Source: Brachyspira hyodysenteriae ATCC 27164
GTDB taxonomy: Bacteria > Spirochaetota > Brachyspiria > Brachyspirales > Brachyspiraceae
Direction of reading: 5' to 3'
DNA length: 64,000 bases
NCBI RefSeq assembly: GCF_001676785.2
Contig: NZ_CP015910.2
Location: 310,001-374,000 of the forward strand
Positions 1 through 64,000 of the stretch are shown piece by piece (the first letter of the stretch is position 1; every line of letters begins with the position of its first letter). The notes beneath the pieces were generated by a model, which was given only the letters and a program-made list of their open reading frames with translations, did no database searches and had not been told where the DNA came from. A program made the position numbers and the translations under genes.

Positions 1-711
1 ATTATACGAAGTTTTTTCATCTCTCAAAGCGGCAAGCGTTATAGTTTCGGATATTTTATTTATTCCATATTTCTGTCTTAATTTTGACATGTTTTCTATA
101 TTTTCTGAATTGGAGATTATAAAGTTAATATTAAGTCCTGATAAAGAATGAGAATGTGCAATGGATCTTATTATAATTAAATTTTTATATTCATTGATTA
201 ATTTTATAGCACTTTCTCCTGCAAAGTTTATATATGATTCATCTATGACATATATTCCTTCATAATGTTTTAGAAACTCTTCTATTTCTTTTATATTGAT
301 GAACATTCCTGTTTCAGCATTAGGATTGCTTGCTATTATTATAGAATTTTTATTTTTTATATGTTTTTTTAGACAAATATTATAATCTTCTCCAGCTTCA
401 ATCACATCATAATGCATTTTATAATAGAGAAAAATTTTAGTATATAAATCTCTGTAAGGCTCTTGAATAAATATTTTGTATTTATCATAAGAGTTGATAA
501 TGCAAGCAAAAGCTTCATACATACCATTAACAGAAATTATATTATTATTTTCTACATTAAGATATTTAGACATTTCTTCATCTAATTGCTGAGGGCTATA
601 CTCAGGAAAGAATATTAGAGAATCAATATCAAATTTTTCAAGCTCTTTAATAATATTTTTGGACGGCTTGTATGGATTTTCATTTTTGTCTAAAAAAATT
701 TCTTTGTTCAT
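1..711 (-). CDS. HisC-like class I/II aminotransferase, partial, PLP lysine replaced by His
   Basis: The 3' part runs off the left edge; 237 codons from an ATG at 711 are visible. The fold signature is that of histidinol-phosphate aminotransferase and its relatives: NPNAETG (usual NPN-PTG loop), then VIDESYINFA (the DEAY motif), then RSIAHSHSLSGLN, which lines up without gaps with the family's RTxSKAxGLAGLR. In that alignment the Schiff-base lysine is His186 (bases 154-156) and the following Arg is Asn (130-132). The usual GSDE motif reads NGMYEAF. The enzyme is therefore either inactive as a transaminase or uses different chemistry. It could be a cobalamin-pathway or orphan relative. The family is clear; the function is not. 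Confidence 0.75.
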   Translation of the reverse strand, partial: MNKEIFLDKNENPYKPSKNIIKELEKFDIDSLIFFPEYSPQQLDEEMSKYLNVENNNIISVNGMYEAFACIINSYDKYKIFIQEPYRDLYTKIFLYYKMHYDVIEAGEDYNICLKKHIKNKNSIIIASNPNAETGMFINIKEIEEFLKHYEGIYVIDESYINFAGESAIKLINEYKNLIIIRSIAHSHSLSGLNINFIISNSENIENMSKLRQKYGINKISETITLAALRDEKTSYN

Positions 712-940
712 TATTGTTATGCTCGCCTACGCCTAAAGGCTTTACTTAATAAATTAAGTTACACGCCTGTGTACCTTCGGTAATGTCTTCGGCTCGCTTA
801 TTTATTGCTATGCTCGCCTACATCTAAAGAATTGATTTAATAAATTAAACCAATTTCTTCAGCTTGCTTTATTACTGCTATGCTCACATACGTATAATAA
901 ATTAATTCACATATCCGTGCATTTGTTTTATTATTGCTAA
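711..940. repeat. Degenerate tandem repeat, about 3.5 copies
   Basis: A core close to TTATTGCTATGCTCGCCTAC recurs at 711, 802 and 869, with a remnant (TTATTATTGCTA) at about 929. Each core is followed by a short stretch around TAATAAATTAA. The unit shortens from about 91 to 67 to 60 bases and decays left to right. The repeat is richer in GC than its surroundings and contains small dyads such as GCCTAAAGGC. The rest of the 492-base gap (941-1203) is AT-rich and holds only the Xer promoter region. Confidence 0.6.
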
Positions 941-1141
941 TAAAAATTGTGTTTATATAGTTAAACGTATTTTACAATTTTTATGTTTAGCATTCTAATA
1001 TAAAAAATTATCATTTATAATTATCTTATTATTTTTAAATTAGTTTACACTTTTAAATTTTATATTTAGTTAATGTAATATTTTTATTAAGTAATGTATT
1101 ATGTTTAAATAAATGGCAAATCTTGTCGATAATTATTTTAG

Positions 1142-1161
1142 GTTGATTATTCACAATCAAC
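1142..1161. promoter_or_regulatory. Inverted repeat upstream of the Xer recombinase gene
   Basis: GTTGATT and AATCAAC are perfect 7-bp arms around a 6-base spacer, 42 bases before the recombinase ATG and next to a TATATTATAT stretch that could hold the -10 element. It could be an operator or a leader hairpin. No regulator is identified. Confidence 0.35.
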
Positions 1162-1203
1162 TCAATTTTGTATATTATATCTTAAATTAAGAGGCAGATT
1201 TCA

Positions 1204-2136
1204 ATGTCAGTTAAACAGGTTTCCGATCAAGAAATATTATCAATGTATTTAAATTATGAAGCAGTAGAGAAGGGCTTATCTTCAAATACTTTAGAATCAT
1301 ATAAAAGAGATATTGTGATATATCTTGATTTTTTAAGCAGAAATAAAAAATCTATTTTAAAAGCTACAAGAAAAGATATTGAAAAATTTTTAAGCGAAAG
1401 AAAGGAGCAAGGTTCAAAATCAAGAACTGTGGCTAGAAACAAAGTAAGTATAGTTAATCTTTATAAGTTTTTAGTAATGGAGAATTATATTTCTAAAAAT
1501 CCTACAGATAATTTAGAAGTTATAAGATTAAAAAGAGTATTGCCTGAATCTCTTACAGATACAGAGGTAGATGATTTGCTTGCAGTTCATAATGAAAAAA
1601 CAGATAAGGGATTAAGAGATAAAGCTATATTTGAACTTATGTATTCTTCAGGACTTAGAGTTAGTGAAATTTGTTCTTTAAAAATTGATGATATATTTTT
1701 TGAAGGTAAGTATTTAAAGATATGCGGTAAGGGTAAGAGAGAGAGAATAGTACCTATAAATGACAGAGCTTTAGATATTCTGCAAAGATATATTCAGACA
1801 AGCAGAGTTATAATGGTGAAGGGTAAAAAGACTTCCGAATTATTTTTAAACTTCAGAGGCGATAAGATTTCAAGAGTAGGTATTTGGAAAATAGTTAAAG
1901 AAGCTATGAAGAAAAGTAAAATAGAAAAAAATATTTATCCTCATACTTTAAGGCATAGTTTTGCAACACATCTTATACAGCATGGTGCAGATTTAAGAGC
2001 AGTGCAAAGAATGCTCGGACATTCTGATATTACTACAACAGAGATTTATACTCATGTTGATTCTGCTCATCTTAAAAAACAAATAGCAAAACATCCTAAA
2101 CATTCTAAACATGCTAGACAAAATACTAATATATAA
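1204..2136 (+). CDS. Xer-type tyrosine site-specific recombinase
   Basis: The 310-residue protein is full length for the XerC/XerD family, which resolves chromosome dimers at dif during division. Residues about 10-100 form the SAM-like DNA-binding domain. The catalytic domain carries the complete set: Arg152 in SSGLRVSE, Lys176 in the GKGKRER hairpin, His247 and Arg250 in PHTLRHSFATH, His273 in LGH and the nucleophile Tyr282 in EIYTHV. GAGG lies about ten bases before the ATG. There is no integrase-type N-terminal extension and no attachment site or mobile cargo nearby, so a housekeeping role is favoured. XerC and XerD cannot be told apart by eye. The tail is His/Lys-rich. The next gene starts 25 bases downstream. 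Confidence 0.9.
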   Translation: MSVKQVSDQEILSMYLNYEAVEKGLSSNTLESYKRDIVIYLDFLSRNKKSILKATRKDIEKFLSERKEQGSKSRTVARNKVSIVNLYKFLVMENYISKNPTDNLEVIRLKRVLPESLTDTEVDDLLAVHNEKTDKGLRDKAIFELMYSSGLRVSEICSLKIDDIFFEGKYLKICGKGKRERIVPINDRALDILQRYIQTSRVIMVKGKKTSELFLNFRGDKISRVGIWKIVKEAMKKSKIEKNIYPHTLRHSFATHLIQHGADLRAVQRMLGHSDITTTEIYTHVDSAHLKKQIAKHPKHSKHARQNTNI

Positions 2137-2161
2137 TAAAATAAATGAATTGGAACAATAA

Positions 2162-4435
2162 ATGAAAAGAAGCATAATAGCAACAACAATATTATTACTT
2201 ATATCTATATCATTGGTAGCATTAACTTTCGGTATAGGTGAAAGAATGACAATAGTCAGTTATAATGACAATGATCCTAGTTATCTCTTTGATGAAACAG
2301 AAAAGAATCATAGAATAGATATGTATAATCCTGATTCTCTTTCACTTGTTACATCAAAGCCTATATATGATTATGATTTATCAGTAGACTTGGAAGATAT
2401 ATATACGGAAGAAGAAATTAGTGCGGATTCGGATATAGAATATTTGAATCAAAATATGCTTCTTAGCGATGAAGAAATGAGCAGTGAAATGCCTAATCCT
2501 AATATACTTCCTGCTATGGTATTCAATGCTAATACTACCGATAAAGCGGCAGATAAACTTAGCGAAGCAGTAGAATTAGCTATAAAAAATTCAAGAAACA
2601 GAGAAGCTCCTAGGGTAGCAATAGATTTATCAAAAATATCAGTATTCAGATATGAACCTGTAGTTATTAATGCTTCTGTATATACTGAAGATGTTGTAAA
2701 AAATATAAGTATATATGTAAGATCCAAAAGAGATAAAATTGTTAGAATCAATGGAGATGAAAGATATTCTATAAATGTATTCAAAGTTAAAAATGCTGAA
2801 TATAAAGGAACATATTTACATCCGTTTGGAGGAGATTTAGGAGAATATCAGGCAGTAGTTTTAGTTCAGACTAAAAGTGGTGTTTATGGCTATACTAAAG
2901 ATTTCACTGTTAAAGGAAGACAATCTCCTGCTGCTAAAGAAACTAAAAAAATAGCTACTTTAGAATATGCAATAGATTTAACAACTAAAAAGATTCCTAG
3001 TGTAGAAACAGGCGAACTTACTACTTATGATGCTATATACGACTGGATAAGATATATGAAATGCGATATGTTCTGGGCTATAGGAGGACAGACTACAGGT
3101 TGGACTGCAGGAATTACTCCTGAAGAGCCTTGGGCTAAAGCTATGATTAAAAATATAGAAAACCTTGCAGCAAGCAAAGCTAAAGGAAATGTTGAGCTTG
3201 GTGCTTATGTTATGAGTTATTTTGCAGCAGGCGGCGGTGCTAGAAAAGGCGGTTATGATGTTTCTATAGGATATAACTCTGCTACTCAAAGTCTTGTAGA
3301 AAGCAGACATATATCTTTAGATGATCCTAAAAGAGTTCAGGATATTATAGATATATTAAAAAGATATGATTCTAATCCTAATATATCATATTTAGGTCTT
3401 GACTTCATAAGAACAGGTGAAGTTGATGGATATGAGATGGTTGATGAAATGGTAGAACTTACCGGAATTTATGTGCCTGCAAATTGGTCTACTATGAGTA
3501 AAGCTGCACGTATGCGCTGGCTTGCTATCAATAGGGGAAGAAAAGAAGTTGGCATGAAATGGAGATGGTTCAGAGCTCATAAAGAAGCTTTAATAATAAA
3601 AGCTATAAAAGATTCTGGTATAAGAAAAAAATTATGGGCATTTACTTTGGGTTGGAATCATGGTCAGGAACATGGACAGGATCCTTATATGTTCTTTGAT
3701 GCTGGTATAGATTATGATGCAGTTATGATATATGAAGCTAGCCGTCCTCAGCATGTAAGTATGCTTGCAGCTTGGCCTCAGTATTTATCCGGCGAATATA
3801 ATGTATTAGTTGGTAATATGATAGATAATAGACTTCAGGACGGAAGTTTGAGACCGGAACTTGAATATATGAGAAGGGTATATGAATCTGAAGCTAAATT
3901 TAATAGAAGCAGCAGAATAAGAGGAATATTCTTCCATGATATATCAAGAATGTTATGGTCTAAATTTAGAGGATCAGGAAACAGTATAAGAGAATGGGCT
4001 AATATAAATGCTTCTATCGTTTCAAGAATAGAGGAAAAATATTCTGAAAATCCATTTAATGTTACAGTTAAATTGGATGAGAGAAACAGAACAGGAGTTC
4101 TTACTATAGTTAATAGAACTTCTAAAAATCAAAACAATGTAACTATTAAAACTGATTTAGCTCAGGCTTTATCTACTATAGTGCTTGATACTGAAACTGT
4201 TGATATAGGTCCTGGTGAAACTATTGAAGTAGGATTTAGATATGCTTATGGAAGAAGCAGATATTCTTCACTTATGTCATTTAGAGTAGCTTCTTCTTCA
4301 GGTGAGGAGAATGTTGCAGTTGCTTATACTTTACTTAATTCTCTAAGAGCTAGACCTAAACAGGAAGAAAGTGCTGCTTTAGCTAAAAGTACAGATGATA
4401 ATAAAAAAGAAGATGAAGAAGTAAAAGATAATTAA
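2162..4435 (+). CDS. Secreted or membrane-anchored glycoside-hydrolase-like protein
   Basis: The protein has 757 residues with an N-terminal hydrophobic segment (about 5-25) that can act as signal or anchor. An acidic low-complexity stretch follows to about residue 150, then a beta-rich Ig-like region (about 160-260). A large central region has the look of a TIM-barrel glycosidase: DWIRYMKCDMFWAIGG, YLGLDFIRTGEVDGYEMVDE, KLWAFTLGWNHGQEHGQDP, AVMIYEASRP. A beta-sandwich-like end and a charged Lys/Glu tail complete it. The acidic residues at the ends of predicted strands (Asp in GLDF, Glu in IYEAS) are plausible catalytic residues, but no known family could be named. It follows the Xer gene closely and is followed by a strong terminator. 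Confidence 0.5.
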   Translation: MKRSIIATTILLLISISLVALTFGIGERMTIVSYNDNDPSYLFDETEKNHRIDMYNPDSLSLVTSKPIYDYDLSVDLEDIYTEEEISADSDIEYLNQNMLLSDEEMSSEMPNPNILPAMVFNANTTDKAADKLSEAVELAIKNSRNREAPRVAIDLSKISVFRYEPVVINASVYTEDVVKNISIYVRSKRDKIVRINGDERYSINVFKVKNAEYKGTYLHPFGGDLGEYQAVVLVQTKSGVYGYTKDFTVKGRQSPAAKETKKIATLEYAIDLTTKKIPSVETGELTTYDAIYDWIRYMKCDMFWAIGGQTTGWTAGITPEEPWAKAMIKNIENLAASKAKGNVELGAYVMSYFAAGGGARKGGYDVSIGYNSATQSLVESRHISLDDPKRVQDIIDILKRYDSNPNISYLGLDFIRTGEVDGYEMVDEMVELTGIYVPANWSTMSKAARMRWLAINRGRKEVGMKWRWFRAHKEALIIKAIKDSGIRKKLWAFTLGWNHGQEHGQDPYMFFDAGIDYDAVMIYEASRPQHVSMLAAWPQYLSGEYNVLVGNMIDNRLQDGSLRPELEYMRRVYESEAKFNRSSRIRGIFFHDISRMLWSKFRGSGNSIREWANINASIVSRIEEKYSENPFNVTVKLDERNRTGVLTIVNRTSKNQNNVTIKTDLAQALSTIVLDTETVDIGPGETIEVGFRYAYGRSRYSSLMSFRVASSSGEENVAVAYTLLNSLRARPKQEESAALAKSTDDNKKEDEEVKDN

Positions 4436-4460
4436 TTGAAATATAATTATAGTACAATAA

Positions 4461-4494
4461 ATAGGAAGTAATTTTTTTACTTCCTATTTTTTTT
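4461..4494 (+). terminator. Intrinsic terminator of the glycosidase-like gene
   Basis: Perfect 11-bp stem, ATAGGAAGTAA (4461-4471) with TTACTTCCTAT (4477-4487), and an immediate run of T. It lies 26 bases after the stop codon at 4435. Confidence 0.85.
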
Positions 4495-4535
4495 ATAAAA
4501 AACATTATGATAGTTTCATACTAACCTAATAAAAA

Positions 4536-4640
4536 CTTGGGCGGGTATGCTTTTTCTTATTGCAGTAAAAAAATATATGAAGTTATAATACAAATAAAAA
4601 TAAAAAAACAAAAGGGCGGGGTATGTAAATAAAATTTTTA
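4536..4640 (+). repeat. Dispersed intergenic element with G-rich ends, copy 1
   Basis: It opens with CTTGGGCGGG (4536-4545) and closes with GGGCGGGGTATGTAAATAAA (from 4614), with about 70 AT-rich bases between. The same two end motifs in the same order and at similar spacing recur near 37.0, 47.4 and 48.8 kb, and inverted at 37.1 and 48.6 kb. The G runs stand out sharply from the background. It sits between the terminator of one gene and the 3' end of the convergent gene. Confidence 0.7.
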
Positions 4641-4681
4641 AATATAAATAATTTTTATTTGCTATTATATAAATTTCTTTT

Positions 4682-5050
4682 TTAATCTTTTATATAATAT
4701 CTATATCCTGATTCTTTTATAACATTTTCAAATATTTTATTATCCAGTTGCTTTTTAGATAATATTACAGCTTCCTCATTATCAAAGCTTACTTTTGTAT
4801 ATACATCTTCAATTTTATTAAAATTATTTTCTATTATTTTTGCACAATGTGTACAATTCATTCCTCCAATTTTTATTATTTGTTTATATGGATAATTATT
4901 TTTGTTTTTATCCTTTACTTTAACTTTTTCTATAATTTGTGATGATGTGCCTGATGAACAGCAGTTTCCTGATTTAATCTTTTTTATATAGTTTATTACA
5001 GTGATTATAGCTATTATAATTATAATTGATACTATTATTATGCTTTCCAT
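4682..5050 (-). CDS. Membrane-anchored heavy-metal-associated (HMA) domain protein
   Basis: The start is placed at the ATG at 5050, because GGAG lies six bases before it; the upstream TTG at 5062 sits on that site. The 122-residue product has one N-terminal membrane helix rich in Ile, then Lys-rich residues and CCSSG, and a C-terminal HMA fold with the metal-binding GMNCTHC loop and a KVSFDNEEAVI strand. HMA domains bind Cu(I) or similar soft metals. The N-terminal part (helix, basic turn, Cys-Gly-Ser cluster) resembles the small Cys-rich membrane proteins found with FeoB. It may pass metal to a transporter encoded elsewhere; none is adjacent. Confidence 0.75.
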   Translation of the reverse strand: MESIIIVSIIIIIAIITVINYIKKIKSGNCCSSGTSSQIIEKVKVKDKNKNNYPYKQIIKIGGMNCTHCAKIIENNFNKIEDVYTKVSFDNEEAVILSKKQLDNKIFENVIKESGYRYYIKD

Positions 5051-5212
5051 ACGTATCTCCAAAGTTTGGTAATCGTTATAAAATGTTATGTTATTCTAAC
5101 AAATATAATATACTTGTCAATAAAATTTTATAAAAAAATGATTCTTATATTTAATTTTAAGTTTTAAATTCCGTATTTATTAACAGTATATAATTTTTTT
5201 AAGGAAATTAAA

Positions 5213-5836
5213 ATGAATAGATATATATTATTAATTTCATTTTTCATATTATCATTGAGTTCTTCTTTTTTGTATTCTCAGGATAATACCAATGATAATC
5301 CAACTAACGCTTTAAAGAGCAGATTATTTTTTACGGAAAGAGATAAATTAACTTCTAAAATTAATATATACACTTCTTGGAAAGAAACATATAAATATTT
5401 AAGAGATAATAGATTTAGATTTTATAAAAGAGCAGGAAGAACTTTGACATTAGAATTTAGATATAAATATCCTAGTCAATTACATGTAAATAGCGGTACT
5501 CCTATTATATTTACATTTGATGACGGAAGTACAATACAGTTAACAAATATACAGAAAGTTATATATAACCCTTACTTGATGGGAGATATTAATTATTATG
5601 ATGTTGAAGTAAGATATAAATTCAATCAGGACAGTGAATTTGAAGGTTTTGCTAATAAGTCTATATCAAATATAAGATTCAATTTTATAAATCAATTTGG
5701 TGAAGAGGATTATGAAGATATAGGAATATCAATATTATCTACAAGTAATTGGCAGGAAATATTTAGTGCATTCAAAAATGGTATTGATGCTTTAGAAGAA
5801 TTACAGGGTACAAATAATAATAATACTAACTATTAA
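5213..5836 (+). CDS. Exported protein of unknown function
   Basis: The 207-residue protein starts with a clear signal peptide (hydrophobic core about 5-20, cleavage near YSQ). The mature part is rich in Tyr, Phe and charged residues with alternating patterns typical of beta structure, for example RTLTLEFRYKYP and YYDVEVRYKF, and ends in an Asn tract. A periplasmic or surface location is likely. AAGGAAA precedes the ATG. No family is recognised. It diverges from the HMA gene and converges on the HD-domain gene, so it appears to be monocistronic. Confidence 0.65.
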   Translation: MNRYILLISFFILSLSSSFLYSQDNTNDNPTNALKSRLFFTERDKLTSKINIYTSWKETYKYLRDNRFRFYKRAGRTLTLEFRYKYPSQLHVNSGTPIIFTFDDGSTIQLTNIQKVIYNPYLMGDINYYDVEVRYKFNQDSEFEGFANKSISNIRFNFINQFGEEDYEDIGISILSTSNWQEIFSAFKNGIDALEELQGTNNNNTNY

Positions 5837-5848
5837 TTATAAAATAAA

Positions 5849-5893
5849 AAGCCAATCATATCAGAATATTTATTATCTCTGAGTGATTGGCTT
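5849..5893. terminator. Shared terminator hairpin between convergent genes
   Basis: AAGCCAATCA (5849-5858) pairs perfectly with TGATTGGCTT (5884-5893) across a 25-base loop. Read on the minus strand the stem is followed by a T-rich run (TTTTATTTT), so it best serves the HD-domain gene ending at 5912. Confidence 0.65.
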
Positions 5894-5911
5894 ATTAATA
5901 TATAAAATTTC

Positions 5912-7363
5912 TTATATTAATTTGCATGACATTAAGTCTTGCTCTATAGAGTTGCTTAAGAATTCTACGAATACATCATATAATATAGGATCTAATTTTA
6001 CATGTTTTTCAATGAAATCTTCTCTCATAATATTAAGAGCTTCTTCAGGAGTGAAAGTCTTTCCGCCTCTATACTTTCTTGCTGGGTCTATTAAAGCATC
6101 ATATACATCTATAATTTCAAGCATTTTAGCAGGGAAATAAGCAAAAGCCTCGCATTCATCTATAGCTTTAGCATCATAAGTCATAATTCTTTGTATTTGG
6201 AAATTAGGATATTTTTTTAATTTTAAAGCATGTAAATGTTCATAAGGTCCGTATCCCAATCCGTAATATTCATGGTGTAAAGCCACTGTAAGTATAACTT
6301 CAAGCGGATATTCAGAAGTTTGACTTACTAAAGCATAGCTGTTAAATAAGTGTTTTTTTATTCTTTCATAATCTCTTCCGTTTGCTCCTTCAAAATAGTC
6401 CAAATCCTTAACTTTTCCTATATCATGAAGTAAAGCACCTACAGAATAAAGATTCATTTCTCTTTCTTCTATTATTTTAATACCTTTGTCAATACAATCT
6501 TCAACAGTTGCTAAATTTTTATGCACACCGTCTTTATTAAATATAGCTTCAACTTGTTCATAGAATTTTTTATATTTATTTGTATACGATGTTCTTATCT
6601 TATGTACTAAATGTCTTCTGTTTATTAAATTATTATAAAATACCATGAAATTCACATAAGATATAAATACTCTATTTGAATGCGACATTACACCGCCATC
6701 AGAATAATTTCTAAGTTCATCGAATACTTTTTGAGTTTCAGTATTTGAAGCGAGCATATCAACTATAGTAGTAACCAAATTAGTTGTAGTTTCTGTTATT
6801 TCCTGATTTTCTTCTTTAGCCTGTTCCTGAGTGATTTCTTCTCCTTTGATCTTTTGAATACTTTCAAACATAGTAACTTTAGCTATAAGTCCTACATCAT
6901 TTCCTACATTTACTATTTGCTGAGCTGTATTTTTATTGATTCCTGTTTCTTTATCTACAGTAATTTCTTTTAATTTTTCATCATAACTTTTTATTGTATT
7001 AACTTTTTCCTTATATGTCATTTTAGAGATTTCAGATATTCTTTTACCCATCTCTTTTTCTGACTCTTTAGGTGTTCTAAATACATAAGGAGTAGATTCT
7101 TCAGAAGTATTATCAGAATTATTTGTTTGAGTAATTGATCTAAATTCTTCTATAAACATAGAAAAGTTTTTAGGTATATATATTTTTAGGTTGCTATATT
7201 TTTCATTATCGATTATTAAACCTAATTGTTCAGTAGGAAATGCTATAAGTTTTTTTTCTTTATCCAGTCTAAACAATGGTATGTTATGAGCAACTAACTG
7301 ATCTTTTATTGATTTCAGTTCTTTTACAGTTAAAATTTCATATTTTTCTATTAAATCATTCAT
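5912..7363 (-). CDS. HD-domain phosphohydrolase (HD-GYP-like)
   Basis: The protein has 483 residues. The C-terminal half holds an HD metal-dependent phosphohydrolase core: LLHDIGK (His313-Asp314), a downstream HH in ALHHEYY, and a helix with DVYDALIDPARKYR, which resembles the DxxDAL segment of HD-GYP cyclic-di-GMP phosphodiesterases. The GYP triplet itself is not clear, so the substrate could be c-di-GMP or another nucleotide. The N-terminal 250 residues have a short PilZ-unlike beta region and long charged helices with no recognised domain. There is no signal peptide or membrane segment, so it is cytoplasmic. GAGG lies 12 bases before the ATG. Confidence 0.75.
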   Translation of the reverse strand: MNDLIEKYEILTVKELKSIKDQLVAHNIPLFRLDKEKKLIAFPTEQLGLIIDNEKYSNLKIYIPKNFSMFIEEFRSITQTNNSDNTSEESTPYVFRTPKESEKEMGKRISEISKMTYKEKVNTIKSYDEKLKEITVDKETGINKNTAQQIVNVGNDVGLIAKVTMFESIQKIKGEEITQEQAKEENQEITETTTNLVTTIVDMLASNTETQKVFDELRNYSDGGVMSHSNRVFISYVNFMVFYNNLINRRHLVHKIRTSYTNKYKKFYEQVEAIFNKDGVHKNLATVEDCIDKGIKIIEEREMNLYSVGALLHDIGKVKDLDYFEGANGRDYERIKKHLFNSYALVSQTSEYPLEVILTVALHHEYYGLGYGPYEHLHALKLKKYPNFQIQRIMTYDAKAIDECEAFAYFPAKMLEIIDVYDALIDPARKYRGGKTFTPEEALNIMREDFIEKHVKLDPILYDVFVEFLSNSIEQDLMSCKLI

Positions 7364-7449
7364 TATAAAAAATTACCTCAAACAAAAAATTACATAATAC
7401 CTTCGCGATATATTATATAATATTTTGAAAAAAAAAGAAATATAAAAAA

Positions 7450-7827
7450 TTATTTTTTTATTTTGACGCCTGGACAAGCTCTTTTAAATTTACCGGATAT
7501 TAAATTTCCATTTTTATCCATATATTCTTTCCAATAAGGGAAAGTAGAGCATTGATTAGGTTTTGAACTATTAATAGTGCATCTGTTATTTTCATCAAGA
7601 AATGTACAAGGCATATCATCTGTTACTTTTATATAATAACCATAACCTTCTTCATATTCTAAATATTTATTAATAAAAACTAGAGGAGATATTTCTAAGA
7701 ATTTAGAAGCTCTTTTTATATCATCATCATTAAAAAATACATATCCTTTTTCTTTGCAGCATATACCGCATCCGGTGCATGAAAATGTCAATATGGAATT
7801 TTTATTTGATTTATTAGGTTTTTTCAT
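7450..7827 (-). CDS. YkgJ-type cysteine-cluster protein
   Basis: The 125-residue protein has the CxxCxxCC signature (CTGCGICC near residue 18) with further cysteines in MPCTF, NRCTI, NQCSTFP and RACPG. This is the pattern of the YkgJ/PF03692 family, thought to hold a metal or Fe-S cluster; its biochemical role is unsettled. It is last of a three-gene minus-strand group, starting 12 bases after the stop of the repeat-rich membrane protein, so co-transcription is likely. Confidence 0.8.
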   Translation of the reverse strand: MKKPNKSNKNSILTFSCTGCGICCKEKGYVFFNDDDIKRASKFLEISPLVFINKYLEYEEGYGYYIKVTDDMPCTFLDENNRCTINSSKPNQCSTFPYWKEYMDKNGNLISGKFKRACPGVKIKK

Positions 7828-7839
7828 TTTAATTGGATT

Positions 7840-10350
7840 TTATTTTAATATAGAATTAGCTTGAGACTTTATTGAATTTGCCAGATTCTCTTTTCCCATT
7901 TTTAAATACATTTCAGATACTTTTATATAGTCATTGTATAAAGCTCTCTTTTCTGATTCATTCATATCTTCAATTTTTTTTTTTCCCCCATTAGGGATTT
8001 TGATATCTATATTAAATACTATACTATCAGGATTATTATTTATTATATTTTCATTAAGTACAGCTATTGAAGGCCATCTTCTGCTGTCCCCAAGTTCAGC
8101 TGTAGCTATTGATGATAATGTATCTGTCCATTTTGTTTTATAAATATCAGTATTATATGATAATGTATTGTTATTTGCCTGTGTATTATTATTAGCAGCA
8201 GCATTTGTATTTGCAGTAGGAGGATTAGGTGGAGGTGTTGGAGGAGTAGGGGGTGTTATTTCCGGTTCTTTTGGAGGAGTAGGAGGTGTAGTAACAGTGT
8301 TAGTTTGCGGTCTAGTAGTATTAGTTTGAGTATTTACTGCATTGTTAGTCTGCGGTCTAGTAACATTAGTTTGAGTATTTACTGTATTATTAGTTTGTGG
8401 TCTAGTAGTGTTAGTTTGAGTATTTACTGCATTGTTAGTTTGTGGTCTAGTAGTATTAGTTTGAGTATTTACTGTATTATTAGTTTGTGGTCTAGTAGTA
8501 TTAGTTTGAGTATTTACTGCATTGTTAGTTTGTGGTCTAGTAGTGTTAGTTTGAGTATTTACTGCATTATTAGTCTGCGGTCTAGTAGCATTAGTTTGAG
8601 TATTTACTGCAGTATTAGTATTTTGTCTGTTAGTATTTATATTATTAGTAACAGATATAACATTGTTTGTTATTAAATTATTAGTATTTAATGTATTGTT
8701 GTTTGTTACTTCCTCATAGAAATTATCATCTACTTCATTGTTTTTACCTGAGAAGAATTGAACTCCTAAGAATGATAATCCTAATATTATAATTATAATT
8801 CCAACTATAGGTACAATTTTATTAGATTTTTTATTATTATCTATAGAATGATCAGGAGCAACATAAGGTTCAGCAGGTTTCTTTTCAATTTCAGGTAAAG
8901 AAGAAGTTTTCAATTCATCTTCTGTTTCTATTATTTTTATTTCTTTATCTTTTAATTCCTGAATTTTTTCATTAATAGTTTCTTTTAATTCCTCTATTTT
9001 TGATGAAGAAGAGTAATCTTTATAATTTTCTACTGAAGTATTTTCATCTACTGTAGGAGCATCTTTTATTGCTGTATCCATTTCTTCCTGATCGAATTTA
9101 GATCTTTGAATATGTTCATCATCAGTAGGTATAATAACAGGTCTTTTAAATATATCACTTTTACTGTATGTAGCTTTTTCTTCTACTTTTACAGTTTCTT
9201 CAATTTTTTCAACCTCTTCAATTTTTGCTTCTGTTTTCTCTTCTTCAATTTCATTAATCTCTTTAGTTTCTTCTGTTACTGTTTCTTTTTCTTCTTCTTT
9301 TATCACTTCTTCTGTAGTTTCTATTTCTTCAGTGATTTTATCTTCATTTTCAGATACTGATTCAATATTTTCATCCTGTTTAGTATCATTATTTTCTTCT
9401 ATTTTTTCATTATTTACAGTTTCTTCAGTTTTTTCTTCTTTATGCTCGAATGTTTCAAAAGAATAAGGAGATGAATTATTATCATGAACTATTGCTGATG
9501 ATATATTTTCATTATTTTGTTCAGCAGCAGTATCTTCTATTTTATCAATTACTTTTTCAGTTTCTTCAGTTTTTATGCTATGAGCAGCAAATACACTGCT
9601 TATAACAGGCTTAGAAGTATTTTTAGTATTATCTATATTCTCATCATCTACATCTACTATAGCTATACGTTTTTTTACACTTACAGGTCTTGATACATTC
9701 TTAGATTTTGCTTTTATAGCTTCTTTTAGAAGAGTTATTGACTCTCTTTCTGTTTTATTTTCAGTATTTTCTGTTTTTATTGATTCAAGTTTTCTAACAG
9801 GAGTTGAAGTTTTAAGAACAATTTTTCTATCTGCAGTTTTTATTTCAGATGTAGCTTCTTTGATTATATCTTTTAAATCTCTTTTTTCATCATCATTTTT
9901 TTTCAGAATTGAAGTTAATGGCTTTGTTTCAGTTTTAGTTTCTTTTATTTCTGCTGTTTTTTCTTCTGTTGTACTTATTTCAGCAACTTTTTTAATAGGC
10001 TCTTCTTTCTTTTCAGCTTTTTCAACAGTTTTTTTAGCTGTAGTTTTCTTTACAGGCTCTTCTTTCTTTTCAGCTTTTTTAGCTGTAGTTTTCTTTACAG
10101 GCTCTTCTTTCTTTTCAGCTTTTTCAGCAGTTTTTTTGGCTGCAGTTTTCTTTACAGGCTCTTCTTTCTTTTCAGCTTTTTCAGCAGTTTTTTTGGCTGC
10201 AGTTTTCTTTACAGGTTCCTCTTTCTTTTCAGCTTTTTCAGCAGTTTTTTTAGCTGCAGTTTTCTTTACAGTCTCTTCTTTTTTGTTAGTTGTTTTTTTT
10301 GTTTCTTTAGATTCTTCTTTTTTGTTTGTTGTAGTTTTTTTTGTTGCCAT
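7840..10350 (-). CDS. Repeat-rich single-pass membrane protein with LysM-like C-terminus
   Basis: The protein has 836 residues and no signal peptide. Residues about 27-117 are tandem 19-residue Lys/Ala/Glu repeats (EEPVKKTAAKKTAEKAEKK). A long Glu/Thr/Lys-rich, probably disordered or coiled region runs to about 505. One membrane helix lies at about 510-533 (PIVGIIIIILGLSFLG). Beyond it come seven 15-residue repeats (NAVNTQTNTTRPQTN, about 580-683), a Pro-rich linker and a region like LysM (WTDTLSSIATAELGDSRRWPSIAVLN), a peptidoglycan-binding fold. The topology suggested is a highly charged cytoplasmic N-terminus tethered to the cell wall. The gene starts four bases after the upstream stop. 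Both repeat arrays are nearly identical at DNA level and could change length. Confidence 0.7.
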   Translation of the reverse strand: MATKKTTTNKKEESKETKKTTNKKEETVKKTAAKKTAEKAEKKEEPVKKTAAKKTAEKAEKKEEPVKKTAAKKTAEKAEKKEEPVKKTTAKKAEKKEEPVKKTTAKKTVEKAEKKEEPIKKVAEISTTEEKTAEIKETKTETKPLTSILKKNDDEKRDLKDIIKEATSEIKTADRKIVLKTSTPVRKLESIKTENTENKTERESITLLKEAIKAKSKNVSRPVSVKKRIAIVDVDDENIDNTKNTSKPVISSVFAAHSIKTEETEKVIDKIEDTAAEQNNENISSAIVHDNNSSPYSFETFEHKEEKTEETVNNEKIEENNDTKQDENIESVSENEDKITEEIETTEEVIKEEEKETVTEETKEINEIEEEKTEAKIEEVEKIEETVKVEEKATYSKSDIFKRPVIIPTDDEHIQRSKFDQEEMDTAIKDAPTVDENTSVENYKDYSSSSKIEELKETINEKIQELKDKEIKIIETEDELKTSSLPEIEKKPAEPYVAPDHSIDNNKKSNKIVPIVGIIIIILGLSFLGVQFFSGKNNEVDDNFYEEVTNNNTLNTNNLITNNVISVTNNINTNRQNTNTAVNTQTNATRPQTNNAVNTQTNTTRPQTNNAVNTQTNTTRPQTNNTVNTQTNTTRPQTNNAVNTQTNTTRPQTNNTVNTQTNVTRPQTNNAVNTQTNTTRPQTNTVTTPPTPPKEPEITPPTPPTPPPNPPTANTNAAANNNTQANNNTLSYNTDIYKTKWTDTLSSIATAELGDSRRWPSIAVLNENIINNNPDSIVFNIDIKIPNGGKKKIEDMNESEKRALYNDYIKVSEMYLKMGKENLANSIKSQANSILK
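8301..8612 (-). repeat. Seven 45-bp coding repeats
   Basis: Tandem in-frame 45-bp units encode (N)(A/T)VNTQTN(T/A/V)TRPQTN in the extracytoplasmic part of the repeat-rich protein. The units differ by only a few bases, which suggests recent expansion. Confidence 0.85.
9997..10272 (-). repeat. Five 57-bp coding repeats, one shortened
   Basis: In-frame units encode EEPVKKTAAKKTAEKAEKK near the N-terminus of the repeat-rich protein. One unit lacks three or four codons but keeps the frame. The near identity of the copies would allow slippage or recombination. Confidence 0.8.
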
Positions 10351-10354
10351 ATTT

Positions 10355-11095
10355 TCACTCTGTTATATTTTGTTTTCTATTTATTAATATATTTTTTATA
10401 GTATTCATTGTCTTTTCATCGAATATGTTTTCAGTTATATTTCCTCTTTTTAGAGAATCTATAAGATATTTATTTAAATTTATATCTTTATTTAGATTCT
10501 TTTCTTTTGCTATATAAACATAATTACACATAGAAAGAATTATTCTAAGCTGATTTCCATCAGATGAATATTTATCTATTAATTTTTGAGGCTCATCAAT
10601 ACCTAAACAACTTAAATTATAACAAACTTTAAAGAAAAGTTTATTAGTAACTTGTTTAATTTGTGTATCTTTTTTAATTTTTTTATTTACAGTATAGAGT
10701 ATAGAAAAATCTCTTGCTTCAAAATTACATATAGTAGCATAAAATTTTTCCTGATAAGGCATAAGATAATGATGACTTTTTGCCTTAGATTCTACTCTAG
10801 TAATAAATCCTTTTTCTTCTAAAGTATCTAATGATTTAACTATTGTTGCATTTCCTCCTATTCCAGCCTCATTTAATATTTGAGAATGGGTGGTTTTAGC
10901 TATTCCAAGTTCATAGTCATAATTAGCAACTAAAGTTCTATATACTTCTTTAGCAGATAAAGGTAATTTTTTCCAAGTATTATTTTCTGTTATAGATTTT
11001 GGAATAAAAGAACACATTGATGCTATTGATAAAAATGTATCTTTATCTATTGTCTTTAATTGTGCTTTATTTATTATATCTATAATGTTTTCCAA
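10355..11095 (-). CDS. Winged-helix DNA-binding-like protein
   Basis: The protein has 246 residues. Residues about 45-115 (LSAKEVYRTLVANYDYELGIAKTTHSQILNEAGIGGNATIVKSLDTLEEKGFI) read as a winged helix-turn-helix of the kind seen in MarR-like regulators and plasmid or phage replication proteins. The C-terminal half is Lys/Ile/Asn-rich and helical without a recognised domain. No membrane segment is present. It is first in the minus-strand group; its TGA is four bases before the ATG of the repeat-rich membrane protein, so the two are probably translationally coupled. It might regulate that operon. Confidence 0.55.
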   Translation of the reverse strand: MENIIDIINKAQLKTIDKDTFLSIASMCSFIPKSITENNTWKKLPLSAKEVYRTLVANYDYELGIAKTTHSQILNEAGIGGNATIVKSLDTLEEKGFITRVESKAKSHHYLMPYQEKFYATICNFEARDFSILYTVNKKIKKDTQIKQVTNKLFFKVCYNLSCLGIDEPQKLIDKYSSDGNQLRIILSMCNYVYIAKEKNLNKDINLNKYLIDSLKRGNITENIFDEKTMNTIKNILINRKQNITE

Positions 11096-11539
11096 AATTC
11101 TACTCCAGTGTCTATATAATATATCTAAATTAATATAAAATCAAGTTTTAAAAAAATATTTTATTTGTGTATACTTAATAGTTTTTATATAAAATTAGGG
11201 CTTTTTTTATCGGCTTTGTTTTTATTAATTTTATTTTTGAGTTTTTTATAAGAAATTTTAAAAATATGAATCAAAAATCATATAATTTTTTAGTTTTTAT
11301 TATAATTTTTTTTCAAAATAGTCTTAACAGCATCTAAATTTTGATTTTTTTGGATAAATTTTCCAAAAATAGCCATAAAATTCCTAGAATTCCAAGTTTT
11401 TTATGCTTTTTTAGCCCTTGTTTTTATTAAAAAAGTCAAAATATATTTTTAGCTAGTCGAAATATGTATTACATGTATTATATATGTTTTATTTTGAAAA
11501 AAATACCTAAAAAAACATCAAAAAGCGGTTTATTTAGTA
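11096..11539. other. AT-rich non-coding stretch upstream of the 16S promoter
   Basis: This stretch is almost entirely A/T with long T runs and holds no credible ORF, RNA gene or repeat. The promoter of the minus-strand group beginning at 11095 should lie at its left end, and its right end is the upstream region of the rRNA promoter. Nothing else can be supported. Confidence 0.5.
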
Positions 11540-11567
11540 TTGTGTTTTTTTAGCTGTATGCTATAAT
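11540..11567 (+). promoter_or_regulatory. 16S rRNA promoter
   Basis: TTGTGT (11540-11545) and TATAAT (11562-11567) are 16 bases apart, about 230 bases before the mature 16S start. The leader holds AAAGTTCTTTGAAATATGG (from 11625), which resembles the antitermination and processing sequences common in rRNA leaders. Confidence 0.7.
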
Positions 11568-11795
11568 AATAAAACAGTTGATGAGAAACGAAAAACAAAA
11601 CGAAACATCAGCTAACAAAAATAAAAGTTCTTTGAAATATGGATAGCAGAAGCAATTTAAGAAAAACACAACTGGTGTAAAGAACTTAATAAGTTCTATG
11701 ACCCAATAGTTACAATTTGTAACATTTCTTTAAGTAAGTAAATCACTATTCAGTAGAATAGTAAAATAAAGAATCATTTCAGATTCACAAAAGTG

Positions 11796-13310
<1,515 letters not shown>

Positions 13311-13397
13311 ATTCGGAGATTGTCCGACTTAAATCTTACTGCTATTCATATTTGAAAGAATTTTTCCATATTATATTTTTTATACCTCGTTAAATAA

Positions 13398-13433
13398 ACT
13401 AGCCTTTGTGGCTGGTTTTTTTGTGTCTTTTTT
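13398..13433 (+). terminator. Intrinsic terminator of the 16S unit
   Basis: ACTAGCC (13398-13404) pairs with GGCTGGT (13410-13416, one G-T pair) around TTTGT, followed by a long T-rich tract. It ends the rRNA unit about 90 bases after the mature 3' end. Confidence 0.85.
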
Positions 13434-13451
13434 GGAAAAATATTTATATTT

Positions 13452-13479
13452 TTGACTTTTTTGATAATATGTCTATAAT
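13452..13479 (+). promoter_or_regulatory. Promoter of the GntR-type regulator gene
   Basis: TTGACT (13452-13457) and TATAAT (13474-13479) with a 16-base spacer lie just after the 16S terminator. The start codon at 13507 is preceded by GGAGA. Confidence 0.75.
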
Positions 13480-13506
13480 AGTTATAGTTGATATTGGAGA
13501 TTTTTT

Positions 13507-14238
13507 ATGGCTGTGTTGCAAAAAGAAATTGATATGAATATGCAAGAACAAAAAATATACGAGTATAATAGAATATATGTATATAGAGTATTGAAAGAAA
13601 ATATAATGAAATTGGTACTTAAACCAGGAGAAAAAATAAGCGAATTAAATATAAAAAAAACTTTTAATGTAAGCAGATCTCCAATCAGAGAAGCTATAGT
13701 TAGATTAGTAGATGAAGAATTAATTGATGTTTTTCCTCAAAAAGGTACTTATGTTTCTTTATTGGATCCTAGCTTAATAGAAGATTCATTATTTATGAGA
13801 TCTGCTATAGAAAAAGAAATAATGATTTTATTATGCTCAGAAGATTTTAATTCTGAAAATTTATTAATTTCTTTGGAATATATATTTGAGAAACAGAAAA
13901 AAATAGCATCTACTAATTTGAATAGAGATTCTATTATGAAATTTTTAGATCTCAATGAGCAATTCCATAGCGAGATATTCAAAAATATCAATAAAATTAA
14001 TGTATGGGAAAAAATTTTGAAATTTGGAACCCATTATGTAAGGTTTCATATATTAGAATCTCTATCTAAAACTAATGTTGATTTTGCTATAAAGCAGCAT
14101 ACTGATATTATAAATGCTATAAAAAATAAAGATTATAGTATAGCAATGCAATTAGAAAATAATTTATTATCCAATTATAGATGTAAATTAAAAAAAGTAT
14201 ATGATCTATATCCTCAATATTTTAAATATAAAGTATAA
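13507..14238 (+). CDS. GntR family transcriptional regulator, FadR/FCD type
   Basis: The protein has 243 residues. The N-terminal winged helix is classic GntR: IMKLVLKPGEKISELNIKKTFNVSRSPIREAIVRLVDEELIDVFPQKGTYVS. The all-helical C-terminal half fits the FCD ligand-binding domain, with SAIEKEI, FLDLNEQFHSEIF and a late HTDIINAI that supply the Asp and His residues that hold a metal in this family. FCD regulators usually sense small organic acids. No target gene is adjacent: the 16S unit lies upstream and the next gene converges on it. The citrate lyase operon at 26.8 kb has a suitable palindrome, but a link is only a guess. Confidence 0.85.
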   Translation: MAVLQKEIDMNMQEQKIYEYNRIYVYRVLKENIMKLVLKPGEKISELNIKKTFNVSRSPIREAIVRLVDEELIDVFPQKGTYVSLLDPSLIEDSLFMRSAIEKEIMILLCSEDFNSENLLISLEYIFEKQKKIASTNLNRDSIMKFLDLNEQFHSEIFKNINKINVWEKILKFGTHYVRFHILESLSKTNVDFAIKQHTDIINAIKNKDYSIAMQLENNLLSNYRCKLKKVYDLYPQYFKYKV

Positions 14239-14250
14239 TTATATTATTTT

Positions 14251-16953
14251 TTAATCATTAGTAGTTTCTTCTTTGAATCCTAAAGATAAATCTATTTCCT
14301 TACTATAATTGCTGTCATAATACCAATTGTATAGTTTCCAATTATTAGTATCAAATATGTTATTATTTACATGATAATATGTATTAAAATCATAAGTGTT
14401 TGATGATTGATTTTCTGGCTTCCAGCTTCTAATTCTTATTATATTAGCACCATTTGTTTTATAATCATTGGTTATTATTTTATTATTAAATATATTTTTT
14501 ATATCTTTTATATGATTAACTGCCAAATAAGGCATATCGGCTACAGTCATAAAATTAGTATCAATATTTAATTTTCCTCTTTTATTAAAGTCTTTATACA
14601 TTAATAAAGAATTATATAAAGCTATAAATTTTGTATTAGGCTTTTCAAAGTATTTTGAATTTACTCTGTATCCATGATCAGAAATTATTATTATTTTTGT
14701 ATTATCATAAACATTATTTTTTTTAAGAAACTCTATTATTTTAACTATATTTTTCATTGAAGCTGCATTTGCATAAAAATGTCTTACGCTGTTGGTATCT
14801 TTATATATTTTTAAATCATTTGTATCTATATAATTCAAAGATACTGAAGGCAATAAATCAGGAAGAAAATAATGAGGTTCATGTGTGGTATTGTTATGCA
14901 TTATATTATAATTATTGCCATTTTCATCTATATTTATTAAATCTTTAATAGAATTTAATAAAGCATAATTTTCTATACTTGTATTCATAATATTATTTTC
15001 ATTTATAAGCCATTTTCCGCCGCTGTATAATGTTTTTCTTAGCCATACAGGTATTATCCTAAAAAATGAAAATCTTATCAATTTATCATTATCTAAATTA
15101 GATGTTATTATATTATTTTCATTTGTATATTTATTTATACTGTAATCGTAAATATAATCTTTATTATAGGCTTTAATATTGCTGTAGCTTTTAAATATGC
15201 TTAAATCTCCCTTAAAAGACATATTAGCATAAACAGGATCAAGCATATAAGATTTATAGCCGTATTTTTCTAATGATAAAGGCAATGTTAATAAAGCTTT
15301 ATTATGAATGTTTGTAAGATTATTATTTTTATTAGTGCTTGTTTCGTATGGGAGATAATCATAACCTCCGTAAATAGATGCTATTGTTATGGTATTATAA
15401 TTGTATGAAACAGTATTAGGATAGAATGTAAAGCCGTCAAACATATCTTTATATTCTTCATATCTATTAAAAGCATCAAACCAATATGAAGGTATGGCTC
15501 TATCCAATATTATAACGAATATATTTTCTCCATTTCTTGAGATATTAAATATCTTTTCTCCATTTTTTAATTTATATGATGTTTTTGTATATGTATCATC
15601 ATAGCTTAATATCTTATATGTATAGAATATTGATGAGGCAATCAATACGAATATTATTATATAATCAATATTTACTAATATAGAGGATTTGGATTTTTTT
15701 ATAATTAAATAAATAAAAAGGAAAGAAATTAATATCATTAAAGTATTGATTATTATATCTTTATTAATTATTTTAATTGCACTGTCAAACATAAAATCAG
15801 AATTCATATTAGGATAATTACCAGCAAAAATGAATGTGTCTATTATGAATATTATGGACAAAAATATAAATGCTAATGATATATAATTTTTGGTTTTATC
15901 TGAAAATATATTATATATAAATAATGGATAAAATAAAAATATTCCAATACTCATAGATATACTGTTTATTATTAAATCTAAATGATTATTGAATTCTGAT
16001 ACTGAATTATTTATTAATGATGTAGGTATAAAAAGCCCTGAAAGTACGGTTATAATCAAACATGATAATATAAGCAGTTTATATCTGTATTTAATGAAAT
16101 TATTATTTTTAATCAATGATTTTTCTATATAATCAAAGTTTAATGTCAATATTATTACTGCCAAAATAGTTAAAATATTTTTTATATCTGTTTTATTTAT
16201 AAAAGACATCACAATCAATACTATAAAAGCCAATATAAAGCATAAATTGCATATTTTTAATATTTTATCTTTATTTAATGCTCTATATAACTTATATTCC
16301 AAAACAATATTTTTAATTAAAGAAAATAGGCAGTTGATATTCCAATAAAATAATAATCCTGAAGGCGAATTATATAATATGATTAGAAATATTAATGAAG
16401 TTATATATAGAGGCATACTTTCTTTTATACTCAATTTTTTACTGTAAACCATTCCTGCAAGTATACTGAATATAGTCATAGTAAATGGAAGTAAATTAAT
16501 GCCATTTATTAAATTATCAGGCTTTGAAAAATCTTTTATGAAAAATAAATTTCCCTGAGATAAATCGGATAGGCTGTATATGAAATTATATGCCGCAATA
16601 AAGAATGGTATTTGTATTAAAAGCCCTAAAACTCCTCTGAAAGCATAAATTATTTTGTATCCGTTAATTCTATGACAGGTTCTTATTAGTAAATATCTTT
16701 GATCACCTTTATAAACGGCTTTTATATTATCTATTATGGGCTTCATTTTATTTTGAATATTTCTCTCTTTTTCCTGCCATTTTTCTGCTATATTATAAAG
16801 CGGAAGAGATAAAAAATTAATTGATAAACTTAATAAGAATATACTTGTGCTATAAGATAAGTTAAATATATTCTTAAATAGAAAAAATAAAGTTTCTATA
16901 ATAAATTCTATTGGAAATATAAAAACATCAAAAAATATATCTGCTAATATCAT
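14251..16953 (-). CDS. YidC-like membrane domain fused to a sulfatase/phosphoglycerol-transferase-like domain
   Basis: The protein has 900 residues. The first about 220 read like the YidC/Oxa1 insertase core: a membrane helix, SLSINFLSLPLYNIAEKWQEKERNIQNKMKPIIDNIKAVYKGDQ, then GLLIQIPFFIAAYNFI and SPSGLLFYWNINCLFSLIKN. Six or more further membrane helices run to about 465. The C-terminal domain is of the alkaline-phosphatase/sulfatase superfamily (LTA-synthase-like): metal-site Asp484 in FVIILDRAIPSYWFD, a Thr-rich nucleophile loop in YNTITIASIYGG, HEPHYFLPD, and Asp759-His760 in IIISDHGYR. Such C-terminal domains usually transfer or hydrolyse phospho- or sulfo-groups outside the membrane. 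The role of the insertase-like half is unknown. It is not the housekeeping YidC. Confidence 0.7.
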   Translation of the reverse strand: MILADIFFDVFIFPIEFIIETLFFLFKNIFNLSYSTSIFLLSLSINFLSLPLYNIAEKWQEKERNIQNKMKPIIDNIKAVYKGDQRYLLIRTCHRINGYKIIYAFRGVLGLLIQIPFFIAAYNFIYSLSDLSQGNLFFIKDFSKPDNLINGINLLPFTMTIFSILAGMVYSKKLSIKESMPLYITSLIFLIILYNSPSGLLFYWNINCLFSLIKNIVLEYKLYRALNKDKILKICNLCFILAFIVLIVMSFINKTDIKNILTILAVIILTLNFDYIEKSLIKNNNFIKYRYKLLILSCLIITVLSGLFIPTSLINNSVSEFNNHLDLIINSISMSIGIFLFYPLFIYNIFSDKTKNYISLAFIFLSIIFIIDTFIFAGNYPNMNSDFMFDSAIKIINKDIIINTLMILISFLFIYLIIKKSKSSILVNIDYIIIFVLIASSIFYTYKILSYDDTYTKTSYKLKNGEKIFNISRNGENIFVIILDRAIPSYWFDAFNRYEEYKDMFDGFTFYPNTVSYNYNTITIASIYGGYDYLPYETSTNKNNNLTNIHNKALLTLPLSLEKYGYKSYMLDPVYANMSFKGDLSIFKSYSNIKAYNKDYIYDYSINKYTNENNIITSNLDNDKLIRFSFFRIIPVWLRKTLYSGGKWLINENNIMNTSIENYALLNSIKDLINIDENGNNYNIMHNNTTHEPHYFLPDLLPSVSLNYIDTNDLKIYKDTNSVRHFYANAASMKNIVKIIEFLKKNNVYDNTKIIIISDHGYRVNSKYFEKPNTKFIALYNSLLMYKDFNKRGKLNIDTNFMTVADMPYLAVNHIKDIKNIFNNKIITNDYKTNGANIIRIRSWKPENQSSNTYDFNTYYHVNNNIFDTNNWKLYNWYYDSNYSKEIDLSLGFKEETTND

Positions 16954-17118
16954 ATATATTAATTTAAAATTTAAAAATTAGAGAATTATATAATAACATA
17001 TATTTTATATTATGAAAGCATATTAACATAATATTAATAATTTTTATAAAACTCTTGTTTTTTTATTAATATTAGTTACTATATAAACAATAAATAAAAT
17101 TATTTTAGGTTTTAATTT

Positions 17119-17793
17119 ATGAAATTTATACTTTCCAGATTTATGATAGGAAGCATTGTAATATTGATAGGTGCTTATATTCTACTGCAATATGTTTTTC
17201 ATATTTATATTCCGGCACTTGCATACACTCCGGTATTCACTATAATAGTTGCTATTTTGATAATGGCTTGGGGCTGTGCTATAGTTGTAGGCAGAGGTTT
17301 TTATGCATCTAAAATACTTTTGGGTATATTTGTCATAGGTACAGGAATATATGTACTTATAAGGTACTGCTTTAATGTTAATATGCCTTTTATATTATAT
17401 ACTCCTATATTTAGAATGGTTATAGGTATGATAATAATATTTTTGGGTGTTTATATACTATTCGGCATGCATTATGTAAGAGACAGCATACCAAAAAATA
17501 AAAAAACTAAATATAGTGTTTATTTTAAAACCGATAGTATAGATTTATCTGAATTGGAGATAGATAGAAACAGAACAATAGATATTAATACAATTTTTTC
17601 AGATACTGTAATTTTAATAAGCGATAAAGTACAAGTTCATATAAAAGCTTCAAGTGCTTTCGGATCTGTTTCTCTTCCTACAGGCGACAGTGTGAGTTTT
17701 GGAGAAACTAATTTTGTTATGGGTACATCTGACAAAATACTTTATTTAAATGTTAGTTCTGCATTTGCTCAGATTAGAGTACTTTATAAATAA
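17119..17793 (+). CDS. LiaF-like membrane protein
   Basis: The 224-residue protein has four membrane helices in two similar pairs (GSIVILIGAYILLQYVFHIYIPAL..TPVF and LLGIFVIGTGIYVLIRYCFNVNMPFILYTPIF), then a soluble beta-rich C-terminal part (DLSELEIDRNRTIDINTIFSDTVILISDKVQVHIKASSAFGSVSLP). This matches the LiaF/cell-wall-active-antibiotic-response layout, linked in Firmicutes to envelope stress sensing. No histidine kinase partner is nearby. It is followed 24 bases later by rsmD and probably shares its transcript. Confidence 0.65.
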   Translation: MKFILSRFMIGSIVILIGAYILLQYVFHIYIPALAYTPVFTIIVAILIMAWGCAIVVGRGFYASKILLGIFVIGTGIYVLIRYCFNVNMPFILYTPIFRMVIGMIIIFLGVYILFGMHYVRDSIPKNKKTKYSVYFKTDSIDLSELEIDRNRTIDINTIFSDTVILISDKVQVHIKASSAFGSVSLPTGDSVSFGETNFVMGTSDKILYLNVSSAFAQIRVLYK

Positions 17794-17817
17794 ATTTTTA
17801 TAGGCAGCAAATAACTT

Positions 17818-18381
17818 ATGCATATTATATCAGGAAATAAAAAGGGAAGAAAAATCATAACACCAAAAAGAGATTTCAGACCTACACAGGGTAAGGTTAA
17901 AGAGGCTTTTTTTAATATAATTGATATAGAAAATAAAACTTTTTTGGATCTATGTTCCGGAAGCGGTGCTATGGGGTTTGAGGCTTTAAGCAGAAATGCT
18001 AAGTTTGCTGCTTTTATTGAAATAGACAGAGAGGCTATAAAAACTATTTTTTCTAATGCTAAAGCTATATTCAATGACAATGAAAATATATATAAAATAA
18101 AAAGAGTATCTGCAGAAGATTATGTAAAAAAAACTAATGATAAATTCGATGTTATATATTTAGATCCGCCTTATCATTCAAAAATATATTTTGATGTTAT
18201 AAATAATATAATAAAAAGAAATATACTTAATGATAATGGAGTTTTAGCCGCAGAGTTTGGGGCAGATTATTATAAGAAATTTTTAGAAAATGAAGAATTA
18301 AAAAATATAATATCTGGTATTATGGAATATGATATAAAAACTTACGGCGAAAGCGTTTTGATAATATTTAAGTATATATAA
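17818..18381 (+). CDS. rsmD: 16S rRNA (guanine966-N2)-methyltransferase RsmD
   Basis: The 187-residue protein has the family's opening (HIISGNKKGRKIITPKRDFRPTQGKVKEAFFNI), the SAM-binding loop FLDLCSGSGAMGFEALSR, the acidic residue at the end of strand two (FIEIDREAI) and the catalytic DPPY (YLDPPYHSKIYF). RsmD methylates G966 in the small-subunit head. Length matches the family. It lies directly after the LiaF-like gene and is followed by a bidirectional terminator. Confidence 0.92.
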   Translation: MHIISGNKKGRKIITPKRDFRPTQGKVKEAFFNIIDIENKTFLDLCSGSGAMGFEALSRNAKFAAFIEIDREAIKTIFSNAKAIFNDNENIYKIKRVSAEDYVKKTNDKFDVIYLDPPYHSKIYFDVINNIIKRNILNDNGVLAAEFGADYYKKFLENEELKNIISGIMEYDIKTYGESVLIIFKYI

Positions 18382-18384
18382 AAA

Positions 18385-18412
18385 AAGAGATGCTTATTAA
18401 AAAGCATCTCTT
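18385..18412. terminator. Bidirectional terminator between rsmD and the PepSY-like gene
   Basis: AAGAGATGCTT (18385-18395) pairs perfectly with AAGCATCTCTT (18402-18412). On the minus strand it is followed by seven T. On the plus strand it begins a few bases after the rsmD stop. Confidence 0.8.
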
Positions 18413-18487
18413 AATAGTTTTTCATAAACCATTTAGCCGTAAAATATTTTCATAAACCTTATTTATTTTTTCACAAACCTTAATCTA

Positions 18488-18919
18488 TTAATCGTCCCAT
18501 TGCTGACCCATTAACTGACCATTAGCAGCTACATATATTTCCATCATATTGTTAAGTTTTATTTTGTAATTACCCCATTCTTTTTCAACATCGATCATTC
18601 TAGCCTGAGGATAAGTTCTTCTAACAGTATTAGCTACAGCTTGAGGTAAAACGCTCATAGGTACTCCATTATATTCTCCGTCTATATTAAGCCAATTACC
18701 ATTAGGCATAAAATCTATAGAAGCTCCATTAGACAATTTTACTTCAAATTTGCCGTCATCTCTTTCAACTTTCCATATCTTAGCATTAGGATAAACTCTT
18801 CTTATAAAAGTCCTAGCTTTTTGAGGCAATGCTGAAGCTGGTACTACCCAATCAGCAAAAAGACTTGATGTAGAAAGAATAGTCAAAGATATTAATAAAG
18901 CAAATAATTTTTTTGTCAT
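18488..18919 (-). CDS. Periplasmic PepSY-like protein
   Basis: The 143-residue protein has a signal peptide ending near LFA-DW. The mature part has two copies of a PepSY-like unit: LPQKARTFIRRVYPNAKIWKVERDDGKFEVKLSNGASIDFMPNGNW and LPQAVANTVRRTYPQARMIDVEKEWGNYKIKLNNMMEIYVAANGQL. This matches the small exported PepSY-like family (formerly DUF2874), whose role is unknown. The final WDD is acidic. GGAG stands a few bases before the ATG. It is divergent from apbE and appears to be monocistronic. Confidence 0.8.
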   Translation of the reverse strand: MTKKLFALLISLTILSTSSLFADWVVPASALPQKARTFIRRVYPNAKIWKVERDDGKFEVKLSNGASIDFMPNGNWLNIDGEYNGVPMSVLPQAVANTVRRTYPQARMIDVEKEWGNYKIKLNNMMEIYVAANGQLMGQQWDD

Positions 18920-19203
18920 AATAAACTCCTTAATTTAATTGTATTTTCTAATAATCTCCTGTAAATTATCTTTACAATTATAAGTATAGCAGAAAAACGT
19001 TTTATGTCAATAGAATTTACTATTATTTTACAATTTTTTTACAAAATATTATTAAATCAATATTTTTGTAAAACATATTGTACTTTAGAGTTGTTTGTAT
19101 AAAATAAAATCTCATTATAGTAAATATTGTTTACTTTTACAATTATTTTTTATGAATGGTTTATAATTAAATACATTTAACTTGAATGATGAGAGATTAG
19201 AGC

Positions 19204-20202
19204 ATGAAAAAGAAGATTTATTTTTCTATACCAATAATAGCGGTTGCATTAATAATAGCTATTTCATTTTACAGGAGCAGAGATAAATATATAACAGCTA
19301 CAGTAGTAATAAGCGATACTATACTTAATATAACTGCAGAAACTTCTGATAAAAATATGGATAAGCTTATAACCAGCATTACAAATGAAATAAATAGAAT
19401 GGATAATATAGTAAATCCTTATAATACTGCAAGTGAAATAGGAAGAATAAACAGTGAAAGTTTATCTGGAAAAACAGAAATAGAAATTTCAGATGAAATG
19501 GCGCATATATTTACTACAGGATTAAGATATTCACAATTAAATCCGTCTTTTGATATAAGCGTAAGACCTTTGATAGAGTTATGGGGATTTGGAGTTAAAG
19601 AAAATCAGACTGTACCTTTAAAACAAGATATAGATAATGCTTTGGCTAATATAGATTATTCTGCTGTAAGTATAATTACTAATGATGATAAAAAGATATT
19701 AAAATTATCAAAGCCTTTAACATTTGATTTTGGATCTTATGGTAAAGGTTATATAATAGAAAAATTAAAAAATGTATTTGCAGAGTACGGCATAAAAAAT
19801 TATTTAATAGATTACGGCGGAGATACTTATGCTAATGGAGTCAATAGCAAGGGTAAGCCTTGGGTAATAGCCATAAGAAATCCAAGAAACGATGCTGACG
19901 GATATTTGGGACTTTTAGAATCCACAAACTATACTATAGTAACTAGCGGTGATTATGAAAGGTACTTTACTCAGGATGGTACTAATTATCACCATATAAT
20001 AGATGCTAAAGTGGGATATCCTACTTATAATAGTATATCCGCTACTATTGTTCATACTAATGCAGAAGAGGCTGATGCTTTATCTACGACAGCATTTTTG
20101 ATGGGTACCAATTTCTTTACAAATGAGGCATTTAAGTATAAAGAGGCTTATATTGTAACCCCTCAAGGTGAATTATTTATAGTAACCAATGATAATTTTT
20201 AA
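19204..20202 (+). CDS. apbE: FAD:protein FMN transferase ApbE
   Basis: The 332-residue protein carries an N-terminal membrane anchor (IPIIAVALIIAISF). Family motifs are present: MDNIVNPYNTASEIGRIN, SPxFDIS-type SFDISVRPLIELWGFG, FDFGSYGKGYIIEKL (the DxGxxxKG signature), IDYGGDTYANG, VTSGDYERYF, HHIIDAKVGYP and the Mg-site segment EEADALSTTAFLMG. ApbE links FMN covalently to Thr or Ser of Rnf/Nqr-type redox subunits on the outer face of the membrane. No Rnf or Nqr gene lies in this window. GAGATTAGAGC precedes the ATG. Confidence 0.92.
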   Translation: MKKKIYFSIPIIAVALIIAISFYRSRDKYITATVVISDTILNITAETSDKNMDKLITSITNEINRMDNIVNPYNTASEIGRINSESLSGKTEIEISDEMAHIFTTGLRYSQLNPSFDISVRPLIELWGFGVKENQTVPLKQDIDNALANIDYSAVSIITNDDKKILKLSKPLTFDFGSYGKGYIIEKLKNVFAEYGIKNYLIDYGGDTYANGVNSKGKPWVIAIRNPRNDADGYLGLLESTNYTIVTSGDYERYFTQDGTNYHHIIDAKVGYPTYNSISATIVHTNAEEADALSTTAFLMGTNFFTNEAFKYKEAYIVTPQGELFIVTNDNF

Positions 20203-20294
20203 ATATACACTTTAAATTGCAAAAAATATATATATACTATAGAGCATAATAAATGAATTATGTTTAATTTGATTTTTTATTATAGAGGTTTTAT

Positions 20295-21275
20295 ATGGCT
20301 TTTTTTGATTTAAGTTTAGAAGAACTTTATAAATATAAAGGAAGCGGTGAAGAGCCTAAGGATTTTGATGAATTTTGGCTTAATACTTTAAATGAAAATT
20401 ATCATAAAACAGAGGCTGAATATACTTTAATAGATACTTATTTAAAATTATTTGATGTATGGAATGTATCATTTAAAGGATATTCAAAGCATATTATAAA
20501 CGGCTGGTATATAGCACCTAAATATGCAAGGGAAAATAATGAAAAATTAACTTGTATAATGCATTATCCTGGATACGGCGGAGGAAGAGATTATCCTAAT
20601 AGTCATTTACTTTTTCCTTCAGCAGGTTACAGTATATTTGTTATGGAGGTAAGAGGACAGGGAGCAGAGGGAGGAAACGGAGCAACAACTCCTGATCCTG
20701 TAGGTTCAACTCCTCATGCTGACGGTTTTCTTACTATGGGAATTTTGGATAAAAAAGACTATTTCTATAAAAGAGTTTTTGTAGATGCTGTTAAATCAAT
20801 CGAAGCTGCAAAGGAGCATCCTCTTACAGGAAGAATTGCTGTAAACGGTACTAGTCAGGGCGGAGGCATAGCACTTGCACTTCTAGGACTTTCAGCACTT
20901 AAAAATGAAAAAATTGAGGCTGCTATGATAGATGTGCCTTTCTTATGCGATTATAAAAGGGCATGTACTATTACAGATACCTTGCCTTATAATGAAATAG
21001 CTAGATTCTGTAAAACAAATAGAATGCATGAAAATAGAGCATTTGAAACTTTATCATATTTTGATGGAAGCTTTTTTGCTAAGAGGGCTAAAGTTAAGGC
21101 TTTATTTTCTGTAGGGCTTATGGATATTTTATGTCCTCCTTCTACTGTTTTTGCTGCTTATAATAATTATTCCGGTGAGAAGTCTATTAATGTTTATACT
21201 TTTAATGGACATGAGGGCGGAGATAATGAGCAGAGTGAAAGAAAATTGGAATTTTTGAATTCTTTAAATTTATAG
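20295..21275 (+). CDS. Acetyl-xylan esterase / cephalosporin-C deacetylase-like hydrolase
   Basis: The 326-residue alpha/beta hydrolase matches the AXE1 family in order and length: DFDEFWLNTL near the start, the oxyanion region MHYPGYGGGRDYP, MEVRGQG, nucleophile Ser187 in NGTSQGGGIALALL, Asp277 in GLMDILCPPST and His306 in FNGHEGGD. AXE1 enzymes remove acetyl groups from sugars and oligosaccharides. There is no signal peptide, so it acts in the cytoplasm on imported substrate. AGAGG precedes the ATG. No xylan or sugar utilisation genes flank it. Confidence 0.88.
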   Translation: MAFFDLSLEELYKYKGSGEEPKDFDEFWLNTLNENYHKTEAEYTLIDTYLKLFDVWNVSFKGYSKHIINGWYIAPKYARENNEKLTCIMHYPGYGGGRDYPNSHLLFPSAGYSIFVMEVRGQGAEGGNGATTPDPVGSTPHADGFLTMGILDKKDYFYKRVFVDAVKSIEAAKEHPLTGRIAVNGTSQGGGIALALLGLSALKNEKIEAAMIDVPFLCDYKRACTITDTLPYNEIARFCKTNRMHENRAFETLSYFDGSFFAKRAKVKALFSVGLMDILCPPSTVFAAYNNYSGEKSINVYTFNGHEGGDNEQSERKLEFLNSLNL

Positions 21276-21344
21276 TTTTAAAATATATGGTGTTTTACAT
21301 ATTATACATATATTATCTTCTATTATTTATGTAAATAAAATAGG

Positions 21345-21372
21345 TTGATAATATTTGTATATATGTTATATT
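21345..21372 (+). promoter_or_regulatory. Promoter of the AlbA_2 membrane protein gene
   Basis: TTGATA (21345-21350) and TATATT (21367-21372), spacer 16 bases, lie 35 bases before the ATG at 21407. Confidence 0.5.
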
Positions 21373-21406
21373 ATTATACACAATAATAGGTATTAATGGA
21401 TATGGT

Positions 21407-22870
21407 ATGAAGATTATATCTGGCAGATTTTTTTCTAAATCTGAACTAAGAAATAGAATATTGAGAGATGTGGTTATTTCTATTTTGTTCTTATTTATAA
21501 TCGTTTTGGTTTATATGCAAATTAGAAATCCTATACCTATAAAATTTATTTTTAAATCTCTTTTTCAAGATGTTAAAACTTCAATAGTAGAGGAATATTC
21601 TAAAATATTTTATCCCACCTACTATTTTTCTATGCAGATGACTCCTATATTTGATATAGTTAATCAGGCTCCGGAAGCTTATAAAATTTTAATAACTAAT
21701 TTCTTCCCAAAGCATACTTTTATAGAAAAAGCAGCTATGCAGGTTGGTAATAACTATATGTCCATTACTAAAGAAGGCAATGGATATAAAGTCGTCGGGC
21801 ATATTGTAACAAACAGCAGCAGCAATCTATATTCATCTGTACCATTTGAACAGCTTAGTATTGATTCTTTCTATATAAAAGATGGAAAACCTTATATACA
21901 TTTAATATATATAGCTAATGAAAATGTGGCTTTTGAATATATTTCTCAATTTAATGTGAATTTCAGTGATGTAGAGCTTAGAGATATTGATAATATGCAT
22001 GCATACCTTATAACAGGAAATAGTAAAATTACTTTTCCTATATCATATTCTGATACAAATGCTGTGAGAGATAATTTAGATTATAATGTTATAGCTGATA
22101 TTATGACAGAAGAATTTGACGGAACTAATGAGGATATGATAAAAGTTGCATATAAGGATAATAATTATTGGGGATATAAAGGTACTTTTTCAGTTGCTAA
22201 TAATAATATACAAATAGGAATAATTATTCCTGAAAAGGATTTAATCAATAAAATACAAATACCTATAATACTATTCTTAGTTGTATTTATAATTGTTACT
22301 ATAGTGATAATAGTAATGCTTGCTATACATTATATTAGAATGATAGAAGAATTAAAAAGAAATCATATGAATATAACTAAAATAATAGAAGAAGGTGAAA
22401 ATACTAATGTAGAGTTTAAATCCACATTAAGATATGACAGTAATACAGAAAAAATAAATAAAGCTTTAGAAGAAGTTATTATGAAATCTATTGCGGCATT
22501 CAGCAATACAGAAGGCGGAAGACTGTTTATAGGTATTACTAATAACGGAGAAATAATAGGGCTTGAGCATGATTATGGCACTTTAAAACAGCCAAATAGA
22601 GATTTTTTTGAACTTCATTTAAGAACACTTATAGAAACTTACTATGGTAATGCATTTTCTGCTGAGGGGATAAGAATTGATTTTGTAGATCATGAGGGTA
22701 AAGATATATGTATTGTTTATGTAAGTAAAGGAAGAGAGCCTGTATATACTAAAATAACAAATAAACAGGGTGCTAAAGAAGAAAAATTCTACATAAGAGT
22801 TGGAAATTCTTCTAGAGAAATTGCAAATGCTAGCGAAATAATAGCATATGTGAAAAAACATTTTAAATAA
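21407..22870 (+). CDS. Membrane sensor-like protein with cytoplasmic AlbA_2 (Schlafen-like) domain
   Basis: The protein has 487 residues: membrane helix 1 at about 18-38, an extracytoplasmic region of about 240 residues (40-282) with the mixed beta pattern of a sensor domain, helix 2 at about 283-310, and a C-terminal AlbA_2/Schlafen-type domain at 330-485. The last shows EGENTNVEFKSTLRYD, AFSNTEGGRLFIGITNNGEIIGLEHDY and EKFYIRVGNSSREI, the usual landmarks. AlbA_2 domains bind nucleic acid or nucleotides and occur in regulators and defence proteins. The layout is like that of a transmembrane receptor whose output is AlbA_2. The gene has its own promoter and no co-oriented partner closer than trxB. 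Confidence 0.75.
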   Translation: MKIISGRFFSKSELRNRILRDVVISILFLFIIVLVYMQIRNPIPIKFIFKSLFQDVKTSIVEEYSKIFYPTYYFSMQMTPIFDIVNQAPEAYKILITNFFPKHTFIEKAAMQVGNNYMSITKEGNGYKVVGHIVTNSSSNLYSSVPFEQLSIDSFYIKDGKPYIHLIYIANENVAFEYISQFNVNFSDVELRDIDNMHAYLITGNSKITFPISYSDTNAVRDNLDYNVIADIMTEEFDGTNEDMIKVAYKDNNYWGYKGTFSVANNNIQIGIIIPEKDLINKIQIPIILFLVVFIIVTIVIIVMLAIHYIRMIEELKRNHMNITKIIEEGENTNVEFKSTLRYDSNTEKINKALEEVIMKSIAAFSNTEGGRLFIGITNNGEIIGLEHDYGTLKQPNRDFFELHLRTLIETYYGNAFSAEGIRIDFVDHEGKDICIVYVSKGREPVYTKITNKQGAKEEKFYIRVGNSSREIANASEIIAYVKKHFK

Positions 22871-22901
22871 TTAAAATATTTAAATGTTTGATCAATCTAA
22901 C

Positions 22902-22929
22902 TTGACTATTAAACTATATATTATATAAT
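22902..22929 (+). promoter_or_regulatory. trxB promoter
   Basis: TTGACT (22902-22907), 16-base spacer and TATAAT (22924-22929), 33 bases before the ATG; AAGGAG is the ribosome binding site. Confidence 0.7.
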
Positions 22930-22962
22930 AATTATTACTAATAATAAAAAAGGAGTGTTTAT

Positions 22963-23895
22963 ATGTCTGTATATGATAGTGTTATAATAGGCGGAGGTCC
23001 TGCCGGTCTTTCTGCTATGCTCTATTTAGGAAGAGCTTTGACAAATTCCATTTTGATAGAAAAAAAGGGTATAGGCGGTCAGATGATGAGTACTGATGCT
23101 GTTGAAAATTATTTAGGTTTTCCAGAAGAGATGAGTGCTTTTGAATTAGTAGCCAGAATGCAGCAGCATGCCGAAAAATTCTCTAAAAATGAAATAGTTT
23201 ATGATGAAGTTATAAAAGTAGAAAATATTAAAGATGAAGTAAAAAAAGTTATCACTGCTGACGGTAATACTTATGAAACAAAAACAATAATACTTGCTAT
23301 GGGCGGATTTGCTAAAAAATTAGGTACTAAAGGCGAAGAGGCTTTCGGAGGAAAAGGTGTTTCATATTGTGCTACTTGCGACGGAGCTTTCTACAGAAAT
23401 AAAACTGTTGCTGTAGTTGGAGGCGGAAACAGTGCTTTTGATGAAGCTTACTTCCTTACAAGATTCGTTAATAAAATATATTTGGTTCATAGAAGAAAAG
23501 AATTCAGAGCTGAACCTATAAACGTAAAACATTTAACAGATACAGGAAAAGTAGAATATGTACTTGATTCTGTAATAGATGAGATTTGCGGAGACGGTAA
23601 GGTTAATAGCATAAAAATAAAAAATGTTGTAGACGGTTCTATACATGATCAGGCTGTAGATGGTGTGTTTGTATTCGTTGGTCAGGAGCCTGCAACTCAT
23701 TTCTTAAAAGACACCGGCTTGGAATTAAAAGATACAGGACATATAGTTACAGACATGTCTACAATGGAAACTAATATTCCTGGTGTATTTGCCTGCGGAG
23801 ATTCTATATTAAAGCCTGTTCGTCAGGTTGCTAATGCTGTTGGAGAAGGTGCTGTTGCTGCTATGAGCGTAACTCATTATTTGAATAAAGCTTAA
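22963..23895 (+). CDS. trxB: Thioredoxin reductase
   Basis: The 310-residue flavoprotein has the FAD-binding GGGPAGLSA near the start, the redox pair Cys136-Cys139 in YCATCDGAFYRNK, the NADPH-binding VVGGGNSAFDEA, the HRRKEFRAEP loop that favours NADPH, and the terminal FAD motif GVFACGDSILKPVRQVANAVGEG. It reduces thioredoxin with NADPH, important in an anaerobe facing oxygen at the gut wall. Length and order are standard. It has its own promoter and terminator; thioredoxin itself is not adjacent. Confidence 0.95.
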   Translation: MSVYDSVIIGGGPAGLSAMLYLGRALTNSILIEKKGIGGQMMSTDAVENYLGFPEEMSAFELVARMQQHAEKFSKNEIVYDEVIKVENIKDEVKKVITADGNTYETKTIILAMGGFAKKLGTKGEEAFGGKGVSYCATCDGAFYRNKTVAVVGGGNSAFDEAYFLTRFVNKIYLVHRRKEFRAEPINVKHLTDTGKVEYVLDSVIDEICGDGKVNSIKIKNVVDGSIHDQAVDGVFVFVGQEPATHFLKDTGLELKDTGHIVTDMSTMETNIPGVFACGDSILKPVRQVANAVGEGAVAAMSVTHYLNKA

Positions 23896-23923
23896 TTTTA
23901 ATTTTGCAATTTTTAATAAAAAA

Positions 23924-23957
23924 GAGTTTAGCTTTTAATTAAGTTAAGCTCTTTTTT
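23924..23957 (+). terminator. trxB terminator
   Basis: GAGTTTAGCTT (23924-23934) pairs with AAGTTAAGCTC (23941-23951, two G-T pairs), followed by TTTTTT. Confidence 0.8.
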
Positions 23958-24350
23958 ATTTTATTGCTCATTCTTATATCGGAAATTCCTACACATACTA
24001 AGAATCTAAGCACATTTTAGGTATCTAAGACATAAAAAAGAAAAAAATTAAAATTTAAAAAAAAAATCAGTAAATAATATTAATTTATTTTTTACTATTA
24101 CTATATATTAGTTGAATAAAAATATTATTTTTTTGTTTTATAAAAAACTTTGTAAATTATATTAACTTTTTTATTAAAAATTTATATTATTGTGTATAAA
24201 TATCATTAAAATGTTTACATTAATATTGAAAGAATATTGCAATTGTATTTTTTACTAATTAATTACTTTTTAACAAACATTATTTATTTTTGTTATCTTT
24301 TCTATAATAGAAAATTAATTGTATCTAGTGTAAATTTTTAAGGAATATAT
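23958..24350. other. AT-rich non-coding stretch before the lipoprotein gene
   Basis: About 390 bases of nearly pure A/T with no ORF, repeat or RNA gene that can be supported. The only regulatory hint is TATAAT at 24303-24308, a possible -10 element for the lipoprotein gene, without a convincing -35. Confidence 0.4.
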
Positions 24351-24911
24351 ATGATAAACAAAAAACTATTTAAATTATTTTTATTAATATATCCATTGTC
24401 TTTATTTGTATTATCTTGCAATAATAAAAGCACAGCACCTGTTATTAACAATAATGGTGATAATAAAAGTGCTGTTTATAAAACAATAACTAAAGATCAA
24501 ATTCTAAATGTTTTTAAATCTTTATCAGCATTTGAAGTTGGAGGAGAAACTTGGGATTTTTCTCAAATTACAAATCTGGATGATTTTTATAATATAGATG
24601 CTGAAAAATTGTATGATTATCAATATCTTGAAAATGTTGCTAAATTAACATCATCTAAAGCTGGAAGTGCTTCAGTAAATGCATTAATTAAAAAATTAGA
24701 AAAAGAAGTAGCTCCAAAGTTAGACGAAATAGGTATATATTTTCCAGAAGATGTTACTACAGTATGGGGGGATCCTAATAGTACACGTCCTTTACGTATA
24801 ATATTTACTATAAAACCAAAAAGTGGTTATATTCCTGATAAGGAAATAGAGAAATTATTTGATAAAGAGTTATTGATTGTATTTATTACTAAAGCTAAAT
24901 GGGTATCATAA
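24351..24911 (+). CDS. Lipoprotein of unknown function
   Basis: The 186-residue protein has a signal peptide and lipobox (FVLSC, Cys about residue 23), an Asn-rich linker, and a mainly helical mature part: ITKDQILNVFKSLSAFEVGGETWDFSQITNLDDFYNI and NALIKKLEKEVAPKLDEIGIYFPEDVTTVW. It should be anchored by lipid to a membrane, probably the outer one. No family is recognised. AAGGAA precedes the ATG and a terminator follows, so it is monocistronic. Confidence 0.7.
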   Translation: MINKKLFKLFLLIYPLSLFVLSCNNKSTAPVINNNGDNKSAVYKTITKDQILNVFKSLSAFEVGGETWDFSQITNLDDFYNIDAEKLYDYQYLENVAKLTSSKAGSASVNALIKKLEKEVAPKLDEIGIYFPEDVTTVWGDPNSTRPLRIIFTIKPKSGYIPDKEIEKLFDKELLIVFITKAKWVS

Positions 24912-24934
24912 TAAATTAGTATGCTTAGTTAAAT

Positions 24935-24967
24935 AGGTCTCATATAATTTTTATATGGGACCTTTTT
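24935..24967 (+). terminator. Terminator after the lipoprotein gene
   Basis: AGGTCTCATATA (24935-24946) pairs with TATATGGGACCT (24952-24963) around a five-base loop, followed by TTTT. Confidence 0.75.
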
Positions 24968-25022
24968 ATTTATTGTTTATTTAAATTATGATATTTTCTA
25001 AATAGATTTATTAATTATATAC

Positions 25023-26546
25023 TTAATTTAAATTAAATCTGTATTGTAAAGCCTCTGTAACATGATCTACTCCTATAATATCTTTGTCATCTAAGTCGGC
25101 TATAGTTCTTGATACTTTCAATATTTTATTATAGCTTCTTGCACTCATTGAAAATCTTTCCATAGCCATATTGAGTAAATTTCTGGCTTTATCATCTAAT
25201 ATGCAGAACTTTTCAGTTTCTTTTATACCCATAGATGAATTTGAAAATATTTTAAGTCCATTATCCTTGAATCTTTTTTCCTGTTTTTTTCTAGCTTCAA
25301 CAACTGTTTTACGCATAGAGGCAGAACTCTCTCCATCGGCTTTTGAAGTCATTTTAGCATATTCAACGGCACGAACTTCTATTGATATGTCTATTCTGTC
25401 TAGTATAGGTCCTGAAAGTTTGGCAATATATTTTTTTCTAGCTATATCAGAGCATCTGCATGTATGTTTTTCATCTCCATAATAACCGCAAGGGCAAGGA
25501 TTCATAGCAGCAATCAAAGTGAAATTAGCAGGAAAAGAAATGCTTCCATTTGCTCTGCTTATAGTTATAGTCTTTTCTTCCATTGGTTCTCTTAATGTTT
25601 GAAGTGCTGAACTTTGAAACTCTACAAACTCATCAAGAAATAAAACTCCATTATGTGCTAATGTTATTTCTCCAGCCTTTATATTTCTTCCGCCTCCTAC
25701 TAAACTTACATAAGAAGAAGTATGATGAGGTATTCTAAAAGGGCGTTTTTTTACTATAGGCATGTTCTTTGATAATAGCCCATAAGAAGAATATATTTTT
25801 GTAACTTCCAAAGCTTCTTCGAATGTTAATGGAGGTAGTATTGTAGGTATTCTTTTTGCTATTAAAGTTTTACCGCATCCTGGAGAACCTATCATTATAA
25901 AATTATGTCCTCCTGCTGCTGCTATCATTGCCGCACGTTTTGCATATTCCTGTCCTTTAACATCTGAAAAATCTATATTATCATTTTCTTCGCTATTAAA
26001 ATTGAATTTACCTTCAGATACTATAGGGGCTTTTTTTCCTTCAATGGCATCTATTGCTTCTTTTAAAGTTTTTACAGGATATAGATTAATTCCGTCAATG
26101 ATATTAGCTTCTTCCATATTATTAAATGGTATTATAGCATTTGTTATACCCAATTCCTTAGCATTCAAAAGCATTGAGAATATTCCTTTTACCTCTCTTA
26201 CGCTTCCATCCAATGCCAATTCCCCAAGTATAATAGTTTTGTCCATAAAGTCAGAGAAAAATACTTGAGCACTTGATGAAAGTATGCCCAAAGCGAAAGG
26301 CAAATCGTACATGCTTCCTGTTTTCTTTAAATCTGCTGGTGCTAAGTTTATAGTTATTCTTTTTGGCGGAAAAAACCTGTCGCTATTATTTATGGCGGCA
26401 ATTACTCTCTCTTTTGCCTCATTTACTGCCTGATCCGGTAAGCCTACAACATCGAATTTAGGCAGTCCTTCTGATATATTAACTTCTATTACAATAGGTA
26501 TTCCTTCTATTCCATAAAGAGCTTCTGAATATATTTTTGTATGCAT
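25023..26546 (-). CDS. comM: ComM/YifB family AAA+ ATPase (Mg-chelatase-like)
   Basis: The start is set at the ATG at 26546, since GGAG lies seven bases before it and the sequence then opens as the family does (HTKIYSEALYGIEGIPIVIEV); an upstream in-frame ATG would add 15 atypical residues. The 507-residue product has the N-terminal Lon-substrate-like fold (KFDVVGLPDQAVNEAKERV), Walker A GSPGCGKTLIAKR, Walker B GVLFLDEF, a Cys cluster MNPCPCGYYGDEKHTCRCS and the sensor region SGPILDRIDI. ComM is a hexameric helicase that aids branch migration during natural transformation. No other competence gene is in view. Confidence 0.92.
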   Translation of the reverse strand: MHTKIYSEALYGIEGIPIVIEVNISEGLPKFDVVGLPDQAVNEAKERVIAAINNSDRFFPPKRITINLAPADLKKTGSMYDLPFALGILSSSAQVFFSDFMDKTIILGELALDGSVREVKGIFSMLLNAKELGITNAIIPFNNMEEANIIDGINLYPVKTLKEAIDAIEGKKAPIVSEGKFNFNSEENDNIDFSDVKGQEYAKRAAMIAAAGGHNFIMIGSPGCGKTLIAKRIPTILPPLTFEEALEVTKIYSSYGLLSKNMPIVKKRPFRIPHHTSSYVSLVGGGRNIKAGEITLAHNGVLFLDEFVEFQSSALQTLREPMEEKTITISRANGSISFPANFTLIAAMNPCPCGYYGDEKHTCRCSDIARKKYIAKLSGPILDRIDISIEVRAVEYAKMTSKADGESSASMRKTVVEARKKQEKRFKDNGLKIFSNSSMGIKETEKFCILDDKARNLLNMAMERFSMSARSYNKILKVSRTIADLDDKDIIGVDHVTEALQYRFNLN

Positions 26547-26791
26547 ATAAAACTCCATTGTATTAATATTTATATGCATATAGTTAAACAAATTTTTTTT
26601 ATGATTTAAGCCTGAATTTTATTTATTTTTTAGTAAAACAAATGAGTTTTATAGTAATATTTTTTTAATCTTGATATATTATAATAATTGAAAATTTTGA
26701 TACAGTATAAAATTATATTATGATTTTATACTGTGTAAAGAAATAAAAATATATTTTTTTAATTTTCTTCTTATTTAATTAATCGAAAAAA

Positions 26792-26819
26792 TTGACAATC
26801 CTATTTTTTTGAATATAAT
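26792..26819 (+). promoter_or_regulatory. Promoter of the citrate lyase/transporter operon
   Basis: Consensus TTGACA (26792-26797), a 16-base spacer and TATAAT (26814-26819), the best-matching promoter in the window. The rest of the comM-citD gap (26547-26791) is AT-rich with nothing else recognised. Confidence 0.8.
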
Positions 26820-26825
26820 ATATAT

Positions 26826-26854
26826 TATACTAGTATGATTAGTCGACTAGTATA
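26826..26854. promoter_or_regulatory. Palindromic operator over the cit operon start point
   Basis: TATACTAGT (26826-26834) and ACTAGTATA (26846-26854) are perfect inverted arms 11 bases apart. Inside lies a second palindrome, TAGTCGACTA (26840-26849). The site starts seven bases after the -10 element, so a bound repressor would block initiation. The cognate regulator is not adjacent. Confidence 0.65.
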
Positions 26855-26876
26855 ATTAGTTTTTAAGGATTTTTTT

Positions 26877-27140
26877 ATGGCTACTAAAAAAATATCTGAT
26901 GATGCTATCATAAATGCCACTATTACAAATAGCGGCGGTATAGTAATCAATATTAATTCTACAGTTAAACATATGTTTTTTAATCATATAAAGAAGGCCG
27001 TTGAAGAAGTAGTTAATGAAACAGATATAAAAAATATAGTTATAGATGTAGATGATTATGGTGCTTTGGACTTTTGTATAAGAGCAAGAACTAGAATGGC
27101 TATTAGAAGGGCTATAAAGAGTTTGGAGGCAGTAAAATGA
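26877..27140 (+). CDS. citD: Citrate lyase acyl carrier protein (gamma subunit)
   Basis: The 87-residue protein matches CitD in size and pattern: an N-terminal region with Ser19 in NSGGIVININS, the likely site of the phosphoribosyl-dephospho-CoA group, then VKHMFFNHIKKAVEEVV and the family's VDDYGALDFCIRARTRMAIRRA. It carries the acetyl/citryl thioester between the CitF and CitE active sites. AAGGA precedes the ATG. Its stop overlaps the citE start (ATGA). The genes that make and attach the prosthetic group (citG, citX) and the acetylating ligase citC are not in this operon. Confidence 0.92.
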   Translation: MATKKISDDAIINATITNSGGIVININSTVKHMFFNHIKKAVEEVVNETDIKNIVIDVDDYGALDFCIRARTRMAIRRAIKSLEAVK

Positions 27141-28036
27141 ATAATAAAAAAAATAATCCTTTTGTTAATTGCAGATCATGGTTATTTGCCCCTGCTAGCA
27201 ACCCTAAATTATTATATAATGCTGTTGTTTATAAACCAGATGCAATTATATTTGATTTAGAAGATGCTGTTGCTTTAAAAGAGAAAGAAGATGCTAGAGA
27301 ATTATTAATAGAAGCATTAAAAAGCATTAATTATGGAACAATACCTATTTTTGCCAGAGTAAATTCTATAAAAACTCCGTTTGGATTTGATGATATAAAA
27401 TATTTAGTTCAGGCAGGACTTAAGCATATACGTCTTCCTATGTGTGATACTCCAGAAGAAATAAAACAAGTAGATGATTTTTTAACAAAAGTGGAATCTG
27501 AAAACGGAATACCAAAAGGAACAGTAGTAATAGCAGCAGCATTAGAAACACCTATAGGAGTATATAATGCTTATAATATAGCAACTGCTTCTGACAGAGT
27601 AATAGGAATTTCATTGGGTGCTGAAGATTTTACAAGATGTATGGGTATAGAAAGAACAAAAGAAGAAGAAGAATTGGCTTATGCTAGAGGAAAAATAGTA
27701 ATGGAAGCTCATGCTGCCGGAGTAGCTTGTGTTGATGGTGTTTATACTAAAATAGATGATATGGAAGGTTTTCAAGTACAATGTGAAAGAGCAAGAAGTT
27801 TAGGTTTTACAGGAAAAGCATGTATACACCCAGCACAGATACCTTATTTGCATAAAGCATATCTTCCTAAAAAAGAGGATATAGCATATTCTTTAGAAGT
27901 TTTAGAAGTTGCTAGTAAAACTGATATTAGTAACGGCGGAGTAATATCATTAAATGGAAAAATGATAGATATTCCTATAATAGAAAAAGCTGAAAAAATT
28001 GTGGCATTAGCAAGATCAGCTGGAATGATTAAGTGA
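27137..28036 (+). CDS. citE: Citrate lyase beta subunit (citryl-ACP lyase)
   Basis: The 299-residue TIM-barrel protein shows CitE landmarks: RSWLFAPASNPKLLYNA, the Mg/CoA-binding DAIIFDLEDAVALKEKEDAR, IPIFARVNS, ALETPIGVYNAYNIA, GISLGAEDFTRCMG and GKACIHPAQIPYLHKAY. It splits citryl-ACP into oxaloacetate and acetyl-ACP. Translation is coupled to citD through the ATGA overlap, with GGAGG upstream. Length is normal. Confidence 0.93.
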   Translation: MNNKKNNPFVNCRSWLFAPASNPKLLYNAVVYKPDAIIFDLEDAVALKEKEDARELLIEALKSINYGTIPIFARVNSIKTPFGFDDIKYLVQAGLKHIRLPMCDTPEEIKQVDDFLTKVESENGIPKGTVVIAAALETPIGVYNAYNIATASDRVIGISLGAEDFTRCMGIERTKEEEELAYARGKIVMEAHAAGVACVDGVYTKIDDMEGFQVQCERARSLGFTGKACIHPAQIPYLHKAYLPKKEDIAYSLEVLEVASKTDISNGGVISLNGKMIDIPIIEKAEKIVALARSAGMIK

Positions 28037-28060
28037 TATTCTAATTAATAGGAGTTAAAA

Positions 28061-29623
28061 ATGGGTAATAAAATAACTAATTCATTAGGAATAGAATTAC
28101 CGGAATATATAGAGGGATATGGTAAAGTAAAACCATTTATGGGTGCTTTTTACTATTATAATAAAGAGAATCAGCAAACACAATCAAGAAGAATTAAAAA
28201 TCATAAACCTAATAATAAGAAATTATGTTCTTCTATAAGAGAAGCCATAGAGAAAAGCGGTTTGAAAGATGGTATGACTATATCATTTCACCATCATTTG
28301 AGAAACGGCGACGGAGTAATAATGCTTGTTGTAGAAGAAATATCTAAGATGGGTATAAAAGATATTTCTATATGTACATCATCATTCACTAATGCTCATG
28401 AGGGACTAATTGAATATATAAAAAGCGGAGTAATAACTTCTATAGCAACATCAGGATTAAGAGGCGAGATAGGAAAAGCAGTTTCTACAGAAAATATATT
28501 AAAAAAACCTGTTGTATTTAGAACTCATGGCGGAAGAGCAAGAGCCATAGAAGCCGGAGAAGTAAAAATAGATGTAGCATTTATAGGAGCACCTGCATGT
28601 GATGAAGAAGGTAATATGAATGGAAGTGAAGGAAAAAGTGCTTTCGGTGCTATGGGATATCCTATGATAGATGCTTTATATGCTGATTATGTAGTTGCTA
28701 TTACTGATAATTTAGTTCAATATCCTTTGCATAGAGTATCAATACCTGAAATATACGTAGATTCAGTTGTAGTTGTAGATTCTTTAGGAGATCCTAATTT
28801 GATAGCTACAGGTGCTACTAGAATAACTACAAATCCTACAGAACTTCTTATAGCTGAAAAGGCTGCTGAAATACTTATAGGATGCGAACTTATAAAAAAT
28901 GGATATTCTTTCCAAGCTGGAGCAGGCGGAGCTTCTTTAGCTGTATGCAGATATTTAAGAGAGTATATGATAGAAAACAATATAAAAGGCTCTTTTGTAT
29001 CCGGCGGAATAAATGCTTATCTTTTGAATTTATTTAAAGAAGGATTATTTGAAAGTTTATTAGATACTCAGACATTTGACGGATCTATCGCTAATGCTAT
29101 AGGCGAAGAGAAAGGTTATATAGAAATGTCAGCTTCTATGTATGCTAATCCTAATAATGGAAGCTGTGTTGCTCATAAATTAGATATGATGATGCTTTCT
29201 GCTACAGAGATAGATTTGAATTTCAATGTTAACTCTTTGACAGGTTCTCATGGATTGATCATGGGTGCTTTGGGCGGTGCTCCTGATACAGCAGCAGGTG
29301 CTAAAGTAACATTAATGACAGTACCTTCTATTAGAAAAAGAATGCCTATTATTACTGATAAAGTAACAAATATAGTAACTCCTGGAGAAAGCGTAGATAT
29401 ATTAGTATCCGATAGAGGAGTATGTGTTAATCCTAATAGAAAAGATTTAATAGATGTTCTTAATAAAAATAATATAGAACATAGAGATATTAGAGATCTA
29501 TACGAGGAAGTTATATCTATTACAGGAGTTCCTGATAAAATTCAATATACCGATAATATAGTTGGAGTAATTGAATATAGAGATGGAAGTGTAATAGATT
29601 TAATTTACCAAGTAAAAAAATAA
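28061..29623 (+). CDS. citF: Citrate lyase alpha subunit (acetyl-ACP:citrate ACP transferase)
   Basis: The 520-residue protein matches CitF: GMTISFHHHLRNGDGVIMLVVEEISKMGIKD near residues 75-110, FRTHGGRARAIEAGEVKIDVAFIGAPACDEEGNMNG, and SGGINAYLLNLFKEGLFESLLDTQTFD, a CoA-transferase fold. It exchanges the acetyl group on CitD for citrate. AGGAG is placed correctly 24 bases after citE. Together citDEF encode a complete lyase core for anaerobic citrate cleavage. Confidence 0.94.
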   Translation: MGNKITNSLGIELPEYIEGYGKVKPFMGAFYYYNKENQQTQSRRIKNHKPNNKKLCSSIREAIEKSGLKDGMTISFHHHLRNGDGVIMLVVEEISKMGIKDISICTSSFTNAHEGLIEYIKSGVITSIATSGLRGEIGKAVSTENILKKPVVFRTHGGRARAIEAGEVKIDVAFIGAPACDEEGNMNGSEGKSAFGAMGYPMIDALYADYVVAITDNLVQYPLHRVSIPEIYVDSVVVVDSLGDPNLIATGATRITTNPTELLIAEKAAEILIGCELIKNGYSFQAGAGGASLAVCRYLREYMIENNIKGSFVSGGINAYLLNLFKEGLFESLLDTQTFDGSIANAIGEEKGYIEMSASMYANPNNGSCVAHKLDMMMLSATEIDLNFNVNSLTGSHGLIMGALGGAPDTAAGAKVTLMTVPSIRKRMPIITDKVTNIVTPGESVDILVSDRGVCVNPNRKDLIDVLNKNNIEHRDIRDLYEEVISITGVPDKIQYTDNIVGVIEYRDGSVIDLIYQVKK

Positions 29624-29654
29624 AATTTTTTAATAAAATATTAAGGAGTTTAAT

Positions 29655-30644
29655 ATGAAAACTTTATTCAAAAGTTTACTTGTTATGTCCATTATATTGA
29701 TAATGGCTTCATGTAAAGGCGGTGATTCAGCTGCTAATTATCCTAGTGGAAACTTGGATTTTGTAGCTCCAGCAGGTGCAGGCGGCGGTTGGGATTTAAC
29801 TATTAGAACAATAGGAAAAGTTCTTCAAGACACTAAAATAGTAAAAGTTCCTATGCCTGTAAGAAATGCTCCAGGAGCAGGCGGTGCAGTTCATCTTGGT
29901 ACTTTACAAACTAAAAAAGGTGATGCAAGAACTATAACTGTTTATTCTCCTCCTATCATTTTCTTAAATTTAAATGGTACTACAGAATATAGTTTTAGAG
30001 ATCTTACACCTTTAGCAAATTTAATAGCTGATTATGCTGCATTTGTTGTTAAAGCTGATTCTCCATACAAAAACATTATGGATGTAATGAATGCTCTTAA
30101 AGCTGATCCTAAATCTGTAAAAATAGGCGGTACATCTTCTGCTGGATCTATGGACCATGTTCAGTTCTTAATCATGGCTAGAGCTGCTGGTGTTCCAAAT
30201 TTAGATCAAATAGATTATATTGCTTTCGATGATGATGGTGCTACACAAGTTTTGGGCGGACATATAGATTTATTCTCTACAAGCTTAGCTGACGTTATGG
30301 GTTTGGTTGAAAGCGGTGATTTAAGAGTTTTAGCACAAACTGCTGATAGAAGAATCGGAACAGGAATAAAAGGCGAAATACCTACTTGTATTGAATCTGG
30401 AATAAATGAAACTTTCGTTAACTGGAGAGGATTATTCGGAGCTCCTGGAATGCCTGAATATGCAGTTACTTTCTGGAAAGATGCTTTAGCTAAAATGGTT
30501 GAAACTCAAGAATGGAAAGATGCTTGCGCTAATTATGACTGGGATCAATATTATCTTAATTCAGAAGATTTCGTAAAATTGTTAGAACAAGCAGAACAAG
30601 ATTACAAAACAATATTAGAAGATATTGGTATGTTGAAAAAATAA
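29655..30644 (+). CDS. tctC: Tripartite tricarboxylate transporter substrate-binding lipoprotein
   Basis: The 329-residue protein has a lipoprotein signal (IMASC, Cys about 20) and the Bug/TctC fold: LDFVAPAGAGGGWDLTIRTIGKVLQ, PVRNAPGAGGAVHLGTL, LTPLANLIADYAAFVVKADSPYKNIMDV, and a C-terminal WKDALAKMVETQEWKDACANY. TctC captures tricarboxylates such as citrate in the periplasm for TctAB. AAGGAG precedes the ATG, 31 bases after citF, so it belongs to the citrate lyase operon. The substrate is inferred from that context. Confidence 0.92.
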   Translation: MKTLFKSLLVMSIILIMASCKGGDSAANYPSGNLDFVAPAGAGGGWDLTIRTIGKVLQDTKIVKVPMPVRNAPGAGGAVHLGTLQTKKGDARTITVYSPPIIFLNLNGTTEYSFRDLTPLANLIADYAAFVVKADSPYKNIMDVMNALKADPKSVKIGGTSSAGSMDHVQFLIMARAAGVPNLDQIDYIAFDDDGATQVLGGHIDLFSTSLADVMGLVESGDLRVLAQTADRRIGTGIKGEIPTCIESGINETFVNWRGLFGAPGMPEYAVTFWKDALAKMVETQEWKDACANYDWDQYYLNSEDFVKLLEQAEQDYKTILEDIGMLKK

Positions 30645-30667
30645 ACCTATAAATAATAATATTAAAT

Positions 30668-30699
30668 AAAGCTCAATTAATTTATATTAATTGGGCTTT
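30668..30699 (+). other. Intercistronic hairpin between tctC and tctB
   Basis: AAAGCTCAATTAAT (30668-30681) pairs with ATTAATTGGGCTTT (30686-30699, one G-T pair) around TTAT. It is followed by AAAAAAC rather than T, so it is more likely an mRNA-stabilising or processing hairpin than a full terminator. Confidence 0.7.
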
Positions 30700-30721
30700 A
30701 AAAAACAAATGAGGAGGGGTT

Positions 30722-31192
30722 ATGACAATAACAGCATTGTCATCAATAATTACTATAGCAGTTGGTATAGCTTATACAATTATGACTTTTCAATTGCCGG
30801 ATGCCAGTATAGGAAGAGCAGCAGAACCAAAAATTTTTCCTGCAATACTAGGCATAGCTTTTATAATATTAGGTGTTCTTCTATTAATAGATGATACCAT
30901 AAAAAATTCTAAAAAAGAAAAAAAAGAAACAGTACAGTTTTCTATAGGAAACAATGGTAAGAAAATAGCTATTACAGTAGTTAATGCTGTTCTTTATGCT
31001 GTATTATTCAATGTAATAGGATATGTATTCGCTACAATAATATTCCTTGAAATAGAGCTTTTAATATTCGGAGGCCTTAAAGCTTGGAAGGTTTCAACTA
31101 TAGTTGCTGTATTATTTAGTGTTATAGCTTTTTTAATATTTAATGTATTTTTGGGTATCTACTTGCCTAGATCACCATTCGGTATAATATAA
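30722..31192 (+). CDS. tctB: Tripartite tricarboxylate transporter small membrane subunit
   Basis: The 156-residue protein has four membrane helices, as TctB proteins do: an N-terminal pair around a conserved acidic/Pro loop (IGRAAEPKIFPAILGIAFIILGVLLL), then ITVVNAVLYAVLFNVIGYVFATIIFLEIELLIFGG and WKVSTIVAVLFSVIAFLIFNVFLGIYLPRSPFG. It is the small partner of TctA. GAGGAGGGG stands four bases before the ATG, a strong ribosome binding site that may offset the upstream hairpin. Confidence 0.9.
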   Translation: MTITALSSIITIAVGIAYTIMTFQLPDASIGRAAEPKIFPAILGIAFIILGVLLLIDDTIKNSKKEKKETVQFSIGNNGKKIAITVVNAVLYAVLFNVIGYVFATIIFLEIELLIFGGLKAWKVSTIVAVLFSVIAFLIFNVFLGIYLPRSPFGII

Positions 31193-31213
31193 TAAAAATG
31201 GAGAATGCTAGTT

Positions 31214-32716
31214 ATGGAAAGTTTTAAATTATTAATGGAAGGCTTTGGCGTAGCTATACAGCCTATAAATATATTGTGGGTAACTATCGGAGGTGTTTTA
31301 GGTACTGTTATAGGAATGCTTCCAGGACTTGGACCTGCTACAGGAGTTGCTATATTGCTCCCTCTTACATTTACTATGGGACCTGTTGCAGCACTTATAA
31401 CTATGGGCGGTGTTTATTATGGTGCTATGTATGGCGGATCAAGATCATCTATACTTATAAATACACCTGGAGATGGTGCAGCTGTTGCAGCTACTTTTGA
31501 CGGTTATCCTATGGCACTTCAAGGAAGAGCTGAACAGGCATTGGCTATATCTGCTATCGCTTCTTTTATAGGCGGTACAATAGCTACTGTAATAATGGCT
31601 TTTGTTGCTGTGCCTGTATCTCGTTTCGCTTTGAAATTCGGACCTGCTGAATATTTCATGTTATTCTTATTCGCATTATCTGCTACTGCTTCTATGACTG
31701 AAGGTAATGCAATAAAAGGATTTATTTCTATGGTATTCGGACTTATGGTAGCTACTATAGGTACTGACCCTCAGTCAGGTGTTAATAGATTTACTTTTGG
31801 AATATTAGAGCTTCAATCCGGAATAGATTTTCTTATCATAATCATTGCTATGTATGCTTTGGGAGAGGTATTAAAGAGCTTCAAAAATATAGAAGAAGGT
31901 AAGAAAAAAATGCAGACTAAATTCGGCCGTATATGGATTAGTATGGAAGAATGGAAAAGATGTGTATGGCCTATTATAAGAAGTTCGCCTTTCGGATTTA
32001 TTATTGGTGCTTTGCCTGGAGCAGGCGGTACTATGGCTGCTTTGATGAGTTATAACAATGAAAAACAATTATCTAAACATCCAGAAGAATTTGGTAATGG
32101 TGCTATAGAAGGAGTTGCAGCTCCTGAGGCAGCAAACAATGCGGCTTCTGTTGGTGCTATGATTCCTATGTTAGCATTAGGAGTTCCTGGTTCTGGTACT
32201 ACTGCTGTTATGATGGGTGCTTTGCTTATGTTAGGATTACAGCCTGGTCCTACATTGTTTACTACTCAAACTACTGTTGTATGGGGACTTATTGCTAGTA
32301 TGTTCATTGGTAACATAATACTTGCAGTAGTTAATATTCCATTAGCAGGACTTTTGGTAAGAGTCTTAGCTATACCTCCTAAAATATTGTATCCTATAGT
32401 ATTGGGATTAACTTTTATAGGTACTTATGCTATAAGTTATACTACTCATGATTTCTATGTATTGATAATATTCGGACTTATAGGTTTCTTAATGTCTAAA
32501 GCTAAAATTCCTAGCAGTCCTATGGTATTAGCTGTTATAATAGGAAACAGTATGGAACAGTATTTTAGAAGAGCTTACAAAGTTGCTGACGGAGATATGT
32601 CTATATTTGTTAAATCTCCAATATGTCTAGTATTATTAATATTGACTATAGCTTCTATACTATACCCTATAATAAAAATCGTTATAGAGAAAAATAAAAA
32701 AGCTAAACAAAATTAA
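31214..32716 (+). CDS. tctA: Tripartite tricarboxylate transporter large membrane subunit
   Basis: The ATG at 31214 is chosen because GGAGA (31200-31204) would touch the in-frame ATG at 31205 but is nine bases from this one. The 500-residue protein has about eleven membrane helices and the TctA signatures GTVIGMLPGLGPATGVAILLPLTF, YYGAMYGGSRSSILINTPGDGAAVAATFDGYPM, GALPGAGGTMAALMSY and ALGVPGSGTTAVMMGALLMLGLQPGP. It forms the cation-coupled channel for the tricarboxylate. It ends the operon and is followed by a terminator. Confidence 0.94.
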   Translation: MESFKLLMEGFGVAIQPINILWVTIGGVLGTVIGMLPGLGPATGVAILLPLTFTMGPVAALITMGGVYYGAMYGGSRSSILINTPGDGAAVAATFDGYPMALQGRAEQALAISAIASFIGGTIATVIMAFVAVPVSRFALKFGPAEYFMLFLFALSATASMTEGNAIKGFISMVFGLMVATIGTDPQSGVNRFTFGILELQSGIDFLIIIIAMYALGEVLKSFKNIEEGKKKMQTKFGRIWISMEEWKRCVWPIIRSSPFGFIIGALPGAGGTMAALMSYNNEKQLSKHPEEFGNGAIEGVAAPEAANNAASVGAMIPMLALGVPGSGTTAVMMGALLMLGLQPGPTLFTTQTTVVWGLIASMFIGNIILAVVNIPLAGLLVRVLAIPPKILYPIVLGLTFIGTYAISYTTHDFYVLIIFGLIGFLMSKAKIPSSPMVLAVIIGNSMEQYFRRAYKVADGDMSIFVKSPICLVLLILTIASILYPIIKIVIEKNKKAKQN

Positions 32717-32743
32717 ATTAATTAATGTCCTTTATATGTTGAG

Positions 32744-32774
32744 GCTAGGCTTTATATATGAGCCTAGCTTTTTT
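32744..32774 (+). terminator. Terminator of the cit-tct operon
   Basis: GCTAGGCT (32744-32751) pairs with AGCCTAGC (32761-32768), followed by TTTTTT. Confidence 0.85.
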
Positions 32775-32837
32775 ATTTATATATATTTTTTTAAATTATT
32801 ATATAATATTATTATTAATATATAAAAAGGAATTATA

Positions 32838-33167
32838 ATGTATCAAGATTTTAATAAAACTAATTTACAGAATTTAGGTAATGGATTAAAAAGAAGAATA
32901 CTAGCTTATTCAGATAATCTTATGACTGTTTATATGGAATTTAATGAAGGAGCTGTAGCTGAAAGTCATTCTCATAATGAACATGAACAAATTACATATA
33001 TTATAGATGGTGAGTTTGAATTTATGGTTAATGGAGAGAAATATTTATGTAAGGCTGGAGATAGTCTTCATTTTGCTAAGAATATGGCTCATGGATGTAA
33101 ATGCATTAAGAAAGGCAAACTTTTAGATACATTCACACCTAAAAGAGAAGATTTTTTAAACAATTAA
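32838..33167 (+). CDS. Small cupin-domain protein
   Basis: The 109-residue single cupin has both conserved motifs: ESHSHNEHEQITYIIDGEFEFMVNG (metal-binding His, His, Glu) and KAGDSLHFAKNMAHGCKC (the last His ligand). Such proteins bind a metal and serve as small enzymes or sensors; the substrate cannot be told. AAAAGGAA precedes the ATG. Only five bases separate it from prmC, which has no clear ribosome binding site of its own, so the two are probably co-translated. Confidence 0.85.
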   Translation: MYQDFNKTNLQNLGNGLKRRILAYSDNLMTVYMEFNEGAVAESHSHNEHEQITYIIDGEFEFMVNGEKYLCKAGDSLHFAKNMAHGCKCIKKGKLLDTFTPKREDFLNN

Positions 33168-33172
33168 TTTAT

Positions 33173-34045
33173 ATGAATATCAATAATGCTTTAATATATT
33201 ATTCTAAACAATTAGAAAAAATTAATGATGATTATAAAGTGTCTTATATTGAGGCACAAACTATTATAATGCATGCTTTAAATATTAATAAAATAAAATT
33301 AATATCAGAAGGTTTGAGAGAGCTTATAGATAGTGATATAAATAAAATAGAGAGATTTATAAATAGACGTATTAATTATGAACCTTTATCTTATATCATA
33401 AATAAAAAAGAGTTTTATGGATTAGATTTTTATGTTGATAATAATGTGCTTATACCAAGACCAGAAACAGAAGAGCTTATTGATTTGGTATTAGATTATA
33501 CAAATGATGAAGATAATATTTTAATATGCGATATTGGTTCTGGAAGCGGAAATATACCTATAACATTAAAAAGATTATTTTTAGATCAGAATAAAAATAT
33601 TGATATTACAGCGATTGAAATTAGTAATGGAGCTTTTGAAGTTATAAAGAAAAATGCTTTAAATATATTAGGCGATGAAAAAATTATAAATATAATAAAT
33701 GCTGATGCTTTAACTTTTACGCCTGAAAATAAATTTGATATAATAGTTTCAAATGCTCCTTATGTGCCTTTAAGAGATAAAGATTTACTTCAAAAAGATT
33801 TAGAGTTCGAACCTCAAAATGCATTGTATTCAGGTTATGATGGACTTGATTTTTATAAGAGCTTTTTAAGTATAATAGAAAAATATTTAAAAGATGATGG
33901 AGCTTTCTTTTTTGAAATAGGTTATGATCAGGGAGAGGCATTAATTAATATATGCAATTCTCTTGATATAAAAAATGTTTCAGTAAAAAAAGATTTAAGC
34001 GGCAAAGATAGATTTCTTGTTTGTGAGAATATTAAGAATTGTTAA
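33173..34045 (+). CDS. prmC: Peptide chain release factor N5-glutamine methyltransferase
   Basis: The 290-residue protein follows PrmC/HemK closely: a helical N-terminal domain that grips the release factor, YEPLSYIINKKEFYGLDFYVDNNVLIPRPETEELIDLVLD, the SAM loop CDIGSGSGNIPITLKR, and FEPQNALYSGYDGLDFYKSFL. The catalytic motif, normally NPPY, is NAPY here (SNAPYVPL), an Ala for the first Pro. PrmC methylates the GGQ glutamine of release factors. It is second in a run with the cupin and a small unknown gene. Confidence 0.9.
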   Translation: MNINNALIYYSKQLEKINDDYKVSYIEAQTIIMHALNINKIKLISEGLRELIDSDINKIERFINRRINYEPLSYIINKKEFYGLDFYVDNNVLIPRPETEELIDLVLDYTNDEDNILICDIGSGSGNIPITLKRLFLDQNKNIDITAIEISNGAFEVIKKNALNILGDEKIINIINADALTFTPENKFDIIVSNAPYVPLRDKDLLQKDLEFEPQNALYSGYDGLDFYKSFLSIIEKYLKDDGAFFFEIGYDQGEALINICNSLDIKNVSVKKDLSGKDRFLVCENIKNC

Positions 34046-34066
34046 TTTAATTTTAAGGAGAATGAT

Positions 34067-34477
34067 ATGCAGTATGTTAAATTTGGAAGCAGAAGAGGGG
34101 AGCATGGAGATATTAAACTTTTGGATATATTCTATAAGCATAATATAGTATTTGCTGAAGTGAAGGCTGGGGCAGAGAAAGTAAAAGAAAAGAAATTTTT
34201 AAAAGGTACTAGAATAATGATAGCTGATGGTTTAACTGCTGTTGCTATTGCCGAGGCTTTAACTGATTCGGATTCTCTTGATAAGTTTAATATCAAATTT
34301 AATAAAAATGAAATTGATAGAGTAAATATTGCAGATTGGGTAATAGCAGCCAAAGTAAAAATATATAAATTAAAAGAAGAGGATTATTTTCCTACAACAA
34401 TAGGTAAATTTTATCATATAAAAAATAAAGATAAAATAAAATTAATAGATGAATTATTAGAAAAATATTTAAATTAA
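34067..34477 (+). CDS. Small cytoplasmic protein of unknown function
   Basis: The 136-residue protein has a clear AAGGAG before its ATG and normal codon use, so it is probably real. It is charged, without signal or membrane segments, with a beta-rich start (YVKFGSRRGEHGDIKLLDIFYKHNIVFAEVKAG), a central helical stretch (GLTAVAIAEALTDSDSLDKF) and a Lys-rich end (KLIDELLEKYL). No family was recognised. It follows prmC by 21 bases and is likely on the same transcript. Confidence 0.65.
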   Translation: MQYVKFGSRRGEHGDIKLLDIFYKHNIVFAEVKAGAEKVKEKKFLKGTRIMIADGLTAVAIAEALTDSDSLDKFNIKFNKNEIDRVNIADWVIAAKVKIYKLKEEDYFPTTIGKFYHIKNKDKIKLIDELLEKYLN

Positions 34478-34488
34478 TAAATATATGT

Positions 34489-34572
34489 TTATTCTTTATT
34501 GCCTCTTAATTTATCGAATAAACTTACTATACCAGCTATAATCAGACCGATTATACAAAATATTCCTCACAT
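34489..34572 (-). pseudogene. Small membrane-peptide gene with stop at codon 2
   Basis: GGAG stands five bases before an ATG (34570-34572). The next codon is TGA, but the same frame then continues open for 25 codons as GIFCIIGLIIAGIVSLFDKL plus RGNKE and a TAA. This is a typical short membrane peptide with a basic tail, in the spacing expected of a real gene. A single change TGG to TGA would explain it. It may be a nonsense mutation, or the similarity to a peptide may be chance. It converges on the unknown gene and lies downstream of nothing on its own strand. Confidence 0.4.
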
Positions 34573-34629
34573 AAATACTCCTTTATTTGCATGTTTGATT
34601 ATACCCTAATATAGTATTTAAAGCAATAG

Positions 34630-35400
34630 TTATAATTCCTTATAAATAATATCAGAAATAAAATTAAAATATTTATTCGTTATAGATTTTATTTTTTCAT
34701 TAGCATTAATCTGTGCATAACCATTATATTTTTTTATCATTTCTATATCATTATTTGAATCGCCTGCAACTAGTATTTTATCTATATTATTTTTATTATT
34801 CTTTTCAATAAACTTATGCACAAAATCCACTCCATTTGCTTTATTAACAGTATTCTTTACTATATCAACTGTTCTAATATTAGCATAAGCTGTTACTTCT
34901 TCTTTGAACTTTTCATTAATTGTATTTGCAACAATTTCTGTACTTTCAGCATTAGGAGTCATTTTATTTATTTGTATGATATTTTTTAAATTTTCTATTT
35001 CATTTATATTTATTTTTTTATCTACTTTGAAAGGAAGATTATCATTGCCTTCTTTTGATTTTACAGACACTACATAATTATCATTTGCTATTTCTACTGT
35101 GCCGCCGAACTTTTCATGCAGAAATCTTATAACCTTATATGATATTTCATCATCTATAGTATCTTTAAATATTATTTCTCTTTTATTATTAAATACCAAA
35201 GCTCCGTTATTTGCAATTAGATAATCAAATTCTAAACCATGTTTGTCAATATGTTCAAATATAGAAAATTTATTTCTTCCTGTTGCAATGGTAAATATAT
35301 TTCCAGCTTCTCTCCATTTTTTTATAGCATCGAAAACACTATCATCAATTTTTTCATGAATATATATAGTCATATCATAATCGCTAAAAAACAATTTCAT
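34630..35400 (-). CDS. HAD-superfamily (Cof type) sugar-phosphate phosphatase
   Basis: The 256-residue protein opens with the nucleophile motif FFSDYDMTI (DxDxT), has the Cof-type FTIATGRNKFSI and ANNGALVFNN, a cap region of about 90 residues, and the late LVAGDSNNDIEMIKKY that binds Mg. Cof-type HAD enzymes are cytoplasmic phosphatases of sugar phosphates, flavin precursors and similar compounds; the substrate cannot be read from sequence. It appears to be monocistronic on the minus strand. Confidence 0.88.
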   Translation of the reverse strand: MKLFFSDYDMTIYIHEKIDDSVFDAIKKWREAGNIFTIATGRNKFSIFEHIDKHGLEFDYLIANNGALVFNNKREIIFKDTIDDEISYKVIRFLHEKFGGTVEIANDNYVVSVKSKEGNDNLPFKVDKKININEIENLKNIIQINKMTPNAESTEIVANTINEKFKEEVTAYANIRTVDIVKNTVNKANGVDFVHKFIEKNNKNNIDKILVAGDSNNDIEMIKKYNGYAQINANEKIKSITNKYFNFISDIIYKEL

Positions 35401-35444
35401 AATAACTCTCTTAATTTATATTTAATTTTTATTGTTTAAATTTT

Positions 35445-36401
35445 TTAAATCAACACATTTTCTAATGTTTCAAAACTTTTATTTTTTGCATCAATTTTTA
35501 CCATAGTACCATGTGCCATAGTAAGTTTTATTTTTCCATGTCCGCATTTTACATTTGTAAGTACAGGTATATTTAAATTGCTTAATCTTTCTATTATAGT
35601 TTCTTTAGCAGTTTTAAATCCTGTTTCTTTTTCGCCTTCAACTAAATCGCAGTTTTCAAAATCTCCTACTACAATTCCTTTTATTGATTTTCCTATTTCT
35701 TTTGAATTAAATAAAGTGGATATAACTCTGTCAATTTTATAAGGTTTTTCGTCTATTTCTTCTATATATAAGATATAATTTTTATTCAATTTTGGAAAAT
35801 ATTCTGTGCCGAAACTAGACATCATTACAATAAAATTTCCGCCTATAAGTATGCCTTCTGCTTTTCCATTATCTCCACAAGATATACTCTCAAAGTCTGA
35901 ACCGTCTGGATTTTTATAAATGATTTTTTCTCTGCTATCTAAAACATCGAACATATTATTTAATGATGCTTCATCAAATGATTTTCCTTTTACCATATCT
36001 ATGCTTGCCATTGGCGCATGAAATGTTATAAGCCCTGTTTTTTCATAAAAAGCCAAATGAAAAGAAGTTATATCGCTGTATCCTGCAAATATTTTAGGGT
36101 TATTTTTTATAATATCATAATCTAATTTATCAAGTATCCTAACAGCTCCGTAACCGCCTCTTGAGCATATAATAGCATCAACTTCATCATCTTCAAAGAA
36201 ATTATTTAAATCTTCCGCCCTTGCTTCATCAGTTCCGCCGTATCCATTATGATTATCAAGCACATGTTTTGATAATTTGACTTTGTATCCTCTATTTTCT
36301 AAATATGCTATTCCTTCATCAAGTTTGTCTTTTGGGCATGCACTTGAAGGAGTTATTATTCCTATAGTATTTCCTTTTTCTAATCTTTTTGGCTTTATCA
36401 T
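35445..36401 (-). CDS. LD-carboxypeptidase (S66 peptidase, LdcA/MccF type)
   Basis: The 318-residue protein matches the S66 family: KGNTIGIITPSSACPKDKLDEGIAYLENRGY at the start, nucleophile Ser in CSRGGYGAVRILD, FAGYSDITSFHLAFYEKTGLITFHAPM, GILIGGNF, YILYIEEIDEKPYKIDRVI (the catalytic Glu) and a late KCGHGKIKLTMAHG with the catalytic His. LdcA enzymes trim the terminal D-Ala from murein tetrapeptides for recycling; MccF relatives cleave microcin-like compounds. There is no signal peptide, so it is cytoplasmic. It starts eight bases after yjbQ and shares its operon. Confidence 0.88.
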   Translation of the reverse strand: MIKPKRLEKGNTIGIITPSSACPKDKLDEGIAYLENRGYKVKLSKHVLDNHNGYGGTDEARAEDLNNFFEDDEVDAIICSRGGYGAVRILDKLDYDIIKNNPKIFAGYSDITSFHLAFYEKTGLITFHAPMASIDMVKGKSFDEASLNNMFDVLDSREKIIYKNPDGSDFESISCGDNGKAEGILIGGNFIVMMSSFGTEYFPKLNKNYILYIEEIDEKPYKIDRVISTLFNSKEIGKSIKGIVVGDFENCDLVEGEKETGFKTAKETIIERLSNLNIPVLTNVKCGHGKIKLTMAHGTMVKIDAKNKSFETLENVLI

Positions 36402-36409
36402 AAAATTAA

Positions 36410-36826
36410 TTATTCTCCTATAATTTTTATCAATACTCTTTTTACTCTTTTTCCGTCATATTCTCCGTAGAAAATCTGCTCCCAAGTTCCGAAATCAAGT
36501 TTTCCATCTGTAACAGCCACAACAACTTCTCTTCCCATTAATTGTCTTTTCATATGAGCATCGGCATTATCTTCATATCCGTTATGATGATATTGACTAT
36601 GAGGTTTTTCAGGAGCTAATTTTTCAAGCCATACTTCAAAATCCTGATGTAGTCCGCTTTCATCATCATTGATAAATACGCTTGCTGTTATATTCATAGC
36701 ATTGCATAAAACAAGTCCCTCTTTAATACCGCTTTCATTTAGGCATTTTTGAACTTCAGGAGTGATATTTATATAACCTCTCCTTTTAGGGTAATTTATT
36801 TCTAAAACTTTTCTATAAGATTTCAT
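36410..36826 (-). CDS. YjbQ/UPF0047 family protein
   Basis: The 138-residue protein has the family's fingerprints: [79 protein letters not shown]. Conserved His residues ([17 protein letters not shown]) probably bind metal. Some members are listed as secondary thiamine-phosphate synthases, but the physiological role is unsettled. AGGAG precedes the ATG; the LD-carboxypeptidase gene follows. Confidence 0.87.
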
Positions 36827-36972
36827 TTTATTCTCCTAAAAAATTTTATTATCATAATATAATAAAACTTCAAGCATTACAAGTTTTAATGCATAGTAAT
36901 ATTAATATTTTTTATAATAATATTTTAATTTATTAGTTGCGGGGGGTATTAGAGTTTTAAATTTTATAAAAA

Positions 36973-37075
36973 CTTGGGCGGGAGTTAACAATTCTAATTA
37001 AGTTTTATAGACAATTAATATTAAAATTCAAAATAAAGTATTAAAATTAAAAGGCGGGGTATGTAATAAAAGTTT
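36973..37075 (+). repeat. Dispersed element with G-rich ends, copy 2
   Basis: CTTGGGCGGG (36973-36982) and GGCGGGGTATGTAATAAA (from 37053) bracket AT-rich sequence, as in copy 1. It is followed at once by an inverted copy. The rest of the 458-base gap from 36827 is AT-rich without a gene. Confidence 0.7.
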
Positions 37076-37093
37076 AAAAATTTAATTACATTT

Positions 37094-37181
37094 GCCCACC
37101 CTTTATTTTTAAATTTCTTTATAATATTTGAGTATTATTTTTCTTTTTAATAATATCTGTTATTTTAGCTACCCACCCAAG
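37094..37181 (-). repeat. Dispersed element with G-rich ends, copy 3, inverted
   Basis: GCCCACCCTTT (from 37094) and ACCCACCCAAG (37171-37181) are the complements of the two end motifs in the reverse order. Copies 2 and 3 thus face each other about 20 bases apart and could pair as a long imperfect hairpin. Confidence 0.65.
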
Positions 37182-37284
37182 ATTTTTTTAAATTTCTAGC
37201 ATATTCATCGCCGTGTAACTGAGGTATTATACTTTTTATTGTAGAGTAAAGTATTAATAAAAAGTAATGCTAAATAAAACAATA

Positions 37285-39696
37285 TTATACTAATTCCAAC
37301 TTTCTAATATTTTTTATATTTATATCATTTTTTGAAAGATAGCTTTTTATATCGCGTACTCTTATAGCTTTTTCATTGCTTTCTAAAAGTGTTATTAGTA
37401 AATCTTCGCCTTTCTTTATAGCTAAATAATCGCCTTTTCTCTCCTCGCTTGTTTTTAATTCTTCCTTGTTTGATAATATTTTTAATGCTTCTTTATCATT
37501 ATTAGTTTCGATTTTGTAAATAGTGTTTTTTGGAAGGGATTGAATATTTTTAGCATTTAAAGGAGTAGATACTGCACTAATTATTTCGATGCCTATATGA
37601 GAAAGTAAATTATTTATTTTGTTTTTTAATAATTCTATGTCTATGGTGTCAGTTAAACTTATTTCCATATACTCTGCTTCACTCTCGCATGCAAATGGAG
37701 TAGGGGGAGTAAATACTACTTTTTCTAATGGGTGAAAACCTTTGCTTAATGCTATGCTTGCACCTGCTATTTTTAAAGCACAAATCATAACTCTTGATAA
37801 ATCATGCATTCCTAAAAGTGATGATATTCCTTCTTTTTTGAATTTCATTAATACTTTATAATTTACAGCGAATATATCTCTTTTCTTTAGAGTTTTTAAT
37901 TCTTCAACCATTTGAGTAAAGTTTGTATTTAAAACTTCTTTTTTGTATTTATGGCAGTATTTTTTATAATCTATACCGCAGTTTTGACAATTTCCTGTAA
38001 AGCAGTAATCTGTAAATTTCCCATTTTGAAATCTTTCGTATTCTTTATCAAAAAATTTCTGACTTACAAGAGTATCAATGCATTTCCAAGGCGTATTTAT
38101 TTTTTTACTTAATAATTCTTTTATAGTGTATCCGCTTTCTTCTACTACTTCTTTCCAAACATCATATTTGAAATATTCTACCCAAGCATCAAATTTTGCA
38201 CCTTTCTTATATGCTTTATAAATAATGTCTCCTATTTTTTCATCGCCTCTTGATATTATGCCTTCAATTTCTGCCATTCTAGGAGGATGATATTTTATAG
38301 CAACTTTAGTGCCTCTGAAATGATCTCTTACCTTTCCTATATAAGTAATTGCCTCTTCATCTGTAAGCTGATTATTATTTTCTAAAGGTGTATGAGGCTT
38401 TGGGATAAATACATTTATAGCAGCATTTATTTTTACTTTATTCTTTGATACCTTTATCATTTTTTCAAGAGCTTCTATTATTTCATCAGCTTCTTTGTCT
38501 GGATTATCAGTGAATCCTATCATAAAATAAATTTTTACTATCTTCCAGCCCATTTTCTGAACATCGGCAAGTATATTGTATATGGCATCTTCATCCATTT
38601 CTTTATTGATTTTTTCTCTTAATTCATGGCTTCCCACTTCTAATGCAAATGTTAATCCTGTTTTTCTAAACTGTGCTATTCTATCTGCAGTGTCTTTATC
38701 GAATGAATCTATTCTTAATGAAGGCAGAGAAAGAGAAAATCCTTTATGCTCTCCTAATGTCTGTAAATATTCGATTAATTCTCCAATATGAGGATAGTCA
38801 TCAGCAGAAAGAGAGAATAAATTTAAAGTATTAGCTCCAGTTGCTTCTAATGATTCCATTGCTATATCAACTATTTTTTCTATAGTGCGGTTTCTTACAG
38901 GTCTATAAGTAATACCAGCCAAACAGAATCTGCAGCTATGAGTACAGCCTCTAGCTATTTCAACGGATATTCTATTTTGAATGCCTTCCACAAGTGGTAC
39001 TAAAGGCTTCTTCACATAAGGCATTTCATTAATATTTTCAACGAATATTCTTTTTACATGTTCTCTTGGATATTTTGGAACATAAGCGTATTCGAGTTTT
39101 GAAAGCTCTTTTAAAATATCATCTCTTTTAGCTCCGTTTTTTTTGAGATTATAAATTATATCTACAAAGTTTTTCATCTCAAAATCAAACTCACCAAATA
39201 AAAATACATCAATAAAATCAGCCAAAGGGAATGGATTAAATACGCTTGGTCCTCCTGCAGCTATTATAGGTACATCTTCTCCTCTTTCATCTCTATGTAT
39301 AGGTATTTGGCTTAATTCCAAAACCTGAAGTATATTTGTATATATAAGCTCATACTGCAAAGTAAATCCCAAAACATCGGCGTCTTTTACTCTGCTGAAA
39401 GTTTCTAAAGTATAAAGAGGTATATTTTTTTCTCTTAAAAGTTTTTCAAAGTCTTCAGCTACTGCATACACTCTTTCACATGAAGCGTATTCAATAGAGT
39501 TAATAACCTCATAAAGTATAGAAAGCCCTAAATTGCTGATTGCTATTTCGTACATATCAGCAAAGCACATAACGAATTTAAAAGGCATATCAGGTTTTAT
39601 TATAGCATTTATTTCACCGCCTAAATATCTAGTAGGCTTTATTATATCTTCACTTTTAACAAGTTCTAGTATTTCGTTTTTCAAATTTTCGCTCAT
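37285..39696 (-). CDS. Radical SAM protein (TIGR03960-like) fused to a DUF2344 domain
   Basis: The start is set at the ATG at 39696; the longer frame begins with a TTG at 39714 that lies on the only GGGA. The 803-residue protein has an N-terminal region of the B12-binding-like type (FAFDMYEIAISNLGLSILYEVIN pattern), the radical SAM cluster CTHSCRFCLAG near residue 255, TLNLFSLSADDYPHIGELIEYLQ, and a C-terminal Cys group (CFTGNCQNCGIDYKKYC). The last 180 residues read as DUF2344 (YKVLMKFKKEGISSLLGMHDLSRVMICALKIAGASIALSKGFHP). The two domains are often neighbouring genes in other bacteria and are one protein here. The reaction is unknown; a role in tRNA or ribosome modification is often proposed. 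Confidence 0.8.
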   Translation of the reverse strand: MSENLKNEILELVKSEDIIKPTRYLGGEINAIIKPDMPFKFVMCFADMYEIAISNLGLSILYEVINSIEYASCERVYAVAEDFEKLLREKNIPLYTLETFSRVKDADVLGFTLQYELIYTNILQVLELSQIPIHRDERGEDVPIIAAGGPSVFNPFPLADFIDVFLFGEFDFEMKNFVDIIYNLKKNGAKRDDILKELSKLEYAYVPKYPREHVKRIFVENINEMPYVKKPLVPLVEGIQNRISVEIARGCTHSCRFCLAGITYRPVRNRTIEKIVDIAMESLEATGANTLNLFSLSADDYPHIGELIEYLQTLGEHKGFSLSLPSLRIDSFDKDTADRIAQFRKTGLTFALEVGSHELREKINKEMDEDAIYNILADVQKMGWKIVKIYFMIGFTDNPDKEADEIIEALEKMIKVSKNKVKINAAINVFIPKPHTPLENNNQLTDEEAITYIGKVRDHFRGTKVAIKYHPPRMAEIEGIISRGDEKIGDIIYKAYKKGAKFDAWVEYFKYDVWKEVVEESGYTIKELLSKKINTPWKCIDTLVSQKFFDKEYERFQNGKFTDYCFTGNCQNCGIDYKKYCHKYKKEVLNTNFTQMVEELKTLKKRDIFAVNYKVLMKFKKEGISSLLGMHDLSRVMICALKIAGASIALSKGFHPLEKVVFTPPTPFACESEAEYMEISLTDTIDIELLKNKINNLLSHIGIEIISAVSTPLNAKNIQSLPKNTIYKIETNNDKEALKILSNKEELKTSEERKGDYLAIKKGEDLLITLLESNEKAIRVRDIKSYLSKNDINIKNIRKLELV

Positions 39697-39874
39697 TATT
39701 TTGTATAGTCCCAATTATTGTTTTGAATTATTATATAGCAAAGTTTAGTATAATACAAATTATATTATAAATATATTAGTTTTCTAGTTTTTATTGATTA
39801 AACTATATATATATTGTTTTTTTTAATATTAAAATATTTATAATATATAAATAATCTATTAAATGGAGTATATA

Positions 39875-41821
39875 ATGGATTTTATTACTGAAATGGAAAA
39901 CTTATTGGATAAAAAAGAGCTTGATAAAGTTATTAAAAGATGTAAAGAATTAATAGAATCTAGTTTGAAACATCAATCAGACAATAGTAAATTATTTGAT
40001 TTAGCTTTAGCATATTATTATTTAGGAAGAGCCCAATCTGATTATGATCAAGCTATAGAATGTTATAATAATTCTGTAAAATATTGCGATGAATTAATAG
40101 AATCAGATCCTAATATGGGTAAAGTATATACTATAAGAGGATTAGATAATCATTATTTAGAAAAGTATCAAGAGGCTGTTAAAGATTATGATAAAGCTAT
40201 AGAACTAAATAGAAATGATTATTATGTAATATATAATAAAACTTTATCTTTAGCTCAGTTAGAAGAGTATCAAAAAAGTATTAATATACTTAAACAAATT
40301 GTAGATAAAACAGATGATGAATTAAAAGTTGATATATATAATAATATTGGGCTTTATTTATATTATTTAGAAGATTACAAAGAATCTTTACATTATTTAA
40401 ATAAATCTATAAACTTAAATAAAAAACATTATTTAGCCTATTTTAATAGAGGAATTACAAAAGCTGCTTTAAGAGAATATAATGAAGCTATAGATGATTT
40501 TAATATAGGAATATCAATAAATAGTGAGGATTTTAGAGCTTATTATTATAGGGGAATATTAAAATGTCAAATTAAGAATTATGAAGATGCAATATTAGAC
40601 TTTGATAAAATGGCTAGTCTATATATAAATATTGGTATGCATAATATTGTAAATATCATTATGGATTTTGTATATAATTTAAATAGTATAGAAAATATTT
40701 TTAATAAATTAATATCTTGTGATAATATATGGAAAAATGATAAAATATTCTCTATTTTATATGATAATGATGCAATTAAAAAAAATCCTGAGATGATAAA
40801 ATATATAAAAACTAATTTACTTTATCAATATTATTTACTTACTATTCTCTCTTTTAATAATACGCTTCTAGAAAAGTATTATGATGATAAAGTTAATATA
40901 AATCATTATTTAACATTAAATACATTAATGATATTATTGGATGAAAAGAAATCTGATGCGTTAAATTCAAATAATATGAGAATAACGAATATAATAACAG
41001 CAAATGATTCAAAAGAAGGAAAAATATTAGAGGAAATTTTACAAATAAATAATAGATATATAAATATAGAAAACATAGATAATTTAATAACATTTCAAAC
41101 ATCTTTTTCAAGAAATACTGATTCTTTAACTATGTTCAGACTATATGGTAAAGAAAATGATAAGGAATTTACAGGAGCATCAGTGATCATAAAAAAAGAT
41201 TATTTTAATGATAATAAAATAATGTCAAAATTAATTCCTATGGATATTGTTAATCAAAATCCTGTAAGAAGAAATTTATATTGGATTTTATACTATAATG
41301 AAAAAGAAAATATATTAGTTTTTAATCCTACAGATTCTAAATATACAAATGTTGTTATAGATTTAAAAGAAATTGATACCATAGATAATAGTGATTATAA
41401 ATATTCTAATATAGTCAATATTATAAAAAAAATTTTTAAAAATATTTTTGAAACAGTAGATTTCATAAATAGCAATATAACTGATTGGCAGCTAAAAAAT
41501 TATATATTTAGTTATTTGTTTGAAAATATAAAATATGTTATTAAACATGAAGCATTTTTTGAAGAACAGGAACTAAGAATATTAATTATATCTGATATTG
41601 AATCAAAAAATATACAAATGGATACAAAGATAAGAAAATTATATGTTAACTATCTTAAATTATTTGATGATAAATCGAATTATATAAAAGAAATTATTGT
41701 GGGCTCTAAAGTTGAAAATGTAGAATCAATAATAGAATATATTAGAAAATTGTTATCAAGTAAACAAAATAAAGAATTGCATAATATACCTGTAACTTTT
41801 TCAAAAGCACCGCTAAGATAA
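39875..41821 (+). CDS. TPR protein with a DUF2971-like C-terminal domain
   Basis: GGAG at 39865-39868 points to the ATG at 39875, not the ATG it overlaps at 39863. The 648-residue protein has five or six tetratricopeptide repeats over about 40-245 (ALAYYYLGRAQSDYDQAIECYNN, IYNNIGLYLYYLEDYKESLHYLNKSINLN, AYFNRGITKAALREYNEAIDDFNIGI). A helical linker follows. The last 300 residues resemble DUF2971: TSFSRNTDSLTMFRLYGKENDKEFTGASVII, then HEAFFEEQELRILII and VTFSKAPLR. DUF2971 proteins occur in some phage-defence loci, but their activity is unknown. No signal or membrane segment; monocistronic. Confidence 0.7.
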   Translation: MDFITEMENLLDKKELDKVIKRCKELIESSLKHQSDNSKLFDLALAYYYLGRAQSDYDQAIECYNNSVKYCDELIESDPNMGKVYTIRGLDNHYLEKYQEAVKDYDKAIELNRNDYYVIYNKTLSLAQLEEYQKSINILKQIVDKTDDELKVDIYNNIGLYLYYLEDYKESLHYLNKSINLNKKHYLAYFNRGITKAALREYNEAIDDFNIGISINSEDFRAYYYRGILKCQIKNYEDAILDFDKMASLYINIGMHNIVNIIMDFVYNLNSIENIFNKLISCDNIWKNDKIFSILYDNDAIKKNPEMIKYIKTNLLYQYYLLTILSFNNTLLEKYYDDKVNINHYLTLNTLMILLDEKKSDALNSNNMRITNIITANDSKEGKILEEILQINNRYINIENIDNLITFQTSFSRNTDSLTMFRLYGKENDKEFTGASVIIKKDYFNDNKIMSKLIPMDIVNQNPVRRNLYWILYYNEKENILVFNPTDSKYTNVVIDLKEIDTIDNSDYKYSNIVNIIKKIFKNIFETVDFINSNITDWQLKNYIFSYLFENIKYVIKHEAFFEEQELRILIISDIESKNIQMDTKIRKLYVNYLKLFDDKSNYIKEIIVGSKVENVESIIEYIRKLLSSKQNKELHNIPVTFSKAPLR

Positions 41822-41862
41822 TTGAGATATGTTAAATAGTTTATAAATAAAAAAAGATTATA

Positions 41863-41991
41863 CTAAAAATTTTTAAGTTTGTCAATTTTTATATTGTTCT
41901 TTTTCCAGCCGCAAAAATAACCAAAAAGTGCAAGGATAAGATTAGTACCAAATAATACTAAAATTGTTTTATATGTAAATAAATTATCACT
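41863..41991 (-). pseudogene. Remnant of a small membrane-protein gene
   Basis: Read on the minus strand the frame encodes SDNLFTYKTILVLFGTNLIL then ALFGYFCGWKKNNIKIDKLKNF and a TAG. It has one good membrane helix and a basic tail but no start codon: an in-frame TAA lies directly upstream, where the GC-rich repeat at 42005 begins within 15 bases. The likely reading is a gene whose 5' end was lost or replaced when the repeat arrived. Chance is possible for so short a frame. Confidence 0.4.
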
Positions 41992-42004
41992 TTAAGCTCA
42001 AATA

Positions 42005-42099
42005 TAGCCCTTCTCCGAAGGCGTACTGTGCCTGCTTCTCGCTGCAGGCGTACTTCGTATGTGGCAACAAAAGAAGTGGGCTACGGGGTAAAGCCCTGC
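42005..42099. repeat. GC-rich structured intergenic element
   Basis: About 95 bases far richer in GC than the surroundings. It can fold with a closing stem TAGCCC (42005-42010) / GGGCTA (42078-42083) and an inner arm CGAAG (42016-42020) / CTTCG (42053-42057) that encloses GCCTGC (42030-42035) / GCAGGC (42044-42049). GGCGTAC occurs twice. It looks like a small mobile or dispersed repeat, or a structured RNA. The rest of the 41822-42225 gap holds the gene remnant and a terminator. Confidence 0.55.
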
Positions 42100-42168
42100 A
42101 AATATTTTTAATTAAAAAAATTATTTTTGACAAAATATAGTTGTTTAGGTATATTTTATATAAAAATA

Positions 42169-42199
42169 AAAGAGGCTCACTAAAAAAGCAAACCTCTTT
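42169..42199 (-). terminator. Terminator of rseP
   Basis: AAAGAGG (42169-42175) pairs with CCTCTTT (42193-42199). On the minus strand it follows the rseP stop by about 26 bases and leads into TTTATTTTTAT. Confidence 0.65.
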
Positions 42200-42225
42200 A
42201 TATTTTTATTATTTTTATAAATGTT

Positions 42226-43590
42226 TTATCTAAATAATTGTGTTATATCGTTAATAGTTATGAATATAGCCAAAGTTATTAAGAAAGCAGCACCAACAGC
42301 CTGTATCTTAGTTAAAACTTTTCTGTCTATAGGTCTTCTCATTATAAGCTCTATAAATGAAAATACTATCATACCACCGTCTACCACAGGTAAAGGAAGA
42401 AGATTCATTAAGAAAAGTATCAAACTTATAGTAGCAGTAAATGAAAGTATAGTTCTAAGTCTGTATTCTATATCAACAGAAATTACCTGAGAAGAAATCT
42501 GTATTATTCTTACAGGACCTCCCAAATTTTCACGAACAGATAATTTTCCTGTGAATAAAAGTTTTAATCCATTAAGATATGATATAATATAATTTCCTGT
42601 TTCCTTGAAAGCTTCTGGTATAGATTTAGGAAAAGGTATTCCAGCAACTCTTTCAACTCTCATAGGAGTGCTGTCAAATTCTACTCCCAAACTTCCGTAA
42701 GTTCCAACTGTTTTTGAAGTTACAGGTCTTGGTATAGCTTCTCTTGTTATCTCTTCTCCATTTCTAAGGACAGTTATATTGATTTTCTGAGAAGCATTAT
42801 CCATTACTATAGGTCTGAAATCTGCTATATTATTAGCATTCATTCCATTAATAGATATTATTTTATCGCCTGCCATAAGTCCAGCTTCAGAAGCAGCAGA
42901 ATCAGCTATTACATTTTTTATTATTAGGTCATTTCCAAAGTATAAACCCAATGCTCTCTCTCCGCTTAAAGCCTTTAACATTTCAACAGAAGGTATTATT
43001 ATATCTAAAGTTTCACCGTTTCTGTTTAATGTGAAAGTAATATTTTCAGCAGCTTTCTGTATTGCTTCATCATTTATTGTTTTTAATATATCATTATCAG
43101 ATTCTACTTTTCTTCCATTTATAGCAGTGATAGTATCTCCGCTTTGTATGCCGTATTCATAAGCTAATGTTATGCCTGATTTTGAATGCATATATTTTCC
43201 ATCTTTGAATACTGATACAGTAGGTGAATATAAGTCTATTTTTGAAGGAAGAGAAACCAATACAGCCAAAAGTACAAAAGCGAATAAATAATTAAAGAAA
43301 GGACCAGCAAAATAAACTATTATTCTTTTTAGAGGAGACATATTCAAAAAATCTCCTTCTTCTACTTTGCCGTCTTCAGCAATTTCACCTTTAAACTTAC
43401 AGTATCCTCCGAAAGGTATTGCCGAAAATCTGAAGTCTATTCCTTTAATTTCTTTTTTAAAAAGTATAGGACCGAAACCTATAGAGAAAGCCTCAGCCTT
43501 TATTCCAACTGCTAAGCCTGCAAGTAAATGTCCCATCTCATGAACGAATACAAGCACACTTAATAGTATAATAGCACCTATCCAACTCAA
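42226..43590 (-). CDS. rseP: RIP zinc metalloprotease RseP (site-2 protease)
   Basis: The 454-residue membrane protein has the zinc site His17-Glu18-His21 in VFVHEMGHLLAG, the conserved FGGYCKFKGE loop, two PDZ domains (about 135-215 around YGIQSGDTITAINGRKV and 215-300 around AGLMAGDKIISINGMNA) and the second zinc motif LLPLPVVDGG in the third membrane helix. RseP cleaves anti-sigma factors and leftover signal peptides within the membrane. AAGGAGG precedes the ATG. No anti-sigma partner is adjacent. The two-PDZ layout and length are standard. Confidence 0.93.
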   Translation of the reverse strand: MSWIGAIILLSVLVFVHEMGHLLAGLAVGIKAEAFSIGFGPILFKKEIKGIDFRFSAIPFGGYCKFKGEIAEDGKVEEGDFLNMSPLKRIIVYFAGPFFNYLFAFVLLAVLVSLPSKIDLYSPTVSVFKDGKYMHSKSGITLAYEYGIQSGDTITAINGRKVESDNDILKTINDEAIQKAAENITFTLNRNGETLDIIIPSVEMLKALSGERALGLYFGNDLIIKNVIADSAASEAGLMAGDKIISINGMNANNIADFRPIVMDNASQKINITVLRNGEEITREAIPRPVTSKTVGTYGSLGVEFDSTPMRVERVAGIPFPKSIPEAFKETGNYIISYLNGLKLLFTGKLSVRENLGGPVRIIQISSQVISVDIEYRLRTILSFTATISLILFLMNLLPLPVVDGGMIVFSFIELIMRRPIDRKVLTKIQAVGAAFLITLAIFITINDITQLFR

Positions 43591-43760
43591 ATTAAGCCTC
43601 CTTAAATTATTTTATAGTTCTTATTGAGAATAATTACTAATAAGTATATATTTAATATAAATTTATTTCAATATTTTTTTATAAATTATTAACATGATAC
43701 ATTATAATTGTAGAATTTACAATATGTTTACATTTAATCTTTTTAAAGATAACAAAACTA

Positions 43761-43789
43761 TTGACAAAATATATTAAATTTGTTAGATT
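43761..43789 (+). promoter_or_regulatory. Promoter directly abutting a lipoprotein start codon
   Basis: TTGACA (43761-43766), 17-base spacer, TAGATT (43784-43789). The ATG at 43796 lies seven bases after the -10 element, where transcription itself should begin. Confidence 0.6.
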
Positions 43790-43795
43790 TTTTCT

Positions 43796-44113
43796 ATGAT
43801 AAGACTTTTTATATTATTTTTATCAATTTTTTGTATATTTATTCTAGGATGCAATCATAAAATATTAAATCCAAATATTGATAATTCAAATAACAAATCA
43901 AAAACTATGTATTTTAAGTTTAAAGTATCAGGTAAATTATCTTTGAATAAATTTAAATATGGAAATGAATTTTTTAGAAATAATTTCTCTTGTACCATAC
44001 CTTTAAAAGATTATGATGAATCTAAAAACAATAATACTGCTTTAATTTCAATAGTTTTATATCCTGATAATAATACATATAAATTTACATTTGACGGTTT
44101 TGAAAGTAAATAG
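43796..44113 (+). CDS. Small lipoprotein of unknown function
   Basis: The 105-residue protein has a signal peptide with lipobox FILGC (Cys19), an Asn-rich linker and a short beta-rich mature region (TMYFKFKVSGKLSLNKFKYGNE, NTALISIVLYPDNNTYKFTFDGF). No family recognised. No Shine-Dalgarno sequence precedes the ATG, and the promoter sits so close that the mRNA may be leaderless. It is monocistronic and is followed 140 bases later by the CHAT gene with its own promoter. Confidence 0.6.
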   Translation: MIRLFILFLSIFCIFILGCNHKILNPNIDNSNNKSKTMYFKFKVSGKLSLNKFKYGNEFFRNNFSCTIPLKDYDESKNNNTALISIVLYPDNNTYKFTFDGFESK

Positions 44114-44182
44114 TTATAGAAATTGTATCTATTTTATATTTTATTAGTAAATTATATTTGTTAATTTTACAATATTTTTCAT

Positions 44183-44211
44183 TTGATTATATGTAAAAAT
44201 TACTATATAAT
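44183..44211 (+). promoter_or_regulatory. Promoter of the CHAT-amidase pair
   Basis: TTGATT (44183-44188), 17-base spacer, TATAAT (44206-44211), about 43 bases before the chosen ATG. Confidence 0.65.
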
Positions 44212-44253
44212 ACCCTAAACTAATTAATATAAATTTACTTGAATAATATTTTG

Positions 44254-45576
44254 ATGATAGAATATAAATCGTATATTGCAACACAAAATAGAGATTACTT
44301 TTTATCTCATAATATGGAATGTATTACTTTAAAAAATTCCTCTATAAAAAAAATTTTGAAAAGCACAAAAAAAGATGATAATTTGATAAATATATTTCTA
44401 TACGATGATGATAAGAATAAATTATACGGATATTATGAAATAGATGTTAATAACAGAAAACAAATAGATGATAATTATACTAGTATAAATATAAGTGATA
44501 ACTATAAGAGAAGAAGAGGAATATATTATAAATTAGAGGATAAATATTCAGACTTTTCAATATATGAAATAGATATAAAAACATTTTCAAAATTAAAAGA
44601 CAGATTAATACTTTTAAATGATAATATATCTCAGACATTTTTTTCATGCTCTATAGATAATAATATTTTTAAGTACCAAGCTATAGAGACATATCCCTCA
44701 CTTTATGTAGCAGAATATGAAAAGCATTTTGATAATAAGGCATATGAAAGTATATATAAAGAATATCTTCGTTTATTAAAATATTCAAATAGCGAGAATA
44801 ACAGCATAGACAGGTATATAGAACTTGGAAGCTATTTAATGAATATGCTTATTCCGGAAAAAGATTTCAGAGAACATTTGCTTGACGGATTTAGAATAGT
44901 TTATCTTCATCTTGATGATAATACATATACTATTCCTTGGGATATACTTTCTTTTGATGGAAAATTTTTATCAGAAAATATAATTTTTTCATATAGCAAT
45001 GCTTCTAATATTTTGCATAATAAAAAGTCAGATAATAAAAAATTAAAAATGGCCATTATATCAATACCAAATGATGATATTGTAAATGATAAACAAGAGA
45101 TTGATTCTATTTTATCATTGCAGAATAATATAAAAAATATAGAAATAGATTTATATAAAAAAGAACATAATTATTTTGAGTTTGTTAAAATATTAGAAAG
45201 CTATGATATAGTTCATATTATAACTCATGGATATAAAGACGGAATAAAATTAAGTGAGGATTATATATTAAATTCAGTAACTGCATTACAAAATCCTCCT
45301 TCTCTTATTTTTATTAATGCATGCAATATGGAAGAAGTTGACAATAAATTAACAAAATCACTTCTTTCTTCTGGGGTAAGTACTGTTATTTCCGGCATTG
45401 GTTCTTTAGCTGATGGTATGTATTTAGATTTTATTTATAGTTTTTATAGTAATTTGCTTCATAAACATGCAAGAATCAATACTGCGCAGGCATATTATTT
45501 TGCTTATGTTGAAGTTAAAGAGTTTTATAAAGGGTTTATACGATATAGATTCAATGGAGTTCCTGTATATGTTTAA
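44254..45576 (+). CDS. CHAT-domain caspase-like protease
   Basis: The ATG at 44254 is preferred; an in-frame TTG at 44239 would add five residues, and neither has a clear ribosome binding site. The 440-residue protein ends in a CHAT domain: YLHLDDNTYTIPWDILSFDGKFLSENIIFSYS, the catalytic His325-Gly in HIITHGYKDG, and catalytic Cys357 in LIFINACNMEE, followed by SLLSSGVSTVISGIGSLADG. CHAT peptidases (separase/caspase relatives) often act in prokaryotic immunity and regulated cell death. The N-terminal 190 residues have no recognised domain and may be the sensor or substrate-binding part. The stop overlaps the start of the amidase gene, so the two are translationally coupled. Confidence 0.8.
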   Translation: MIEYKSYIATQNRDYFLSHNMECITLKNSSIKKILKSTKKDDNLINIFLYDDDKNKLYGYYEIDVNNRKQIDDNYTSINISDNYKRRRGIYYKLEDKYSDFSIYEIDIKTFSKLKDRLILLNDNISQTFFSCSIDNNIFKYQAIETYPSLYVAEYEKHFDNKAYESIYKEYLRLLKYSNSENNSIDRYIELGSYLMNMLIPEKDFREHLLDGFRIVYLHLDDNTYTIPWDILSFDGKFLSENIIFSYSNASNILHNKKSDNKKLKMAIISIPNDDIVNDKQEIDSILSLQNNIKNIEIDLYKKEHNYFEFVKILESYDIVHIITHGYKDGIKLSEDYILNSVTALQNPPSLIFINACNMEEVDNKLTKSLLSSGVSTVISGIGSLADGMYLDFIYSFYSNLLHKHARINTAQAYYFAYVEVKEFYKGFIRYRFNGVPVYV

Positions 45577-46597
45577 ATTAATTAGATTTATTTATTTATT
45601 AGCGGTAATATTAGTAATTACTTCATGTAATGATGAAAATATAACACCTATAAGAACTAGGAAAATAGCTCCTAAAGTTTCAAGTGCTTTTAAATCTCCT
45701 GCATATAATTTGAGAATAAAATATATTATACTTCATTATACTGCTTTAAATGATGATTTATCTTTTAAAGTATTAACTGATCCAGGAGTATCTGCTCATT
45801 ATCTTATTACTACAAGAGAAGATGAACCTATATATAAACTTGTTGATGATAATGACAGAGCTTGGCATGCAGGTATCACTATGTTTGATAATAGACATAG
45901 TATGAATGATACTTCTATTGGTATAGAAATAGTAAATTTAGGATTTTTACAAAAAGTTACAAATACTTATGAAGATTTAAGAAGAATGACAAAAAAACAA
46001 AGAGAGGAGTTATTTTTTATTCCCTATGATGAATATATAGAATTTGAGGACAGTCAAATAGAGAAGGTAGCATATTTACTTAAAGAGTTAATAGAAAAGT
46101 ATGGTATAAAACCTTATAATATATTAGGGCATTCGGATATAGCTCCTTACAGAAAAAAAGATCCAGGACCTAAATTTCCATGGAAAAGACTTTATGATGA
46201 ATATAATTTAGGCATATGGTATGATGAATATGATTACAGCAATTTTTTAAATGATAATGAATATAGAAAAGCAAAGGTAATGGATATAAAAGAAGAGTTT
46301 ATAAAATACGGATATACAAGCATGCCTACAAACAATGTGTGGGATTTTGATTCAAGAAAGGTTCTTTATGCTTTTCAATGCCACTTCAGACCTGAAAAAA
46401 TAGATGGAAATATTGATAATGAAACTTATGCTGTTATTAGGGCTTTAAATCTTAAAGTAAAAAAGATTAATGAAATGGAAGAGCGTTCTAAAGCTAATAA
46501 CTTCCTTACTAATACATTCTTTACTAATATATTTATAAGCAATAATATAATAAGCACAAATTGGAGCTACAATACAAATACTTCATTAAGGAAATAG
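45569..46597 (+). CDS. Lipoprotein N-acetylmuramoyl-L-alanine amidase (AmiD-like)
   Basis: The ATG at 45569 begins a lipoprotein signal peptide (MFKLIRFIYLLAVILVITSC, Cys20) and follows GGAG by nine bases; longer in-frame starts lie inside the CHAT gene. The 342-residue product has an Amidase_2 domain with the zinc ligands His56 (ILHYTA), His188 (LGHSDIAPYRKKDPG) and Asp198, and a C-terminal peptidoglycan-binding-like region (KVLYAFQCHFRPEKIDGNIDNETYAVIRAL). This is the layout of E. coli AmiD, which cuts the bond between muramic acid and the stem peptide from the inner face of the outer membrane. It overlaps the CHAT gene by eight bases. The Ser/Asn tail is low complexity. Confidence 0.85.
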   Translation: MFKLIRFIYLLAVILVITSCNDENITPIRTRKIAPKVSSAFKSPAYNLRIKYIILHYTALNDDLSFKVLTDPGVSAHYLITTREDEPIYKLVDDNDRAWHAGITMFDNRHSMNDTSIGIEIVNLGFLQKVTNTYEDLRRMTKKQREELFFIPYDEYIEFEDSQIEKVAYLLKELIEKYGIKPYNILGHSDIAPYRKKDPGPKFPWKRLYDEYNLGIWYDEYDYSNFLNDNEYRKAKVMDIKEEFIKYGYTSMPTNNVWDFDSRKVLYAFQCHFRPEKIDGNIDNETYAVIRALNLKVKKINEMEERSKANNFLTNTFFTNIFISNNIISTNWSYNTNTSLRK

Positions 46598-46607
46598 GAT
46601 TTTATAT

Positions 46608-47282
46608 ATGCTTACTGTTTACATTGCTGCAAGAGATATAGGTAATTATAAAGACAATACTGAAAGATTAAAAGAGGTTTTAATTGAAAGCGATATTGTC
46701 TTAGTTGAAAGTTTCAGAGAGGCTACTACACTTTTTAAAGCACTTAATATAAATAAAGATAAAGAATGTTTGATAGAGTTTAGCGAACATACAAAAAAAT
46801 CAAAAGATATTGATGAAATAATTACAAAGATTATAAATTGCAAAACTGTTACTCTTATAAGCGATTGCGGCACTCCAATATTAGAGGATCCTGGAAGATT
46901 ATTACTTGAATATTGTTATGCTCATAATATAAAGGTTCGTCCTGTAGCAGGTGTAAGCAGTGTTACGGCCGCTATAATGTGTTTGCCTTTTAATTTCAAA
47001 GAATTTTATTATGCTGGGCTTTTACCTCGTGATGACAGAGAACGTGAAAAAAAATTATCATATTTAAAAAGATTAAATGTACCTGTTATAATATTAGACA
47101 CGCCATACAGATTAGGCAAAGTTCTTAATGCCATTAAAAAAGTTTATTCTAAAGATAAAGAAATAGCTTTATGTTTGGATATTACAACTGAAAGCGAAGA
47201 AATCATTATAGATAGAGTATCAGATATATGCAGTGAATATCAGGAAGGCAAAAAAAGAGAATTTGTAATTGTTATAAGCTGA
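46608..47282 (+). CDS. Divergent RsmI-like SAM-dependent methylase
   Basis: The 224-residue protein is of the tetrapyrrole-methylase superfamily and aligns with RsmI, the 16S C1402 2'-O-methyltransferase, but key motifs differ: RsmI's ATPIGNL is AARDIGNY, EDTR is ESFR, SDAGTP is SDCGTP, PGPSA is AGVSS and ESPHRL is DTPYRL. It is also about 50 residues shorter, lacking the C-terminal extension. It may be a genuine but diverged RsmI or a paralogue with another substrate. It lies ten bases after the amidase gene and probably shares its transcript. Confidence 0.7.
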   Translation: MLTVYIAARDIGNYKDNTERLKEVLIESDIVLVESFREATTLFKALNINKDKECLIEFSEHTKKSKDIDEIITKIINCKTVTLISDCGTPILEDPGRLLLEYCYAHNIKVRPVAGVSSVTAAIMCLPFNFKEFYYAGLLPRDDREREKKLSYLKRLNVPVIILDTPYRLGKVLNAIKKVYSKDKEIALCLDITTESEEIIIDRVSDICSEYQEGKKREFVIVIS

Positions 47283-47296
47283 TTATAATTTTTAAT

Positions 47297-47506
47297 CGCA
47301 CGCTGAGTGATGCTAAAAATATAAAATTGATTATTAATTCAAACTAAATTTCTTATCAAGATGCATTCACCGTGCGTTTAGAAAATTTTTAAATTTAATT
47401 AACGCTTGGGTGGGCATTCCTTTTTATAATTTAAGCTTTTAATATAAATAAAATTTTTAATTGAAATTAATACTATAAATTTTAAAGGGCGGGGTATGTA
47501 AATAAA
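47297..47506 (+). repeat. Long direct repeat, left copy, beside the Mrr gene (includes dispersed copy 4)
   Basis: It starts CGCACGCTGAGTGAT and runs to GGGCGGGGTATGTAAATAAA. The first 90 bases are bounded by CGCACG and CGTGCG, complementary ends with GTGA/TCAC next to them, so they can fold as one long hairpin. The second part is the G-rich-ended module (CTTGGGTGGG at 47405). A copy of the whole, almost as long and about nine bases in ten identical by eye, begins at 48661. Confidence 0.8.
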
Positions 47507-47544
47507 GCAAAAAAACAAAATTTTATTTTAGATTATTATAAATA

Positions 47545-48465
47545 TTAAATTATAACATCATAAATATTTCTTGTTTCAAGTACTTTTACTCCCACTTCAT
47601 ATTCACGCATATATTTAGCAAGTCTGTATCCGTTAATCAAAATTATTTTTATATCTTTTAATTCTTCTACAACTTTTTTAGCCTGCGGAGTGTAATCTGA
47701 AGTTGTTATAAAAATTCCTCTGTTTATGCCATTGACATTTTTAAGCCCATGAGCAAATTTAGTTATTTCTGTATCATTAACTTTATTATTTTCTTTATAG
47801 CATTTGCATTGTATGCCTATCATATCAAAACCGAATTTATCCATAGTAAGAGTACCATCAATTCCTCTGTCTCCGCTTCCACCTGTTCTATACTTTTTAC
47901 CATAACCCATTTTTTCAAGCAGTTCTAAACATATATTTTCAAATTTAGTACCCTTGTCAACATTGTTATCACCCATAGACTGCAAACGATCAAGTATATC
48001 TTTCTCTACACTTTCATAATATTCTTCAATGCTCTTTTCTATTTCATTTCTATTTTCATCTTCTTCTAATTCTTTATTATTATTTTCTTCTATATTGTTT
48101 TTATCTTTATGCTTAATATTTATTAAATATGGAGTTTTTTCTTTTAATGTTTTGAAATCAAAGTTAGGATTTTCTTCATAGAATTTTTTACCGAAATCAG
48201 TTATTTGATATACTCCTCTATCAACATTTTCAATTAATTCTGCTTGTTTTAAAAATGTTAAATTCCAATGTATTTTATCTTTAAATTTTGAATATCCATT
48301 CTTACTTGATTTTACATTTTGATAAACTATATTATAATCTTCATCACTTGTATTTGAATACTCTTTTATCTTTTCATATGTTTTACTTCTATGTACTGCT
48401 TCATTAACTTCATAAAAAAATTTTAGAACATATTTACAATAATCTTCAGTTACTAAAAGTGCCAT
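47545..48465 (-). CDS. mrr: Mrr-type restriction endonuclease
   Basis: The 306-residue protein has an N-terminal winged-helix region (about 1-100, including HWNLTFLKQAELIENVDRGVYQITDFGKKFYEE, as in Mrr_N), a Lys/Glu-rich linker, and a C-terminal PD-(D/E)xK domain: KFENICLELLEKMGYGKKYRTGGSGDRGIDGTL with Glu176 and Asp203, then Gln219-x-Lys221 in GIQCKCYKE. Mrr enzymes cut DNA carrying foreign methylation and respond to stress. The Cys within QCK replaces the usual Ala. AGGAG precedes the ATG. It stands alone between two direct repeats, which suggests gain as a cassette. Confidence 0.88.
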   Translation of the reverse strand: MALLVTEDYCKYVLKFFYEVNEAVHRSKTYEKIKEYSNTSDEDYNIVYQNVKSSKNGYSKFKDKIHWNLTFLKQAELIENVDRGVYQITDFGKKFYEENPNFDFKTLKEKTPYLINIKHKDKNNIEENNNKELEEDENRNEIEKSIEEYYESVEKDILDRLQSMGDNNVDKGTKFENICLELLEKMGYGKKYRTGGSGDRGIDGTLTMDKFGFDMIGIQCKCYKENNKVNDTEITKFAHGLKNVNGINRGIFITTSDYTPQAKKVVEELKDIKIILINGYRLAKYMREYEVGVKVLETRNIYDVII

Positions 48466-48545
48466 TTATAAAACTCCTAAACTTATACAACAAAATAATA
48501 CTTTAATAATCTCTTTTTTACAATGTTTTTTATTTTATTCTGAAA

Positions 48546-48633
48546 CCCCACCCTTTATATTTTTTAGTTTTAATTAATTATTTTACTTTTATTATATTTA
48601 TAGCCCTATCAGAATTTTTAGCACCCACCCAAG
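48546..48633 (-). repeat. Dispersed element with G-rich ends, copy 5, inverted
   Basis: CCCCACCCTTT (from 48546) and CACCCACCCAAG (to 48633) are the complements of the end motifs. It lies just upstream of mrr, inside the right-hand repeat block. Confidence 0.65.
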
Positions 48634-48660
48634 TTTTATTTAAAGTTACAATCTTTTCAG

Positions 48661-48862
48661 CGCACGCTGAGTGATTATAAAAATATAAAATTGATTATTA
48701 ATTCAAATCAAATGTATTAATAAGATTGATTTACCGTGCGTTTAGAAATTTTTAAATTTAATTAACGCTTGGGTGGGGGTGCTTTTTCTAATTTAAGCTT
48801 TTAATATAAATAAAATTTTTAATTGAAATTAAAACTATAAATTTAAAAGGGCGGGATTTAAA
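48661..48862 (+). repeat. Long direct repeat, right copy, beside the Mrr gene (includes dispersed copy 6)
   Basis: It has the same order as the left copy: CGCACGCTGAGTGATT, about 60 AT-rich bases, CCGTGCG, then CTTGGGTGGGGG (48768) and GGGCGGG (48849). The arm that faces GTGA is TTAC here instead of TCAC, which still pairs through a G-T pair. The rest of the 48466-49020 gap is AT-rich without a gene. Confidence 0.8.
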
Positions 48863-49020
48863 ATATATATGTTTTTTACCAGATTAGATTCAATAAAAAA
48901 CTTTAATTAGAATTTGTATAACCGGGTATTTCAAATATAAAAGTATTTGTTGAAACAAAATTTAGAAAGCATAAAAAATTGCATTCTTGATATAAAGATG
49001 AAAAATAATTTTTAATTTTA

Positions 49021-49752
49021 TTATTGTTTTAATTTGATAATATCAGTTTCGTTTTCTTTTTTGTATTCCTGCTCTTCATCTGAATTATTTATTATAACAA
49101 ATTGGCATTTTCTGTCTTTATCATTATACTCAGATGAATGAGTAGAGCCATATCCTATATATCTAAGTCTATCTTTATCTATTCCTTTATCTACTAATTT
49201 ATCAAATATCGCTTTTGCTCTGTTTTCAGATAAATATATATTATAATTTGAGTCCCCTATACTGTCGCTATGTCCTTCTATTATTAGATTAATATCTCGA
49301 TTATTATTTAAATATTTGCAAATTTCATCTATCCCTTCATTATATTCATTTTTTAATTCATAAGAATCAAAATCAAAAGATATTATATTTGCAGTAAGAA
49401 GAATCTCATTATCATCTTTCTGTATAACCTCAGTTTGCTTTATAACTTGAGGTTTTTCTTCTTCTAAAGCATCGTTATTTGTAAGTTCTTCTTTTTTTTC
49501 TTCTGCTTTTTTACTTACTTGTGCTTGAGTATTTGTATATTCTTTTTTTTCTTTTATAGGATCTGCTACAGTTGTAATATCATCTTTTTGTATATATGTT
49601 TTTGATGCTGTTTTTGTAGACTGACTATTATCATTATAAAGTACAGCATGGAGCTGTTTACTAAAAGCTAATACTACAACATGTTTATCATTAGTAGAAC
49701 ATGAAGCTGCCAAAATTAATACAAAGATTAAAGTAAAAATTTTTTTTATCAT
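49021..49752 (-). CDS. OmpA-like peptidoglycan-binding lipoprotein
   Basis: The 243-residue protein has a lipoprotein signal (ILAASC, Cys18), a Lys/Glu-rich spacer of about 100 residues, and a C-terminal OmpA-like domain: ANIISFDFDSYELKNEYNEGIDEICKYLNNNRDINLIIEGHSDSIGDSNYNIYLSENRAKAIFDKLVDKGIDKDRLRYIGYGST. The Asp and Arg residues that hold diaminopimelate in this family (GHSDS.., SENRA) are present. It should tie the outer membrane to the cell wall. It is the last gene of a seven-gene minus-strand run of envelope proteins. Confidence 0.9.
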   Translation of the reverse strand: MIKKIFTLIFVLILAASCSTNDKHVVVLAFSKQLHAVLYNDNSQSTKTASKTYIQKDDITTVADPIKEKKEYTNTQAQVSKKAEEKKEELTNNDALEEEKPQVIKQTEVIQKDDNEILLTANIISFDFDSYELKNEYNEGIDEICKYLNNNRDINLIIEGHSDSIGDSNYNIYLSENRAKAIFDKLVDKGIDKDRLRYIGYGSTHSSEYNDKDRKCQFVIINNSDEEQEYKKENETDIIKLKQ

Positions 49753-49770
49753 AATAACCTTCTTAATAAA

Positions 49771-50412
49771 TTATCTTATGGTAAACCTAGCTCCAAGAAG
49801 CACCTCATGAGCATCATGGAATCCAAATCCTAATAAGTATCTGTATCCCAAATCTACGGCAAACCAATCAAGTATATTATACGCTAAACCTGCATTAATT
49901 CCAAATGCAAAAGAGCTTCTAGTAATAAGGGCTTTCCCTATAGTATCTGTATAGTTATGATACATTTGATATAATCTATTTCCAAAAGATAGCCCGAAAT
50001 ATATACTCATATTAGGGATTCTATTGTAAAGTGCTCTAGTAGTAAGATTATCTAATTCATTGTTTCTTACAAAAAATATATTTATATCATAATATACGCT
50101 TGCCATTATACTTTGTATCCAAGTGTCTTTTTTATTAATTACTCCTTGGAACATATATTCTATGTCAAATCTTAAAGGCACTAATCTAGTTTTTCTGAAT
50201 AAATCATATCCTACAGCAAAACCGCCGCCTATATAATTATTTTTTTCAAGAAAAGGAAGCTTTCCTAATTCCAATCTATTTGTTTTATTAAGAGCCTCAT
50301 GTTTGAAATTAATTTTAGGGGCTATATAAACACCTGAGAAAATTGCTGCTGAGAGATTTTTATTTGAAAAGGCAACAATAAAAAATAATAATACAATCAC
50401 TAATCGTTTCAT
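49771..50412 (-). CDS. Outer-membrane beta-barrel protein, paralogue 1
   Basis: The 213-residue protein has a signal peptide (cleavage near LSA) and a barrel-like pattern of aromatic-capped strands ending in LLGARFTIR. It shares a scheme with the protein two genes upstream: YIAPKINFKHEA, GGGFAVGYDLFRKTRLVPLRFDIEYMFQG, IMASVYYDINIFFVRNNEL, ALYNRIPNMSIYFGLSFG, GINAGLAYNILDWFAVDLGYRYLLG. The pair is a duplicated family, function unknown. AAGGG precedes the ATG. Confidence 0.7.
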   Translation of the reverse strand: MKRLVIVLLFFIVAFSNKNLSAAIFSGVYIAPKINFKHEALNKTNRLELGKLPFLEKNNYIGGGFAVGYDLFRKTRLVPLRFDIEYMFQGVINKKDTWIQSIMASVYYDINIFFVRNNELDNLTTRALYNRIPNMSIYFGLSFGNRLYQMYHNYTDTIGKALITRSSFAFGINAGLAYNILDWFAVDLGYRYLLGFGFHDAHEVLLGARFTIR

Positions 50413-50424
50413 ATAACAACCCTT

Positions 50425-50682
50425 TTATTTTAAATAAACAAAATTTTTTCTAAGTAAATTATTAGTATTAAAAATACTGTTATTAAATAAACTGCTATTC
50501 ATGCCTAAACTATTATTTAAATTATAATAGCTGTTAGAATTAATTATTCTTTTTTCTCCTAAATGACTTTGAGGAGGATAAGCAGGCATTTGAACATTCT
50601 GTACCGGCATTATAATCATAGTTGATGTTTGGCATGAAGCAAGTGCAATCAATATTAATAATAATAAAGCTATTTTTTTCAT
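50425..50682 (-). CDS. Small lipoprotein
   Basis: The ATG at 50682 is chosen: it starts MKKIALLLLILIALASC, a clear lipobox signal, with AGGA ten bases upstream. An ATG at 50691 that overlaps the previous stop (ATGA) is the alternative. The 85-residue protein is otherwise Asn/Ser-rich, with MPVQNVQMPAYPPQSHLGEKR and a repetitive NSSLFNNSIFNTNNLL tail. No family recognised. It lies between two paralogous barrels and may help one of them assemble. Confidence 0.6.
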   Translation of the reverse strand: MKKIALLLLILIALASCQTSTMIIMPVQNVQMPAYPPQSHLGEKRIINSNSYYNLNNSLGMNSSLFNNSIFNTNNLLRKNFVYLK

Positions 50683-50687
50683 AATTA

Positions 50688-51353
50688 TCATTTCCTAAGA
50701 TCCGGTATTGGGAATCTTGCTGCTATAGCAAATTCATGTGATAAAACACTATCCAAACCATATAATATTCTGTATCCTATATCCAAGTTAAGGAAGCTAG
50801 TAACATATATATCTATTCCTACAGCACCTCCTATTGCAAATGTAGGTGCAGGTACAGTTACAGTAGCTTTAACTCTTCCATTTTCTTCAAACCATCTATC
50901 ATAAGTATTTGCATTTATTTTTGTACCCATTAACAGCCCTAAATATAGAGACATTATTGGCGTTCTGCTATATATTTCTTCAGCTGTAATAGTTCTTAAT
51001 TCGCTTTTTTTGATATGGTATATATGCATGCTGTAATAAGCTGCAGCTAATATAGAATGCTGAGATTGTTTTACTATATTTGCAGGGTGATAATTTCCAG
51101 TCATACCATCTTTAAAAGTATACTCTAATTCTACTCTCAAAGGTATATTTCTTTGGTATCTATAGAAGTCAAATCCTGCAGAAAATCCAGCTCCTAGATA
51201 ATTATTCATAACTCTCTGATTTTTACTATTTCTGAAACCTGAGTCATTAAAATTATATATAACTTTAGGTGCTAAATAAAATGCATCTATTAGAGGAAAC
51301 AAAGATGAACTCATAAAGCAAGTTATTATTAATACTAATAAAATTTTTTTCAT
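50688..51353 (-). CDS. Outer-membrane beta-barrel protein, paralogue 2
   Basis: The ATG at 51353 starts a normal signal peptide (MKKILLVLIITCFMSSSLFP) and has AAGG eight bases upstream; a longer frame to 51380 has neither. The 221-residue protein mirrors paralogue 1: FYLAPKVIYNFND, GAGFSAGFDFYRYQRNIPLRVELEYTFKDG, ILAAAYYSMHIYHIKKSEL, EIYSRTPIMSLYLGLLMGTKI, FLNLDIGYRILYGLDSVLSHEFAIAARF. The two are clearly duplicated within the operon. Function unknown. Confidence 0.7.
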   Translation of the reverse strand: MKKILLVLIITCFMSSSLFPLIDAFYLAPKVIYNFNDSGFRNSKNQRVMNNYLGAGFSAGFDFYRYQRNIPLRVELEYTFKDGMTGNYHPANIVKQSQHSILAAAYYSMHIYHIKKSELRTITAEEIYSRTPIMSLYLGLLMGTKINANTYDRWFEENGRVKATVTVPAPTFAIGGAVGIDIYVTSFLNLDIGYRILYGLDSVLSHEFAIAARFPIPDLRK

Positions 51354-51383
51354 ACTCAAAACCTTACAAAACATTATCAATTA

Positions 51384-52094
51384 TTAAAAAGATATACCTA
51401 TAGCCAATCTAGGAAGAGGTATTAATCTGATACCTGGTGTGAAAGAATAACCTAGTTCAAGTAAAGATATATCTATAAATGGACGAACTTCCCAATTAGC
51501 ACCTGTCTGAGAAAATAAATCTATTCTAAATCCCATTTCTCCAGAGATATAAAAGTCATAAACTGTAGTAGTTTTATATCTTGTACTTCCATCATCTCTT
51601 AGTTCTTTCCCATTTACTATGAAAGTAGTCATACCAACTTTAGGAAGAAGGAAGAATCCGCTAGGAGTATCATTTTTATTGAAATAAAATCTTACTCCTA
51701 TAGAAGCAGGTATAGCTATTGTACTTCCATTATAGAATTTACTTATGGCACCAGAACCAATGATATTTCCTGAACCATCTCTTACAGGTTCTGAATAGTT
51801 TCCATAATGAGTATCGAAAGCATAAAAACCTAATGTGGCATCTATTGATTGTTTAGGAAGATAAGTATAATTATATGTTAGTCTTATTCCAAACTTACCA
51901 TCATAGAACTTACCGCTAGCTCCTTCCGGAGTTTTAAATATTAATTCTGTAATAAGCGGCATAGTTCCCATAGAAAATAATGTAGTACCGAAATCTATTC
52001 CTAGAGAATGCTTTAAATAATTTTGAGCATTAACTATAGCGCCTGATGTAAAAATTAATACAGATATAAAAATTATAATTTTCTTTATATTCAT
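51384..52094 (-). CDS. Outer-membrane beta-barrel protein, paralogue 3
   Basis: The 236-residue protein has a signal peptide (cleavage near VNA-QN) and repeated amphipathic strands: FGIRLTYNYTYLPKQSIDATLGFYAFDTHYG, IAIPASIGVRFYFNKND, TTVYDFYISGEMGFRIDLFSQTGANWEVRPFIDISLLELGYSFTPGIRLIPLPRLAIGISF. The final Phe fits the outer-membrane assembly signal. Its C-terminal half resembles that of the next protein upstream (WRVKPTIDIAILEIGYYVRP), so these form a second related pair. Confidence 0.72.
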   Translation of the reverse strand: MNIKKIIIFISVLIFTSGAIVNAQNYLKHSLGIDFGTTLFSMGTMPLITELIFKTPEGASGKFYDGKFGIRLTYNYTYLPKQSIDATLGFYAFDTHYGNYSEPVRDGSGNIIGSGAISKFYNGSTIAIPASIGVRFYFNKNDTPSGFFLLPKVGMTTFIVNGKELRDDGSTRYKTTTVYDFYISGEMGFRIDLFSQTGANWEVRPFIDISLLELGYSFTPGIRLIPLPRLAIGISF

Positions 52095-52106
52095 AATTCA
52101 AATCCA

Positions 52107-53012
52107 TTAAAATCTTAAACTAAATCCAATTCTAGGAAATAATGCAAATCTTATATTTGAAAGATATTTTGCCCAATCCGGAAAGCTGCTCCAAGCAGGT
52201 ATATTAAATGCAGAGAAACCTGCAGTTAAAGAAGTAACACCGCCTGTTACAGTATTGTATACATTCCCAGTCCAAGGTCTCACATAATAACCTATTTCAA
52301 GAATTGCTATATCTATAGTAGGTTTAACTCTCCATTCTTTAGTAGGAAATAATTCTATATTCCAACCTAACTCATAAGAAATATATAAAGCAGCATCATG
52401 AACAGTATGTTCTGTTTTTATACCTGTAAGTCCATTTTCTGTAGATACAGTGTAGAAGAATGCATCTATTCCAAAACGGAAAGCATTATAAAATTGTCTT
52501 TTGGGTCCGTAGAATTTTACTCCAAAAGTAACCGGCATAAATATAAATGAAGCATTGAAAGTTGTATCTTTACCAACAACTCCGGCATAACTTCCCTGAC
52601 CCAATGCTTCTAATAATTTTCCGGCATTTTCTTTTGTTATAGTCAAATTATAAGTGCTTGAATAAAGTCCGATTCCGCTTTCTAAAGCTATTTGATTATG
52701 AACAAATATTGAATATGATATAGCAGGTATATACCAAGCAGAACCTTTTGCATCAGCATAATCAAAATATTTGTTTATATCTCCAAGGTCAAATCCCAAT
52801 AATCCGCTTAGATTTACACCATTATTTACAACTGTATTAAATAGTAATGGATGAAAAATAGCTCCGCCTGGATTGAGATTAACGCTTATCATTTGTCTTC
52901 CTTTTATCCAGCTGTAATCATCGCCTGTTACTTCTGTAGAAAGAGGGAGTCCTTTAGCAAATAAAGAAAAACTATTAAATAGAATAATTAATAATATTAA
53001 ATATTTTTTCAT
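52107..53012 (-). CDS. Outer-membrane beta-barrel protein, paralogue 4
   Basis: The 301-residue protein has a signal peptide (cleavage near LFA-KG) and barrel-type strands: ISVNLNPGGAIFHPLLFN, YIPAISYSIFVHNQIALESGIGLYSS, FIFMPVTFGVKFYGPKRQFYNAFRFGIDAFFY, ALYISYELGWNIELFPTKEWRVKPTIDIAILEIGYYVRPW, and ends IRFALFPRIGFSLRF with a terminal Phe. It is the largest barrel of the cluster. No family name can be given with confidence. Confidence 0.72.
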   Translation of the reverse strand: MKKYLILLIILFNSFSLFAKGLPLSTEVTGDDYSWIKGRQMISVNLNPGGAIFHPLLFNTVVNNGVNLSGLLGFDLGDINKYFDYADAKGSAWYIPAISYSIFVHNQIALESGIGLYSSTYNLTITKENAGKLLEALGQGSYAGVVGKDTTFNASFIFMPVTFGVKFYGPKRQFYNAFRFGIDAFFYTVSTENGLTGIKTEHTVHDAALYISYELGWNIELFPTKEWRVKPTIDIAILEIGYYVRPWTGNVYNTVTGGVTSLTAGFSAFNIPAWSSFPDWAKYLSNIRFALFPRIGFSLRF

Positions 53013-53027
53013 AATAAAACTCGATTA

Positions 53028-53564
53028 TTATTTTATAGCTTCACCATTAGTAAATTTACCATTTGATTTTTTTAATATGCTTTCAATTTCAGCTCTTTTG
53101 TCAGGAGGTAAATTAGTACCAGCCAATATTTTATCGGAATCACTTAAATCTATTTTGTCAGCACCAGAATCTAAAACAGCGCTTATTAAATTTCCAACAA
53201 CAGCTTCTCCGCCTTCATCATCAAGTACATCAAGTATGGCATCCACTGCTTTTTTTGCATCTTCATCCATTTTTACGACATAAAGTTCATTTCCAGCAGG
53301 AGCAGCCATTATATATCCGCCTTTATCATCTTTATATATTCCTCCTATACCTAGTACAGGTTCTTCGAAAGTGTAATTTCCATCATTTTTACTATTAGAA
53401 AGAGTAAGATTATTTCCATTTACAGTTGCATTTTGCCAATTTCCGCTTTGCATTTTTGAAAGTATTAAATCTGCGCCTGGTTTAGTTATTTTTACGCCAT
53501 AATCTTTTGTACATGAAATTATCATTAAAAATGATATAATCGAAATAATAGATAGTGTTTTCAT
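53028..53564 (-). CDS. Lipoprotein of unknown function, first gene of the envelope cluster
   Basis: The 178-residue protein has a lipoprotein signal (MIISC, Cys18). The mature region starts KITKPGADLILSKMQSGNWQNATVNGNNLTLSN and holds an acidic helical part (KMDEDAKKAVDAILDVLDDEGGEAVVGNLISAVLDSGADKIDLSDSDKILAGTNLPPDKRAEIESIL). No family recognised. GGAAA precedes the ATG. The gene is followed at 15 bases by the largest barrel, so it likely heads the operon; its promoter would lie in the AT-rich 53565-53819 stretch. Confidence 0.65.
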   Translation of the reverse strand: MKTLSIISIISFLMIISCTKDYGVKITKPGADLILSKMQSGNWQNATVNGNNLTLSNSKNDGNYTFEEPVLGIGGIYKDDKGGYIMAAPAGNELYVVKMDEDAKKAVDAILDVLDDEGGEAVVGNLISAVLDSGADKIDLSDSDKILAGTNLPPDKRAEIESILKKSNGKFTNGEAIK

Positions 53565-53819
53565 AGCATATTTCCATAAAGTAAATTATTTTTTATAATA
53601 TTTTTATATTATAAATTAGCAGGTAAAATATTACAATTTGAATTGTTGATTTTTTTTATATTTTTTTACTATTTTCAATATTTTTTAAAAAAATTGAATA
53701 TTTTTTTTACATTTTCTATATTTTTTGATTGCATAACTATTATCTATTAAGGTGATGAAATTACGTTTTTTTATTATATGATTGGTTCTTTTTTTTAATT
53801 AAAATATTTATATTTTTTA

Positions 53820-54482
53820 TTATTTCATGCTTTTTTGTTTTTCTTTTTTATCTATTATAGATCTGCTTGCTAATTCATTTTTTATATCATTAATAGTTAT
53901 TCCTTTTTCTACCATCAAAACTAAGCTATGATAAAGTAAATCTGATAATTCATATATAGTTTCTTTGCTGCTGTCATTTTTAGCACCTATTATAACTTCT
54001 GTGCATTCTTCACCGACTTTTTTTAATATTTTATCTATTCCGCTGTTAAATAAATAAGTTGTATATGATCCTTCTGTTTGATTGATTTTTCTTCCCTCTA
54101 TAAGCTTATAAAGTTTGTCAATAGAAAAGTCTTTATAATCTTCTTTTGAATACACTTCATTAAAAAAGCAAGATTCACTTCCTGTATGACAAGCAGGACC
54201 GTCTTTTATTACTTCTATAACTAAAGCATCATTATCGCAATCAGATTTTATTGATTGTATATGCTGATAATTTCCGGATGTTTCTCCTTTTCTCCATAAC
54301 TCTTGTCTGCTTCTGCTGTAGAAACAAGTTTTTTCTTCCTTTATGCTTATTTCAAGACTTTCTTTATTCATATATGCTAGAGTTAAAACTTCTTTTGTGT
54401 AATAATCTATTACTATGGCAGGTATCAAACCTTTATCATCAAATTTTAATTTTTCTATTTCATTTTGATTTATATTATTCAT
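53820..54482 (-). CDS. hisIE: Bifunctional phosphoribosyl-AMP cyclohydrolase / phosphoribosyl-ATP pyrophosphatase
   Basis: The 220-residue fusion has HisI residues 1-115 (LIPAIVIDYYTKEVLTLAYMNKESLEIS, TCFYSRSRQELWRKGETSGNYQHIQSIKSDCDNDALVIEV, DGPACHTGSESCFF with the zinc cysteines) and HisE residues 120-205 (LYKLIEGRK, SYTTYLFNSGIDKILKKVGEECTEVIIGAKN, ELSDLLYHSLVLM). It carries out steps two and three of histidine synthesis. It stands alone; no other his gene is adjacent, so the pathway is scattered in this genome. Confidence 0.94.
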   Translation of the reverse strand: MNNINQNEIEKLKFDDKGLIPAIVIDYYTKEVLTLAYMNKESLEISIKEEKTCFYSRSRQELWRKGETSGNYQHIQSIKSDCDNDALVIEVIKDGPACHTGSESCFFNEVYSKEDYKDFSIDKLYKLIEGRKINQTEGSYTTYLFNSGIDKILKKVGEECTEVIIGAKNDSSKETIYELSDLLYHSLVLMVEKGITINDIKNELASRSIIDKKEKQKSMK

Positions 54483-54801
54483 AAATAATTCCTAAAATAT
54501 TGTTAGCAGTAATTATGCTATAAATATAGTTTTTTTGCAATATGTTAATTAATAATATTTAATAAGGTTTTACTATTAATTTTGTTAAAAAAATTGTTAT
54601 ATTTAGATATATTCAGTAAGATTGGTATTGAAATATTTCGCTTTTTGTTTTAAAAAAATCATTTTTTATAAAATAAATGTTAAAGTTATAAAAAATATAT
54701 GAAGTGAAAAACTGATAAAATTGAAGTATTTATTAGCGACTAATAATAAGAAAATATTAATTAAAATTATAAAAAATAGTAAAAAAACTATTAAATACTA
54801 T
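54483..54801. other. AT-rich gap between hisIE and the str operon promoter
   Basis: Very AT-rich sequence with no ORF, RNA gene or repeat that can be supported. Part of it must hold the hisIE promoter reading leftward and the upstream region of the ribosomal promoter. Confidence 0.4.
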
Positions 54802-54830
54802 TGATTTTTTTGTATAGTTGCTTTATAATG
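54802..54830 (+). promoter_or_regulatory. Promoter of the str/S10 ribosomal operon
   Basis: TTGATT (54802-54807), 17-base spacer, TATAAT (54825-54830). The leader to rpsL is about 190 bases and contains TATAGTAT/ATACTATA complementary segments that could form a regulatory stem. Confidence 0.7.
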
Positions 54831-54979
54831 CTCTCACTTTCATAAAAGCGATTAAAGCGTATAGTATGTTTTTCTCACTATTAATTAGGTTTTAATACTA
54901 TAATTGCTCAGTTGATATATACTGTTTCGTGTTTGAAGTTTTATAAGATAAAAATATTAATGTTGTCATTCATTGAAAA

Positions 54980-55012
54980 ATGGATTGGCTTGTAAAAAAA
55001 ATAAAGAATTAG
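54980..55012 (+). CDS. Possible 10-residue leader peptide before rpsL
   Basis: A short frame, ATG to TAG, encodes [10 protein letters not shown]. Its stop overlaps the rpsL ribosome binding site (TAGAGG), the arrangement of a leader peptide whose translation could open or shield that site. It has only a weak ribosome binding site itself, so it may be chance. Confidence 0.25.
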
Positions 55013-55026
55013 AGGTTTTGTATTTT

Positions 55027-55401
55027 ATGCCTACAATTAATCAATTAGTAAGAAAAGGTCGCAAGCGTATAATAAACAAGACAAAATCGCCTGCATTAAT
55101 GAAATGTCCGCAAAGAGAAGGGGTTTGTACTCGTGTAACAACAACTACACCAAAAAAACCTAACTCAGCTATGCGTAAAATTGCTCGTGTAAGAGTAACT
55201 AACGGTATGGAAGTAACAGCTTATATTCCTGGTATAGACCATACACTTCAGGAACACAACCGTGTACTTATAAGAGGCGGTAGGGTTAAAGACTTACCTG
55301 GTTGTCGTTATCACATAGTTCGCGGAAGCCGTGAAGCTACAGGTGTAGAAAAGAGAATGAAAGCTAGAAGTAAATATGGTACTAAAAAACCAAAGGCTTA
55401 A
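55027..55401 (+). CDS. rpsL: Ribosomal protein S12
   Basis: The true start is the ATG at 55027 ([14 protein letters not shown]), 11 bases after AGAGG; the frame stays open upstream to 54973. The 124-residue protein has the decoding-centre loop [19 protein letters not shown], with Lys at the positions where changes give streptomycin resistance, and [17 protein letters not shown]. It is first of the str operon, followed 14 bases later by rpsG. Confidence 0.98.
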
Positions 55402-55415
55402 TGGAGTGAAGTAAT

Positions 55416-55886
55416 ATGGCTAGAAGAAGAAGAGCACAAACTAGAAAAATAGATGCTGATCCAGTTTATGGAAGCGTTGTTATTAGTAAATTTATAAATA
55501 AGCTAATGTATGACGGTAAAAAAAGTAAAGCTGAAAATATATTTTATAAAGCTATGGATTTAGTTAAAGAGAAAACAGGTAAAGACGGTTTAGAGGCTTT
55601 TAATGAAGCTATAGAAAATATCAAGCCTCGTGTAGAAGTAAAATCAAGAAGAGTTGGCGGATCTACATATCAGGTTCCTGTTGATGTAAGACCAGACAGA
55701 CAAAATTCTTTAGCATTCACATGGCTTATAGATGCTTCAAGAAAAAGAGGCGGAAGAAGCATGATTGAACGTTTATCAAATGAAATAGTAGACGCTATAG
55801 ATGGTAAAGGTCAGGCCGTTGCTAAGAGAGATACAGTTCATAGAATGGCTGAAGGTAACAAAGCATTCGCACACTTTAGGTGGTAG
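55416..55886 (+). CDS. rpsG: Ribosomal protein S7
   Basis: The 156-residue protein matches S7: [83 protein letters not shown] and the terminal [15 protein letters not shown]. It begins assembly of the 30S head and in other bacteria represses its own operon. A GGAG-like site lies between it and rpsL. Confidence 0.98.
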
Positions 55887-55906
55887 TTTTTAAGGAGAAT
55901 ATTTAA

Positions 55907-57988
55907 GTGGCACGTCAAATTTCATTAGAAAACACACGTAATATTGGTATTATGGCTCACATTGATGCTGGTAAGACTACTTTAAGTGAGCGTATATTAT
56001 TCTTTACAGGTAAAACACATAGATTAGGCGAGGTTCATGAAGGTGCAGCTGAAATGGACTGGATGGAACAGGAAAGAGAAAGAGGTATTACAATTACTTC
56101 TGCTGCAACAACTTGTTTTTGGAATGGTCATAGAATTAACTTGATAGACACTCCGGGACACGTTGACTTCACTGCTGAGGTAGAAAGATCTTTGAGAGTA
56201 TTAGACAGTGCAGTTGGTGTTTTCTGTTCAGTTGGAGGTGTACAGCCTCAGAGTGAAACAGTTTGGAGACAAGCAAGTAATTATAAAATTCCTAGAGCTA
56301 TTTTTGTTAATAAAATGGACAGAATAGGTGCTAATTTCTATGCTGTTTTAGATCAAACTAGAGAAAGATTAAAAGCTAACAGTCACCCAGTAGTTATACC
56401 TATAGGTGCAGAAAGTAATTTCGAGGGTGTTGTTGACTTAGTAAATATGAAAGAAATAATTTGGGTTTCTGAAGATGGCATGAAAATGGAAGAGAGAGAA
56501 ATCAGACCTGAATTAAAAGAAAAAGCAGAAGAATACAGAAATTCTTTATTAGAAGCAATCGTTGAATATGATGATGATGCTATGAATAAGTTCTTTGAAG
56601 GTGAGGAAATAGATGTTCCTACTATAAAAAGACTTATAAGAACAGCTACATTAACAGCTGACTTCTTCCCAATGTTCTGCGGTACAGCATTCAAAAACAA
56701 AGGTATTCAAGTATTAATAAATGGTGTTGTTGATTATTTACCATCTCCTATAGATAAGCCTGAAGTAGAAGGTACAGATTTAGATGGTAATGTTATAAAA
56801 AGAAAAATTGCTGATGATGAGAAATTCAGTGCATTAGCATTCAAAATAATGACAGACCCACACGTTGGAAAAATAGCATTCTTAAGAGTTTATTCTGGAA
56901 TATTAGAATCTGGTTCTTATGTTCTTAATGCTACAAAAGGTAAAAGAGAGCGTATCGGAAGAATACTTCAGATGCATGCTAATAAAAGAGAAGAAATTGA
57001 ACAGGTATATGCTGGTGATATAGCAGCAGCAGTAGGACTTAAAGATACTACAACAGGTGATACATTATGTCCTGAAAATGCTCCTATCATCTTAGAATCA
57101 ATTAACTTCCCAGAGCCAGTAATTAACGTTGCTATAGAGCCTAAAACAAAAGGCGACAGAGATAAAATGTCAGTTGCTTTATCAAGACTTGCTGAAGAAG
57201 ACCCAACATTCAGAGTTAGCTTTGATGAAGAAACAGGTCAGACAATCATCGCAGGTATGGGTGAGCTTCACTTAGAAATCATCTGTGATAGAATGAAAAG
57301 AGAATATAAAGTTGAGGCAAATGTTGGACGTCCTCAAGTATCTTATAGAGAAGGTATCAAGAAAACAGTTGAGGTACAAGGTAAATTCGTACGTCAGTCA
57401 GGCGGTAAAGGTCAGTACGGTGATGTATGGCTAAGAATAGGACCTAATGAACCTAATGGCGGATTCAAATTCAATAATGAAATCGTTGGAGGAGCAGTAC
57501 CAAGAGAATATATACCAGCTGTAGAAAAAGGCTGTGTAGAATCTATGAATACAGGTGTTCTTGCTAACTATCCAATGCTTGATGTTGTAGTATCAGCATT
57601 TGACGGTTCATTCCACCCAGTAGACTCATCAGAAATGGCATTTAAGATTGCTGCTTCTATGGGATTCAAAGATGGATGTAAAAAAGCAGATCCTTATTTG
57701 TTAGAGCCTATGATGACAGTAGAAGTTGTAACTCCTGAAGATTATATGGGTGATATAATAGGTGACTTGGCTTCAAGAAGAGGACAGGTTCACGGATTTA
57801 CAGATAAATCTGGTTATAAATCTATCAATGCTACAGTACCTCTTGCAGAGATGTTCGGTTATACAACAAGTATAAGAAACGTATCTCAAGGTAGAGCAAG
57901 CTATACAATGCAGTTCTCACATTATGAGGAAGTACCTAAAAACGTAGCAGAAGAGATAATCGGTGCTAGAATGGGTAATAATAAGTAA
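55907..57988 (+). CDS. fusA: Elongation factor G
   Basis: The 693-residue translocase starts with GTG at 55907, preceded by AAGGAGA. G motifs are normal: [15 protein letters not shown], the switch I segment [27 protein letters not shown] and NKMDR. Domains II-V follow, with domain [17 protein letters not shown] and domain [22 protein letters not shown]. Length and order are standard for the main EF-G. Confidence 0.98.
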
Positions 57989-58063
57989 GTAAGTAACTAA
58001 TAAAATATTAGTATTAAAATAAAAAATAAATTTCCTAAAGGATAAAATAATTGGAGGATTAAA

Positions 58064-59290
58064 ATGGCTAAAGGAACTTACGAAGGTAATAAAACACACG
58101 TAAACGTTGGTACTATTGGACACGTTGACCATGGTAAAACAACATTAACATCAGCAATAACAGCAGTATCATCTGCTATGTTCCCAGCAACAGTACAGAA
58201 AGTTGCTTATGACTCAGTAGCAAAAGCTTCTGAAAGTCAAGGTAGAAGAGACCCAACAAAAATATTAACAATCGCAACATCACACGTAGAATACGAATCT
58301 GACAACAGACACTACGCACACGTAGACTGTCCAGGTCACGCTGACTACATTAAAAACATGATTACAGGTGCTGCTCAGATGGATGGTGCTATCTTAGTAG
58401 TATCAGCAGAAGACGGTGTAATGCCACAAACAAAAGAACACGTACTTCTTTCTAGACAAGTAGGTGTAAACTACATCGTTGTATTCTTAAACAAATGTGA
58501 TAAATTAGATGACCCAGAAATGGCTGAAATAGTAGAAGCAGAAGTAATAGACGTATTAGACCACTATGGTTTCGATGGTTCTAAAACTCCTATCATCAGA
58601 GGTTCTGCAATTAAAGCTATTCAAGCAATTGAAGCAGGAAAAGATCCTAGAACTGATCCAGATTGTAAATGTATATTAGACTTATTAAATGCATTAGATA
58701 CATATATTCCAGATCCAGTACGTGAAGTAGATAAAGACTTCTTAATGTCAATCGAAGACGTATACTCAATTCCTGGAAGAGGTACAGTTGTTACAGGAAG
58801 AATTGAAAGAGGTAAAATTGAGAAAGGTAATGAAGTTGAAATCGTTGGTATCAGACCTACTCAAAAAACAACTTGTACTGGTGTAGAAATGTTCAAGAAA
58901 GAAGTTGTTGGTATAGCTGGTTATAACGTTGGATGTCTTTTAAGAGGTATTGAACGTAAAGCAGTAGAAAGAGGACAGGTATTGGCTAAACCAGGTACAA
59001 TCACACCTCATAAAAAATTCGAAGCTGAAGTTTATATCTTGAAAAAAGAAGAAGGTGGAAGACACAGCGGTTTCGTAAGCGGTTACAGACCACAAATGTA
59101 CTTCAGAACAACAGACGTAACAGGAGTAATCAATTTACAAGGTGATGCACAAATGATTATGCCTGGTGACAATGCTAACTTAACTATCGAACTTATCACT
59201 CCAATCGCTATGGAAGAAAAACAAAGATTCGCTATACGTGAAGGTGGTAAAACAGTAGGTAACGGTGTTGTAACAAAAATATTAGAATAA
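58064..59290 (+). CDS. tuf: Elongation factor Tu
   Basis: The 408-residue factor brings aminoacyl-tRNA to the ribosome. P-loop [21 protein letters not shown] and the domain II/III motifs ([28 protein letters not shown]) are standard. Switch I is not: where EF-Tu nearly always has EEKARGITINTSHVEYE, this protein has [19 protein letters not shown], with the Arg-Gly pair lost while the Thr that binds Mg is kept. There is also an altered stretch in domain I ([18 protein letters not shown]). AATTGGAGG precedes the ATG. Confidence 0.97.
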
Positions 59291-59305
59291 TTTAGAGCGA
59301 AAATA

Positions 59306-59340
59306 AAAGGGTATACCTTTTAATAAAAGATATACCCTTT
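59306..59340 (+). other. Hairpin between tuf and rpsJ
   Basis: AAAGGGTATA (59306-59315) pairs with TATACCCTTT (59331-59340). CTTTT and AAAAG continue the stem inside after one mismatch. No T run follows, so it may be a processing site or partial attenuator within the long operon. Confidence 0.6.
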
Positions 59341-59372
59341 AATAAATTAAGAGAAAGCGAGTAATTCAAGCT

Positions 59373-59678
59373 ATGAAAGAACAGAAAATACGAGTTAAAC
59401 TAAAAGCCTTTGATATTGAGCTTATTGATCAATCAGCTCAGTCTATAGTAGCTAGTGTAAAGAAAACAGGTGCTAGAGTATCAGGACCTATACCATTACC
59501 TACAAGCATTCGTAAGGTAACAGTAATAAGAAGTCCGCATGTAAACATTAAGTCAAGAGAACAATTTGAGATGCGCATATATAAAAGATTAATAGATATC
59601 TTTGATGTAACACCTCAGACAACAGAGTCTCTTAAGAAATTGGCGCTTCCAGCTGGGGTTGATGTTCAGCTTAAATAA
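59373..59678 (+). CDS. rpsJ: Ribosomal protein S10
   Basis: The 101-residue protein matches S10/Nus[68 protein letters not shown]. It belongs to the 30S head and also serves in transcription antitermination with NusB. It opens the S10 section of the cluster after the tuf hairpin. Confidence 0.98.
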
Positions 59679-59782
59679 GCGTTTAATTAAAAAATATTAA
59701 AGATAAAGCTTTACTACGTTTTATCTGTAATAGTTTGAAACATTAAAAAGTAGTAAGTAAAATCATTATAGAGGATTCGCCG

Positions 59783-60436
59783 ATGGTAGGAATAATTGGC
59801 AAAAAATTGGGTATGACAACAGTTTTCGATGAGACTGGTAATGCTATAGCAGTAACAGTTGTAGAGGCTGGACCATGCACAGTTATGCAGATAAGAGATA
59901 ATGAGAAAGATGGCTACAGTGCTATTCAATTAGGCTACGGTGCCGTAAAAGAAAAGCATTTAAAAAAGCCTCAGATAGGTCAATTTAAAAAAGCAAATTT
60001 AGAGCCTAAGAAATATTTAAAAGAGTTCAGAATGGACGATGCTAGTTCTTACACAGTAGGTCAAGAGCTTAAAGCAGATATATTTCAAGCAGGCGATTTT
60101 ATAGATGTTAGTTCTTTGAGTAAAGGTAGAGGTTTTGCCGGCGTAATGAAAAGACATAATTATGACGGCGGTCCTATGAGCCATGGTTCTAACTTTAGAA
60201 GAAGAGCAGGTTCTATAGGTTGTAACAGCTACCCTGCAAGAGTATGGAAAGGTAAAGGTATGCCTGGACATATGGGTAATACTTTGACTACTATACAAAA
60301 CTTAAAAGTAGTTGAAATAAGACCAGATGATAATTTGATTATGATAAAAGGTGCTATACCAGGTGCTATAAACAGCATAGTGAAATTAACATCAGCAGTA
60401 AAGAAACGTAATAAGAAGAAAAACTCAATGAATTAA
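59783..60436 (+). CDS. rplC: Ribosomal protein L3
   Basis: The 217-residue protein has the L3 pattern: VGIIGKKLGMTTVFDETGNAIAVTVVEAGPC, VSSLSKGRGFAGVMKRHNYDGGPMSHGSNFRRRAGSIG and KGKGMPGHMGNTLTT, which reaches the peptidyl transferase centre. A 104-base gap separates it from rpsJ and holds TTACTAC/GTAGTAA inverted segments, larger than the other gaps of this block. Confidence 0.98.
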   Translation: MVGIIGKKLGMTTVFDETGNAIAVTVVEAGPCTVMQIRDNEKDGYSAIQLGYGAVKEKHLKKPQIGQFKKANLEPKKYLKEFRMDDASSYTVGQELKADIFQAGDFIDVSSLSKGRGFAGVMKRHNYDGGPMSHGSNFRRRAGSIGCNSYPARVWKGKGMPGHMGNTLTTIQNLKVVEIRPDDNLIMIKGAIPGAINSIVKLTSAVKKRNKKKNSMN

Positions 60437-60464
60437 TAGAGTGAAATAATAACAGGATGATAAA

Positions 60465-61112
60465 ATGGAAGTAGTAATACTAAATGAAAATGGAGATAGC
60501 GTAGGCAATTTAGAGATTGTTGACGAGATATTTAAATCAGAAGTTAACAATAATCTACTTTACGAAGCAATCAAAAATGAATTAGCTAACAGACGTCAGG
60601 GAACTCACTCTACAAAAACAAGAGCAGAAGTTTCAGGAGGCGGTAAAAAGCCTTGGAGACAAAAAGGTACAGGAAGAGCTAGAGCAGGTTCTACTAGATC
60701 CCCAATTTGGGTAGGCGGTGGTAAAACACATACTCCTAAGCCTAGAGATTATAGCTACAGATTGCCAAAGAAAATGAAACGTAAGGCTCTATTGTCTGTT
60801 TTATCTTTAAAATATGGAAGCAATGTTCTTAAAGTTTTTGAGGATTTTACATTTGACGCTCCAAAAACAAAAAGAATGGCTAGTTTTATAAGTAAGGTTA
60901 AAGAACCAAATACAAGAAAGGTGGCATTTGTAGTAGGTAAAGATGAATCTTTAGGAGATAATTATAATAAATTATTATTATCTTTAAGAAACATCAAAGA
61001 TTTAAAGCTTGTAAATGCAGACAGTATGTCTATACATCCTTTATTTTATGCTGATGAGGTATATTTTACTAAAACAGCTTTATCTAAATTAAATGCTAGA
61101 ATTAAGGGTTAA
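60465..61112 (+). CDS. rplD: Ribosomal protein L4
   Basis: The 215-residue protein has the tunnel loop of L4: NRRQGTHSTKTRAEVSGGGKKPWRQKGTGRARAGSTRSPIWVGGGKTHTPKPRDY, then KKMKRKALLSVLSLKYG. L4 lines the exit tunnel near the macrolide site; in other bacteria it also controls the S10 operon. AGGATGATAAAATG gives the start. Confidence 0.98.
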   Translation: MEVVILNENGDSVGNLEIVDEIFKSEVNNNLLYEAIKNELANRRQGTHSTKTRAEVSGGGKKPWRQKGTGRARAGSTRSPIWVGGGKTHTPKPRDYSYRLPKKMKRKALLSVLSLKYGSNVLKVFEDFTFDAPKTKRMASFISKVKEPNTRKVAFVVGKDESLGDNYNKLLLSLRNIKDLKLVNADSMSIHPLFYADEVYFTKTALSKLNARIKG

Positions 61113-61117
61113 AAAAT

Positions 61118-61417
61118 ATGAGCATGTATTCACTTTTAATTGAGCCTATACTTACAGAAAAAAGTAATATGCTTAGAACTGAGCCTAGAGGAACAGAGAA
61201 GCGTTATTATGTATTTAAAGTAAGACAGGACGCTAATAAGACAGAATTAAAGAAAGCGGTTGAGAAAATATTTAATGTACATCCGCTAGATTGTAAGATA
61301 ATAAATGTTAAGCCTAAGAAGAAAAATCGCAGAATGAGCAGACGCGGATATACACGCAGCTATAAAAAAGCGATAATAGTTCTTGACGGCAAAGAATCAA
61401 TAGATATAGTAAAATAA
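61118..61417 (+). CDS. rplW: Ribosomal protein L23
   Basis: The 99-residue protein shows L23 features: LLIEPILTEKSNML, YYVFKVRQDANKTELKKAVEKIFNV and a basic extended loop (KPKKKNRRMSRRGYTRSYKKAIIVL). It stands at the tunnel exit, the docking site of trigger factor and SRP. Five bases separate it from rplD. Confidence 0.97.
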   Translation: MSMYSLLIEPILTEKSNMLRTEPRGTEKRYYVFKVRQDANKTELKKAVEKIFNVHPLDCKIINVKPKKKNRRMSRRGYTRSYKKAIIVLDGKESIDIVK

Positions 61418-61429
61418 TGAGGGATACCG

Positions 61430-62266
61430 ATGGCTATTAAGAAATTTAAACCGACAACACCAAGTTTGCGTTATCGTACAGTAGTAGATTTTTCGGATAT
61501 TACAACAAATGAGCCTTGTAAATCATTAGTATGCGGAAAAAAACGTATAAGCGGACGCGGTTCAAATGGTCGTATAACTATGCGTCGTCGCGGAGGCGGA
61601 CATAAAAAACTATTTAGATTTGTAGATTTTAGAAGAGATAAACATGATGTAGAAGCTAAAGTAGTTTCTATAGAGTATGATCCTAACAGAACAGCTCGTA
61701 TAGCTTTACTACACTACACAGATGGCGAGAAAAGATACATAATATGGCCATTGGGACTTAATGTAGGCGATAGAGTAGTAAGCGGTGAAAATGCAAAAGT
61801 TAAAATTGGATGCAGTTTACCATTGAAAAAAATTCCATTAGGTACTATAATACATAACATTGAAATAACTCCTGGAAAAGGCGGTCAGCTTGTTAGAGCA
61901 GCAGGAGGTGGTGCTCAGATAACAGCTAAATCAGGCGGTTATTGTGTAATAAGACTTCGTTCAGGCGAAGAAAGAAGAATACTAGAAAACTGTTATGCTA
62001 CTATAGGTCAGATTGGAAATTTAGATCATTTCAATACTACAGACGGTAAAGCTGGAACTACTAGACATAAAGGTAGAAGACCTAAAGTAAGAGGTGTTGT
62101 AATGAACCCAGTAGATCACCCACACGGTGGTGGTGAAGGTAAAAGCGGACAGGGTAACCCACATCCGGTTTCACCTACAGGTGTACCTACTAAGGGATAC
62201 AAAACTAGAAAGAAACACAAGTATTCTGACAGATTAATAATCAAGAGAAGAGGGGGTAAGAAGTAA
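61430..62266 (+). CDS. rplB: Ribosomal protein L2
   Basis: The 278-residue protein matches L2: [64 protein letters not shown], and the conserved [33 protein letters not shown] near the peptidyl transferase centre, with its invariant His. Its stop codon shares a base with the start of rpsS. Confidence 0.98.
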
Positions 62267-62535
62267 TGTCTCGCTCTATTAAAAAAGGACCTTTTGTAGA
62301 TAAGAATCTTTTTAAGAAGATACAAGCTGGAGATAATAAGCATCAAATAAAAACTTATAGCCGTGCTTCAACAATTATTCCAGAAATGATAGGTTTTACT
62401 ATAAATGTTCATAACGGAAAAACATTTGTAGCAGTTTATATACAAGAAAATATGATAGGTCACAAATTAGGCGAATTTGCACCAACAAGAAAATTTATAT
62501 CTCATGCCGGTGCCGCTAAAGTAGGTAAGAAATAA
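62266..62535 (+). CDS. rpsS: Ribosomal protein S19
   Basis: The 89-residue protein has [66 protein letters not shown]. It contacts S13 and the 50S subunit through the head bridge. The ATG overlaps the rplB stop by one base (TAATG). Confidence 0.98.
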
Positions 62536-62546
62536 GGATTTAGACT

Positions 62547-62954
62547 ATGGATTATAAAGTAAAGGTACGTTATTTACGCATTGGCCGCAGAAAAGTAGCA
62601 AGACTGCTTCCTTTTGTTAAAGGTGAGTATGTAAACCATGCTATATCTAATCTAGCAACAATGCCTCAGATGTCATCAGTAGTTCTAAGAAAGGCTATTA
62701 AGAGCGGAATAGCTAATGCTATATTCCAATCAAGAAATATTAACCCAGATACATTATGGGTAAAAACTGCTTTTGTTGATAAAGCACCTACTCTTAAAAG
62801 AATACGTGCAGCAAGCAGAGGCAGTGCTGATCCAATATTAAAAAGACTTTCACATATTACTATAATTTTAAGTGATGATAAAAAACCTGAAAAGAAAAAA
62901 TTAAAAGCTAAGAGTGCTAAAACAGAAGAAGCACCTAAAGCAGCGGAGGTATAA
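62547..62954 (+). CDS. rplV: Ribosomal protein L22
   Basis: The 135-residue protein has the L22 core: RYLRIGRRKVARLLPFVKG, VVLRKAIKSGIANAI, LWVKTAFVDKAPTLKRIRAASRGSADPILKRLSHITIIL, which includes the tunnel hairpin. A Lys/Ala/Glu tail (KKPEKKKLKAKSAKTEEAPKAAEV) of about 24 residues extends beyond the usual end. Confidence 0.97.
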   Translation: MDYKVKVRYLRIGRRKVARLLPFVKGEYVNHAISNLATMPQMSSVVLRKAIKSGIANAIFQSRNINPDTLWVKTAFVDKAPTLKRIRAASRGSADPILKRLSHITIILSDDKKPEKKKLKAKSAKTEEAPKAAEV

Positions 62955-62957
62955 ACT

Positions 62958-63695
62958 ATGGGTCAAAAGGTTAGTCCAATAGGCTTAAGACTCGGAATTA
63001 ATAAAACTTGGTCTAGTAAATGGTTTGAAGATAGCAGAACTTATGCAGACAGTTTGCACGAAGACTTATCTATCAGACGCTATATAATGAATTATTATTA
63101 TAAAACATTAAAAGAAGAACAAAAGAAAATAGGCGGAAAAAAAGAGTCTTTTGACCCTGCTATATCTGATATACAAATAGTACGTTTCCCAGATAGAATA
63201 AATATTTTCATCTCTACTGCAAGAGCAGGAGTTGTAATAGGTCCTAAAGGACAGAGAGTTGAAACTGTAAAAACAACTGTTCAAAAAATGGTTAAAAAAC
63301 CAGTTCATTTCTCTATTACAGAAATAAGAGATGCAGAGTTAGATGCTAATTTAGCAGCACAAAGCGTAGCTCGTCAATTAGAAATGCGTGTTGCTTTCAG
63401 AAGAGCTATGAAAAGTGTTATAACTCAGGCTATGAAGAAAGGTGCTAAAGGTATAAAAGTTATGTGTTCTGGTCGTTTAGCAGGTGCTGATATTGCTAGA
63501 ACAGAACAATATAAAAATGGTTCAGTACCATTACATACATTGAGAGCTAATATAGATTATGGCACTGCAGAAGCACTTACTACATTCGGTATTATCGGAA
63601 TAAAAGTGTGGATCTATAAGGGTGAAATTCTTGATAAGAAAGAACATAAACAAGATGATGCAGGTAAAGTTATCAGTGCCAAAGGAGATAGATAA
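62958..63695 (+). CDS. rpsC: Ribosomal protein S3
   Basis: The 245-residue protein has [25 protein letters not shown], a KH domain ([24 protein letters not shown]) and the C-terminal half [47 protein letters not shown]3 forms the mRNA entry site. An insertion of about 15 charged residues near 50-65 ([18 protein letters not shown]) is longer than in many bacteria. Its stop overlaps the rplP start by one base. Confidence 0.98.
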
Positions 63696-64000
63696 TGTTA
63701 CAACCATCAAGAATGAAATATCGTAAACATCATAGAGGCAGAATGAAAGGCAAATCTAAGAGAGGAAGTAATTTGACTTTCGGAGATTACGGTCTTATGG
63801 CATTAGAGCCTGTATGGCTTACAGATAGACAAATTGAGGCTGCACGTATTGCTATATCAAGACATGTTAAACGTGTAGGTAAAATGTGGATAAAAGTATT
63901 TCCTGATAAGCCTTATACTAAAAAACCTGCTGAAACTAGAATGGGTAAAGGTAAAGGTAACGTTGAATATTGGGTAGCTGTAGTTAAGCCTGGAAAAGTA
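63695..64000 (+). CDS. rplP: Ribosomal protein L16, partial
   Basis: The first 102 codons are present before the window ends: [102 protein letters not shown] follows the family closely. L16 sits by the A-site tRNA elbow. The ATG overlaps the rpsC stop (TAATG). Confidence 0.98.

What the first reader, a model, noticed from the sequence alone, without database searches (positions are those of the whole stretch)
47297..48862. Mrr endonuclease gene between about 200-bp direct repeats
The left block (47297-47506) and right block (48661-48862) share a hairpin-forming 90-base part and a G-rich-ended part in the same order and are alike for about 200 bases. The intervening 1.15 kb holds mrr and one inverted element copy. 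Direct repeats at this spacing would let the gene be lost or gained by one recombination, a cassette for a restriction gene with no transposase.
Basis: partly seen in the sequence, partly recalled or inferred. Interest (0 to 1): 0.65.

Follow-up and report, generated by a model that had tools for sequence, protein, structure and literature searches.

The report
Mrr gene between dispersed palindromic repeats
In this intestinal spirochaete (Brachyspira), a gene for a DNA-cutting defence enzyme sits between two copies of a genome-wide palindromic repeat, and relatives carry the same kind of spot with one repeat and no gene, so the repeats appear to act as docking points through which single genes are gained, lost or relocated.

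Summary
Blocks 47288-47508 (E_L) and 48532-48862 (E_R) are 87-90% alike and bracket an apparently intact mrr gene (type IV restriction family). The blocks are not private to mrr. They are copies of a palindromic intergenic repeat, here called E: full length about 335 bp, 112 exact arm matches in this genome, abundant in 23 of 26 genomes of the genus. The "inverted copy" in the interval is the left arm of E_R; E_L lacks that arm.

One orthologous intergene has no E in three genomes, one E in another, and E-mrr-E in a fifth. A slot beside a flagellin gene holds a single E in two genomes, E-other gene-E in two more and E-remnant-E in a fifth. E-mrr-E also occurs at a third locus. Synteny between close relatives breaks at the edges of E_R.

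Best reading: E is a MITE/BOX-like dispersed repeat whose copies serve as portable homology, making exchangeable single-gene slots. Homologous recombination is inferred, not shown. No transposase, target-site duplication or excision product was found; breakpoints are not enriched in E overall, and mrr also occurs without E. No description of E was found in the papers searched.

The parts
46608..47282 (+). rsmI-like gene (short 16S rRNA 2'-O-methyltransferase paralogue), left neighbour
   Evidence: TP_methylase 4.5e-16, TIGR00096 1.1e-39, below its curated cut-off
47288..47508 (+). E_L: repeat copy lacking the outer left arm (CGCACGC 47297, CGTGCG 47371, GGGTGGG 47408, GGGCGGGG 47487)
47545..48465 (-). 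mrr, type IV restriction endonuclease-like, 306 aa, motifs intact
48532..48862 (+).
48546..48553 (+). outer C-block CCCCACCC of E_R
   Evidence: sequence
48624..48667 (+). CCCACCC to CGCACGC, left arm of the inner palindrome of E_R; pairs with 48735-48777
   Evidence: inverted repeat I1
48849..48855 (+). outer G-block GGGCGGG of E_R
   Evidence: sequence
49021..49752 (-). OmpA-family lipoprotein gene, right neighbour of E_R in this genome but not in most relatives
   Evidence: PF00691 7.3e-20; synteny

Best explanation
E is a dispersed, palindromic, non-coding repeat of Brachyspira (MITE/BOX-like, about 335 bp, of the order of 100 copies in this genome). Two E copies in direct orientation bracket mrr. 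Because every E offers homology to other E copies, and E_L/E_R are unusually alike, recombination between copies can delete the gene and leave one E, insert a gene-plus-E unit into a resident E, or swap what lies beyond an E. The mrr locus is therefore an exchangeable single-gene slot, one of several in the genus. Shown by comparison: the E family, and the alternation none / E / E-gene-E at orthologous sites. Inferred: that RecA-type homologous recombination is the engine, perhaps fed by DNA from gene transfer agents. How E itself first spread is not known.
For: E dispersed in 23 of 26 genus genomes, near absent in three; 112 arms in this genome. Same intergene (peptidase M50 - radical SAM): no E in G004, G009, G015; one E in G014; E-mrr-E in G020, both flanks alignable. 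Flagellin slot: single E in G000 and G008; E-ORF279-E in G022 and G024; E-remnant-E in G025; a 397-405 aa gene plus ORF279 beside the same flagellin in G018 and G021. c10 lyase locus: E alone in several genomes, E-mrr-E in G005, G006 (B. hampsonii) and G014 (weak left E), no E in G007, G009, G015. The E next to c10 in G005 resembles the resident c10 E of mrr-less genomes (A part 92% with G024 and G025) more than its own partner E_R (74%). G006 has rsmI-E-mrr-E-c5 and c10-E-mrr-E-ompA while G000 has rsmI-E-mrr-E-ompA and c10-E..E-c5, i.e. exchanged ends. Between genomes 94-95% identical in rsmI, synteny breaks at the left edge of E_R (G024, G008) or its right edge (G025).
Against: Most E pairs are only about 60-75% alike, poor substrates for RecA; the mrr pair and a few others are closer. 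Pooled synteny breakpoints are not enriched in E (33 of 83 against 37% expected, p 0.32; enriched in one region, p 0.0006, not the other). G022 (rsmI-E, no mrr) also changed its right flank, so it is not a clean excision. The direction of change (gain or loss of mrr) is not settled. Several key genomes are MAGs (G014, G020, G021, G023, G024), where repeats can mislead assembly.
Confidence: 0.6

Rival explanations
1. E-mrr-E moves as a composite non-autonomous transposon: a transposase acting in trans on the E ends carries the gene between two E copies, as shown for TIMEs and other MITEs.
For: Full copies end in AAATTTTATT / AATAAAATTT inverted termini; the gene plus both E copies recurs at different loci; E is palindromic and dispersed like a MITE.
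Against: No target-site duplication could be read at the empty sites; no transposase with matching ends was noticed, though none was searched for systematically; at two loci a lone E occupies the site in relatives without mrr, as expected for recombination into a resident E.
Confidence: 0.2
2. Neighbourhood by chance: E copies accumulate in intergenic regions, and mrr merely happens to lie between two of them.
For: E flanks many ordinary genes; mrr lacks E in G007, G009, G013, G015, G016, G018.
Against: mrr is next to E at several independent loci, including remnants (rsmI, c24/c21, c10, c5); the mrr-flanking E pair is the most alike in the genome sample; E-gene-E alternates with E at conserved flanks.
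Confidence: 0.12
3. E acts mainly as a 3'-end or transcript-structure element (terminator or RNA stabiliser) and its role in gene exchange is incidental.
For: E occupies 12 of 22 convergent but 6 of 34 divergent intergenes in the sampled regions (Fisher p 0.007); strong hairpin.
Against: Arms of one copy match each other no better than arms of different copies (p 0.997), so there is no sign that individual hairpins are maintained; avoiding promoters explains the bias equally well; no Rfam family matched.
Confidence: 0.06
4. Mrr is the enzyme that mobilises E, as RAYT transposases are thought to spread REP sequences.
For: One mrr per genome in many genomes, often flanked by E.
Against: Genomes G002, G010, G012 and G022 have E but no mrr match; mrr occurs without E in other species.
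Confidence: 0.02

Closest known systems
Bacterial MITEs and TIMEs bracketing cargo genes (reviewed in PMC10969869; TIMEs in PMC4133298)
   Same: Short non-coding dispersed elements with inverted ends; pairs bracket genes and can act as recombination sites or composite units
   Different: No parent transposon, no target duplication and no transposition shown for E; E is palindromic over almost its whole length, with three nested GC-rich blocks
BIME/REP and BOX-type modular intergenic repeats (REP in PMC2817692; BOX from own knowledge)
   Same: High-copy, intergenic, palindromic, modular, often in alternating orientation; E also avoids divergent (promoter) intergenes
   Different: E is about ten times longer than a REP (20-40 bp, PMC3733652), no RAYT was seen with it, and its arms show no within-copy covariation
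Integron gene cassettes (own knowledge)
   Same: Single genes bracketed by palindromic sites, gained and lost one at a time
   Different: No integrase or attC motif was identified (not searched for systematically); slots are dispersed, not an array
Type IV Mrr restriction endonucleases
   Same: Mrr_N plus Mrr_cat domains, DxQxK-type motifs
   Different: Nothing unusual in the protein fold; its N-terminal half is replaced between close relatives (79-80% against 96% for the C-terminal half)

Membership tests
Mrr type IV restriction endonuclease | Mrr_N and Mrr_cat domains above cut-off | tested here: met
   (54.4 bits vs 29.5; 101.1 vs 21)
Mrr type IV restriction endonuclease | Cleaves methylated DNA | not testable with these tools
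   needs an assay
MITE | Short, multi-copy, non-coding, with inverted ends | tested here: met
MITE | Target-site duplication at insertions | tested here: inconclusive
   empty c24-c21 sites too diverged to place the junction
MITE | Ends shared with an autonomous transposon | not tested
   no systematic search made
REP/RAYT system | Mobilising enzyme gene flanked by repeats in every repeat-rich genome | tested here: not met
   E without mrr and mrr without E
Composite (E-bracketed) gene unit | Same gene with flanking repeats at different loci | tested here: met
   rsmI, c24/c21 and c10 loci
Known structured RNA | Match to an Rfam family | tested here: not met

The most novel reading that the evidence does not exclude
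E is a dedicated recombination site: an unknown recombinase, or strand processing of the large palindrome, uses E copies as standard docking sites for single-gene cassettes throughout the genus, an integron-like system without an integron array.
Probability: 0.07. Interest if true: 0.85.

Novelty: new variant of a known kind. Interest (0 to 1): 0.5.

Why it matters
Brachyspira genomes are known to be heavily rearranged (PMC2897892, PMC3532143), and those studies point to mobile genes and phages. A dispersed palindromic repeat with of the order of 100 copies, sitting at some rearrangement junctions and bracketing variable single genes, gives a concrete and testable substrate for part of that plasticity. 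It also suggests how a defence gene such as mrr can come and go without its own transposase.

Tried and rejected
Rfam search of the region: nothing. E in phage and plasmid records: no match. Covariation of hairpin arms: rejected by arm-swap permutation; RNAalifold covariation term about zero. General enrichment of synteny breakpoints in E: not significant overall. Mrr as the mobiliser of E: rejected by lack of co-occurrence. Reading a target-site duplication from the empty c24-c21 sites: flanks too diverged. PDB sequence search with Mrr: no match. No described E family was found in the Brachyspira genome papers searched.

Full report
What is there. The window lies in a Brachyspira genome: 3.04 Mb chromosome plus one small contig; named relatives of its mrr are all Brachyspira. 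Between an rsmI-like gene (46608-47282, +) and an OmpA-family lipoprotein gene (49021-49752, -) lies a 306-aa mrr (47545-48465, -) with Mrr_N and Mrr_cat domains, a PADLOC type IV match and GDRGID/QCK motifs intact. The two flanking blocks are direct repeats of 82-85% ungapped and about 90% gapped identity, with a 44-nt exact shared run.

What the repeat is. The left block alone hits 45 places in this genome, and an exact arm pattern occurs 112 times against 6 for the reversed control. An alignment of copies gives the full unit: a palindrome of about 335 bp with nested GC-rich blocks in an AT-rich body. E_R is full length and folds end to end (z -7.2); E_L lacks the outer left arm. E is abundant in 23 of 26 genus genomes and almost absent from three. 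No Rfam, phage or plasmid match was found. Arms of one copy do not match each other better than arms of different copies (p 0.997), so individual hairpins are not visibly maintained: the palindrome looks inherited and decaying. In the sampled regions E prefers convergent over divergent intergenes (12/22 against 6/34, p 0.007).

Is the mrr pair special? Copies in this genome average 63% identity; E_L and E_R are the closest pair in the sample. E also brackets ordinary genes (LUD-domain, flagellin, CreD, malic enzyme), so bracketing as such is not unique to mrr.

Alternative states in relatives. (a) Between a peptidase-M50 gene (c24) and a radical-SAM gene (c21): no E in G004, G009 and G015; one E in G014; E-mrr-E in G020, with left and right flanks alignable throughout. 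(b) After the c10 lyase gene: E-mrr-E in G005, G006 (B. hampsonii) and G014 (left E weak); E without mrr in G000, G008, G016, G022, G023 (contig ends after E), G024, G025 and G004; no E in G007, G009 and G015. The E next to c10 in G005 is nearest to the resident c10 copies in its outer part, which suggests mrr joined a pre-existing E. (c) After rsmI: E-mrr-E in G000, G008, G024, G025, G004 and G006 (pseudogene in G006, interrupted in G024); E plus mrr up to a contig end in G023; E with a remnant in G005; E without mrr but a changed right flank in G022; no E in others. (d) A second cargo: between a LUD-domain gene and a flagellin gene G000 and G008 have one E, G022 and G024 have E-ORF279-E, G025 has E-remnant-E. 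ORF279 ends shortly before an E at every locus where a close homologue was examined (nine).

Exchanged ends. G006 carries rsmI-E-mrr-E-c5 and c10-E-mrr-E-ompA; G000 carries rsmI-E-mrr-E-ompA and c10-E..E-c5. These are the junctions expected from one exchange between two E-mrr-E loci. Against close relatives (rsmI 94-95% identical at DNA level) homology stops at the left edge of E_R in G024 and G008 and at its right edge in G025. The N-terminal half of mrr is 79-80% alike in G025 and G008 while the C-terminal half stays at 96%, so the gene itself is mosaic.

Limits. Pooled breakpoints in two sampled regions are not enriched in E (33 of 83 against 37% expected, p 0.32), although one region alone is. 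Most E pairs are too diverged to recombine easily. mrr without E is common in other species. Several genomes are MAGs. Recombination, excision and transposition were not observed; no duplication or transposase was found.

Mechanism and kind. I judge recombination between E copies the likeliest engine (0.6), trans-mobilised composite transposition next (0.2). E behaves like MITE/BOX/BIME-type repeats that offer portable homology, a role already described for MITEs (PMC10969869; PMC4133298). What is new, as far as the held literature shows, is the E family itself and its single-gene slots in Brachyspira, whose rearranged genomes are known (PMC2897892, PMC3532143) without mention of this repeat in the passages read.

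Noticed in passing
G000 chromosome, arm positions: E arms are concentrated in the half of the chromosome farthest from dnaA (87 of 100 listed; p 1e-14).
   Followed up: partly
window 47545-48465: The N-terminal (specificity-side) half of mrr is replaced between close relatives while the catalytic half is conserved.
   Followed up: partly
window 36963-37223 and 4522-4638: Two further partial E copies in the window; at 36963-37223 two B arms face each other.
   Followed up: no
L143:4194-4925: Other repeat-like inverted sequences (GCAACTTTTTTGGCAAAAAAAGTTG and a GC-rich GGGCAAAGCCCC-type block) lie between the two E copies at the c10 locus.
   Followed up: no
L216:8728-9567 and relatives: ORF279, a protein with no Pfam match and many distant paralogues per genome, is a second E-associated cargo.
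   Followed up: partly
L110:5385-6067, L146:8228-8663, L154:4517-4974: E units can be chained, forming alternating palindromes (GGGCGGGG..CCCCACCC joints).
   Followed up: no
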